Source of the DNA: Diphasiastrum complanatum
Lineage: Eukaryota > Streptophyta > Lycopodiopsida > Lycopodiales > Lycopodiaceae
Assembly (NCBI GenBank): GCA_029204225.1
Contig: CM055100.1
Coordinates: 28,534,649 to 28,598,648 of the forward strand
Reading direction: 5' to 3'
DNA length: 64,000 nucleotides
Positions within the stretch are counted from its first letter, which is position 1, and the number at the start of each line of letters is the position of its first letter. The notes under the pieces were generated by a model. The model saw only the letters and a program-made list of their open reading frames with translations. It ran no database searches and had not been told where the DNA came from. Of this stretch, positions 1-64,000 are shown one piece after another. The translations under genes were made by a program, and so were the position numbers.

Positions 1-929
1 CATGAGGCATGTAATATGGAGAACTTATACTTTGAAAAGCACATATAAGATGCTCAAAGTGTCTTCTTTTTGACACTTTGGTCACACCTATGACAATGTA
101 TGCAACAGAGATGATTTGGGCTTGTTTTCCTCACCTTAAGGTTTCCATGTTATCACTTACAATACAAGTAAACCAGCAGTCCCAAATCGGATTATCTTCG
201 CAGAGTTCACTATGTTCCCTATGTTCAGAGTGTCACACGTCTTTTGTCGTCTATTGGAAAATCACTCTCACATCTTCTTGAGGACAATCACTCATAAATT
301 TGATGGCATATTATCAATCATACACTCAACAAATCTAGATGGGAGCCCTATGGGTCAAGTTAGAGTTCTATTAGACGCTTTTTGTAGTGAGGAGATATGT
401 GGGATCTCCCACGATATCTAGACCCTGTGGGTACCAACCAACTATCACTCACTGATTGCATGAGATTTGCATAGGCCTGATGCTACAAGAGATGAATTGC
501 AGGGGACCGAACATCTTAGAATGAGACTATTTGCTACAAGCATACAAGGTGCAATCATAGACAGCTGCAACAAGTCCAGTCTTCATATAAAGCCAATAAA
601 AGTAAGGCTTGAGGCAAAAAAAGGACTTCTGAAAACCGCAATGGCCAACAGAATTGAATTAGTGATCATTAGGCATGAGCTTGTGGTAGAGGCCAATAAT
701 TTCAAAATGTACAGCGCCCCGTAATGATAAAGGCATTTAGCGATAAGAGAATCAACTTGACGAGGAACAACAAATGGGAATTCTATACCCAGATACATGT
801 CTCGCAAGTTAGGATAGTTTGTGTAAGCATCAAGTAAATTAATTTAAGTAGGAAAGATTTGTTGATGCAAAAGAGCATCAACAATAGCATACGTTTGATC
901 GTGCTGAAGCTTAAAATGCAATGTATGTA

Positions 930-1271
930 GAAACTGCATCCAACCAATGGAAAATCATTTGAGGGTCTTTTGTCAACAGATAGCTAAGGGATTGATGATT
1001 ACTACACAATTGAAATGGCATAGATTTATGGTAATGGCACTACCTCAAAGCATGAATGATGGCAAACTCCTTTCAATGGGTAGATTCACGGGTCACATAG
1101 GAAAGCAAAGCAGTGTGATTCATAAGCAATAACACCATAATCTTGGTGAGGGAGAGCCACTACACCCATAGCGTTGTCAACCATTTCAACAAAAAAATTC
1201 TTGTCAAAATCGGTAAAAGGCAAGAGAGGAACAGTAATAGAAGATGCTTGAGACAATCGATGGTGTAACAC
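930..1271 (-). pseudogene. Ty3/Gypsy RNase H fragment, decayed
   Basis: Read on the minus strand, the segments TDFDKNFFVE, YGVIAYESHCF, KEFAIIHALR and HQSLSYLLTKD occur in the order expected for the RNase H domain of a Ty3/Gypsy polyprotein (family normally reads like DASG...PIAY.SK...EKE...TDHQSL..LL). Stop codons interrupt the alignment, for example just before KEFAII, and the catalytic Asp region is altered, so it cannot be active. No flanking LTR is visible. It lies just upstream of the acetate kinase exon, so it may sit in an intron of that gene. The domain call rests on motif recognition only. Confidence 0.6.
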
Positions 1272-1455
1272 ACAACAGTTCAGGCGAAGCAGCCCATGTT
1301 AAGGGTGGTAGAGATTGCTATTTCCTTCATCTTGTACAATAGATTGTTCTTACGCAATGTCATTATCTGTGATGTATGTTTATAGCACAAGGTAAAAGGG
1401 TTAGCAAATTCTTTACTTGCAGATGATATTTGGTTTGCTCTTTGATTACTTGCAG

Positions 1456-2283
1456 GGGATAAAGGCTGCAGAAGAACTTTTCCATTGTCCTCAAGTTGCT
1501 GTATTTGATACTGCTTTCCATTCAACGTTGCCTCCCTATGCATATATGTATGCTCTCCCTCTTAGTCTGTACATGGAACTTGGACTCAGGCGCTATGGAT
1601 TTCATGGAACAAGTTACCAATGTGTCCTTGATCAAGCTGCAAATCTGCTTCTTAAGCCAAAAAATAACCTTAATGTCATTATCTGTCACCTAGGGGCAGG
1701 AGCGAGTATGGCTGCAATTAGGCAAGGGAATTGCATAGATACTACCATGGGTGTCACTCCACTTGAAGGTTTAGTGATGGCAACTCGAAGTGGAGATGTC
1801 GATTCCGGGGTTATGCAGATTTTGGCTTCTGAAAAAGGTCTAAGCATGCAAGAAATCAATACGCTACTAAACAAAGAAAGTGGTCTGTATGGAATTTGTG
1901 GTGATAAGGATATGAGAGTAGTGTTGGAAGCTGCTCAAGCAGGGAGTGAGAAGCACAAATTGGCTTTGGATGTGTTTGTACATCGTATTAAAAAATATTT
2001 AGGTGCATATTTGGTTCATCTCGAAGGCAAAGTGGATGCTCTTGTCTTTACTGCTGGTATAGGTGAGAGGTCCCCACCAATCAGATCAATGATTTGCCAT
2101 GGGCTTAATGCATTTGGAATTTCCTTAGACCACAAGAAGAACTACCAGGATACAAATGAGAAAAGAGAAATTCAAAGTTCAACTTCAAAGGTTAAAATTC
2201 TAGTGGTACCAACAGATGAGGAACTGTGCATTGCTCAGCAGACATTAGAATTACTGAGCACAATTGAACCCAAAAGTGTTTGA
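1456..2283 (+). CDS. Acetate kinase, 3' terminal exon (partial gene)
   Basis: Acetate kinase interconverts acetate + ATP and acetyl phosphate + ADP. The 276 codons here match the C-terminal two thirds of the family: PQVAVFDTAFH, RRYGFHGTS, CHLGAGAS, DTTMGVTPLEGLVM.TRSGD, SGLYGICG.KDMR and FTAGIGER are all in family order. The exon starts after a TTACTTGCAG acceptor (cag at 1453-1455) in phase 0 and ends at TGA 2281-2283. The whole enzyme is about 400 residues, so roughly 130 N-terminal residues, including the first ATPase motif, must come from exons that I could not find in 1-1455 and that may lie left of the window. Departures from consensus: the second His of the usual HGTSH is Tyr, and the usual HLGNG reads HLGAG. 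The gene is either divergent or decaying; the frame is open throughout. In plants this enzyme is known from green algae and mosses, usually in organelles. Confidence 0.9.
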   Translation, partial: GIKAAEELFHCPQVAVFDTAFHSTLPPYAYMYALPLSLYMELGLRRYGFHGTSYQCVLDQAANLLLKPKNNLNVIICHLGAGASMAAIRQGNCIDTTMGVTPLEGLVMATRSGDVDSGVMQILASEKGLSMQEINTLLNKESGLYGICGDKDMRVVLEAAQAGSEKHKLALDVFVHRIKKYLGAYLVHLEGKVDALVFTAGIGERSPPIRSMICHGLNAFGISLDHKKNYQDTNEKREIQSSTSKVKILVVPTDEELCIAQQTLELLSTIEPKSV

Positions 2284-3930
2284 TTGTGTTCCCACTTGGG
2301 TTATTTGATAGTCTTTCTTTTGCAGATTGTATAACTCATTGCCCTTTATGGAAATCTTTTGGAATATACAAAGGGGTGCACAGATAAGATTCAATCAAGT
2401 AACCAGCTGAGCTTCAAAGTTCAAGGCACCTACTTCAGCAAGATTTTGACTGCTATTTCTCAAGCTCTGTTATAGCAGATTTTTTCAACTTTTTCAACTT
2501 TGCAACTCTTATTTGTAAAGTCCAGGGCTTGTTCCAGCAGCCTAATTATGCAAGCTGCTGGCCAACTCATGTGCTTGATTCAAGAAATGTGAATTAAGGA
2601 TTTCCCCTAAATTTTGCTGATTCAAGAAAAAATCATAAATTTTTTCAATCCTGGTGAAAATATCATTGATTCAGCAAATCAATTGTAATAGAGAATGATT
2701 GAAAATTTTCTAGAGCTCGTCTTACACTTGTTTTGTGTATGAGTTAGTAGGAGTTTCTGTCAAATTTTCACTCGAGTCTGAAGACTTACTGCTCGTTGGG
2801 TCCTTTTGTAGGGCTGCACTAATGGGTCTGTTGTACCATCTCAAATGACTAGTAAAGGTCACTTACTATAAAGATCATTCATGCGTACTTGTGAGTCTGC
2901 TTCTATAGCTGTAAAAACTTTGTGAAATCCAGAGTGTATTTTTCAGCCCGCTATAATCCACAAAATCCTGCTTGTTGAGTCCGCAGGGCATTACGCCACT
3001 AAAGCCCATGGATTTTACATTGTAAGGTCAATCCTAACAGTAATGATCACATACCACTTTCTCCAGTAAAAAGTACATTTCTATGGTAAATTTGGGAATG
3101 CAAAACAAAAGATGCAAAATAACTTGGCACATATGGGACTTAGCCTGGCACAAAAAAATGCAAAACCTTTTTAGTTCAGTTGCATTATTCTTTATTACTA
3201 TGTAAGGACTTTATGGCTATAAGTTATTTTTTGGTCATTCATTTTATTGAGCCATTATCTAAGTTTACTAGAGGAAATAACAGAAACTACAAAAAATAAA
3301 AGCATAGGCTTTTATGCCAGGACTTCATGTTGTCTTTGGCCTGGATGCCCTTGAGCTTGCCCTTGAGCTCTGCCCTTAAGGCCAAGCATTATGAAAGCAA
3401 TTTGTGTTTACTTTCACACTTTCACATATTTATGTTCGATTGTCATTCATGTACAATTATATATGATCGACATATAATATGTACAGAGTTGTTATTATGC
3501 TAAAAAACATATAAGGCTTTGTTTGAGATGTTGGAAAGTAAAGGAAGCTGTCGGAAGTAAAGCATCATCATCTAGAGAACGACAGACAAATTAATATGGC
3601 CAGCATTCATGAAACTTGGTTGTGATATCGAATTAAAGCTTGAAAGCTTAAAATTGTACCTAACTTGAGGTAAGCTTGTCCTATATATCCAGTATGTTAC
3701 AACTTATGTCCATTGTCTTTTAGTGGCTCCCCTACTTGGTGTAGTCATGCTTTGGCAATGTGTCTATCTTCACGTCCATGAATTTCCACCAAGTTCTAAG
3801 TGACTATTCGTTGTAAAGTTGACTCGTGCGCACCCAGTGTGACCTGTAAGACTCTAAGGGCTGACACTCTCTAAAGTCCCAGAGCAAGTTAGGAAGTCAA
3901 GGACTGAGCCACCGACCAATGTGAGCTAGT
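2284..3930. other. 3' flank of acetate kinase; no further gene seen
   Basis: AT-rich sequence following the acetate kinase stop. It presumably begins with the 3' UTR, but no single poly(A) signal can be chosen. No coding segment, RNA gene or clear transposon end was recognised on either strand. Confidence 0.5.
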
Positions 3931-3965
3931 CAAATAGTCACAAGCCATGCTAGGGGATGGCTCCC

Positions 3966-4262
3966 GAGACCCATATCCGGGAGCTAGACTGATTCTGCCA
4001 GGCTTAATCAGCAAAATAAAAACTAAGTCCAAAAAAGCATACTTTACCAAACAACACTATATTCCAAGACAGAGGGGGCGCGTCCAATCACACCAAAACT
4101 ACAGGGGGAGTCCGGCTGACAAAAACTTGGACAATTCAACCAGCGCCAGTGATCCAATCGCCAGGTCTCATCTCCCTCTTCCAGCGCGAGGCAAAAGCCC
4201 AACATGTGTTGGTGGCCCCGAGACCAATAAGTCTATGTATGAATGTAACATCTTCCAGATTT
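3966..4262 (+). repeat. Dispersed repeat, copy 1 (partner at 9.28 kb)
   Basis: About 300 bp that recurs at 9277-9563 in the same orientation. Shared landmarks in order are GACCCATA.CCG, CTAAGTCC, TTCCAAGAC, CCCAACATGTGT, GGTGGCCCCGAGAC and GTCTATGTATGAATGTAAC. The copies differ by many substitutions and small indels. They are probably pieces of an old LTR or other transposon, but no ends, target duplications or coding capacity were found. An open frame (3947-4264) runs through this copy but is not conserved in the other copy and is not taken as a gene. Confidence 0.7.
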
Positions 4263-6640
4263 AATAAAAGTTGATCCTTGGGGATGACTACCATTTTGGT
4301 TTCGCCTCCGGGACTGATCCAAGTGGAAGGACCAATACTACAACCTTTTTGTGTCGTTGGTGCCTAAGGTTCCACGTCACCAACATGAGGCCCGTTGCTA
4401 TGCCATTTGGTTAGTTTGGCGACCACTATGCCTTGGGTTTTCATGAGTGACTTGTCTTTGCCTTTCGTTACCTTTTGGGGACAGATTCTAAGTTGGCTTT
4501 CAAGTTGGTTGGGATTTTTGTTTTCCTAAGTCTGAATGGTTAGGCTTGTTGCATTTTCTAAGTTGGCTTTTCAACGAGTTCATGTCAGATGAATGTTAGA
4601 CTTAAGCATGTCTTGGGAAAACCGCTCAAGTCCCAGCGCCCTTCGAGGCACCAGCGCAACACTATTAATGAAACACATTCTTATGTCTACCGTTGTGGCC
4701 AAGTTACCAATAATTCTAATGTGACTATTTATGGATCTATGGTTGTGATGGACTCAGTTTCTAACACTCCCTACTACTTGATTACAATTATTGAGAAAGA
4801 GATCACTAATTACTCCAAGTATACAATGTGATAGCCATTAGGTTTTTGGAGGTCTACTAATATCCAAAAAGATAAATGCTTTTATTTTTATAATAGATTT
4901 CCTTGAAGGTATTTTTTGATGATAATAGCAAAAACCTTAATGTTGTTGATGGAAGCCAAGTTTCAAATGTCCCACTTTCAAGTTCTCCGGCCCACTTCCA
5001 CCTGTGAGACTTGAGAAGTAAAACTCATTATCGTAGATTTTAGCACCATGGACATGGTTAATGATATCTTTCAGCTTGTTATTCATAATTTATTCATAGA
5101 TTTTGCAAAGTTCATGAAAAAGCTGGATAATAAAATTGAGGACAACTTAAGGATGCTAGAAGTTCTATTGGGCACGTATAAAATCATTAAGTGGAGAAAA
5201 TGTCACCTTAGAGCATTAGATTGTTTTTGAAGGGGGTGACTTACAAGTGGTTGAGTAAGGACCAAAAGAATAGTAGTAATTAGTATGCTTTGGCATCAGT
5301 TTTAGGACTACCATTTCACATCTCCTACTAGGATAATTGAAGTAAAGTAGTAAACATATCAATGCAAAAGTGCATAGATGATTATTGTGTATTAAAGATA
5401 GGATTTTTGGCTTTGTTAAAAAACCTTTCATTAACATTGATTATGAGATACATATAGAAAGGATCAAAACTCTAGATATTAGGTGATAAAGGTTTTGCAA
5501 ACTATAACAACCAACAAAAAATAACATTCATAGATAAAGAGTACCTCGTGGGGATTTAATCAAGAAAGCAAAAGTTTTAAATCCACAACTAAAGGTTCAA
5601 AAGAACAAGGGAATCAATTATGCAAATAATTGTAATTGTTAATGATAAAAACAAATCAAGACAATGTTGTACCATAATCAACACTTACATTTATTGATGC
5701 AACCAAGAGCTACTTATCCAAGGCAACAAGGTGAAAAATGACCATAAGAAAGTGTCACATAGAAGGTTATCGATATCCTATGCACTCCAAACACCATTTC
5801 TCACTATTCATCTTTGTGCAAATTGAACCACTCTACAAATTAAATGACAATCCTTAAACACTCTATAAACATTGCTTCCAAGATAATCTTATCTCAGATA
5901 AAGTACTTCAAATTGTTCTTTATGATAAGATTAAAACATATGATCTACATTCCAATGTGACATGTGAATAATTAGCAAAAATCATATCATCTTTTTCAAA
6001 TCAAATGGTTATTGGGACAACATATATAACCATTTGATCAAACCACTTAAATTTGCCACTTCTTACATTTCAAAGTCAAAGTTTTCTTCGATCTAACTCC
6101 ATTCTCCTTTCATTTCAAATTACTGATCAACCATTAAAATGAGATTTTGAGTATATGAAGGCCAACATGTATGAGAAATTAACATACTTTATCATGTAAC
6201 TCCGTCTTCAGAATTTTATAAAGCCATTTCTCTTTTGAAATCATATCCACACTCGACAAATTTCTACTATGTTAAGAAGATATGGCTATAACTAAGCTTG
6301 TAGAACTGGTATAGCTTGCCATGAAAAATTTTCCAACACACATGAGAGACTCCATATGCAAATGACTATTGTGAAAAATGAGCTATGGTCATCTATTGTT
6401 CCTTTACTATGAGAACAAACTTGCTTGCACAAGAATTAAAGAAACATAAATTTTCAGCCACAATTCTTTCTTTCTTCAATTATAAGAAATTTCTAAAAGT
6501 GCATTTGATGAAGGGAAAAAAAACCAATGCATAAGAAAAGCAACTCATGTTTCCAACCCCCAATGATGCTCCAACTCTAGACAAGTTTGCAAGTTCACAA
6601 TATGAAGGAAATAGATATCTACACTCAAAAGGCCTGAAAA
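4263..6640. other. Intergenic; no gene recognised
   Basis: AT-rich DNA. Two short open frames (4589-4831 and 5048-5230, plus strand) match no family I know. They could be remnants of the transposon that left the 3966-4262 repeat. Nothing else could be supported. Confidence 0.4.
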
Positions 6641-6661
6641 TGTCACTTGGCATTGTTTTAT

Positions 6662-8089
6662 AAATCTAAATAGTACTCTGCTCGACGAATGCATACTTCG
6701 ACTTCAAGTGAATCCTCATTTGTTGAGTAAGTTTGCATTGGTATAAAGAGAAAGTCACCAATGCGTTTCTTCTCGATATTATACATGCTTTGAGGATGGC
6801 TTCTCAAAGAAAGTCATCGTTTTCCTTTTCGAACTACCAAATGGTACATGAAACACATTTCATCAAATGGGCCAAATAACCTCAAAAATGCAATATTTCC
6901 CAATTTCTCTTTGTCATTGTAAAGCAGAAGAAGCTTATCCTCAACTTTCAAGAGAACATTTCTCTCATTTAGAGTTCGTGCTCGCAACTGACTCGTAGAG
7001 ATTCAATAAGCTTTTCTACCACAAGACAACGTATGTTGCCAATTTTCTCAAAGCAATTCAAACATTCATTGCTTTCTCTAAAGTGGCAAATAGAACATGC
7101 AAGATGACCGTTTGAGCACTGCAAACCACCAAGATAAGAATTACATAGTACACGTTGTTGTCAATATCAGACTAACAAACTTGAGAAAATTGTATCACAG
7201 ACTTGTTAGAAATTCTTACCAAAGTTTGTTGTTACAAATAATCTAATGGAGGATTGATGACCGTAAAACAAATGCAAACCACCTGAAACTGACATGTCAG
7301 CAAAATATAGATTTTGCAGTCCATGAAAATTCTCATTAACGAGATTATGGCCCAATAAAAGTCTTTGAAAAAATCTGAGTATTCATAGCCTATAATTAAC
7401 CAAAAGTTGTGAGCCAGAAGTAAATGCTTTGCTGATTTGCAACTCTTGGAAAGGAGTTTTTTGCGACCTTTACAGGAGAGTTCAACAGCAGTTCAATTAT
7501 GGCTCAGCATAATAGCCTCACCGTGATTATGTGGCAGGTTTGCACATTGCAAGGATCCATCTCTCAATAAATAAAAGTAATGAATCAACATTATGTCTTA
7601 CAATCCATCAATAAAGTAGCAAACCTATGAGATTCCAATCCATTGAAATTTTAAAAGCGTTGATGAAAATTCAAATTGGAGAATGTGTTAAAAAATAAAG
7701 CCTATGATCTAGAGAAACCCATTTCTGTCTCAGTGAAGAGAATCTATAAGTTGCAGATAGTAATGGCATTCAGCAAACCGAAAAGTGTAGCATTTTCATA
7801 ACGAACTATGGAGCATTGAGCAAGACGACAAACATGTAAGGCTAGCTTCAGTGACGCAGATAGATACCTGGTAAATTGGAGCAGATAAAGAGCTGGAGCA
7901 ACCATCGCACCTAAGAATACCCATGTCAAAAGCGGCATTGAATGTTGTCTCCTCCTCATAAACTGTATCTAGGATTTCTTCCTCATCATCATCCTTCACC
8001 ACATATGGCCTTCTCAATTTCTTGAGAGGTGGAGCCGAGGAGGGTGGAAGTTCCCCAGCTACTGAGCATCTCACCATGATCCTCACCAT
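6662..8089 (-). pseudogene. SINA-like RING E3 ubiquitin ligase, internally deleted
   Basis: Exon 1 (8089-7868, real ATG, 74 codons) is an acidic leader followed by ILRCDGCSSSLSAPIYQ, the first half of a SINA-type RING. A GT donor leads to a 749-bp intron and a CAG acceptor; exon 2 starts at 7118 in phase 0 with CSNGHLACSICHF, then CLNCFEKIGNIRC and VVEKLIES, completing the RING. The frame stops at TAA 6971-6969, giving a 123-residue RING-only product. Another frame continues straight on (about 6985-6662) with the C-terminal substrate-binding fold of SINA-like proteins (KLGNIAFLRLFGPFDE, YHLVVRKGK, IGDFLFIPMQTY, SLEVEVCIRR), broken by one TGA. The Cys/His-rich SIAH zinc-finger block that normally lies between RING and C-terminal fold is missing. 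Plant SINA-like ligases are RING E3s that ubiquitinate substrates for proteasomal breakdown. Most likely a pseudogene, though a RING-only truncated ligase is possible. Confidence 0.8.
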
Positions 8090-9276
8090 TCAATCTGTGA
8101 ACCTAGGAAATCTTTCACTGGTGCCAAACAACACAAGCTACTACTTTCTGGTAATAGCAAGACAGGCAATGCTGCTTTAAGCTTTGTTCACGCCACTCAG
8201 GCAAAGCAGGCGAGATGGATGATATAAGGAATCAGTGAGTAAAGCACGGCTGCCTTTCAGCGATCAAGCCTCGCTCTGCTACTCGCAAATGCCCATAATC
8301 AGATTTTCAAAGATCAGAATGGCAAGCCAATATTTTGAGACATGAGTTGCGATCCAGTGACAAGCTGACTCCTTTTTTTGGTTTTTCCTGTTTGGGTGTA
8401 TTTTGGAGGGAACTTTAATGATATTAAGACCTCGGCTACATTAATAAGCCTGGCAAAGTCCATGTGGGCTTTCAACTTTTTAAGAACCAAAATAACCAAA
8501 TTGTATCAGGGTCACAAAGAACTATTAAAAATGGAATAATCATGGAATAGCAAATTTGTTCATGATCACCAACTAGAAGTGGGATAGATTTTGGCCCGGT
8601 TTTTACATCATTGGCCAAGCAATGTTGTGAAAACTTTCTTGTAGATTACAAGATTATCTCTAGACCTCTCATTCTTTAAAGGTGTCAATTTTTTATTATT
8701 GCCTTGAAAAGCCTATAACTCCAACTTTTGTGAGCTAAGATCCTTTAAAAATTAGAGCTTGCAAATACTGATTATATGCATATACTTTCATTGGAGCAAG
8801 CCTATACAAAACATTATGTTCATCACTTGTTGTCTTAGGTGTACATTTTTCATACAAGAAAAGATTTAGTATTATCTAGAAAGTTAATGATAGGTAATAG
8901 TTTCATATGAGGTCACTTCACGAGAGGTTTGAATGGTGGAATGACATGATGGATTGCAATATTCCCTCTTGTCTAGTGATAGGATGCAATGAGCGTTAGT
9001 ATGTTGATGTCATAAAAGCAACATCCTTCGATAAACATATGTTATGGTTGTATGTAATATTGTCAAAGTCTCAATCTCAAATTAGACAAAGAGTTATTGC
9101 TTACACAATTAAGCATTTGGGCTTACAAAAATAAACTTTGCATTACCACATACAATGTCTAAGTATTATATATTGTTGAATGTCATGAGCTAGCTCTGGA
9201 GCTCGAGTCATGGCCTACTTAGCTCCTTGGATTCATGTATAGGAGCTAAGTTGATTCTGCCCGCCGAGACAGTTGT
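8090..9276. other. Upstream of SINA-like gene; no gene seen
   Basis: Should contain the promoter of the minus-strand SINA-like gene, but no specific element can be assigned. No coding similarity was recognised. Confidence 0.4.
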
Positions 9277-9563
9277 CGTGACCCATACCCGAGAGGTAGA
9301 TTAATTCTGCAGGCTTAATTGGTAGATTAAAAACTAAGTCCTAAAAAGCGTGCTTTGCCAGACAACATTATGTTCCAAGACGGAAGGGGGGGCATGTTAA
9401 ATCACAACAAGACGTTTGACAACACAAATACTTGGGCAGCTCAGGAATCCAGTGGCTAGGTCTTTGCTCCCTCTACCAAGACAAGCCAGGCACAATGCCC
9501 AACATGTGTGGGTGGCCCCGAGACAAGTCAGTCTATGTATGAATGTAACCTTTTCCAGATTCC
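9277..9563 (+). repeat. Dispersed repeat, copy 2 (partner at 3.97 kb)
   Basis: Second copy of the repeat at 3966-4262, same orientation, with the same landmarks ending in GTCTATGTATGAATGTAAC. This copy contains small deletions relative to the first. Its 3' side is followed within about 100 bp by the Copia fragment. Confidence 0.7.
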
Positions 9564-9661
9564 ATTGCTCTTTCCTTCATAAGACTCCCTCTTAATGATT
9601 GCATCATAAGAAGTAGAAACCTCAAAGACATTAGAAGACATGAAAAAAATGATTAGTACCT

Positions 9662-11061
9662 TCAACATAAGGATGATTGAAGTACTCTCTTTTTCGAACA
9701 AGAACTTCTATTCAATGATTTAGGTAATGACTCATATGATAATGATTCTTCCTCACCATCATTCACAATGACATCATTCAAAGTACATCCTACTTTGAAC
9801 TCTTCACATACTTCTCTTCTTCTTGACTTGTGACTATCTTCCTTACCAAGTCTCTTGATAGAACCATTTGATCTACTCTCTTTATGAAGACATGTGACTC
9901 CACTTGCTGCAAAAATGACTTTCTTGGACTCATCACAAAAAAATGTAGAAGAACCATCTACTTCATGAATGCACCTAGCAACATCTTTTTCCATATGATC
10001 AAAGAAATCATTGGCAACAATCTTTTATAAGGAAGAACTTCCACCTCTATTGATGAAGTTAGCTCTTTCCTTACCTTTTGCATGCTTGCACTTGCCATGA
10101 AGAACCATTGAAGAACCATCATTATCCCCAAGACTAGCCAAGTTAGCACAAAGATGAACATCTCCAAGAAGCATATTAGATCTTGACCTAGATCTAGCAT
10201 AAGGAAGCTTGTTAGACTTTGCATAAGATCCACCAATCTTATTGATGCTAAAAGGGAACTTTGGAAAGTTGAGACCAATCTCCTTTTCCATTCCATCCTT
10301 TTTGTTATCCATAACAAAAGCATCAAGCTTGAAAAGTCTACCTTGTCTATCACCCCTAGCAACCAAGATTCCTTCCTTTGTAATGAAACAAGCATCACCA
10401 CCAAACTTTACCATGTATCCTTTCTCTATTATTTGACCAACACTGAGCAAATTCTTTAAAAAAAAAAAAGTGAAGGAATGTAAAAAACACCATCAAGTCT
10501 TGCTTTCCTATTAGTGGAAAGACAAATAGGAATTGAACCAATACCTTCAATCACACACTTACCACCATTGGCCATGTGTATCACTCTCTTGACTCCATCA
10601 TAAGTGACCAAAGAAGTAAAGAACTCCTTGTGACTAGTCATGTGTGAACTAGCTCCACTATCAATCCACCATGAATCTTTGTCACCTTCACTTGATATTA
10701 GACTTGAAGAACACATCAAAAGAGAATCACCACCACCTAGATCCTCATCATTAGTAGTAAAGTTGATGTGCTTGCTACCTTCATCTCTTTGCTTCTTCAA
10801 ACATTCATTAGCAAAATGCCCTTTGATTCCACAATAAAAGCATTTCAATTTAGACTTATCTTTCTTTTTGCCAAAAGATCAGGAAGTCTCACCTTGATCT
10901 TGCCCTTTAGACCACTTTCCTTTTCCTTTGCCCTTAAACTTGCCTTTGATGAACATAGCCTTCTCTTCATAATGAGATGTTGATGTAGATCCACCTCCTC
11001 TTGATTGAAGCCTATACTCCTCATTCACCAAGATCTCTTGCAAATCCACAATACTTGGCAA
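9662..11061 (-). pseudogene. Copia gag-pre-integrase fragment
   Basis: The minus strand encodes the end of a Copia gag and the start of pol. In order: a Lys/Gly-rich linker (KGKFKGKGKGKWSKGQ), a CX2CX4HX4C zinc knuckle (CFYCGIKGHFANEC), the aspartic protease start WWIDSGASSHMT and the VPIS-like FYIPSL segment, then LSVGQIIEKGYMVKFGGDACF of the gag-pre-integrase part. A run of A/T near 10455-10470 breaks the frame after FYIPSL. The 5' gag and everything after the pre-integrase are missing; a downstream frame (9994-9662) is not recognised. It is a relative of the Copia copy at 20.5-22 kb, which has the same protein blocks. The upstream end meets the LTR element at 11.1 kb. Confidence 0.8.
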
Positions 11062-11112
11062 AGTCTTTTGAAAATCAAAACTTTGAACTAAATTTCAAAT
11101 ATTTCCTAAAAT

Positions 11113-11920
11113 TGGCAAAAGCTAACAGTAGTACATATCATCATTAGACATGTGTGGAGCCTGTTCCCATGTGTGGAATAAATGCATCTATTAGATGAGT
11201 CTTATAGGTTGTACGTACCATTTCATTTGAGATCTAGTGGCTAAAATGGCCAAAATCTAGTTTTCTAGCTATATGCCACTTAGCATCATGTTATTGGTAG
11301 GAAATGTTATGCCATAAGTTTAGGAGTGATCTCCCATGTGTAGAGGGCTGCTCACACATGTGTAAATATTAGTAGAAGTCGAATTTGGACTAGTAGAAGA
11401 TTTTTATCTAGGTTCCTACAAATTAGGAAAATTGCCTAAAATCAAGGGAGGTGGCTATAAGTTAGGAAACTTGGTCCATGTGCCATATTGATGATTATTG
11501 GTGGATCCTTTGATGAGTAGGAACTCTCACACATGCCAAATCAGCTGAGTAAGCATCGGCTCTTGTGCATATATAGTGGCTCATTTGGCCATAATTGACA
11601 AGAAAGCTAAATCTTGGTTTTGGTGTATTTTTTGAGTAATCTTTCCATTCGTCTTGTGATTTTATGCTTCTAATGGTTTCTAAGCTTAGTGTACTTCATT
11701 CTCTGCTGGTAGTCCGTACTTTGACAAGTTTTCACACGTGTGAAACCAGCAAGTACAAGTTTTGATCATATTTGATTGTTCTTGTTAGATTTGTTGATGC
11801 ATATTTGATCTAATGTTGTCTAATATTGTGTAGATTGGTAGATCAATCTAATCTAACACCCAATCACACTTGTGGATCTGATTCAGATCTATTCTTGGTC
11901 CATTTTTTTGTACTTTGACA
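11113..11920 (+). repeat. 5' LTR
   Basis: Begins near TGGCAAAAGCTAAC (or 9 bp earlier, see the element entry) and ends TACTTTGACA before the primer-binding site. It contains several CACATGTG/CACACGTG palindromes, including TTTCACACGTGTGAAA near 11735, which contains the G-box core CACGTG. A TATATATA stretch at 11571 is a plausible TATA box. Confidence 0.85.
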
Positions 11921-11933
11921 TGGTATCAGAGCC
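11921..11933 (+). other. Primer-binding site (initiator tRNA-Met)
   Basis: TGGTATCAGAGCC immediately follows the LTR. It is the complement of the plant initiator tRNA-Met 3' end used by many Copia elements. Confidence 0.9.
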
Positions 11934-12849
11934 AAGTACAAGTGCATTTAAGGAATTGATCTAAACTATACCCAAATTGGTAGGTTTTTGGAAACAAGCT
12001 AATATTGAGGTAGCGAGTTTGAATGGATAGCTAGAACCATTATATTTGTACCAAATCTTGTTGTGGGCTGCAGGTGTACTTTCCACACGTGTGGGGCCAT
12101 ACAGAACCTATTTTGGACAGTAAAATTTTGTTTGGTGCATTTTGAGCTTCATACCCAATTTTGAGTCAATTTAGTGCACTTTTCAAGCTTTCACTTGCAT
12201 TGTTTCTATTCCATTGATTTGCTCTTGGTTTAGATCAATCATATAGATGGATTAAAGCTTTTTTACAGTACATTTAAGTTGATTCTCTGATTTTTTGAGT
12301 GTACATTGAAGTTGAGAGAGAAAGAGTGCTATAAACCAAAGATTAAGGAGTGATTTGCAAGGGGAGTGATTGAAATCCATTATACCTTTATTCTAGATTT
12401 GTTCAAGAGTGAAAGGGCCAAGTCTAGAAGCATCTAAATGCTAGAAGACACTCTTGGATCAGTTCTCCAAGTGAAATCTTAGTGAATTTCTAAAGTACAA
12501 ACACTCATAAAGGCAAAATCTAACTATACAAGGTGATAAGAATTGTTGGCAAGTACTAGGAGAATAATTTGAGATCCAAGTCACATCGTTCACCCCTACT
12601 CAAGTGTGTGAGTGTGTTTTCTGGCTTGAATTAAAGTCATAAAGGTGAGTGAGGCATATGTGTTGTGGTTGATCCAAAATTTTCAAGAGGTCCTTCCTTT
12701 GTAGAGGGCAAGAACTAGTAACTCAATTCTTGACTTTGGTGGAAAAATTGTCTTCTTCATTGTGATCAAATCTTGCTAAGTGGCATAGCTCTTTGTAAGC
12801 ACATATCTTAGTGAGAGAGAAGTATCACATTTTTGAAAATTTGAATTTC

Positions 12850-13560
12850 ATTCCAACTCTAAAGAGGTAGAGTCATTGGTACTTGGTGGAGTCCAATAGG
12901 GGTGAATGAATTCAATTTTTTGAGCAAAATTTTGACATTGTATGTATGAAACTCAAATAAGTTCTATTCAAATTTCTTTGTGAGAGTGTGAGGGTCAAGT
13001 TGTGATCCCATTGGGAGTCTAGAACAGGGAGGAGTCCATATTTGAGTGTTCATACATGATTGAGATCTTTGTGAATCTCTAGATGTCTAATTTTTAAGAT
13101 TGGTGAGAAATTATTGACATAGATTGTTATCAAACCATTTCATGTCCATTCCAAATCTCAAGAGTGAGATTTTTTTGGGTCAAGAGGGATTCCAATAGGG
13201 GTGATTGGATCTGATCTTTGTGTGTTTGAATCAAGTATACATGTCAAGTTTTTGTGATCTAGTGTAGATCCCTTTTCTTGTGAGAATTTATGGTATAGTG
13301 TTGTCAAATCAAATCAAATTCAATCCAAATCTCAAGAGTGAGATTATTTGAGTCAAGAGTGAGTCAAAAAGAAGTGATTAAGTTTGATTTTCAAGTATTT
13401 GAAACAAAACTCATACCTTGTTCAAGAATCTCAAAAGTTGAGTGAACTAGTCAAGAGAAAAAGAAAACCTAGGTGTCAAATCTTTTCAAATCCATTCCAA
13501 CTCTCAAGAGAAAGAGTCATTGGTATTTGTTGAGTCCAATAGGGGTGTTTGGATCTCATT
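12850..13560 (+). repeat. Imperfect repeats in the element's leader
   Basis: A motif of about 70 bp recurs at roughly 12853, 13144, 13324 and 13489. It contains CATTCCAA.TCT, AGAG..AGAG and TCCAATAGGGGTG followed by a T-rich end. Spacing is irregular (about 165-290 bp), so these are diverged local duplications rather than a regular satellite. They lie between the primer-binding site and the first open frame. Confidence 0.6.
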
Positions 13561-13766
13561 TTCATGATTTGATAGAGTACTTTTGTCCTAGTGATCAAAG
13601 CTAAGATTAGTTTCCAATTGACTAGGTTGAAAGAGATATGATTCAAAATTTGTGGTCTAGATCTTGTGTAGATCCTTCTAGATTGTTGAATGTGTTCAAA
13701 TCTATTTTCTTGAGAGTCACAAATTATATTTCGAAAATTCATATCACAAGGTTTTACTTCCTCATC

Positions 13767-14129
13767 ATGGCATCAATAGGTGGCAACCTATTGGAGGAAA
13801 GTAAGGATCCTAAATGCAACCTTTGTGGCAAGAGAGATCGTTTTGTCTCAAGATGCTACAAACTGAAGACCAATCCATCCAAGGAGAACCAAAGCAAGGG
13901 GGCCGAGGTGAAGGATGGAGCTTCAAGTTCAAAGTGCAAAGGCAAGAAGGACAAATCCAAGGAAAGGTGTTTCCTTTGTGGAAAGATGCATGAGGCTTGG
14001 AGCCTCATAAGGACTTACAAGATTTGTCTTCAAAAGTTCATCATCACACATTTCAAAACTTTTAAAGTTTTGCATTTGGAAGTGAATTTTTTTGGTTCAA
14101 GATGCAAAGATAAATGTCACTTTCATTAA
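13767..14129 (+). CDS. Zinc-knuckle-like protein of the LTR element
   Basis: An ATG in a good context opens a 120-codon frame beginning MASIGGNLL, like the start of many Copia gags. It has one CX2C motif followed by Cys (CNLCGKRDRFVSRC) and a second partial one (CFLCGKMHEAW), separated by a Lys/Ser-rich stretch. Both resemble CCHC knuckles, but the expected His is lost or shifted, so RNA binding is doubtful. The usual DUF4219/UBN2 gag fold is absent. The next frame overlaps its end. Confidence 0.5.
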   Translation: MASIGGNLLEESKDPKCNLCGKRDRFVSRCYKLKTNPSKENQSKGAEVKDGASSSKCKGKKDKSKERCFLCGKMHEAWSLIRTYKICLQKFIITHFKTFKVLHLEVNFFGSRCKDKCHFH

Positions 14130-14970
14130 TGTCACTTGGATTTATCTCATGTCCTTGGAAAACATTTTGCTTAGAACTTTAGAAAAGTTCAAATTTATTG
14201 TTATGATCCAAGAGAAACCAAGAAAGATTAAGGAGGAGCAATCACAAAATGAAAATAGTTCCATTTATGCTCTCATGACATCTTGTGAAGAACTGTTTTG
14301 CTTTGAAGAGTTTTTTGTATCTCAAAGGTGGATCAAGGCAATACTAGCTGAGTGTGATGCCTTAATAGATAGCGAAGCATGTTTTCCTTGTAAACTTACA
14401 TTGAATATGAAGTCAAGGAAATGGAAATGTCTTCATAATGTGTTTTTTGTTGGTTTCAATAAGATCATGAATGATGTGTTCATTCATAATGTTGAAGATT
14501 GTAAATTTTCAATTTTAGAGACAAGTTGTAAACTTCTTATGAGAATAAGTGAAGCATCCAAAGTGGACACTTATATCCATAAGCAAGTAGTTAGCCTTAC
14601 TGAGATGGAAATACTTTTTGATTTCAATATTAGAAAAATCATGCCAAGTTGTGGTGATTTTTGGACTTATGTTTCTAGCATAAGTAATGTTGATGATCAC
14701 ATGAAGTACACATTATATGATCATGTTTGTTGTGATCATTTTGAGACATGGAGATCTCGGATTTCCATCAAGGAGGAGCACCAAGAACTTGATCTTGAGG
14801 AGTCATCTCGAGGTTCAAGTGTGCCAAGGATTGAGGAGGAGAGTCCTTCTCAAGTTATGATTCCAAGAAGAAAATCAAGAGACATGGTTGAGCTCATATG
14901 GCTCACATTTCAAGGGAAAGAGGAGCACATTTCAAGTAGTATACATCTCATGCTTGCTTCTCTTATGTGA
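14092..14970 (+). CDS. Unrecognised open frame in the LTR element
   Basis: A 292-codon open frame overlapping the previous one by 38 bp in another phase. I recognise no domain. It is rich in Glu/Lys/Ser near the C-terminus, including ISIKEEHQELDLEESSRGSS. A stretch around SEASKVDTYIH recurs in diverged form just downstream (about 15207-15290) and inside the Copia element at 23.6 kb, so it belongs to transposon-borne sequence rather than a host gene. Its length argues for past selection in an element; it may be a captured or degenerate polyprotein piece. Confidence 0.35.
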   Translation: MVQDAKINVTFINVTWIYLMSLENILLRTLEKFKFIVMIQEKPRKIKEEQSQNENSSIYALMTSCEELFCFEEFFVSQRWIKAILAECDALIDSEACFPCKLTLNMKSRKWKCLHNVFFVGFNKIMNDVFIHNVEDCKFSILETSCKLLMRISEASKVDTYIHKQVVSLTEMEILFDFNIRKIMPSCGDFWTYVSSISNVDDHMKYTLYDHVCCDHFETWRSRISIKEEHQELDLEESSRGSSVPRIEEESPSQVMIPRRKSRDMVELIWLTFQGKEEHISSSIHLMLASLM

Positions 14971-15746
14971 TTTGGTGAATCAATTTGCTTTAGTGAGACT
15001 TTTGCATCTCAAAGTTGGAGTGAAGCAATAGTAGTTGAGTATGGTGTCTCTCTTGAGAACATAGTTGATGTTCTTAATGATTTGAAATTAATTTTAGATC
15101 AATTAGAAAGCAAATGGTTATTTCTTAAAATGTATGCTCTTGAGTCTTGCAAGAGCAAGAGTGATTTGTCCATTATAGTGTGAAAATTGACTTTTTTCAT
15201 GTATTGAGGCAAATTGTAGACTCTTTATGAGAGTATGTGAATCATCCTCTAAGGAAACTTATCTCCATAATGAATTATTTAGCCTCATTAGATCTGAGAT
15301 TAGCATGGTAATCAAGCATGGAGATATGATGCAAACTCTTTGTTATTATAGCATGCATAGTCTTGCCAATGTTGATAAGCCTAAGTCTCGAGGTCTTGGT
15401 AACATGATGTTGGATCTTTGTGATCCTTATGAGTCAAGAAGGACTATTTATTTTCTCATGGAGTTGCAGCTATTTTCAAGGAGGAGGAGCTTTTGGATCA
15501 ACCATATGTTTCAAGGATGGAACAAATCAATCAAGTGTTGCAAAGCTCTCAAGTTCATCAAAGAAGTCAACATCAAAGAGGCACTATCATGGATATGGTG
15601 ATTTCGGATCGATATCAAGCTCATTGGCTGATCTTCACACCTTTGAACCAGCAAGGATGCATATTCGAAAACCAATTCAGCCCATGGAGTCAATCTCAAT
15701 ATCATCATGTTTTTATCAAGTTAGTTTTGAGGAGGAGTCTTAAAAT

Positions 15747-16587
15747 TGGCAAAAGCTAACTTGATCAAATCTTGTAAATACCATTATGAGTAGTACATAT
15801 CATCATTAGATATGTGTGGATCCTGTTACCATGTGTGGATTAAATGCATTTATCATTTAGACGAGTCATATAGGTTGTACATACCATTTCATTTGAGATC
15901 TAGTGGCTAAAATGGCCAAAATCTAGTTTTCTAGCTATATGCCACTTGGCATCATGTTATTGGTAGGAAATGCTATGCCATAAGTTTAGGAGTGATCTAC
16001 CATGTGTAGAGGGCTGCTCACACATGTGGAAATATTAGTAGAAGTCAAATTTGGACTTGTAGAAGATTTTTATCTAGGTTCCTACAAATTAGGAAAATTG
16101 CCTAAAATCAAGGGAGGTGGCTATAAGTTAGGAAACTTGGTCCATGTGCCATATTGATGATTATTGGTGGATCCTTTGATGAGTAGGCAACTCTCACATG
16201 TGCCAAATCAGCTGAGTAAGCATCAGCTCTTGTGTATATATAGTGGCTCATTTGGCCATAATTGACAAGAAAGCTAAATCTTGGTTTTGGTGCATTTTTT
16301 GAGTAACCTTTCCATTTGTCTTGTGATTTTATGCTTCTATTGGTTTCTAAGATTAGTGTACTTCATTCTCTGCTGGTAGTCCGTACCTTGACAGGTTTTC
16401 ACACGTGTGAAACCAGCAAGTACAAGTTTTGATCATATTTGATTGTTCTTGTTAGATTTGTTGATGCAGATTTGATCTAATGCTATATAATCTTGTGTAG
16501 ATTGGTAGATCAATCTAATCTAACACCCAATCACACTTGTGGATCTGATTCAGATCTATTCTTGGTCCATTTTTCTATACTTTGACA
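15747..16587 (+). repeat. 3' LTR
   Basis: Matches the 5' LTR over its full length, with an extra segment of about 30 bp near its start (TTGATCAAATCTTGTAAATA). It ends TATACTTTGACA, followed by ATATT. Confidence 0.85.
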
Positions 16588-16804
16588 ATATTCAGTTAAC
16601 CATTCTTGGTATCATTATGATTTGGTATCCAATCGAGCTCTCTGAGATACAATCACTAATGTAATGAGTCTACTTCTCAACTGAGAAATACTCACCCAAG
16701 AATTTTGTATCCTATGCACACAAATATTTCAGATGAATCTAAATGACTCATAAATCATGTGTCTTACAAGCAATACACACAAAACAAATGATTTTCAATG
16801 AATT

Positions 16805-19668
16805 CTCTTAAGCTTGGAAAATTTATGGAAGATCCCATGCTCTTTTTAAATAAACATGGAAAAAAGAGAGACAGTTCGAGATTATATTGAAGTACTCAAT
16901 GTGGGAGCAGCCTAGAAAAGTGAGCAGAAAAACATCACCCTGCTGATACAACATAAACAATTTGGTAAAGAAGAAGCCGTGATTGATGGAGGTTCAGGAG
17001 TTAACCTGATTTCAACCAAGCTATGTGCAAAATGGGGACTTACCAAGCTGAAGCCTGCCACTTTTGCCATCAAGCTAGCTGGTCAAAGAGAAATGGTTGA
17101 AGACATACCTGTCAAAATAGGTGGAGTACAATTTGTCATTACTTTTGTAGTAATGGACTTACCCGACGTGCCAAATGTATATCGAGATTTATTGGGATGT
17201 CCATGGTTACGAATTGCACAAGTAATTCATAACTAGGGCATCGGCAAAATTACTTTTGAGAATCATGAGCGTGTGGTCAAAGTAGATCCAATTACTTGGA
17301 CTATCAAGCCAATAGTCTAAACATGGGATGATGGTTTATCAACAACGGATCATACTTGTGATCGACAGGTGAAGACTTTTGGAAGTCCACTATGACTCTC
17401 AAACCGACACTGTCAATTGGAATCAAGTTCTTGTAACAGTGGATTGGAGCAGGCTATATGTGTCAGCAAGATAATCAATCTAAATTGAGCAAAATTTCCT
17501 TAATTGATCGAACTTTAGAAAGGAAGGAAAGATGGCAGGACCAATGACAAAGAAACATGCTAAGCAACACTATAATATGGTTCTGAAATGGGAAAAATCA
17601 TCTCAAAAAGTTGATTCTAAGAATGTACCACCTGTATTGGATAAAGGAAAGGGGAAGGTCAAGTATGATTCTTCAAGTCAGAGTTCTCGCAAGAAATCAC
17701 CATCAAGGAAATCATCACCTTCATAGAAGAGCACATCTTCTAGAAAGTCATCACCTCCACGATCGATTCTTGCCAAGAAAGCTAAAAGGGGATCAAAGAT
17801 CAACCCTTATGAAAAGGAACAATCAAAAGAAGTCTAGCATGATATGCCAGAGCATTTCAAACGCTATACTTTTGATGATGCTATGATTATGTTACCCAAG
17901 GCTCATCATGAATTGGAAGAGCAAGTACCAAAAATAAAGGAGGTTTACTTGAACCAAGAGAGCTAGAGAAAATTGTTCAAGTTGGAGCGCAATTTACTCT
18001 CGAACAATTTCAAGCGTTAAGAAAGTTATTGATCAAATATCAAGACTGTTTTGCTTGGACGTACAAGGATCTCAAAGAAATACCTACCTCGATTATTGAG
18101 CATACGATACCCTTGATGCCTGATGCTGTTCCAAAGGTCACAAGATTTTATCGCTGCAATCCAAACGTTACGGATCTTATAAAGAAAGAGCTGCAAAGAC
18201 TACTTGAAGCCAATTTTATTTACAAAATCGAACATACGGAATGGGTTTCTCCAATTGTCGTCATTCCTAAGAAGAATGGAAAGATGAGAATTTGTGTGAA
18301 TCTCAAGGCTTTAAACAAAGTGACATGAAAGGATCACTTTCTATTACCCTTTACTGAAAGCATATTGGACCGACTTGTTGGAGCAGAAGCGTATAGTTTT
18401 TCTGGATGGATTTAGTGATTACAACCAAGTTAAGATTGTACCTGCGGATCACCACAAAACATTTTTTGCAACAGAATGGAAAACTTATGTTTATAAAGTT
18501 ATGTCATTTGGACTTTGCAACACACCTACTAGTTCATTTCAAAGAGTCATGCAGTTTGCCTTCAAAGACTACTTGCAAAAATTCCTTGAAATCTACTTGG
18601 ATGATCTCGGAGTCCATATTGCCGATACAGACCATTTGGATAGTTTCAAAAAAGTATTTGAACGTTGTCGCAAATATAAAATCTCCTTAAATCTAGAAAA
18701 GTGTCAAATTTGGGTCATTCATGGCATTGCTATGGATTATTCCAAAATCAAAGTCATTGTCGAGTTATCGCCACCAGAAACAATTCGAGGAATCTACGTG
18801 TTTATGGGTCATGCAAATTACTATCAGATATCTATTCTATGCTTTGCGTATTAGCAAAACCTATATACAAATTGACTATTGTACCAATTTGGACAGTAGA
18901 GGCATTGGAAGCATTTAGAAAATGCTTTAGCTTCTGCACCGATACTACGAGCTCCAATTTGGACAATTGAGTTTCATGTTCATACTACTACATCAAAATA
19001 TGCCATTGGATCAATTTTGACACAGCCAGATGAATACAAGAAGGATTATCCTATCAGGTTTGCAAATCGACAGCTTACAGATCCTGAGAAGAATTATTCG
19101 ACAACCGAATGTGAAGCGTTGGCCATGATTTTTTTTATGTTAAGAAGTTTCGACATTATCTATTGGCAACGCATTTTGCATTATATACTGATCATCAACT
19201 GTTACTTTATTTGGTGAACAAGACATATAACACAAGGGCGTATTGCAAGATGGCTACTTTTATTGATCGAATTTGATTTTCGCGTTCAGGCTGACCATGT
19301 CTCAAGGATTGAATCAGCACCAGTTAATACTGAAGTGGATGATGAACTACCAGATGTTGCATTGTTTTATGTTGAAGCAGTACTTGAATGGGCAGCGGAT
19401 ATTGTTGAATATCTAGTGCTAGGCCAACCTAATGATTCCTTGACAAAAGTACAAAAGAGACAATTGATTCTTAAGGCACAACCTTATCAATTGATTGTGA
19501 GACAATTGTATCACCGAGGAATGGATGATATATTGCGAAGATATGTTTTGTCGCATGAAGTAACTTTATCATGTTTTCACATGATGGCATGGGTGGAGGA
19601 CATTTTTCAACAGAGATCACTGTTTGCAAACTTTTATAATCAAGATGTTGGTGGCCTATGTGAAAGAT
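16805..19668 (+). pseudogene. Ty3/Gypsy gag-pol remnant
   Basis: The start resembles the gag of the Gypsy copy at 42.5 kb (AAATTTATGGAAGA, GAGATTATATTGAA) but jumps from there straight to TACTCAATGTGGGA, which in the 42-kb copy lies 1.4 kb further on; most of gag is deleted. Then follow a retropepsin-like segment (VIDGGSGVNLIS, 16979-17236), the RT with DCFAWTYKDL, WVSPIVVIPKKNGKMRICV (18029-18328), FATEWKTYVYKVMSFGL and YLDDL (18375-18700), RNase H (ANRQLTDPEKNYSTTECEAL, 19017) and the start of integrase (GGHFSTEIT near 19600). Stops and frameshifts interrupt each domain. The 3' end is cut where the Copia LTR begins. Confidence 0.85.
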
Positions 19669-20481
19669 TCAACTTAGTGCACTATACTTGTGATTGCTTG
19701 CAATTCTATGTGTAGAATGATCTATATTTGTTATTTTTGGATCCACACGTGTGAAATACAGTAGCTTGCTAGTTTTGTATGGACTGTAACAGTACTTTAT
19801 CATTTGGTTCATGTTTGATCAAGTTCTATTAGTGTTTGCATCTCATTTTGTGTGTAGATACTGATTTTTCTACATTGGTGACATTGGTAGAGTATCTTTT
19901 TTTTGTAACCAAAGATCAGGGACATGATTTGGATCTTCAATGATCTGAAATCCTTCACATGGTATCAGAGCTTGTGTTTCAGGTTATGAAGAAGAAAATC
20001 ATATCTATCAATGATTTGGTGAAGATATCAAGGCTAGAGCATGCTAAAGAGGATTCTACACCAAAATTGAGTTTTTTGCTTTTGTAGATTGGATCTTTGG
20101 TATATCAAATTCCTATAAAAGTCTCTAAACTTGATCAATTCCGATTTTTGATTTCATATACTGGATTTGGCCGATTTTTGGATCATTGGATCAAGCTACA
20201 TGGTGGCTAATAGATTGAATATCAAATTTTCAGCGTTTGCATGTAGATTTGGAATAGTCAATTTTTTGTGATTTTGTCAAAACTCTAATTTTGATTGGAT
20301 CTCTAGATAGTGGGGTTGTTGTACTTCATTTGAGTGTGTTTCAATCTTAGGAAGTGGCTAGAAGAGAATTTTTTGAGATGGTTTCAAATCTTTGTGATTT
20401 CTTTTGAAAATAGTTGTTGTTGTTTAAAGGAGTGCTTTGTGCATTGAAACAGGTTGAAAAAGAAGATCAGGTCATTGCTAC

Positions 20482-20796
20482 ATGGCAACCTCAATTGGAG
20501 ACATGTTGGAAGCCAATGATGGGCTTACCTCAAGTAACTATTCATTGTGGAAAGTGAGGATGGAATCACTTCTTGAGATGAATGATGTTTTGGATATTGT
20601 TGTAGGTTTGGAGGAGAGACCATCAACACAACAAGATCAAATGAGGTATGATAAGAGGGCCAAAAGGGCTCTACACATTATCAAGATGAATGTTACCAAT
20701 GAGCTTCTCAAGGAAGTTGGTAAGTGTACTTCATCTAAGGACGCTTGGGATTCATTGAAGAAGCTTAATGAATCCAAGTCTACTTCTAGAGTGTGA
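20482..20796 (+). CDS. Copia gag N-terminus (DUF4219/UBN2)
   Basis: Opens with MATSIGDMLEANDGLTSSNY and continues with YSLWKVRMESLLE, then DKRAKRALHIIKMNV and KDAWDSLKKL, the usual order of DUF4219 and UBN2 in plant Copia gag. The frame ends at a stop after 104 codons and gag continues in another phase from 20793 (CLQNNEESPSTFVLRMKAL), so a frameshift mutation has broken it. Confidence 0.8.
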   Translation: MATSIGDMLEANDGLTSSNYSLWKVRMESLLEMNDVLDIVVGLEERPSTQQDQMRYDKRAKRALHIIKMNVTNELLKEVGKCTSSKDAWDSLKKLNESKSTSRV

Positions 20797-21026
20797 CTCT
20801 AAGAAGGCAAATCTTTTCTTGTTTGCAAAATAATGAAGAAAGTCCAAGTACTTTTGTTTTGAGGATGAAAGCATTGAATGATGAGTTGGCTTGCATTGAT
20901 GAGAGCATTAAGGAAGGAGAGCTTGTTCAGGTGATTCTTAATGGACTGTTGGATGCTCATGCTATCATTGTACAAAGTATTGCTATTCAAAACACTTTGC
21001 CAAGTTTGATGAATCTTCAATAGATC

Positions 21027-22840
21027 TTGATCAATGAAGAATATAGGCTTCAAGCAAGAGGTGGATCTACATCAACACTTCAAGAGGAAGCTATGTTCAC
21101 AAAGGGCAAATTCAAGGGAAAAACCAAAAGTAAGTGGTCTAAAGGGCAAGATCAAGTGGATGCTTCTTCAAGTGTCAAAAAGAAGGATAGTCAAAGCTCA
21201 AGTGCTTCTATTGTGGCATCAAAGGACACTTTGCAAGTGAGTGCTACAAGAAGAAGAGAGATCAAGGAGACAAGCAAGGTAATCTTACTCTTGATGAGGA
21301 TGGTTTGGATGTTCAAGATGCAAATGATGATGCTTTTGTGATGTCTTCATGTATGTTTGCTAATGATGGAGATCTAGATGCTTGATGGATTGATAGTGGA
21401 GCAAGTTCACAAATGACCTTTCACAAAGAGTACTTCACTTCTTTGTTGGCATATGGAGATGATAAGAGGGTGATCTACATGGCCAATGATGGTGAGTGTG
21501 CAATCAAAGGGATTGGCACAATTCCTATTTCTCTCTCTACAAATAGGAATGTTCATTTGGAGGATGTCTTCTTTATTCCATCTATTACCAAGAATTTGCT
21601 TAGTGTGAGTCAAATGCTAAGTAAAGGCCTCAAGGTTGAGTTTGATGGAGATGCTTGTATGATCAAAAGGAAGGATGTCTTGATTGGAGAAGGTAAAAGA
21701 AAAGGGAAGTTGTTCAAACTAGATGCTTGTGTTATTGCTAACCAAGTTGGATGTGTTGCAAGAGAGCAACTACCTATTCAAGAGGTTTGGCATAAAGTGA
21801 TGGGACACCTCAACTTCAAGTCATTGGAGGTAATGGCTAGAAAGAAGGTTGTGATAGGTCTTCCAAGCTCCTTAAGTGGCATCAATCATGCTTGTGAGAC
21901 TTGTGCTTTTTCTAAGTCACATAGACTACCTTAAACTAGGTCTACATCTAGATCTACAAAGCCTTTTCAACTTGTACATTCAAATATTCATGGATTTACT
22001 ACAATTAGCAATAGTGGAGCTAAGATGTATGTAATGTTCAATGATGATTTTCGTAGATTTTGTTGGATCTATCTACTAAAGTTCAAGGATGAAGTGTATG
22101 ATGTCTTTATCAAATTCAAGAATTTAAGGGAGAACCAATTTTCCACAAGGATCAAGTGCTTAAGGAGTGACAATGGTGGTGAGTACATATCTACCAAGTT
22201 CAACGCCTTTTGTGATGAGCATGGGATCAAGAGGGAGTATACAACATCAAGGACCCCACAAAAAAATGGAGTGGCTGAAAGGAAGAACAAGACTTTATGT
22301 GAAAGTGCCAAAGCCATGAGGTTAAGTGCTAATCTTGACAAACCATTTTGGGATCAAGCTTTGTTGTGTGCCAATTTCTTGTGCAATAGGTAGCCGAGGG
22401 CTATTTTGGATGGAAGGACACCTTTTGAGATGCTATTCAAGAGGAAGCCGAGTGTCAACTTTCTAAGAACTTTTGGATGCACATGCTATGTCAACATTAC
22501 TCTTGATGATAGGACCAAGGAGGATCCATCTTAAAAAAGAGATGTTTTTGTTGGATATAGTGAGGTGAGTAAAGCCTACAAGGTTTACATTCCTTCTACT
22601 AGCAAAGTGATTGTTGGTAGAGATGCCATCTTTGATGAGGGGAACATTTCAAAAGTGTCTTCAAGCATGACTGATAATGGTGTGGATGGATCTAACATTC
22701 TTGATGTTGATGTAAAGGATCCTACTTTGGATGGTGATGATGATGGACCTTCATCAAGTCAAAAGCCAAGGAGAACATCAAGAAAAAACAAGTACCTTCA
22801 AGGCTCACATATGATGAGAAGGGTAAGCAAGTCGAAGTGA
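21027..22840 (+). pseudogene. Copia gag end, protease and integrase
   Basis: Carries the basic linker KGKFKGKTKSKWSKGQ, an aspartic protease start IDSGASSQMTFHKEY, LEDVFFIPSITKNLLSV, the H..C..C zinc region of integrase (MGHLNFKS to CETCAFSKSH) and the integrase core (DDFRRFCWIYLL, CLRSDNGGEYIS, TSRTPQKNGVAERKNKTL). Stops interrupt it at about 21385 (TGATGG for WWID), 21933 and 22393. The C-terminal integrase segment (VIVGRDAIFDE, 22565-22840) follows. The same protein blocks appear in the minus-strand fragment at 9.7-11.1 kb. Confidence 0.8.
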
Positions 22841-24359
22841 CTCATTTTGTTTTTCTCGCATCTTTTGGAGGATCTTCTTGTGTACATGGAACTATGCAAG
22901 TGGATGGATGTTATCTTGCTGTAAAATGAAGTAATGGATCTGGAAAACAAAGTTTGTTCAATGACTTTGATGTTCAAGTTGATGATCAAGAGGTTGATTT
23001 CAAAGGGCTTCAACAAGGCAAAAAGGAAGTTGGCAATTTGGAGCTAGTCAAGAGCATCAAAGGAGAGGTAATTGGCAAAGATGTTATGGATCTATTTTTG
23101 CAGATTATTTAGGACCCAAGTAAGGTCAAAGAAGCAGCAAGAAAGTGTTGTTCAAGTTTACTTTACCTCTTCTATCTCATGTTTGAGCATTTTCATGTGG
23201 ATGTGTGCAAATTGTCAAGATATGGTAAAACTAGCTACATTGATGAGCATCATTTTGATGTTGGATTTGTACTAGAATTCTTGGCTGGTTTTGTTGATGG
23301 AAATGAAGCTATTGGAGGTTCATTATGTCACTCATTCATGGTCAAGTCATCAAGGTATGATGGTATCTTGTGGCAAGATGGAGATGGAGGCTCATTCATG
23401 GAGTTTGATGGTGGATACATGGCAACAAAGGACAAAGAAGGAGGAAACATGCAAGAAATTGTTGATCACTCACATTTATGATTTGTTTGCTATATTTTTC
23501 TAGAGATTTTAGAGTTGGAAGCATGGTGGAATCATTTGATTTACATTCTATTTGATTCTTCTTGTACTAGTTACTTCTTGACATATAAAATTGATGTAAG
23601 AAATAGTGAAGCATCCCAAGTGGACACTATTATCTATATCAATTATGGTTGTTTCTATTTTGAGCATTACATGATCATTGAAAGGAGATCTATTCTTAGG
23701 AAGAAGATCATTCTTATGATGGATCAAAGTTCTATGGTCAAAATCATGCTAGGAGCAAGCATGTTGAGGTGCAACAACATTTTGTGAGGGAGCAAGTCAT
23801 TGCAAAGGAGGTGGAGGTTCAACATGTGTCCTCAAGAGAATGTGTAGCTAATATCTTCACCAAAGCATTGGGAAAGGACTTGTTCATTAAGCATTGAATA
23901 TCACTTGGAGTGTTATCAAAGTCTATGCTAAAACTAGTTGAAGAGGGAGTGTGAACGATTCAACTAGTTTGATCATATTTGCTATATTTCCATATTTGAC
24001 AAATTGAGGTCAACTTTGTTTTAGACTTAGAGTTTCACTTTTCAAAGTTCATTAGCGTGGAGAGACACATCTTTTCTCGTCTCTATCTCATTTCATGCTT
24101 ATACATGGTTCTCTTGGGTTCTACTATCCATTGGTGCACTATGTTTGTGATTGCTTGCAATTCTATGTATAGAATGATCTATATTTGCTATTTTTGGATC
24201 CACACATGTGAAATACAGTAGCTTGATGGTTTTGTACGGACTAATGCTAAATATGCACTCATAAAAATGCACAAATTCTAGCCAAGACTCTGATGACAAA
24301 CTGACAAAATTAAATCATGAACGATTCGCGAAACTTTTCACAACACTCGAATTATTTAT

Positions 24360-24680
24360 GTTCGAGTTGGATCAAGCAGGCTCAATAACACCTTGAGCGG
24401 CTCAACCGGCTAAAGGGGGAGTTGCGCCGCATGGCCACTTTGGCATAGTGCACGGCCATGGACCTGTCTCAGACCCTAGAGGGCTTGACATTCCACGAGA
24501 TCCTATTCATGGAGCCCTTCTGGGTTGATATGTAGTAGCTCATGGATGTCATGTGCCCCATGTATTCCATTCTGAGGCTTGTTAATCGCGAGGGGTGGGC
24601 CTCTTATATGAGTTCATGGACCGCATCGGTGAGTCGCTTCAACGTTCCGATTTGGACGCGGCCAGCTATACCTCCTTCCG
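24360..24680 (+). pseudogene. hAT transposase relic
   Basis: Translation gives FWVDM, MYSILRLVNREGWAS and traces of a following WTASV. These line up with FWRAAEE, IFRVLRLVDREG and MDRMGE of the hAT transposase at 60.3-60.5 kb, and the DNA also matches (GAGTTCATGGACCGCAT in both). It has two stops in a row and an indel. It is therefore an old relative of the transposon at the right end of the window. Confidence 0.7.
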
Positions 24681-24780
24681 TCTCAAGATATAGTAATAGT
24701 TTTTCCCAGCCAAATTCTGAACTAGTTCACAATACTAGCCAAAGTTTACACCAGTCTAGCAGTGACAAAACTGCCTGAGA

Positions 24781-25626
24781 AACATTTCTCAAGTCTTACA
24801 ATGTAGGAGGTTGTATAATTAGAAAATCACATAAAAGCTCCGAGTTGAGGAGAATATGCTCACATGTATCCATCCACAGTCGTACAACCGTATTAGAACA
24901 GGGGCATTATTGTGGGAACTACAAGTGTCTACACATATTCTCAGTTGTTATCCATGTCGCAACAAGTAGTCATTGCGAAGTTAGGTGACTCTAATTTTGT
25001 CCATATCATGCGTAAAAATTCGGACATTGTTTCAGCTCTACTCAATGTTACAAATCAATGCTTGAAAGTCAACAATTACATAAGTATGACTAAAGTAGAC
25101 AATTACATCTAGAATGGTTTTAAAGTTTGCCATTTCCCTTTTCAAAATGCTTGTCAGAACACCATCCCTTATCCTAAGTAACAACTTAGAGAACTATTTA
25201 ATCAAGAGAGTTACACCCTCAGGTAACCACTTAAAAAATCGAAAAAACAAAGACCGTGACTACGGAAAAACGAAGACTTACCATTAACCAGTAAAAACTA
25301 GAAGCAACTCAATAATACCAACACTAAACCTGAGTAAAAGGTAGCATCATAAAATTGTCATGAGTGGGGAACTTAAAGCCCGTCATCATATTGTCTTCAA
25401 TACGAAACTTAAAGCTCAACAAACTAGAGTATGCTAATAACAAAATGCTCATACGCGAGCAGTTTCTCTAAATTTGTAGGAACATAATGTTTAAATCAAA
25501 AGTTTTAGTAATTCAATGCATTCACAACCGTCCACGGTCACTGGCATCTCCTTTTCTTTTGGAATTGTGACAAGTACAAGTCAATACTAGTAGTAATGCC
25601 ACAGTAATAAATGTATTTGTGTGTGT

Positions 25627-25698
<72 letters not shown>

Positions 25699-26580
25699 TC
25701 TTTTTAAAAAGATAGGTTTAACTATTGAACTATGCTAACAAATCATACAAGTGATTTGTTTGAAATTAGTTAAAAGAAACAATTCGCAATGGTTGTGATA
25801 AGCTAATGCTTTCGACTATTTTGCAAAAAAAAAAATTGGCTAATTACATTTCACAAAAATGCAATAGTGCAACATCAAGCAACTGTTATCATTACAGTCA
25901 CGTCCCTTCAAAAAATATGTGATAACATGCAATATGAAGAAGCCACTATATCAAACTTGTAATTTGCTCCTCTTTGTAAAAATGTGTTACATGTTGTGAC
26001 TATGTTCAATTTTGCATATTGTGGAAAAACCAGAATATATCTGCAGGTTGTAAAAAATGCCAAGTATTCTAGCAAGCTAAAAAAATGTGCTTGTATTCAC
26101 ATTACCATTGATTTCAAAGATGTTTGAAATCCAATAGCCCAAGCATCCATTCTTGAGATTTGATGAAGTCATAAGTGTATACATGGACACCATCATAGCA
26201 ACACCTTCAAAAAATTTGAGCTTGCTAGGTCTCATGTGCCCAATCCACATGAATTCATGCTCTATCCTATGCTTGTAATGCCATATCCACACAATTCTAT
26301 TGTGATTTCATGGAAATCCTTGTGTCTTATACTTCTTTTGGATATGCTATCATGAATGCTTTGTACTACTCTTGCCTGTCACTTTAATTCTATTGTTATG
26401 AATATTAGCTTGGGTTTGGCACTGACATGAGACTAGCAAGCTCAACATAGTGCTTGATAATAATAAAATTTATTTGCACTCTATATACCTCTTCCTTGGA
26501 TGATCAACAAGTCCCCAAGTAACGCTTTCCATTATGTAGTAGGTAATGGCCATTGCCATAAATAATTTGGGACCCAACAG
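24781..26580. other. Non-coding stretch around the TG repeat
   Basis: No gene, RNA gene or transposon end was recognised on either strand apart from the microsatellite. Confidence 0.4.
25619..25696 (+). repeat. (TG)n microsatellite
   Basis: About 38 TG units with one interruption (TATG near the start). Confidence 0.97.
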
Positions 26581-26650
26581 CGAGTGGTGGAGGTCACGAG
26601 CTGTCCGGAGACCAATGGACCATTACCTCAAGTAATTGACAGTTCGGCTG

Positions 26651-26652
<2 letters not shown>

Positions 26653-26728
<76 letters not shown>
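26653..26728 (+). repeat. (TC)n microsatellite
   Basis: About 38 uninterrupted TC units. The Ser-Leu and Arg-Glu open frames through it are artefacts of the repeat. Confidence 0.97.
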
Positions 26729-26729
<1 letters not shown>

Positions 26730-26732
<3 letters not shown>

Positions 26733-28200
26733 GATGACGTGTTGGGCATGGGATTGCTCAATGGCTCCCAACCAGGATCAACCCTACCACAAAGAGCCAA
26801 TTAGATTTCCAGTCTATAATCAAACAGACTTACAACTATAGTCAGAAGTCCGATCCTTGAATCGAATTCGCTGTATCATTAGAATCTAAATTGGATCAAA
26901 AACTTATTGGAGAAATAGAAGATGTAGGAGGCCATTTATATTTTTAATATTCCTAGAAAAAAGTCATAGAAGCAACCATTCTTTCAAGTTGCCACCAACC
27001 ATGCATAGACCACCCTATTTGGTTCATAAACCTATTCTACATGCTCCCTTGTATTTTCATAAAGTTTTCCATTTTCAATTGCAAGTGCTTAACTTGTGAT
27101 TTCCAGATCTTTGTTATCATCTGGCAATCTGTGTTCATTGGTGTATTGCATAAACTTCTCTTGCTGCTCTTATTTATAAGTTCGTCTCCACTCATGAATC
27201 AAATTCATGTTATTGATGAAGTAGACGATTAGTTTTATGAGCAATACTATGTCGATATTTCTGCCCTTCAAACTCTTCTTATGAAGCAAAGTGCAAATTT
27301 TCTCTTTTGAGATATGCACAAAAGCCTCTCCTAAGAACATTGAACTGTTTAAGGGAGAGCTTGATCTCACTCCACAATTTTTTTTAAGCTTGGGTTGGCA
27401 ATTAATGATAGTTATAAAAATGGGGTGTTTGGGGGATGTTAGAGAGGAGTTAATAGGTGGCTACGTCCATAGTGTGAGCGATCAATATTTTTCTTCTGGT
27501 GGGCTTCGTGCATAGATCAAGCACTCTTGGCATAGCATGTTTAGATGGGAATGTTAAAATATAAGTTGCAACCTTTTTAACCATTTTCCATGCAGTCCTG
27601 GATTGCTGAGATGGGTACAAGGTAGCTTTCTTACCTGAATAGATTCCTATATAATTTGTTGGTGGGCTCACATATTCTCAACTAATTAAGTATTGAAACT
27701 CTTACCAATCTTTCACATATACCTCACATATTCCCAATTGACAAAATATTGAAGCTCCTAGCAATCTTTCACTCATATGTAGCTCATCATTGCCCTAAGC
27801 TTTGTTGCAACCCTTATCTTCAGGTCATAATTAACTACAGAGAGATTTTTTCAGGCAATGGCCAACTACAGATTAGTAGTAGTTACGAATCTATTACATG
27901 TACAAATCTTAAAGTTAACACAAAGCTAAGTGAGTATAAAAACCAGCACAGAATTATGCTCTATGTCCTAACTCCTACCAATTACGTATCACAAAGAAAT
28001 TACATCTCACAAAGAACAAACTCCAGAGTAACCAATCAACTGATTATTGAGCTTTGGATTAGTGATGGATTTGCTTGAAGCTAAACATTGCATTTTTTGC
28101 CTACATTATTAAATTTAACCAAAAACAATTGCATTTTATACAACACTCTGGAACTGAACTATCAAACCACATGTTTTTCAAATAGAATTTGTCTTCAGTT
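26730..28200. other. Downstream of RBM28-like gene; no gene seen
   Basis: AT-rich DNA with no recognisable coding or structural feature. A short repeated phrase about CTCACATATTC near 27667 and 27723 is a minor local duplication. Confidence 0.4.
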
Positions 28201-28663
28201 CGTATAGTTTCAAACAGAAACCCGTTCCGACCCAAAAGGGTCGGAACGTACAGTACGTTCCGAAACGTACTGGGTCGAAACTTTTTTTTTTCAATATAAA
28301 GAACAATTCAAAACATTACTCTATGGCCGACACTCAGGCTCGTGAATATTACGGCAAGCTCTATTATATACTAACAGATGGCAAATTGCTTACCACTTAC
28401 TTGTGCTATTACTGAACATAAAGACTTGTGGAAACTGTCAAGAACACCTCTACAGATTAGCAGGAAAGGACACAAATACCATTAGCATAAAGAACATCTG
28501 AAAGTAGCAATAAGTGTCAATAAATTGATGACTCTACAACAAAGAAAGCACGGAACTGGATGGTTGTCTCAATCGCGCATGTCTGGATCGTTGTCTACTG
28601 CATGTCTCAATCGCGCATTTCTGTTGGAATATCAATCCACACTCTAGAGAAAACTATCAACCA

Positions 28664-28728
28664 GGGCAGATAGCTCAGTGGTAGAGCATCCCATCCGGTA
28701 TGAGGGAGGTCCTGGGTTCGAATCCTAG
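28664..28728 (+). other. Truncated tRNA-like sequence in LTR
   Basis: Starts GGGCAGATAGCTCAGTGG and keeps perfect A box (TAGCTCAGTGG) and B box (GGTTCGAATCC) but loses the 3' acceptor strand at the rearrangement junction. Confidence 0.75.
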
Positions 28729-28915
28729 GACCTCTAGAGATTCGAACCCAGGACCTCTAGAGTGTGGATTGATATTCAAGCCACACTTGGTTGGAGTCCT
28801 AGCTGTCATCTCTGCCCCACAACTTGGGCCACCTAACCATGGCTTTGACACCATGACTTGTTAGGTCTAACTTGGCTCTGATACCATGTTAGAAATCCAT
28901 AAATCATAATATGGA

Positions 28916-28988
28916 TGGACAGACTAGGATTTGAACCCAGGACCTCCCTCATACCGGATGGGATGCTCTACCACTGAGCTATCCGCCC
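28916..28988 (-). other. tRNA-like sequence in LTR (73 nt)
   Basis: Same 73-nt unit as at 51557-51629: 7-bp acceptor stem, D arm GCTC/GAGC, T arm CTGGG/CCTAG, discriminator A. The anticodon stem has a mismatch and position 33 is C, so it is unlikely to be a working translational tRNA. A and B boxes are present. Confidence 0.75.
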
Positions 28989-29658
28989 TGTTTGATAGTT
29001 CTCTCTAGAGTGTGGATTGATATTCCAACAATTTCTATCCCTCGATGGTTGTCATCTTGAAAACCATGTCAGGTGATGGCATTGTGTGCAGTCATCACAC
29101 ATTTCTGGATGGTTATCAACCAATGGGATCTCCACTCAGTATCGCTGATTTTCTTTGTTAAAAGAATACGGTTTTTTTAAATAATTTTTTTAATCAGGTT
29201 CCGAAACAGAACGCGGGCAACTAAGAATGGTGACTGGTGAAGTAAAAGAAATCCAATTCATTAAAATGAGTCACGACCACTAAGTGAATCTGTAAGCGTT
29301 ATGCCTATGTAATAGGCATGAATCTGCAAACTTTCTGCTCACGAAACATGTGCAAAAAAGATGCTATTAAATGCACAATGCAGTTCTTCTCTCAGATATT
29401 CTGAGATTAACTGATAGCATGAAGTCAATCTTACAATATTTGCCCAAAAGAAAATACCTTCGGTAACATGCTTCTTCTTTAAACATGTCATAGAGCAATC
29501 CCATACATAAAAAAGTATATGGCATTGCAAGATACATCAAATGAAATTTATAAACTTGATTTCTGTGAAAGCTCAAAACTTATATTTTAATCAAGCCACA
29601 CAAATTACAATTTAGATCTAGAACCCCTACAATGAAACAACAGTAGATAATTTGCATG

Positions 29659-30621
29659 CTAGTCAAACCATCGTTTTAGATTTTCTGATGTCCTCTTCAA
29701 ACCCCCAATGCCATTACCAGGATTCTTTGTGCCTGGAGTATGTGAAAAATATTTGGAGCGATATTCTGTGACTAATTTATCAAGTTTATCTTCCAACTTG
29801 GAGGCAGTTGCTTTCCTGTGATCTTTCTTTCTTGATGCTTTCTTTGAAGGCTCCGAGACATTTTCAGCAGTCTGGTTGTCTTTGCCCTGAAAATACAGTT
29901 CGAGTCAGAGCCAAGTTTGATACTGAAGTCTCATCTGTGCGATACAAGTAAATCATAGGAAACTTGATGATATCAGAAACCTATGACAGCGAACCATTTA
30001 AGTATCTGTTGCCAAAGAGTGCCACAGGTTACTCATTTTGTTGATGTGGCTCATATTGTATCAGTTAACAAGACAAATAAGTATAAATGGCTGATCTCTG
30101 CACCTGTGAAGTGTAGGCTTTTGCTGGAGGTGGTCCTTTTCCGTTGTCCAGAGCAGGTCCATTTCTTGGCATATTATTCTTTATCCTCTTTTTCCCGTGA
30201 GATATCAATCTATCTGCCTGGCTCAAACCCTTGACATCTTTTAATGAAAGTGTATCGCTTATACCTATGCTATTGGAAGAGTTACTTTCCACCTTTCTTT
30301 TTTTGGAAAATGACCTGTTCTTCGGTGATTTTTTGCTTGATAGAGGATTTTCAGGACCTGGCGTGCTACTCTTACTCCTTTTAGGTGTCTTGCCTATCAC
30401 TTCAGGTTCATGACCTGAAACTCTGTCCCCAGTGTCAGTGTGATCCTTACTCTGTACCTGTTTGTCTATTTTTTTCTTTTGCAACCCAGTCTGTTTGATA
30501 TTCATGCCATTTCTATGATTGTTGGTTTTAGCTGAAGCCAGCCGAGATGCACGTTCACGCAACTTCAACGTATTCTCAATTGCAAACTCCACGATTGGAC
30601 GCCGTTCCGTTCCAAACACAT
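29659..30621 (-). CDS. RBM28: RBM28-like, C-terminal tail (two exons)
   Basis: Exon 30621-30104 starts VFGTERRPIVEFAIENTLKL, closing RRM4, then is Lys/Ser/Arg-rich with several nuclear-localisation-like basic runs. The last exon 29886-29659 holds KLEDKLDKLVTEYRSKYF and ends KRWFD then TAG, matching the conserved RBM28 C-terminus. Confidence 0.92.
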
Positions 30622-33600
30622 CTGGCACAAGGCACACAAATATTAACATATAGAGCTAAGGCTGAGGCTGCTCAAGCACAAAAGACGGTTGTCATTATAA
30701 AACCCCAAGGTTAGGGATAAAAATAAGGGAACAGTCGTCAATCGCAGTGTAAAAAGTAATACCAGGATTATTGTTCAGCACACGCAGAGCAACCAATGCA
30801 TGCTGGTGTTCACTGAACTCAACAAAACCAGCTCCACGAGACTTCTCACCTTCTCGAAGGATTTTTACCTGCATGTTGTTTTTGCAAAGATGCATAAACG
30901 GCTAGAACTTACTAAGCAATACAAATTTCAAATGATAATTGAAACTAGAATCATTGGCTCTTTGAAAATGGAATACGGCTTCAAAAAATTGAAAATAATC
31001 ATGAAAGACAACCTATATAAGCATTTTTTCTCGAAAAAATGTATTGCACAGAAGCTGACATTGGTTTCTGGGAAGATGAGCCAACACTATCAGTCAAAAA
31101 TCATAATAGAGCAACTCTACTTTGATCTCTATGAAAAAGAGCCATATCCCATTCTACCTGCACTCAGCTGTTGCTAGGAGACAATAATCGCTTAACATCA
31201 AAAGTGGTACAAGACAAGAATTACGATCATGTTGGTTGACTACAAAAAATGGACATCTACATAACAGTGATGAAAGAACTATGTATTCATAGCATTGCAA
31301 GTTTACCAGGATTTATAACACAACATCAACTCGAAGCTACAAATTTTCAAACTAAAGAGGTAAATCCTTTCATGGTGAAAGTGTATCATAATTTACATAC
31401 ACGTGCTACATATTGAACAAAGGTTGTTCATTCTCCTCATTACTCTGGAGTGTTTTTTCTTAAATTGTTTGTTATATATGAATTATATATTAATATTCAA
31501 TTTGTTTTGATTCTAAAAAATTAGTTTGCATATGTGACAATTACTTCTGATCAAGCAACCATGTTTAAAATATTGTAGTTAAATGGTACATATTCATTTT
31601 TTAGAATCATGTTCATTAGGCGAAGTTGAGACTGAGGAGCATTTTTCTTAGATGTCCTGATTACTATGAGATAAGCGGTCAATATAACTGCTTGTTCAGA
31701 GAGTCAGCTACTACTTTATGTTCTCACATTACCTATGAGGACCCTCCATGTGTAGCTCTTATGATAACTGAGATGTCCTTCGGCTGATGAGGATACTCCT
31801 ATTCCTATGAGAGATCGATATTGTGATCAGCGACAGTGTACAGCATCCCACCTCCCTGATACTCGTGCCTCCAGAGGCCCCATGAGGGCTCCTATTCGGA
31901 GACCCTGTCCCAGTCGGCACTAGAGTATGACACACATTCGACATCAACGCGTCTCTACTGCACCGGCCTCTCTGATTCTATCAAAGCACCCACATCACAG
32001 CCTTTTTCGGCCATATCAGCTAACATATCATCGGCTACACATAGTCATGGCAACATATTTCTGATGGAGTTGATGCTTCATTTTCCCAAAGTTGCAGTTA
32101 TAAAAAGTGAAGCTTCTTCCCAAATCGCTACTTCAGCTAAAATTTAGCAGCTCGAAAGTTAGGTGGAACAACACCATACGGCTGTCCAATCGTGGGCAGA
32201 TGGATGGCTCAGGAGTAGGGGCACCAGCCCCTTTGCGATGAGCCATTTTAAATCTGAGGGATATCGGCAAAAGGGCAATGGAACTAACAAATCTGCTAGA
32301 CAGCAATGCCACAGGTCCGTTGGACAGAGGACAGGTACACAGCAGTCCGCAAACTTTTTTATCAAATCTCTATCCCAGCAAGCCTTGAAAACATAAAAGA
32401 ATCCATTTACCTTATCTTAGAAAAACGCAGTTAAGCCAGTAGAGCAGAAGTTAATTCAGTTGTTGCCTTCTCAAAGAAAGTGATCACAGAACTCCAAAAA
32501 GAAAGAAAGAAAACTTACATTGGCAAGCACCTCCAACAGAACTAACTATTAACAAAGATTAGCAGTGCACTGAAAAAATAGAAACCAGGATGCAAATCAC
32601 AAAGCCTACCTGTTTGATAATTGGTTTTTGTTTGCTAGCACGCGACATAACTGCTTCAATGAAAAGCTTTTTCACTTCTTTCTCAGTCGTGGTCTTTGGT
32701 AAGTTATGAATAGCCAATCTCGTCGTTGAAACATGAAAATTTGGACTGCGTAACTTCGTGGCTTTCTCACTCTCCAATCTGAAAGAAGAACCCCAAAAAA
32801 AAAACTTAAAAGAGATCAACTTCATAGACCCTGATCAATACTAAAAACATAAGAAGATTCAAATCATTGCAGATACATTAGCACCTCCTTAGGCCTTAAA
32901 ACCCGTGTTGTCATGTGTTATTGCACGTATACACCAGATGGTTTGGGCCCTCGGGACCCTCCACATTTATTAGATACTTTCATTGTTAGCATCATTGTTG
33001 AGACCCTGATGGTGTGTCATCAAACATTATCAATAGGCCATAAGGCCTCATTGTTAGTTGTCTTAGACTAATTGCTTAGATCATGGAGTACAGATTAGTT
33101 GATGACTTCATATTACATATGGTCGCTTACTTACTACGGAGAAAATTGGAGGTAAAAATCAAAAGTAGGGCTTTCTCCTCAAAACCTTGCAAGATGAGAC
33201 CAAGAATTGTAGTACCCACAAAACATAGATCATTGAAGCAGGTACAAAAATTTCACCCAGATTCGGCCTTCTAAACAGGATGCTCTGATACCAAGTCACA
33301 AGCCAATTTATGTAACAACATTGTTAGAGTCTCAAAGAAATGTAATCAAGATGATCAAATAGATGCACAGCAATAACAAGTTATAGCAAATCAAGGCCAA
33401 TCCAGTTGACTACTATATGAATGGCTTAGGATGCAAACTAAATGGTCATTTGTCAAATAATCATCAGTAACTACACAGGGTCAGAATACTGCCACACACC
33501 CAAGTAATTGCTAATTATATACCTAAGATAGTCTTTTTATGGCCAGCTATGACAAGTTCACCACTGATGTCTTTAAGGCATTACTAGTTCTACACATATT

Positions 33601-36370
33601 CTCACATTTATAGAACGGTGGTCTTTCCATTCATTGTCGCATGGCTTTAAATATCCTTCTGCAATTCTATTAAATGCAAAATTATGTGCATAAGAGTTGA
33701 CTCTATTTTGTCTGGGTTACGGACACGGTTTCATACATCTCTGATATACAGTTCCATGAGTACCCACTTACTTTTGGGACTCACAACTTCTGAACCCCCC
33801 CTTTCTGGAGATGAGAATTTTGAATTCGAAATGCACTAATGTGGGCACCCAACAAGAAGGCCACTTTTGGAACCTTCCAGGATGCTCCTGAATAAGTATA
33901 AATAGGTGCCAGAAACTTTCATATTGTCAGATTATTGAGTTTGGTGTCTTGAGCTCATTATAGGGGAGTTCCATTTTCTGGGGATCTTATTTGGAAATCC
34001 ACCTAAGCTATCAACAACATTGCCTTTCATTAAGTCTCCTTAGGTGCAGAATGCTTTGTGGATGCTATTGCGACTTTTGTAATTCATTTCATGCCAATAT
34101 CTATAATTGAGCTACAAGTCCTATAGCACACATAAGTTTCAGGTCTATGGTGCCATAAATTCTATAGGCTTCACTGACACCTTTATTATGGTATTGATTA
34201 CCATGCTAAGGTCAATGTAGTTTTCATATGGCATTCTTGGTCCATCTTTATAGAAAGACTCTGCATAAATCATTCTGTCATGGTCATAACTAGGGCTAGA
34301 AACCTACTTATCAAAGTGTAAAAGTCAATATGGTGACACTTTTTACTAAGATCGATACCACATAGAAATACCTTGACTGGCTCCTTCAAAGAAAGCTAAA
34401 TAAGACCTACTTATCAAAGCGTAAAAGTCAATATGGTGATACTTTTTATCAAGCTCCATAGCACAGAAATACCTTGACAGGCTCCTGCAAGGAAAGCTAA
34501 AGTATGTGCACTTCTTGAATTTTGTAAAGTGGCCTATAATTCTCAAATTAATTAAATTTTGTTTCCTTCAAAAGGTTCAAAAGAGGGAGGTAATTCTACG
34601 GCAGCGGGCTTCAAAAGAATGAGAGTAAAGAGCCATCTCTCTTGACAGCTAAATGTTCAAACACGTTGTCTAGCTTAGAGTAGCATAGAGAAGAAAGCAA
34701 GTTAATGTAGGAATCCAGAATCAAGACTATTCATTAACACAAAGTATTCTCAAAGAGAAGAGAGCGATGGTTAAATGACCCTCTTGTAGAAACTTGTGGG
34801 CAGCCAATATGAACAATAGATTGCTTAACAAAAGTGTCTCATACAAATGAATGGTTACATATAAGTAGTCCAAGATGGCTATCTACCTTCATGACTGTTG
34901 GCTGTCCAATAACTTGACTAATGGCTATCTAGCTACCATAAGTTACATAAAATAATTAAGTACCCCAAATAACAAGTTAGGTACTTAATTCACATGTATA
35001 GGCCCCTAGTGGACCCACGAGTCCCTACAAGTTAGTTTCATACTAACTTGGGCCTAAAATATAAATGACCATGGTTACACAAATCTCGACCTTTTGGGTC
35101 ATAGTAACCTATGGCTTCTACATCATTTACATTTATTATTCTAACAGTCAAGGCAAGTTGTGGATCCTGTTAACCCATTTTATTGTCTCAAATTCCCATT
35201 TTATTGTCCCAAATTGAGGCATTGGCACTTTCGCCATAGCTAATAGACAAGCTTGCAAATTTCCACAATTTCATCCTTTCCATTCATCACTTGCTGAACC
35301 TTTAGTGCTAGATTCATGTTGCTATTATTATCAAAAGAAAAAACTCTCACACTATTACAATATATTAATGGATATGCTATGTTAATAAAAACCTCTAGGT
35401 TACTTTGACCCAAAAGGTCTAGATTTGTGTAACCATTGGTTATTTCATTTAGGCCATTTTTAAGTTAAACTTGGGCCCCCATGTAAAAACTCGTGGGTCC
35501 ATGGGCCTTGTTAATAAAAGACCCAAACTTAGAAGTAGGGGTTTGCTGGTTTTTTATTAAGTAGCTTGTTGGTGAAGTTAGGTTAGACCTAATGTTGCTT
35601 GTAGAAGAAGTTTCCTTTCAAATATCTGCCAAAAATTTGTCTATGCGCTGGATATGGGGTACCTCGGTGGAGTCACGGTATTGAATAATGTTGGTGATCT
35701 GTTGCTCCTGTGTAACAATTTTCGCTTGTAGTTTCGCAATGTGTTCCTCAAGTCGAGCCACTGTTCTTAAAAGAAATTGTATTTCTTGAAAAAATGTCAA
35801 GCCGTTTTCCCATCCTGGAGTCCGTGGAACAGGTGTCTAGGTTGTTAGGGATGCGTAAGCATTGGGGTGGGGAGTGAGGGAAAAGGGATCTACTTGTTTC
35901 GGTGCAGGTACGGTAGCAGGCGGTGTAGCAGGGGGAACAGCAGGTGCAGGAACGGGGTCAATAGCAGAGGGTGTAGCTGAAACAGTAGGATCAACGATGG
36001 AGGCAGAGGCAGGGTGCGGAACAGTAGGATCAGCAATGGAGGCAGGGTGCGGAACAGTAGGATCAGCAATGGAGGCAGGGTGCGGAACAGTAGGATCAGC
36101 GATGGAGGCAGGGTGCGGAACAATAGGATCAGCGACGGAGGCAAGGTGCGGATCCGCTATGGCAACAGGGCGTGGTTCATGAGCAAGGCGCACTGGAGGA
36201 TGGGGGGAGTTACCTCCCCCTCGCTTGCGTGGAGCCATGTGGAGATGGAGCGCTCCACGATCAGCCCGCAATCAGGCTCAGCCAGCGATCGCAGCACCAA
36301 TGATGGCAGCCACAGGCAGCAGCAGTTAGCAGCGCGCGCCATCGCCCAGTGTGACCAGCACCCATCGCGC

Positions 36371-36413
<43 letters not shown>

Positions 36414-39400
36414 TCAACAAAAGCAATGGAGAGCAATGCTTAGCCAAAACTGAAAAATGTGACACAATAAGCCAATATGTACTCTGCGTACTTACTGAAG
36501 TTAGGGCACCCCCAAAAGTCAAGATAGGGCCCCTAAACCAAATTAGACCCCTAAGGACCCACGAGTCAGCACATGACCAAAATTGGGTCCAACTGAACTT
36601 AAGACAAACTTAAGATGGCCTAAATAACTAAATACCCATGGTTACATAAATCTCGACCTTTTGGGTCAAAGTAACCTATGGATTAACTTCAGCATAGTCA
36701 TTTATTTCTAACACCCTCCTTAAATGACAATGCAAAAATTGAAATCTTCACTATGTAATAAAACCACCACATGGTATTAAATTTAAAGCTTTGCATAAAG
36801 CTTCAAATCTGACTCTAGGCAATGCTTTAGTAAAGAGGTCCGCAATATTATCCTCGGTAGGACAATACTCAAGTAAAATGTCGCCATCATGGAGTCTCTC
36901 CCGAACAAAGTGATAATGGATCTAGATGTGCTTCGTCCTCGCATGAAAAACAGGATTCCGTGCAATGGAAATAGCACTTTGACTATCACTCAAGATAAGA
37001 GTGGCTGAGGGCTCGCCAAACTTCATGTCAACAAGTAGTCTTCTCAGCCTGAAACACTCCGTTGTGGCTGAAAATATCGCTCTATATTCTGCCTCACTAG
37101 GAGAAGTAGCAACAGTGAGCTGCTTTTTACTTGACCAAGAAATTGCAGAATTTCCATAGAAAAAGCAATGTCCACTTGTAGAGCGTCTAGTGTCTTGATC
37201 TCCACCCCAATCCGAGTCACTAAAACCAACCAAACATGCATCATCACAAGCAGGAAAAACCAATCCATGACTTCTTGTTCCTTGAAGATATCGAAAGATA
37301 TCTTCAATGCTTTCCAATGTGATGTCATCGGGGCATGCATGAATTGACTCATGAGTGAGACACAATAAGAAATGTCCGATCTTGAATTACATAGGTAAAT
37401 GAGACAGCCAATAGCTTGACAATATAAAGTAGTATCAAATGGTTCACCATCACCTTGACTACTTAAGTTCAGGCCTGTCTCCATAGGTGTAGTCAAAATC
37501 TGCCCAATGTCGCGTTCTTGAGAGATGAAAATTCCAGCCCCTTCTTGTACAAATTCAAGACCAAGATAAAAATGCAATAGGCCTAAATTTGAGGTTTCAA
37601 AAACCATACCAAGATCAACTATTACGACATCAATATGCTGCTCATTACTTCCCGTAATAATAATATCATCAACATAAAGCAAAATAATGATGATATAATT
37701 TGAAGTATGCTTGACATAAAGAGTAGATTCACTAGGACTGTTAGTAAACCCACGATCACAAAAATAGGCATGTATCTTTTGATACCACATCCTTGGGGCT
37801 TGCTTCAGTCCATAAAGTGCCTTCTTGAGAAAACAAACTTTATCTTCTTGGCCTTCAACCAAAAAACCAGTAGGTTGTTGAAGGTACAGTTCCTCATTGA
37901 GATCGCCATTGAGGAATATTGTCTTTATGTCAAGTTGCCGCAGACACCAACCATACTGGGCAGCCAAAGAGGTTACTACCCTCACGGTAGTCATCCGAGC
38001 AGTAGGAGAAAGTGTTTCCTCATAATCAATCCCCTTTTGCTGAGCATAGCCTTTGGCAACAAGCCTTGCCTTGTACCTTTCAATGGTACCATCTGCCTTA
38101 TACTTGATTTTGTATACCCATTTAGAACCAATTGCCTTCTTCCCATGAGAAAGATCAACAAGAAACCAAATCTAGTTCTTCATGAGTGAGTCATACTCAT
38201 CTTGCATTGCATCCTCTCAACATTTTACTCCCTTGGCCTGCTCATAGAAAACAGGATCTTCCGAAACATCTCCATGAGATGTAAGAGCAAAATCTGAAAA
38301 ATCAGCATAGTCCAGTGATTTTGTAGAGGCACGTGTCTTTCCATCATAAAATGAACTTACTTTGTTGTCCCGCAAAGTCGACAACAGCCACCGTGGGACT
38401 GTTTTAGACTGTCCAACAGCCATGTCTTTTCTTACAATTTGTTGTCCAAGATCTTCCGACACCGCACTTGGCTGTCCAAGATCTTCCAAAACTGTCCTTG
38501 TTGTCCAACAGTTCTTGCAGGCTGATTTTGAGCAACAATGGGCCGTTCTTGATGAACAATAGGCTCCAAACTTGATGAGATGTAGGGCAGTTTGAAACTG
38601 GTTGATTGCTGCCCCTTTCTCCAGAAATAGAGGATGGTACCAAATCTGGAAAAACTTCAACATTCACACTATGTGGGCTGTCCCTCCCTTCAAGATATGA
38701 GTTGGGGCCACATCTAATGAATTCTTTTCATCAAAATGCACATCACGACTAGTGCTCAAATTGAACAGCCTATAGCCTTTGCTTTCACTACTATAGCCAA
38801 CAAAAATGCATTTAACTCCTTTATACTCAAGCTTTGTACGAAGTTTATTTGGAACAAAAGCATAAGCCGTACAACCAAAAATGCGAAAGTGAGAGATTGT
38901 AGGCTTCTTTCCATACCAAACTTCATAAGGAGTTAGTACTTTCAATGCTTTAGTAGGACAACGATTGCTTATGTATGCTGCCGTTATAACCGCTTCAGCC
39001 CAAAACTTGTGAGGCAGCCCCTTTGCTTTGAGCATGCAACGGGCCATCTCCATAAGTGTGCGACTTTTTCGCTCGGCAACACCATTTTGTTGAGGCGTAT
39101 AGGGAGTTGTCATTTAATGTAGAATTCCCTTTTCTCGAAGAAATGCACCGAACGTATTCTTAATGTATTCCCCTCCTCGATCGGTGCGTAGGGTCTTCAA
39201 AGAATGCCCAAACTGATTTTCCACCATTGCTAGAAAATCTTTGAAACGTTGAAAAACTTTCGATTTAGCCTTCATAGGATAGATCCATGTAAAACGGGAA
39301 AAGTCATCAATAAAAGTCACAAAATAGATAGACTTTCCAATGAATTCGGTCCTCATTGGACCACAAACATCACTATGAACCAAATCAAATTTATCAAGAA

Positions 39401-40988
39401 CCCTTATAGTTCCATCAATTGGAAAAGGTTTCCTTTGAAACTTTCCAAGTATGCACCCCTCGCATACATGCCCTTCCGGCTGCTCAATAGTAAGAATGTC
39501 TTCTACCATATTAAATGTCTTCAGCTTCTTCGAACTTGCAAAGTTGAGATGCCCAAACCTTGCGTGCCACAATTCAGCCAACTCCAATGATTGTGATGTA
39601 GAAGCAACAAGACATGTAGAGGGAATTCGTCGCTCATAGGTATCCATAATGAATAAGCCAGCATGCATCGTTCCCGAAACAATAATCAAGAGTGATCTTT
39701 TAGGATCCTTGACAAGACACTTATCTTCTTTGAACTCAACAACTAGTCCTTGCTTCAACATAGTTGAAACCGAAAGAAGATTCTTCTTGATTCCTGGAAC
39801 ATAAAGCACATTCTTAATGTACTTTTCTTCACCATTAGGCAGAATGATGGCTACAATTCCAATTCCATGAATAGAATAAGATGCATTATCCGCACATTGT
39901 ACCTTACTTCCATTTTGCACTTTCACTAATTTAGTGAATGCTTCTTTGCGAGAAGTCATATGACGAGTAGCACCACTATCAATCACCCATTCAATGGGCT
40001 GAAAATCAGCAACTTGCAAAACAGAACCTGAATTCCTCATAGATGTAGAAGTACTAGTAGAAGCAATATTAGACACAAAAGCATAGTCTTGGTTGAAGAG
40101 ATCACCACTAGCTTCAAGCTCTTGCTTCAAAGTAGCAAGTGAAGCACTACTATCAATTCCTTTACTCTCCTCTTTCGCAAGCTTCTTCTTACAATCCTTG
40201 ATTAAGTGCCCATATTTGTTACAATAATGACATTTCCCTTTCTTCTTTTGAGTGTTGACATCTTGACCTCCAATGGGCTACTAGATTAGGATCTGTTTTA
40301 CTACTTAGAAATTCACCTTGGGTCTTTACCCAATATAGGTAGTAATTTTAGCAATTAGCTTTGTGTATCTTCATGTATCTTCTTCACTATTTGTGTATGC
40401 AAGCATAGATCTATTCTTTTTGGAGAGAAGAGAGTCTCTAATGAGGGCGACTGTTGGAGGGTTTGCGGATCCCAAGGCAACCTTAACCCTAGTTAATAAG
40501 TGAGAGGGATTTGGCACCCTACGTGTGTAAGTCCAACCCGATGATCACATAGTTATTTGATAATTAAAAAGTCAATAAAAGGACTTTAGGCCTTTTTGCG
40601 GGACTTTTAATGTCGCAGGGCCTAAATGTCAAGTTAGTGAATAAAATAGGGGTTCCCACCAAATTTCAATTTCAAATTGGTTCCCTCCAATTTTGAATGG
40701 GTTCCCACTTGTTTTTTAATTTGAATAGTTAGGGAGGTAGAAATGGGCCAATAGGATTTTGAGGCCCCGGCCCTCCTCTTCACTATAAATAGGGGCAAAC
40801 TCGAGTTGCTCCTCACGTTCAAATCTTCATTTCAATATAAGCAGATTGGCTCTCTTATGGATAGGACATGTGAATGTCCTTGCTCTCTATCCTTTTTCCT
40901 CCATCTCTCATGCTTTTGTTGTATTTGCTAATTGTTAGATCTGAATATTATTGGGATTGTATGTTTTTATGCTTTTTGTGAGAGAGAA

Positions 40989-41027
<39 letters not shown>

Positions 41028-44000
41028 CAAGTAACTATCTCTTTGTGGATCGTAGGGTTAATGGATGTAGTGTTAATTGTGTAGTGTTAATGGATGTTAG
41101 AGTTAGATGTGGATCTTCCATACATGCTGAATTCTAAGATATGTTATCGCTCTCACGGGATCGAACCTGCTCGTGACAACTAACTTCATCTCCTTGATGC
41201 TTGAGTGCTTGGATCTTGGGTTGAGGATAGGCTAGGAAATAAACGTTGTCGGGGAGCTACGCCAATTTTTCAGATTGCAGCATGTTGGTAGATGGTTAGC
41301 TTGCATTAGGCATCTTGTTTTGGCATGAATAAGGTTAAAATTGCATTTTAGAGTTAGATTGAGGGTGATTTTGCTTGATTTGAGTGGATCTTCTTGTTTG
41401 AAATCTAATTTGATTGTTGAACAGGTATAGCTATTCAGATCACAATTCTTAAGATCCATTTGAATTTGAGAAACCAAGAAAAACAACAAAAAACGGTCAT
41501 TTCTGCCAGACTTGAGCAAAAAGGAGACAAAATAGTCATCAGATCTGATAACTTTTTTTCCTCTTACAGGAAACCTTCGCCGAGTTGTAGGAAGCTTCGG
41601 TTTCACTCACAGATCTTTCAGATTGAAGGGCAAAGATTCATTCCCAGTAGATTTGCAGAAACATCAAAAAAACCATCAAAAAACACCACAAAAATCATCA
41701 GAAACCCTAAAAATACATAAAAGAACCTTCTCCCGTTTCACTGTGCATAAGTGTGATTTAGATCTACTTACTGCCAGGTTGGCGAAGAATAATACCAAAA
41801 ATAGAAGGCCAAAGTGACTGTTCATCTAGTTGCTAATAACCTTTTGTGGAAAATTCACAACTTTCTGCAAAAATATCAGTTCTCTGAGAAGAACCTTTGC
41901 CAGAGTCTGTGTCAGTCCCACTTACTATTTTTGATAATCAGTAAGTTGGGCGAAGGTTTTCCAAAGATCAGTTGTCATATTTTGTCAGCCTCTTTTTTGC
42001 AAAAATACCAGTATTGCTCTTGATTCTTCGCCACATCCTTCGCCGAGTTTTCTGAAGATTCTAAATATAATAATTTATCACTTTCGCCAGTTCTACCACA
42101 CATTTATCTGTGTCAGATTTATCCACTGAAGAGTCGACGAAGGTTAATTTTACCATATTTGTCAGTAAATAGCCAGATCAATGATTTTTTACCAAAAATA
42201 GCAGTGAAGAACCTGATCCAATCTCATTGTTTGATTGACTTAATTTGGAATTATGGCTAAAGGAGGACCAATGAACCCACCACCAATTATTGTTAGAAGG
42301 TCTCCTCGTCTAGATATACCAAAATACAATGGGTTATTTGATCCCATCAGATTTCTCCAGATCTTTTCTAAATCATGTAGGGTTTATGGCGAAGTCTTTC
42401 CATAAGAAAAACTTCAGTTATTCCCTATGGCCTTAGCTGGAGCTGCTCAAGATTGGTTTTATAACCAGGAAGGAGCATAATGACAAGACTGGGAAGTGGT
42501 TAAAGCCGCTCTCATTACGAGATTTAAACCCAAGAAATTTATGGAAGACCCCTTTCTCCTTTTAAGTAAAATTAAAATGGGAAAGAGAGAGGCAGTAAGA
42601 GATTATATTGAACGGGTTAAACACCTCAGATCTGAGTGTGATCCCGATCTAATCAATGAAGATGTTTTAATTATGTGGTTTTTAGCAGGTCTACCCAAAC
42701 GGATTAGACGCGAGCTGAAACACCATACTGAATACGCTATGATACAAAGCGCTATGGCTGATGCAATTCATGAGGAGGATGAAGATTCTGACGATGAACC
42801 AAATGTTAGAATGTTGCCTTATACAGCAGGGCAAACCACGACAACATCCACCACCATTGGATCAACAAATATCAATGCTACTGCAGAGAAGATGATCAAT
42901 GAGTTTGAGAAACTGGGTCAAAAACAACAGATGCAGCTAGAAAAGATGCAATCTCAACTTGATGAAAAGATCAAAGCCTTGGAAGATTTCCATGGTAAAG
43001 CGAACAAAAAACCTGAAAAGTTTGTAAAGACTTTTCCTAGCCAGGAAAATGTCTGGTGTTTAGTTTGTGCGGGCAATCACACTATGAATGAATGTCCAAC
43101 GTTGACGAATGACGAATACTATTTGTCATTTGTGCAATTCTATGGGTCATGAAACAACCTTTTGCTCGTTTAATCCTCGGAATATCCAGCAAAGGTATGC
43201 TAAACTTCAGTATCGAGAACCTACTTATTCAAAGGGGCCTGACGGAAAGCCTTTTAACTTGCCTTGGATTTCTAGAACGACTAGCTCTGCCAGCTCCAAC
43301 GGCACAGAGTGCTCCTCCTGCTAATCTAATGGAACCAGAATCTCATCGTGCTAATGAGCAATGGAACTATAGCCATCATCACGAGAGTGGTCCTTCAAAG
43401 CAATATGCTATCTATGCTGCTGCGCAACAACAAGCAGCTAGACAATGGACCAGAGCGCCACTTGGATGTTTTGCATGCGGAGAAAACCATAGAGTTGTTG
43501 AATGTCCGAACAAAGGAAAGTTTGTACCATTTTGTAGACCAGTAGTTCAACCTGAACCAACTGTACCTTTGATGGTTGTTACCAGAGCTCAAAACCAGAA
43601 AGGAGTTCTAGCTGATTCAGTACATGTTGAATCTGCACCAACTGCAGATATACCAACCGCATCAGGCGTGTATCCGAATCTCAAAGCAAAAAAGAAGTGA
43701 TACCAAGATATGAGACAATGGATTAACAGTTGCAAGAAGAAGAAACCCTAGAAGCCGCTAAAGTAGCATCCAAAGTCCCTTCTCCATCTATGCCACAAGC
43801 AGATCTAAGAACATATGTTAATAGAGAGAGAGAGAGAGAGACACACAGTTGCACCATCATGAAGAACCTTTCAAGATGACAGAACCCGAAGCACCGCAAA
43901 CAGAAATGATCATGAATATGTGGTCTAGTAAGATGGATATTACACTGGGAGAATTTCTTAAGCTGGTGCCGAAAGCAAAAGAAGTATTAGCAGAAAGATT

Positions 44001-44366
44001 GACTCAGATGGAATCACCAGTCCGTCAGAAGCCACTTTTTTGTGCTAGGTTTGAAGAATCAAACGAAGTACTCAATGTGGGACCAACCTGGGAAAGTGAG
44101 CAGAAAAACATCACCCTGCCGATACAACATAGACAGTTTAGTAAAGAAGCAGCCGTGATAGATGGAGGTTCAGGAGTTAATTTGATTCAACCAAGCTATG
44201 TGCAAAATGGGGACTTACCAAGCTAAAGCCTGCCACTTTTGCCATTAAGCTAGCTGATCAAACAACAGTCTGTCCCAGAGGAATGGTTGTCCATCTCTCA
44301 TGCTTTTGTTGTATTTGCTAATTGTTAGATCTGAATATTATTGGGATTGTATGTTCTTATGCTTTT

Positions 44367-44413
<47 letters not shown>

Positions 44414-47400
44414 CAAGTATCTATCTCTTTGTGGATCGTAGTGTTAATTGTGTAGTGTTAATGGATGTTAGAATTGGATGTGGATCTTCCATACATGCTG
44501 AATTATGAGATATGTTATCGCTCTCACGAGATCGAACCTATGCGTGACAACTAACTTCATCTCCTTGATGCTTGAGTGCTTGGATCTTGGGGTGAGGATA
44601 GGCTAAGAAATAAACCCACTACAGCGACCAACCATCTCCTCCTTCATGTGTGTTTGAGATTCTTTATGTTGAATGCTTTGCTGTTTGGTTTATGATTTCC
44701 AACACCCATTGCTTATGTTTGGTGAAACTTATGCGGCCAAATGTTGTGAACAATTGCAAATCAGAGTTTGCAAACTGCCTAAACCCTATTAACAATCACT
44801 CCATACAGAGTCCATAGAAAGAGTGGTGCCTATAGACTACATGCAAAATTATAAATGGTTTTTGACGTTGATGATTTCATAGACTGACAGCTTCATAATT
44901 TTTGAATCTCAGTCATTTGTGACCCAAATATTGGAGGATGAGAAACATTCCTTTAGGAGCTTATGCTCAGAAACAACAGCTTACCACAGTCCATAAAAAT
45001 TGTCTTAGTTTTCCTTTGTTTATGTTATTGGACTAGATTATCCAGAGTCTAAATGTGGGAGGCTCGTACTAACATCATACATTAGAAATCTCTAATCATT
45101 GTATCTGACAATGTCACCCACATCACCTCCTCTTCAAAGAATATGACCAAATAGAAGTCTCTTCTAAACTAGATGTACTAAAAGCATGTGTGAAACCATA
45201 ACAACGTTTGAAATCTCCAGAGGTTGAGACCATAGATGCACAGAAACGCGTTTCTGAGGGCACATGTTTTTGAAAACGCGTTTCTCCTCCCAGAATCGTA
45301 CTAAAAGAAAATAAAAAATAAAAAATTTGGAAAAATAGCTTATGGCTGAAATTTTTTTAGGGGATCAATGGTCAAACCAGTGTTTTGCCTCTCAGAAGTG
45401 CAGTAGATGGGGCACAAACAGATCTTATTTTCAATAGCTATTTGGTTGTTATTTGCTCTGGTTTTCAATAAATGCTCAAGGGGTTCGGAGGGCGGTAGCC
45501 CCCCGAGAAACAGGGGGTCCGATAGCCCCCCGGTAGGGGGTTTGGGGGCAACGCCCCCCAACGGCAGGGTCCAGGGGCTGCCGGTAGACCCCGGCCCCAA
45601 CGGTAAGGCCTCTTCATGATTTGGCCAACACCCTGAGTGAAAACACGCTTACGGACAGGCTAGAGGTTAGTTTTGAATTTTTATCCTTGACAGAACCCAA
45701 CATGGATTAATGCACCTGAACTGGACCATCCTGCACCCGAAACAGTCGACAAACTACACAGTAATATGCTCTTAATTACAGCTTTCATCTGATACCCATA
45801 TTGCCCATAAAAAAACCAAAAAAAAAAAAATTATATAAACAAAACGTTTATGGAATTTTTTTGTATTTTTCAGAAACGCGTTTCTGAACCTCGTTTCTGA
45901 ACGCGTTTCAGAAACGCAGCGCATCTATGGTTGAGACATTGAGAGTCAAAATGCCGTATTCTTATGATGATTCAATTCCAGTAAAATAGATTGATTACAA
46001 TGTGCAAAATCTCTCACAAAATATTCTAGATAGATCTATAAACTACTAATCATCTTACAGTTTCCTTTTCACAATGTCCCCTTCTGAACCTCGTTTCTGA
46101 ACGCGTTTCAGAAACGCAGCGCATCTATGGTTGAGACATTGAGAGTCAAAATGCCGTATTCTTATGATGATTCAATTCCAGTAAAATAGATTGATTACAA
46201 TGTGCAAAATCTCTCACAAAATATTCTAGATAGATCTATAAACTACTAATCATCTTACAGTTTCCTTTTCACAATGTCCCCTTTTGAAACTCCTGCAGCA
46301 GCTGGTGCACCTTCTTGGATCACTCCTTCCTATCATTTACATCAAAAGATGATGAGAAGCTGCGACTATGCTAGTAGCAATGGTATTTAAGAACAGCCTA
46401 AAATCACTTAGCATTGTCCTTTACGAACTTTTTGGTAAATAGATAACAAACTAAAACTCTTTATAATTCATAACTGCTACCAAGCATCTTGAAAGCATAT
46501 ACTTCAGCAGGTACCTTTGATAGGTAAAGATTTCTACGGTCATGATGCTCTTGCATAAATTTCTGTTTTGCTATATCCCGAGCTTCATTCCTCTCAACAG
46601 CAAAATTCACCACCAAAACTCTTCCTCCAAACAAAAGCCCGGTCTTTCCTTCTTCACTTTCCTTAGCAGCAGATACTGCATCTTGTGCAGCATTTTGAGT
46701 ATCAAACTCCAAGAATGCAGTTCCTTTTGGCCTCCTATGGACCATGGCAATATGAGATGGGAAACCATTGGCATTTGTTAGGCTTAAATAAACAAGACCC
46801 ACATGAAAATTTCGAACTGAAAAGAACCTTTATATTCTTATTGAACAACTGAGTTGGTGAAAACCACCAGAAATTACCGGGTCATAGGATGCAGAACCAA
46901 GCGAAGTGACTTTACAATGCCAAAAGCAGAGAATCGTTTCCTTAAATCTGTGACATTAGCATCAAGAGGTAGATTTCTGATGAAAACCGTTTTCTGGAGA
47001 TTTCCCACTGCAGGTCCAACTGTGCTACTCTCCAATGGTCCGGCTGGGTTTTTCGTTTCTGCTGGCTTTTCTAATTTTCCTGAATTCACGTTGTGACTTT
47101 TCTTGATATCAGATTCTATTGATGAGTCAGCACCCTGCTTTGAATGTTTTTTGTCGTGGTTCATGTGTGCATTTTTCGCTGGGAGATTGGGACCAGTTTC
47201 ATTTGCACTTTGTGCTACAATTTTATTCAGAACTGTATGGACCAAGTCAACTTCTTCAGGAACATTCACGGGCTCCACACTCTCGACCACATTGACTTCA
47301 TCCTCTTGAACTGACTCACCCTCAGAGTAGTCATCATCAGTTTCAACCTCACTAATTGAATCCTCATCCTCTTCACTTGCAGTATCATTCTCCAAATCTG

Positions 47401-50400
47401 ATACCACCTTGAATTGGTGATCGCCTGTAACCTTGCAGAGAAATGACCCATGAATATGACAGGTAGACTGTTGTATTTAGCACCTAATATTGTCAGTTTT
47501 TAAATAATCCAGACTCTACACAAAAACTATGTGCAAATAGAGCTTTTCAAAAGAATTTGTTACTATGCATTCTATATTGCAAGAGGCAAAGTATGTACAA
47601 AAATCAAAAGTGCCATAAGATAAATGAGAGATAAATGCAAAGATATACACTAAATTTTTATGAAAATATAAAGGGTATAAAACAGTGTAAATTCAGAGGA
47701 CAATGGATAAAGTGGAATAGAATCAAGTTCTATCAACTAACTACAATCAAACAGTGACTAGTATCCTGAGAAAATCAGAGCGCTGTGTGCTCTAGTATTA
47801 TGTGTAAATTTTCATATACATAAAGCTCCAATTGACATCTCTGAGATCTCTAAGTTATCATCTTTAAGTGTTGCCATCCCAATAAGATTTGAACCAAACT
47901 TGAAGTCATGACTCGTGGTTAGATCGGACCACCGTCCAGGACCTCAGCATTTGAATGAAACGCTCATCCAGGAACATGAGCATTCTGGTACTTGAAGCCA
48001 AGCGCAAAATTCTCATTCTCTTTTTAAAAACATGCAGTTCAGTGGCTAAAAAAAATGATAGACAGGCTAAAAATGCACTTTTAACCATGGTCACTACGAA
48101 CCACAATTCGAACGCCTTCGAATCAATTCTCGATTTGCATCAAATTTTTTAAAGTGAATTTTTTTATTGCAAATTTTCTAATTTCTGAATGTCACTAGGT
48201 GGCACAAGGAACAAGGTTGCTCAAATTCTCTCCTTACAGGGTACAAAATTGATTCAAATCTTATAATAGGGGTTAGAATCTTGACAGGTTATATGAACAT
48301 AGTTCACAGAGCAGCACCATAGTTGTAAGAGGGAACCAGGCATAAGAATACAATGTATCTGGACAATATAGGATTTTTTTTTCCGGGGTGGTTCCGACGT
48401 TCCAGAACGCTGTGTTCTGGAACGCTTGTTCCGGAACCCTATGCCTCGGGAACGCCATTCCGATGCAACTAATGGATTATGAATTTTTTTTATCTCTATT
48501 TCGTATTTTCAGTTACACCCTTTCTCATCCTTTTATGGAAACAACTCAATTTCTAAAATTCACTGGTCTTTCATTCCTCATTTCTTGAAGACCAAGATTC
48601 CACGAAGTAAATACAAAAATCTGAAAACATTTGGCAGGAAGAACTCACAAGTCAGACAGAAGAGACAAAACTCTAGCAGCTAATTCGTCTGAATTTGACC
48701 TTGGAACCATAACTATTCTTATAAAGTCTAAAATATTTATAGATATTCTCTCATGGGATCAACAAGCCAAGTGTGAGTCCAAAGCATAAGGATACCATCT
48801 ACTTGGTATAGAGGATAGCATTTTTCTGAGGCTAAAAGGCCAGGAAAAATTGGTAGAAATATACCGAATGAGAATACGGTATGAGCAGATAACGTTGTTG
48901 GGATAATCTGAACAGCCCTAAAAGATAAGTTTGACAAAAAGCTTAGCTCAACATTTTGACTGGTTCATTCATGCAGACCTGATGAAGGTTCGGCATCAAG
49001 TTTAGAAACCAAAGTCTCAAACTGCTTCTTTCCAACAGCCCAATCTACAGCCACGGGCCTTTTTCCAACACTTTTTCCGTTGAAAGTTTTGATTGCCTAC
49101 ACATTCATCACACAAAAACCAGAGACCAAAAAGTCATCACACTCAAAATTCTGCATACAGTCTTCAGCAGTTTGATACATATTCACAGATTAAAAAAAAT
49201 TCCAGTTGTAGAGCCAAGCCAATGAATACCAGAAAATGTTGCATTTCAAAGATGGTTGGTCTACCTTCTCTGCATCGGATTTGCTTGTGTAGCCAACAAA
49301 TGCAAATCCCCTTGACCTAGAAAATCAGTGTTGTCAACAAATTTGAATATAAACATGCGAACAAAATTCAATGAATGAGTTTAACCCTTATGCCATAATT
49401 TTTCATTTTTTTATTTCTCTTCTATTGTCTGGTCTTTTTCAACTCAGTAAAAAAGACTGCATCTTTCCTCGTATATTAACCTAGCATTAGTTTCTTATCA
49501 TTGCATTAAAAATACAAAGTCAGTAGTCTCGATTATTAGGTATGCCTAATTATATAACTTGTTATATTCTTAAATTGCAAAAGAGCATTGCAAAATCAGC
49601 AGAAGAATAACAACTCAAAATCTGAATTTACAAACAAGCACAGAAGTAATATCATAAAGTGGAGTTGAAATGCTCTATTAGCAGAAAACATGGAAATCAT
49701 TTTATCTTCTGTGGCAAGCTTAAATCTGTTTCTCTTCTTTGTGTGTATAAGGGAAAAGGTACTCCAATTTCTCTCGCATGCAGAGGCTGTAGAACCCTAT
49801 GAAAGGATCCCAATGGCTTGACGTTGTAGCTCAGGTGTGAATGATCCATGTGATGCCCACCGCTTCACTCTTAATAGTCTCTGTGACGTCAATCGTGCAA
49901 GTAGTCGTCCGAACAAGCCCTCCATGTTCCTATACACGTCCAATTGATCTCGTAGTTTGGCTTGTTTGGGGCTCCAATTCTCCTAGTTGATAAAATAGAT
50001 AGTTCTAAAAACCTTCGTATTGATAATCATTCTCTTAATCGCCTTACCATCCTATTTCTCACAAGGATGATCTTTTTGACCAGTTGGGTACAGCTTCTAT
50101 CTTTTCTGAAAGTTGATCTTCGTTCCAATTATTATCAGAGTCGCATTCATACCAGGGATGAACATAAGACTAGTTATATACTAGAAATAGCCCCGAACTA
50201 GTATACCTTTAGGGCATATCCTAATGAGAGCCAATTACCCTAAGTTGTCCTAATCTCTAGAAGGTTCCACTAAGGGCCTCTAGATAGTGTGTGTGTATAT
50301 ATATATATATATATATCTATATATATATATATAGATAGATAGATAGATAGATAGGGCTATCATTTAGACATTAGTAATCCATCGATTATTCAACTAATTG

Positions 50401-53400
50401 GTATTGCTTGGGCTCTTCTTGGGAGAACCTTTTGCTATTGCTTGTAGGGCATTATATCAGATGCTACTGGTCATTCTTCATGGGAGATTGCTTGATTGTG
50501 TCTATTATAGTTGTGTATGTTTCATTGAAACGATATCAATACGTTCTATAACTTGGTATCAAAGCAATTTTATGAGCAACTGGAAGTGCTATTTGTCTTT
50601 TCGTAAATTTTTGTTTTTTGTTGTTATCTCCAAGAAGCCATATTTTCTAGTACTTGGTGGATCTTCATCTCCATGTGCTTCCTCCAACACACTTGGTGGA
50701 TCTTCTGAACAATTGGCTATTTTCTACAAGTTTTATGCCCTACGATCTACTCCTATCTATGATGTTTGACATGCAAGGCTTGCTACACATGCTAGTAAGT
50801 AATAAGTTGACTTCGATACGAACATCCATTATACATACCCATCGACTCACCCTTATCCTGCGTACCACTCTTTGGATGATAAGGGTGACCAATTTTGTTG
50901 CAAAAAATAGTAAAATTAATGTGAACTATGTCGAAGTTTTACGAACAAAGTTTGGCGAATTAGAAAAGTTACTTATCATCTCATAGATGTTGCGAATCAG
51001 TGGTGGGCCGCGGCGTAAGGTTTAACATACCCTTGATTGCCCATTGACATGGGCTGATTTTAAGAAATATTTCATAAACTAGTTCATCCCACCCCATGCA
51101 CATGTAGAGGCTAAAGACATGTTACATTTAAATAGGCAGACGACTGCCTTTGTCTAGGACTATCCTTAGAGTTGAGTGATTAAGCTTGTTCATAGCATCA
51201 GACAACAAGAGAATGGGTCGAAAACCAAGAAAGTTACAACCAATTCTTGGAGAAGACTGGGCTGTTGGAATATCAATCCACACTCTAGAGAGAACTATCA
51301 AACAGGGCGGATAGCTCAGTGATAGAGCATCCCATCCGGTATGAGGGAGGTCCGAATCCTAGTCTGTCCATCCATATTATGATTTATGGATTTCTAACAT
51401 GGTATCAGAGCCAAGTTAGACCTAACAGTTCATGGTGTCAAAGCCATGGTTAGGTGGCCCAAGTTGTGGTGCAAGTGACAACTAGGACCCCAACCAAGTG
51501 TGGCTTGAGGGGGGGGTGTTGGAATATCAATCCACTCTAGAGAGAACTATCAAACAGGGCGGATAGCTCAGTGGTAGAGCATCCCATCCGGTATGAGGGA
51601 GGTCCTGGGTTCAATTCCTAGTCTGTCCATCCATATCATGATTTATGGATTTCTAACATGGGCTAGGGTTGCGGTTTTTGAAAAAACAGCAGGAAGTCAC
51701 CATTTTTCCACCGATTTTGATTCTGTAAAGCCCAGTTACTAGTTGGAGGAGGTTGCTTGAGGGCCATAGATGATTTCTCTAATTTCAGCTCAGATCCTAG
51801 CTATTGTCAATGATATGTACATTGATATTGTAATGAATGTTCTTAAAGACATTCTAGAATGGATGCAAGTGCACAAGTTCACTTGCAAGAAGAGACATCC
51901 AGTCATGCATAGGGATTGTTCCACTCTTGAACAAGCCATTGTGATGGCTCTCATTTATGAGGGGAGAGGAGGCTAGTAGCTTTTGAGAGTGAAAAGCTAG
52001 CCCCCACTCAGGAGATGTACCCTACACATGAGCAATAATTGTATGCAATCATACATCTACTCAAGGTGTATTGGCACTATTTATATGGTGCCTAGTTTTA
52101 AGTTTATACTGACCACACTCTTAGGATTTTGGTAATCAGCCTCAATTGAGAGGTTGCCAAGTAAGGTGGGTAGAGCTTAAATGTTTTATGTGTTCCTTCA
52201 ACAACTGGCTCTAGAAGAAAACATCTAACAAATCGTTCACATGTCTTGAAACGTGGCCGAGGCATTCGTTAGCCCGAAAGGTATCACTAAGGATTCAAAA
52301 CTTGGTTAAGAAATTAATATTGTGACTTTGAACGTCACAAAGGAAGCTACGCTAAATGAACATTCACATTCACAATTTACTTACCTGATTTCAAGATTGC
52401 CTTTCAAGGGTATTTCAATAACTTGGACAATCTTCTTGCCTTTGTGTTCAAGACATTCCGCCTGTGTTGCAGCGGATCGCGATCCGCTGCAAAAACAATC
52501 TGGATCGTGCGATCCGGATCGCCAGCGATCCGGGACCAAAAACTCTGTCCCGGATCGCAAAAAAATTTGCAAATTTTTTTGTCATTGTGGAGGGATCCAC
52601 AGCTAGTTGCAATCCAAATGACCAATGAATAGCAGCAGAAATACTGAGGCAGATACAAATGAAATGATTAGCCAATGTTACAGTATCTGATAAAGTGACT
52701 AGCAGATGTTGGGGGTTAACTATCTGAAACCAAGCAATAGAACCGCTCTTTTGAAATCCTTTCCCATGATACCTCATATTGGCAGGTTTGAAATAAAAAA
52801 AACAAAACAAATTTGCGTTCCGGGAAACCCTAATGGGAAATCCCGGATCACGTTCCGGAACGGATCGCGTTCCGGAACGCGGGCTGCATCTTTGAAATTT
52901 TCCGCTCAAGATCCACGCTAGAAGAAACTAACTAGTGGTTAATAGGGGCTCCAGGATAGTATAATCTTCTGATGATAGAACTTAGACACATCTGTTTCAA
53001 TAATGAAAAGATTGCAAAAGGTTGGGTGTCCAGAGCTGAAAACACTGTTAAGAATGACATTCTTCATTACTTGTAAACATGCTGAAATATAACATAGGGA
53101 GAGGTGATGACTAAAAATATAATGTTGGGAGAGGTGACCAGTAAGAAAAACTTACAAGTCCAATAGATGGCAATGGATCAATCAAATTGGACTTTGAGAA
53201 TCAAGTTACAGAATTTGCTTCCACTTTAATGCTCTAACTTTTGCTTAGCAGAAAGGTGTTGCTTAACAAAGTACTTTGGAACTCTCCTTACATACACATA
53301 ATCAGCAAGAAATTGTCCAGAAATTTCATCAAAGTCAAACAACCATAAGCTACAGAAACTCACAAGCCATCAGCCTTGCGTGGGATGGTTATCTCCCACA

Positions 53401-54387
53401 CGAATCCTGCTGCTGAAAATAATTCTCTTAAGGTTTCTTCTTTTACCTGTAATCAGAACCAAACAGTGACATGATGTACTGTAAGTAGATCAGTACTGAG
53501 TAAACTGAATACGAATGAATGTTCATGCCACATGGTAACCTTGATAAACTAGCCTCTTTATTAGCAAAAAGTTCAAAGTTCCAACAATCATGTGCTTACA
53601 GGATACTAAATAGCAGCTTTACTTTGTCTTCTCAACATGAATGTCTCGATCATCAGTTTGCATTGAATGGTCTCGTATTTCTCCTAAAATACTAGAAAAC
53701 ACACGCTCCTAACAACATACAGCCCAATTCCTAACCAACAACCCTCTCAAGAAAATTTTAAAGCTGAGGCAACCTATGCTCATAATCATTATGACTATAT
53801 TGATTGATGTGGCATCACTACAGAGGGTGATGACCAAATAGACTAATCACACTACTAATGTTCTGACATCAATGCAACTTAGTGGATCCTTTCCACCTTA
53901 GGTTAGTACACTTTCGTGAAAATGATTAAAGCTTCTTTACCACAAACAAAACGGACCAGATAATATGCAACGATTACTAATATATTTGTTGGACCAGATG
54001 CAGTTACTAACATAGTCCATGACCTAGGGCTAATGTTACATATTATTGAACGTGTCACATTGAAGGGCAAAAGTTATTTACAGAAAATGGCCAGTAAATT
54101 ATTGTCATAACACAACAATGTATACTCCTCTTTGAAAGCAACAGCTTTTGCTTAGTTATTGAAGAATTACAACAAGAAAGAGCAAACCTGGAACGGTAGA
54201 TTGCGAACTATCAGCCTCCACTTCTTCAGCTTTGAACCCTGAAGAACGGAAAGATGCTATCCTTGAGAAACAAAGTTAAATTTTAAGTATCAAAGGAAAC
54301 TTGATCCACACTACATATCTGTCATATTGACATGACTTTCAATCCCAACTTCAATATGAGGTTAGGATCATCATTTAATGAATATAT

Positions 54388-54457
<70 letters not shown>

Positions 54458-55678
54458 ATTATGGTGTCAAAAAATCGATAACAAAATGTCATCAACTATG
54501 TAGTCTCATTAGGTGCTACCTGAATTTTAAGAGAATTAGGATTATTTTTCGTTAGATCTAGCCAAGAACTTAGAAGCAAATGACAACAAGCTCGAAAAAG
54601 TTAAGATTTAAAACATCATAATGAGAATATTTCTTGATGGAAACTGCTGCATAGATTGAAAGTCTAGGTAAAATTATCAAACCTGCTTTTAATCCACGAC
54701 CTCTGATGTTAATTTCACTTACAGCCACAATGGTTCTTAATACCCCTTCTTGGGACCTTGACCATGATTTGAGTTTTGAGTTTACTTCACTTGATTGCGG
54801 CAAGAATTGCATGGGGTCAAATGAATTTCCTTGAAGCCATTAGCAAGGATGCTCCTTCAAGAAGCGTGGGAAACCTTGGACACTAAGTTACACCCTGAAT
54901 CATACTCATCAGATAGCTATGCATAGTCAAGGTACTTTCTGTAAAAGAACTCAATGGGGTCTGAAAGAAAAAATACCTATTCACAAAAATGGTGACCCCG
55001 TGAATCCTGGCAACTAACACACTATTATGATTGGTCATGTCATCACGATGTTGTATGTACTATTCTTCAATCAGCAGTGAGCTATAAGGCTGAGACCAAG
55101 AAATTATATGCATTGGGCTAGGCAGGGTTCAGAGCCCACTACTCTACTACTGAGCATATCTTCACTGTTCGGGATCTCATCAAGGATGCCAGGTGCAAGA
55201 AAGCAGAGAAGGCGTATCACTCAGCGTTATGTAGTAGTCAAGGCTAGACACACATCCCATAGACGACCTCCCTGATGACATCTCAGGAGATGTTGTTACT
55301 GCGACAGGATTTGTGTCAGCCAGATCAACAGAGTTACTCAGATACACAGCTCCAGATCACATCCTTCTTCTCTAGTAGAAGATCATGAATAGATCCAAAG
55401 TCATATGATAGTTACAACAGTCTTGCACATAGAGACCAAAGATGGCATATCACTCAATGTCATGTTGCAGTCCAAGCTACTTGTCCTACCGTGGAGACAC
55501 ACATCCCATGGACGACCTCCCCGACAACGTCAACAGCGCACCCCAAACATACTTCCAAGAGCAGGTTCTACTACATCCTTTATTAACAGCAGCAAGACAT
55601 GATGATAGCACATATACCAAATACTTGGCATGTACTTTTTCATCTTATATGCCTTTTGGCATGGAAAAACATTCATAG

Positions 55679-55731
<53 letters not shown>

Positions 55732-57135
55732 ACACACATTTTTCCAACAGGACATGACGATGACACTGTCTTATTAGATCATTGTTTATATAAACACATG
55801 TTTCTTTATTTTATATCTCATTCAACATATTTTATATACTCTTCATACTTGACTACTTGTGATGGTAGGATATTATGTGGCGGCTCTACATCACCTTATC
55901 GTCAATATTGAAAGTCAAAGTTTGATTTGTTGAATCAAATATTCAGGATAAGATGGGGTATAGTCACCTCATGGATCATGGTTAAAGTTATTTGTATAGC
56001 AGTCAGCAGTAAATGTTAATGAGCCTCAATTCAAGACTTACAGGCTCATGACATTGGAAATATAACAACAACTTTGTGTGTTTGCAAAGCACCACCAACA
56101 AATCCATTCAAACAATACCCTTAATTCTTCGTAACAATAAAATCACAAAAAACATACCTCTCCACCCAACTGACGAGCCCAGATTAGGCAACCTTTTACT
56201 TGTTGCTGATGAAGTGCTGCTACGGCCTGATTAGCTGATCTGACAGAAGTGTACACTACGGAAGCAGCTGGCAGTTTACAACCATCCTTTGCAACATCTA
56301 CATTGGGAGGAAAACACTTGTAAGATAGACTAAATCCCACAATTTAAAAGAGCATAGCCTAAGTCCAGGGATTCTGGAATTACTTTAACGCAAGACACCA
56401 AAAAAACATATTTCAAAGACGTCTTTGACAACAATGCTTCTAGAGTTGACACATTTTCAAAACACTAGCATATAGAGAAAAAACAGACAAGGGAAAATAG
56501 AGATAATTGATACAAAAGGATAGAAGAGAGTTTCACTGATTAATAGAGAGTGCAAGAGGAACAGGACTGCTGCACTTCAAAATTTCCTTTTCTAATACTT
56601 GGAATAAGATTTTGCAAAACAAGTTGCCTGATATGACTTTACAATACTGGAAACCTGAGTAGATCTACAACTAAAAATGGTTGTTAAAAATAGCACATGG
56701 AAGGCAAGAGAGTTACTCAGTTCAAACCCCTTATCCAGAATGAACAGCTTACTGTGAAAATCGAGTTCTTCTTTTGTAAGAGAGTTTTGTGTAGTTTCTA
56801 CAGAGCCAGCTTTTTTAGCAACTGCAAGCACTCCCTTCAGCACTTTAGAATTGCCTATACCTCCAACAATCACTGTTCTTGCAAACCTGCACAAGCCTCA
56901 TGAATCACACGTGATTCAGTGGAAGACAACACAACAAGTAAATGAGCATCTGCCAAATGCTGTTACTGGACTATCAAATCTGCAATACGGTCAGAGGCTA
57001 ACAACCAAAAACTCAAAAATAATTTGGAGCAATTTAAAATGTTGCAGTTTTACCTTTGCTTTACAGAACTTTGTACAGCTTCACTTGAACTGCTGATGAT
57101 CTTGCTTGCCAAAGATTTTGCATCAATAAGTTTAC
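29659..57135 (-). CDS. RBM28: RBM28/Nop4-type nucleolar RRM protein (N-terminus outside window)
   Basis: Fourteen exons could be joined with matching phases (high to low): 57135-57054, 56886-56753, 56297-56158, 54238-54188, 53446-53364, 49316-49265, 49096-48979, 47424-46878, 46734-46515, 46329-46259, 32778-32610, 30868-30763, 30621-30104, 29886-29659 (stop TAG). They encode about 838 residues. Landmarks match plant RBM28 homologues: KQRFARTVI, KGCLIWARQLGGE, WRLIVRNLPFQ, KTVFIRNLP, PNFHVSTTRLAIHNLP, HQHALVALRVLNNNP, RRPIVEFA and a C-terminal KRWFD. The family (yeast Nop4, human RBM28) acts in the nucleolus in 60S ribosome assembly. RRM1 and the start codon are missing and should lie beyond 64 kb or in an exon I missed. 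Introns range from 141 bp to 13.5 kb, the large ones filled with transposons. Exons look intact, so the gene is probably functional. Confidence 0.92.
30763..32778 (-). CDS. RBM28: RBM28-like, RRM4 (two exons)
   Basis: Exon 32778-32610 encodes LESEKATKLRSPNFHVSTTR, LAIHNLPKT (RNP2) and SRASKQKPIIKQ. Exon 30868-30763 gives VKILREGEKS, GAGFVEFSEHQHALVALRVL (RNP1) and NNNP. The 1.7-kb intron between them holds nothing recognisable. Confidence 0.92.
31180..32600. other. RBM28 intron; nothing recognised
   Basis: AT-rich intron sequence. The open frame at 32163-32396 and its antisense partner match nothing known to me. GC content rises around 31750-32000 and 32150-32340, perhaps old transposon debris. 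Confidence 0.4.
33282..33293 (-). other. Copia-type primer-binding-site remnant
   Basis: The minus strand reads TTGGTATCAGAGCATCC, like the initiator tRNA-Met sites used by the Copia elements here. No intact LTR was seen beside it, so this may be a scrap of an element or chance. Confidence 0.35.
34302..34501 (+). repeat. Tandem duplication, two units of about 100 bp
   Basis: ACCTACTTATCAAAG starts both units (34302 and 34405). Both contain AAAAGTCAATATGGTGA and AGAAATACCTTGAC and end GAAAGCTAAA. They differ at several positions. Confidence 0.85.
34706..35146 (-). repeat. Probable solo LTR
   Basis: On the minus strand it begins TGTTAGAATAATAAATG and ends CCTACA. Its first 150 bp match the 3' LTR of the Copia copy at 36.7 kb (CATAGGTTACT.TGACCC, AAAAGGTCGAGATTT, ACTCGTGGGTCC). 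Flanks are GTTAA and GTCAA, a near-perfect 5-bp duplication. No interior is attached. Confidence 0.6.
35385..35560 (+). repeat. LTR fragment, opposite orientation
   Basis: Plus-strand sequence GGTTACTTTGACCCAAAAGG, then GTAACCAT.GGTTAT and ACTCGTGGGTCCATGG matches the solo LTR and Copia LTR read on the other strand. Ends are not defined. Confidence 0.6.
35618..36271 (-). pseudogene. Pro/Ala-rich repeat protein with coiled coil, one stop
   Basis: A single frame runs 218 codons from 36271 (a better start is MAPRKRGGGNSP at 36235) to 35618, broken only by a TAG at 35839-35837. The first part holds about five 11-residue repeats of the type ADPTVPHPASI and a Pro/Ala/Val-rich stretch. After the TAG the frame continues TPVPRTPGWENGLTFFQEI and then a coiled-coil-like LEEHIAKLQAKIVTQEQQI. 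The layout (basic start, Pro-rich linker, short coiled coil) recalls N-termini of some Gypsy gag proteins, but no gag domain is visible. It lies between the Copia 3' LTR start and LTR fragments, so it is probably transposon-borne. I do not recognise the family. Confidence 0.45.
36003..36150 (+). repeat. 33-bp coding minisatellite
   Basis: About four and a half units of 33 bp containing GGAGGCAGGGTGCGGAACAG and TAGGATCAGC, encoding the 11-residue repeats of the Pro-rich frame. The period is a multiple of three and the frame is kept. Confidence 0.85.
36378..36410 (+). repeat. (GA)n microsatellite
   Basis: About 16 GA units following CGCCATC and ending GAGCGAG. Confidence 0.95.
36783..38210 (-). 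pseudogene. Copia reverse transcriptase and RNase H
   Basis: RT is readable from KAIGSKWVYKIKYKADGTIE (about 38130) through RYKARLVAKGYAQ, GWCLRQLDIKTIFLNGDL, ALYGLKQAPRMWY and the active-site LLYVDDIIITG. The first frame ends at 37044; RNase H continues in another phase (37365-36922) with GFSDSDWGGDQDTRRS, WSSKKQLTVATSPSEAEYRA and ILSDSQSAISIARNPVFHAR. A single frameshift near 37340 separates them. VDDIII retains the paired catalytic Asp residues. Confidence 0.9.
38664..40130 (-). pseudogene. Copia protease and integrase
   Basis: Two frames in the same phase, 40130-39114 and 39113-38664, separated by one TAA just before MTTPYTPQQNGVAE. The first holds the protease DSGATRHMT, LLSVSTMLKQG and the integrase zinc site plus first catalytic Asp; the second holds the catalytic Glu (NGVAERK) and the C-terminal HFRIFGCTAYAFVP and KCIFVGYSSESKGYRL blocks. 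Confidence 0.88.
40911..41244 (+). repeat. Gypsy 5' LTR (segment shared with 3' LTR)
   Basis: Begins CCATCTCTCATGCTTTTG in the shared part and ends GAGGATAGGCTAGGAAATA then AAC. Contains a (GA)n tract of about 19 units at 40989-41026 where the other LTR also has one. Confidence 0.85.
42253..43152 (+). pseudogene. Gypsy gag (retrotrans_gag)
   Basis: Starts MAKGGPMNPPPIIVRR, then DIPKYNGLFDP and AGAAQDWFYNQ, interrupted by stops near 42402 and 42478. From 42496 the frame is open: KAALITRFKPKKFMEDPF, REAVRDYIERVKHLRS, WFLAGLPKRIRRELK, typical of the retrotrans_gag domain, then a coiled-coil-like KMQSQLDEKIKALEDF and a zinc-knuckle-like CLVCAGNHTMNEC. A small knuckle CHLCNSMGHETTFC follows in the next phase at 43129. 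Confidence 0.85.
43109..44226 (+). pseudogene. Gypsy gag end and protease
   Basis: Frames 43109-43324, 43149-43700 and 43849-44226 together cover the last knuckle (CFACGENHRVVEC at about 43468) and the protease start AAVIDGGSGVNLI (about 44150), nearly the same as VIDGGSGVNLIS at 16.98 kb. A short GA tract (43824-43840) and two phase changes break the frame. Confidence 0.75.
44291..44615 (+). repeat. Gypsy 3' LTR, 5'-truncated
   Basis: Same sequence as 40911-41244 with a GA tract at 44369-44411, joined directly to protease sequence at its left edge. The full LTR start is missing. Confidence 0.85.
45231..45929. mobile_element. hAT-type MITE with 8-bp target duplication
   Basis: 699 bp with ends CATAGATGC on both strands and a perfect 8-bp flanking duplication GTTGAGAC (45223-45230 and 45930-45937); 8 bp is the hAT hallmark. 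Just inside both ends are CG-centred palindromes built from GAAACGCGTTTC (45243, near 45275, 45873, near 45900). No coding capacity. The middle (45478-45600) is a GC-rich block of C and G runs. The end sequence is the same as at the left end of the transposon with a hAT transposase at 58350, which could have mobilised it. Confidence 0.9.
45882..46281. repeat. Perfect 200-bp tandem duplication
   Basis: Units 45882-46081 and 46082-46281 are identical when compared base by base. Each unit holds the last 48 bp of the MITE, its GTTGAGAC duplication, intron sequence, and the 3' 23-24 bp plus GTAAG donor of the 71-bp RBM28 exon. Only the right-hand unit is joined to the full exon and its acceptor. 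Confidence 0.97.
46259..46329 (-). CDS. RBM28: RBM28-like, hidden 71-bp exon
   Basis: Encodes EGVIQEGAPAAAGVSKGDIV then KRK plus a split Leu codon, matching the EG..L..TPAAEGVS..DM block of plant RBM28. It is bounded by AG (atag) and GTAAG. It joins NLYLSK upstream in phase 0, and downstream the CT completes with A of the exon at 32778. Too short to show as an open frame. Its 3' part and donor are inside a 200-bp tandem duplication. Confidence 0.9.
46515..47424 (-). CDS. RBM28: RBM28-like, acidic linker and RRM3 (two exons)
   Basis: Exon 47424-46878 (547 bp) starts GDHQFKVVSDLEND, runs through a strongly acidic Glu/Asp stretch and reaches KTVFIRNLPLD (RNP2 of RRM3) and LRLVLHPMT. Exon 46734-46515 gives RRPKGTAFLEF (RNP1), GRVLVVNFAVERNEA and ends RRNLYLSK. 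Acidic linkers before RRM3 are typical of RBM28. Confidence 0.92.
48318..48473. mobile_element. Possible short hAT-type MITE
   Basis: Begins CATAGTTGTAAGAGGGAACC and its other end read inward is CATTAGTTGCATCGGAATGG, similar to the CATAGATGC ends of the larger elements. The interior has inverted pairs CCAGAAC/GTTCTGG and the palindrome GTTCCGGAAC. No target duplication was found. It lies in the 1.55-kb RBM28 intron between 48978 and 47425. Confidence 0.4.
48979..49316 (-). CDS. RBM28: RBM28-like, second half of RRM2 (two exons)
   Basis: Exon 49316-49265 carries RNP1 (SRGFAFVGYTSKSDAEK). Exon 49096-48979 carries IKTFNGKSVGKRPVAVDWAV, the last strand of RRM2. They are separated by a 168-bp intron. 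Confidence 0.88.
49962..50205 (+). pseudogene. Gypsy reverse transcriptase fragment
   Basis: APILLVDKIDSSKNLRIDNH then SLNRLT corresponds to the RT block that starts APVLFVKKKDGS.RMCIDYRALN, and after a frameshift DDLFDQLGTASIFSKVDLRS and YYQSRIHTRDEHKTSY correspond to the following block. Truncated before the catalytic YxDD. Confidence 0.75.
50297..50353 (+). repeat. (TA)n and (GATA)n microsatellite
   Basis: A TA tract with one TATC interruption runs into six or so GATA units. Confidence 0.95.
51305..51370 (+). other. tRNA-like unit of LTR1, T arm deleted
   Basis: GGGCGGATAGCTCAGTGATA start, A box almost intact (one change), but TGGGTTC of the T arm and B box is missing. Confidence 0.8.
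51557..51629 (+). tRNA. tRNA-like unit of LTR2 (probably not a translational tRNA)
   Basis: 73 nt. Acceptor stem GGGCGGA with TCTGTCC (two G-T pairs), D arm GCTC/GAGC with AGTGGTA loop, T arm CTGGG/CCTAG with loop TTCAATT, discriminator A. A box TAGCTCAGTGG and B box GGTTCAATTCC fit the Pol III consensus. The anticodon arm is poor: TCCCA pairs with TGAGG with one C-A mismatch; the loop TCCGGTA has C at position 33 and would read CGG (Pro). No downstream T run inside the LTR. Hence a tRNA-derived promoter module rather than a normal tRNA gene. Confidence 0.6.
52231..52290 (-). pseudogene. Small Gypsy reverse transcriptase scrap
   Basis: Minus strand reads IPFGLTNASATFQDM, the conserved RT block before the YxDD motif. 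Nothing more of the domain is readable around it. Confidence 0.7.
52463..52907. mobile_element. hAT-type MITE with 26-bp palindrome
   Basis: The left end carries a perfect 26-bp palindrome (52467-52492, arms TTGCAGCGGATCG) followed by further GGATCG/CGATCC repeats to 52560. The right end read inward is CAAAGATGCAGCCCGCG, matching CATAGATGCAGC of the 58350 transposon, and has its own GGATC, GTTCCGGAAC arrays. No clean 8-bp target duplication; ends are therefore approximate. No coding capacity. Inside the 4-kb RBM28 intron. Confidence 0.6.
53364..54238 (-). CDS. RBM28: RBM28-like, first half of RRM2 (two exons)
   Basis: Exon 54238-54188 is only 51 bp and encodes GSKLKKWRLIVRNLPFQ with RNP2 (LIVRNL). 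Exon 53446-53364 encodes VKEETLRELFSAAGFVWE and ends in a split Leu codon. The next intron (4.0 kb) holds the tRNA-bearing TRIM and Gypsy fragments. Confidence 0.85.
54386..54452 (+). repeat. (TA)n microsatellite
   Basis: Long AT/TA tract, with ACACATAT at its left edge, in the RBM28 intron. Confidence 0.96.
55681..55730 (+). repeat. (CT)n microsatellite
   Basis: About 25 CT units in the RBM28 intron between 56157 and 54239. The open frames reading Ser-Leu or Arg-Glu repeats are artefacts. Confidence 0.97.
56158..57135 (-). CDS. RBM28: RBM28-like, first three visible exons
   Basis: Exon 57135-57054 ends SSVKQ plus a split Arg codon; exon 56886-56753 continues FARTVIVGGIGNSKVL to TKEELDFH; exon 56297-56158 gives VAKDGCKLPAAS, VRSANQAVAALH and ends IWARQLGGE. 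The split codons close correctly at both junctions. This is the degenerate RRM-like segment that precedes RRM2 in plant homologues. The 5' limit of the first exon rests on an ag/GTAAAC acceptor and is the least certain boundary. Confidence 0.8.
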
Positions 57136-57639
57136 CTATCAATGCCCCAGGTTTCAGTCATTTAGACGCTACAGTGTTACAACATTTCAAGCATTCAAAG
57201 GTGCTCACATAGCTCTGATACATATTGGAATCCTGGCACAAATTTTGGTACCATGTATAACAACTGGAAAGAGGAAGAAATCCTAAAAATATTACTACAC
57301 AACAAAGAGATGACGATGATGTAGCTTCATTGGACACAAATTGCTAACTTGACATTTATAGCCTTTAATATTGTCAAAGATACCTGAAATCTTCATCTAA
57401 CTATATCCCATACCATTATAAGTTCCCGCACTAGTAAAAATTTGCAAGCATACAAATACACCACAAAAAGTGGAGTCATATCCAACCATTTGGAATCACC
57501 ATCTTATAGACTCATGTTGATAATATTAAACCAACCAGGAACTTGTCGTAGACACATCATTAAAGCACCTACCAATTGTTTGACTTCATGTTCAATTTGT
57601 CGTTTTCGTGTCCTTCAGTCATAACAATCATGTCTAGTG

Positions 57640-57970
57640 TTTCACTGGATACGATTCGATTCAGTTCCAATCATGATTCCGATTCGAAAATCAGCCGATT
57701 CGGCAGCCACTGAAAAAAAAAATTGAATGGGACCCCCGCTACAGAGGCCCGAGCAGTGAGGGGTCACCCATTCTACAGTTTGAGATAATTCAATCATGAT
57801 ATCTATAGACTATTATGATCAATGCATTATGCAACTATGTTTTTGGCTTTTCCAAAAATTTGAGTTTTGAAACCCTCAAACCGATTCGCCGATTTGCAAA
57901 TCCTAGGACCGATTTGAATAGGTCAAATAGGCTGATTCGGCCGATTCCGATTTGACCGATTCTAAATAGG
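57640..57970. repeat. Possible MITE with CGATTCG arrays
   Basis: Both sides are dense in GATTCG/CGATT words (GATACGATTCGATTCAG on the left; CCGATTCGCCGATT and GATTCGGCCGATTCCGATT on the right), with an ordinary centre. This resembles the subterminal arrays of the hAT-type elements, but no shared end sequence or target duplication was found. Confidence 0.4.
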
Positions 57971-58349
57971 AAGGAAACTTTAATCATGTTGGCATTGTAA
58001 ATCAATCTTATATTGAGGCATAACATCAGTCATTCATTAAAGGACCAAGTGCTAATTGATTGATCATGGATCCTAGGTTGGCACCTGAATTAATGTGCCA
58101 TTTTCTAATTGACCAGCTTGAGCTACAAGAATATTGTATGTATCAAAGGTCAAATTCAAGCTAGCTTGCAACACTTTCCACTGAATTTTTGGTAAACAAT
58201 TTTCATAAAACTTCAAAAAAAACCACTAAATCACCTAAAAAAAAGTTTTTAGTAGCAGAAAAAAATTGACACTAGCTAAACAATTTCACACACACTTCTG
58301 TATTTTTTTTAAAAGAAATTGAAAAAAAATATTTACTGCACGTTCCGAG

Positions 58350-61300
58350 CATAGATGCAGCGAATCGCGATTCGCTGGACTTGCGATTCGCGAATCTGCG
58401 AATCGATATTCGCTGCAAAGAATCGTGCTGCAGAATCGTCCAAAAAAAAACGTCTTAATTGATTTCGGGCCTCCTCGCGGACAGAACCGCGCCAGCAGTG
58501 GAGGCAAATTTTTTTCTGAGAGCTGTGGGCGTCCGATCTTCGCAAGTGAATAGTCGGTAGGCATCTACTTGGCGATACGGAGGTGGTGTACATGGTGCCG
58601 GGTGGGTTTGAGCTTCGTGGAGAGCGAAACGACCAATTTTCGATATTTGGTAAGTGTAGGCTTGATCTTTTGCAAGTGTGGACATTGAGTTGTAGGCAAC
58701 CAAATCAAGCGTAGTTTGGCTCTAGATCACCTTTCTTCATGCTCACGGTGATTCCTACGGCGTCAGTTTCAGCCGTTACGGCATGCCTAGCGAGATTTGA
58801 AGACCACATTCCAAATGCTTGTGTATTTTTGCCATTTTCACAAAATGACTTGTTGGAAACCGATTGAGGTGATGTCTGAGCCTAGAATGCATTTCCACAT
58901 GCCTGCACAGACTCCTGTGATCTCCGTTCCGCCCGTCTACGTCCGTATCACAAATTTCAATTTTCATGCCCTGATTCCATTCTTTTTAGGGTTTAGGCGT
59001 GGACCATCGTGCAAACATCTGCTAGGGGCGCGGTTTAGGCCCACACTGCACTCCTTTACCAGTACATCACGGGCAGAGCATGGTTCAGGTGCAGGGCCTA
59101 GTACAGCACCTTCAGTTCCATCCGCAGCAGCAACACAACCATCAGATGAGCATGTTGGTTCAGCTGCAACAAGTGCTTCTCGTCCCTCCTCCTCGGCAGC
59201 AGATGCACCACATGCTTCAGCAGTTGCTGCCAGAGAGAGTGACACACCCACAGATCAGCCATCCGTTGGGCATGCTAGACCACGAGCACCATATATACAG
59301 CAGAGAGGGGTTAGGCCCAGGCAGCAGACCCTTGATCGATGCGGGTGGCAAAGAGAGCAGCAGGCCCGTTGCACTCAACTGTGTGGCCAGTTCTTTTACG
59401 AGTGCAGCATTCCTTTTGTTGTTGCTGACACTTGGGTGTTCAGGGAGTTCTGTGCACAGATGGCGGCCGTGGATGCTACATGGACACCTCCCAGGCGAGA
59501 GGCACTGCGAGGCAGGTTGCTTCATCAGGAGGAGGAGACCATCACGCGGGAGCTGAGTTCCATTCGCTCAACTTGGCAGGAGTAAGTACCTTGTCTTTAT
59601 TATCTCTTTGCATGTGTTTAGGATTTACTGGTGAAGCAATTTTTGCATGTAGCTAATGGGTGTTTTGCGGCAGGTATGGATGCACGATATTGAGTGATGG
59701 ATGGACCGACATTCGTCGGCGATCCGTCATCAATGTCTTGGTTTCTTGCCCACTTGGCACAGTATTCCTACGTGGCGTGGATGCCACTCGAGGTGGTGAC
59801 GCCATCACAGCCGATTTCATGTGGGAGGTCATTAGAAATGTTATTCCTGACATCGAGGTTGAGCACGTGGTTCAGGTTGTCACCGACAACGCCTCGAACT
59901 GCAAGCAGATGGGCGAGATTGTGATGAGGGAGCACCCCAGCATTGTGTGGACACCCTATGCTGCATATTGCATAGACTTGCTCATCCATGACCTGTGTGC
60001 GCTTCCATGGATCAGAGAGGTATAGTTTGTTCTTTGCTATGCTTTCTTCCTTCGATGTTGCTAACCACATCTCAACTATTGTCTAAACTTTTTTACTGGA
60101 TGTTTGTGTTGCAGATCACTTCTACGGCCATGCGCCTGGTCACTTTTGTAACCAGGAAGAGGCGTGTGTTGGCCCTGTTCCGCACCTTCTCCACCCTAAA
60201 CCTGAAGAAGCCCGCACCCACACGCTTTGCGTTTTACTTCTTGGTGCTAGAGCGATTGGTGGTGTTGAAGGACGCATTGCGGCGGATGGTTTCCAGCAAG
60301 GCCTTTGGGGACTTTACAGACCTCCCACATTCGGCATTTTTCCAGTCCACTGTGTACGGCGATGAGTTCTGGAGAGCTGCTGAGGAGATTACTAAGATCC
60401 TTCTACCCATTTTCAGAGTGCTGCGCCTGGTAGACCGTGAGGGGTGCACCCTCGGTCTCATTTACGAGTTCATGGACCGCATGGGCGAGGGGATTCTGAC
60501 GTCATTATTGGACGAGCACAGGTATGACTCTTCAATGTCTAGTTTGTTGTTTCTCACTCAAGTCTGATGCGTTTCTTTTATGCTATGGTTTAGTGATTGT
60601 TGTAATTTGTCTGCTGCAGGAGTTGCGAGATCTCACGTATCTGGGAGGCCAGATGGGACTACTTCCACCAACCCATCCACACCGTAGCCCACATGTTGCA
60701 CCCCTTGTGGCACTCTACCCAAGAGAGGGACATGTTACTGCAGTATTGTACTCATTGGTAGTGTGTGAATTCGAGGGATCTTACATGTGCCATGTTTTTT
60801 CTTCTGCCAACAAGTCCGATTCTGGCCAACATTGCAAGCCAGCTGCTCGCATTTGAGCGCTTCCAGTTTTCTTTCGATGGAGAGCAGAGTCGGCGGAGGG
60901 AGGATTAGCTAACGCCCGTTACATGGTGGTGCATCCACGGGCGCAGCACAGGTGACCTGAGGCGATTGGCTGAGAGAGTCCTTGCATAGGACTGTTCAGC
61001 AGGAGCTTGCGAGCGGAATTGGAGCACCTGGGCCTTGTATCACACGCAAAAGAGGAACAGGTTATCCATCGAGCAGTGCATGCGGTTGGTGTTTGTGAAC
61101 ACCAATGGCCGTATGCTGAGGCGCACACGAGGAGAGGGTCAAATGCTCGAGGTGAGTCACATCATCACCCCTTTTTTCTTGCTATGCTTTGATGAATTGA
61201 TTTGCTTTCAAAATATGCAGTGAGTTGCACAATACATGCCTGACAACAATGTATTGTTTTTGGTTGCAGGTGAACCCTGACACTTGCTTGGTGGATTCGG

Positions 61301-62180
61301 TAGCTGCTGCTCCTCGGGCACCACCCACGCAGGAGGAGATGGATGATGAGATCCATAGAGAGTTCTACAGACAGGCACAGGCTGACGCACGGGCTTTACG
61401 ACGGCAGAGGAGGACAGAGAGGTAGAGGGAGAGGGCTGAGGAGGGAGATGATGAGGGCTCGGAGGGTGGAGAGATGCTCGGGGCAAACTATGTGGAGGAG
61501 GAGGAGTGGGTTGAGGGGGATACGGAGGAGGACGAGGAGATGGGGGCGGAGGCACAGGGGGATGACCTGGTTGACCTGCTGGTGGACCCTGGTGCGGAGA
61601 CAGAGGAGGAGCCAACCATTCCTGCACGTAGGCCTAGGGGGAGACCTAGAGGTTTTGGGAGGGGGGGGCTGAGTACTCTTTTTGTAGACAGAAATGGAGC
61701 ATCACAGGCAGCCGTCGGCCAGGCATCATCACAGTGGGTAGGGCCATCCCAGGGCGTAAGATCACAGCCACCTGACACATAGGCACGATGGAGTAGACAC
61801 AGGGCTGGGGGCAGCCACATGGAGGCCAGAGGAGGGGAGAGAGGTAGAGGCAGAGGCAGAGGTAGAGGTAGAGGCAGGGGGAGGGGGGGAGTCCAGAGCC
61901 AGAGCACGCAGCAGATCCAGGGCCACACCACGGCATATGGTTCCCTCCAGTTCCGATTCATCTGCGGACCCTTGGGACCTGCAGTCAGGCACAGATTCGG
62001 ATGATTTATCCTACCATGACTCTGACAAGCCTTAGTTGTATAGTTTTCATTACGTTCATGGAACATCATTGTACCCCTTTTTGGTGCCATGTGGCCCGAT
62101 ATTATATATTATGATGATCCTATTCACAGTATTGTCGTGATTCAATATTTTTCTTTGTGGTTTTAGTTCAGTAACTTCGG
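58350..62180 (+). mobile_element. hAT transposon with multi-exon transposase, 3' end not found
   Basis: The left end CATAGATGCAGCG is the same as the MITE at 45231 and is followed by an 18-bp perfect palindrome (58359-58376, arm AGCGAATCG) and more GAATCG repeats to 58437. The transposase runs from about 58.8 to 61.8 kb. A matching right end (GCATCTATG) and a copy of the left flank GTTCCGAG were not found before 64000; a GA tract and a LINE follow, so the end may be displaced beyond the window or lost. Confidence 0.8.
58797..61782 (+). pseudogene. hAT transposase (DUF659 / hAT dimerisation)
   Basis: Exons with matching phases: to 59581 (start uncertain), 59674-60019, 60115-60521, 60620-61151 and 61270-61782. 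Exon 1 has an Ala/Ser-rich stretch and FFYECSIPFVVADTWVF; exon 2 has YGCTILSDGWTD and VVQVVTDNASNC (DUF659, RNase H-like core); exon 3 has KPAPTRFAF and IFRVLRLVDREG; exon 4 has IWEARWDYFHQPIH, WWCIHG and CERNWSTW with HTQKRNRL (C-terminal hAT dimerisation region). Exon 5 ends in an acidic run and an AT-hook-like RPRGRPRGF. No BED zinc finger was found. TAG codons interrupt exon 4 (about 60760 and 60987) and exon 5 (61423), and exon 4 needs a phase change after the first. Probably inactive. Plant hAT transposases cut and paste elements with 8-bp target duplications. Confidence 0.85.
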
Positions 62181-62205
62181 TTTTATGGTTTATGATTTAT
62201 CGTTG

Positions 62206-64000
<1,795 letters not shown>

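Follow-up and report, generated by a model that had tools for sequence, protein, structure and literature searches.

A putative Helenus-type miniature LTR retrotransposon with tRNA-like units in its long terminal repeats in a clubmoss genome

Two insertions of a small LTR element

The window, by which we mean the whole 64-kb stretch of DNA that was analyzed, carries an open reading frame (ORF) for acetate kinase at 1405-2283 (PF00871 in the listed hits). Its product matches a Diphasiastrum complanatum protein, encoded on a chromosome-sized contig, with 100% identity across 95% of its length, and the next best named relatives among 120 of 8000 scored candidates were another D. complanatum protein (83%) and conifer and liverwort proteins (66 to 68%). 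Judged by this one gene, the window comes from D. complanatum or a very near relative. A Copia element with RVT_2, integrase core, and gag-pre-integrase domains extends over several frames of the minus strand at 37044-40277. Direct repeats (91%) surround a Retrotrans_gag ORF at 40900-44615, and this structure is probably a non-autonomous Gypsy-type element. Two 211-bp direct repeats at 45882-46292, 99% identical and shifted by 200 bp, represent a recent tandem duplication, and the sequence at 54382-54454 reads the same on both strands over 64 bases, being either a palindrome or a simple repeat.

The element considered here is very small. Its first copy (copy 1) occupies 396 bp of the plus strand at 51263-51658 and consists of long terminal repeats (LTRs) of 137 and 142 bp and an interior of 117 bp. 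LTR1 (TGTTGGAA...TTCTAACA; 51263-51399) and LTR2 (51517-51658) have TG...CA ends, and the target-site duplication TGGGC is found on the left at 51258-51262 and on the right at 51659-51663. Directly after LTR1, at 51400-51413, lies the 14-nt sequence TGGTATCAGAGCCA, which at the start of an interior we take to be the plant initiator tRNA-Met primer-binding site (PBS), and a G-rich polypurine tract (PPT; 51508-51516) stands directly before LTR2. An earlier note on this DNA had described the element with these coordinates, LTR lengths, termini, PBS, purine tract, and TGGGC duplications, and all of them check on the sequence. The internal region (51400-51516) holds no noteworthy ORF, and the longest stop-free frame touching the element, which is 76 amino acids long, extends beyond it; as read from its sequence, copy 1 has no coding capacity.

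A BLAST search of the element against the window revealed a second copy of 409 bp on the minus strand (copy 2; 29030-28622), which the earlier note had missed and the 3' end of which is an inverted LTR piece. The earlier note had proposed looking for further copies with 5-bp duplications, and copy 2 is such a copy, being flanked by GAAAT on its 5' side (29031-29035, minus strand) and its 3' side (28617-28621, minus strand). Its 5' LTR is complete (144 bp; 28887-29030, minus strand) and is followed by a PBS at 28873-28886 (minus strand), and its LTR and interior, in an alignment of 255 bases, are 93.7% identical to those of copy 1. The three full LTRs of the two copies differ pairwise by 1 to 2 substitutions over 135 to 142 aligned bases and by 1 to 4 gaps. 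A degenerate second PBS-like sequence, with 2 mismatches in 14, is located 33 bases past the true PBS in both copies (51433-51446, plus strand, in copy 1; 28853-28840, minus strand, in copy 2) and is possibly an old tandem duplication.

The 3' part of copy 2 (28622-28777) is rearranged. The interior is followed by two short forward LTR pieces, which are exact blocks at LTR positions 6-28 and 88-98, and then by the inverted piece, which runs from LTR position 107 to position 1 (28622-28728, plus strand). This piece matches LTR positions 1-107 at 96% and shows 4 differences in 107 from the 5' LTR of the same copy. Both outer ends of copy 2 are TGTTGG ends, and the PPT is missing from the rearranged part. 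Because a perfect 5-bp duplication surrounds the entire structure, its organization suggests that copy 2 is an aberrant cDNA, self-primed or template switched (fold-back), that was integrated as such. Copy 2 also suggests that integrase can join cDNA with U3 at both outer ends. Alternatively, copy 2 might be two tail-to-tail insertions with flanks that match by chance, but such a match is expected about once in 1000 for a given pair of 5-mers.

Exact-pattern scans gave no matches in viral contigs or in prokaryote genome contigs (the own or a near genome having possibly been excluded), as expected for a plant element, and protein searches with two translated frames of copies 1 and 2 returned no candidate further copies among predicted proteins.

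tRNA-like units within the LTRs

LTR2 of copy 1 contains a 73-nt tRNA-like unit at 51557-51629 (plus strand), with box A TAGCTCAGTGG at 51564 and box B GGTTCAATTCC at 51608, which was called by ARAGORN and scored 49.0 bits (E = 1.9e-7) with the Rfam model RF00005. The unit in the 5' LTR of copy 2 (28916-28988, minus strand) was likewise called by ARAGORN and scored 49.8 bits (E = 1.2e-7), and the one in its inverted LTR piece (28668-28736, plus strand) reached 29.1 bits (gathering score, 29; E = 0.055). The unit of LTR1 (51305-51370, plus strand) is damaged by a 7-nt deletion at box B and by one change in box A, and its 27.3 bits are below the gathering score of 29. The earlier proposal of a tRNA-like unit at the same place in each LTR of copy 1 thus holds in full for LTR2, while the LTR1 unit is present but damaged. 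When the whole window was scanned with Rfam, three hits reached their gathering scores, all of them tRNA.

The units start at LTR position 43, or at position 41 in LTR2, which is 2 bp short (three LTRs compared). They lie at the same LTR offset in all four LTR pieces longer than 100 bp, so we regard the unit as probably a trait of the family and not as a chance insertion into one LTR. The occurrence of other copies lacking the unit had been named as evidence that would speak against the proposal; in the one other insertion available, both LTR pieces longer than 100 bp carry it, and it is therefore present in 2/2 insertions within the window. On the evidence of copy 2, insertion of a SINE or tRNA into just one LTR was rejected.

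We also scanned the window for pairs of box A (at least 10/11) and box B (at least 10/11) spaced 25 to 65 bp apart, the box A consensus and the cutoffs having been picked with the sequence in view. Four pairs were found, all belonging to this one family, compared with none in 30 Markov-1 simulations of the window, and a chance tRNA hit was rejected on these simulations and the Rfam E values. The minimum free energy (MFE) fold of the LTR2 unit is cloverleaf-like, with the acceptor, D, and T arms paired, as had been claimed, and with an irregular anticodon arm. Its stability gives no further support, as none of the three units folded was significantly more stable than shuffled sequences (z = -0.82, -0.91, and -0.98, with 44, 35, and 28 of 200 shuffles folding as well), and the tRNA-like call is therefore based on the covariance model together with the boxes.

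Alternatively, the element could be an ordinary TRIM that is transcribed by Pol II and has captured in its LTR a tRNA or a tRNA-derived SINE, now a passenger without any promoter role, and both the damaged unit in LTR1 and the folds that are no better than shuffles would agree with such a history. We nevertheless consider it unlikely in view of the state of the boxes: box A matches its consensus at 11/11 in three LTR pieces and at 10/11 in LTR1, and box B matches at 11/11 in the inverted piece of copy 2 and at 10/11 in the other three, including LTR1, where it still reads GGTCCGAATCC although the spacing between the boxes is shortened by 7. Moreover, no TATAWA or AATAAA was present in the three LTRs scanned, and the unit fills half of the LTR.

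Relationship to Helenus and other small retroelements

The earlier note knew of no described family of this design, but one exists. TRIMs with tRNA-derived sequence in their LTRs were named Helenus by Kojima 2024 and grouped with Cassandra and Ajax as TRIMp3 (PMC10886601); in the available sections of that paper, Selaginella moellendorffii is the one plant among their hosts, the others being fungi and animals. The present element has two LTRs, a total length below ~1 kb, and no mobilization proteins (396 bp in copy 1); tRNA-derived LTR sequence that includes boxes A and B (damaged in LTR1); a PBS after the 5' LTR and, in copy 1, a PPT before the 3' LTR, the PPT being absent from copy 2; and 5-bp duplications (TGGGC in copy 1 and GAAAT in copy 2), the length given for Helenus in plants and fungi (PMC10886601, available sections). 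With LTRs, PBS, purine tract, 5-bp duplications, and, in the LTRs of both insertions, an A/B-box unit, we conclude, with a probability of roughly 85%, that the element is a non-autonomous TRIM of Helenus type (TRIMp3) in Diphasiastrum complanatum or a very close relative, for which we propose the Pol III mechanism outlined below.

Helenus-1_SMo of S. moellendorffii, with which our element was compared by description and not by sequence, is alike in having a lycophyte host and 5-bp duplications. Its LTR is 120 bp and its interior 85 bp (PMC10886601, available sections), whereas the LTRs measure 137 to 144 bp and the interior measures 117 bp here, and the hosts belong to different orders, Selaginellales there and Lycopodiales (Lycopodiaceae) here. 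No second plant Helenus besides that of S. moellendorffii was found in the literature searched, the scope of which did not extend to subscription journals, preprints, and Repbase; as far as that literature goes, the element brings the plant genera with Helenus to two, each in a lycophyte order of its own. A rather speculative extension, to which we give little weight, is that the Diphasiastrum and Selaginella elements descend from one element predating the split between Lycopodiales and Selaginellales, which would make them the lycophyte equivalent of Cassandra, at least equal to it in age, with Pol III genomic RNA ending at random flanking T-runs.

The proposed parallel with Cassandra, namely, a TRIM with a tRNA-type (A/B-box) promoter replacing 5S rRNA, fits the evidence available from the sequence. 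The two designs share a Pol III-type promoter, putative in our element, that stems from a small RNA and lies in each LTR of a TRIM; this RNA is tRNA here and 5S rRNA in Cassandra (PMC10886601, available sections). Membership in Cassandra itself was ruled out, no 5S hit at gathering score having been obtained in the Rfam scan of the window.

Some Helenus families can themselves be predicted to encode tRNA, although these are few (7 bivalve, Thr; 15 fungal, His or Thr; PMC10886601, available sections). Together with the tRNA-Thr calls (anticodon ggt) that ARAGORN made for two units, this would favor the view that the element disseminates a functional tRNA-Thr(GGU) gene, which we judge to be very improbable. 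The anticodon arm is irregular, with 11 bases between the fourth stem pairs, compared with 9 in the Rfam model, and with an interrupted stem in the MFE fold, and on account of this arm a working tRNA was rejected. In addition, the called anticodon is preceded by C and not by the T that is usual at this position under the U33 rule. The idea that tRNA pseudogenes or a SINE merely lie by chance between unrelated direct repeats, for which the tRNA-like character of the unit and the commonness of tRNA-derived SINEs in plants could be cited, is hardly credible against a unit that sits at a fixed offset inside the LTRs of two insertions, both with a PBS and 5-bp duplications and one (copy 1) with a PPT.

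The same features separate our Helenus-type element from tRNA-derived SINEs (SINE2), with which it has in common tRNA-like A/B boxes as a presumed promoter. It has LTRs, a PBS, a PPT, and 5-bp duplications, and its unit starts at LTR position 41 to 43 instead of at the 5' end, whereas SINEs are described as being without LTRs, PBS, or PPT and as using target-primed reverse transcription (PMC10886601, available sections).

For a fungal pair, Kojima found interior sequence next to the PBS or PPT that both elements have in common (PMC10886601, available sections). Apart from the small element, the exact 14-nt primer site occurs in just one retroelement of the window, a larger LTR element at 11127-16587, with LTRs of ~0.8 kb that are 95% identical. 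It has 16 bases in common with the small element at the start of the interior, and its left LTR gave weak short matches (best E = 0.008). No Pfam match was obtained for the two ORFs of it that were scanned, and an autonomous partner of the small element was not identified in the window.

Proposed transcription and replication

We propose that the unit would act as a promoter and not as a working tRNA. TFIIIC would bind both boxes of the unit in the 5' LTR, and Pol III would start at or near a CAA triplet at -6 of this unit, at about LTR position 37. The RNA would then cross the interior and the 3' LTR, the latter being free of T-runs, and stop at whichever T-run the flank offers. An autonomous element would supply reverse transcriptase and integrase, and initiator tRNA-Met would prime reverse transcription. 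Minus-strand strong-stop DNA would end at the 5' end of the RNA, just before the unit, and transfer to the matching sequence in the 3' LTR. This transfer would restore the ~36-bp U3 from the 3' LTR and drop any 3' flank, so that no fixed terminator would be needed. Copy 1 itself may be silent because its LTR1 unit is damaged.

The CAA triplet occurs at -6 of all four units (three tabulated and the fourth read off the printed sequence), including those of LTR1 (51299-51301, plus strand; LTR position 37) and LTR2 (51551-51553, plus strand; LTR position 35). In Arabidopsis, a CAA lying no more than 10 bases ahead of a tRNA gene is described as a start-site signal, and in the angiosperm groups for which figures are given, it is present at 36 to 45% of tRNA genes (PMC11700998, available sections). 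Since the motif is short and found at only that share of tRNA genes, its presence here is weak support for a Pol III start.

A downstream poly(T) is a usual signal of plant tRNA genes (PMC11700998, available sections), and the element has none of its own. As had been noted earlier, TTTT is absent from copy 1, and TTTTT begins at the 17th base of its flank; this stands as an observation but is not supported as a feature of design. Of 5000 Markov simulations of copy 1's own composition, 3149 were likewise free of TTTT, although among 396-base stretches of the AT-rich window only 257 of 2546 were. A TTTT lies within 17 bases of 14% of the window positions sampled, and the first TTTT downstream of copy 2 is 308 bases away. 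The missing TTTT and the flanking TTTTT are therefore weak evidence at best.

According to Kojima 2024, the function of the Helenus unit as a Pol III promoter is unproven, and the production of genomic RNA by Pol III from a tRNA-type promoter is a question which that paper leaves open (PMC10886601, available sections). Given the close similarity of the copies, the clubmoss may offer a workable host in which to test such production. What makes the element valuable is its host range, the similarity of its copies, and the copy with the inverted end. On a practical level, tRNA gene finders can count Helenus LTRs as tRNA-Thr genes, as ARAGORN did for two of the four LTR pieces.
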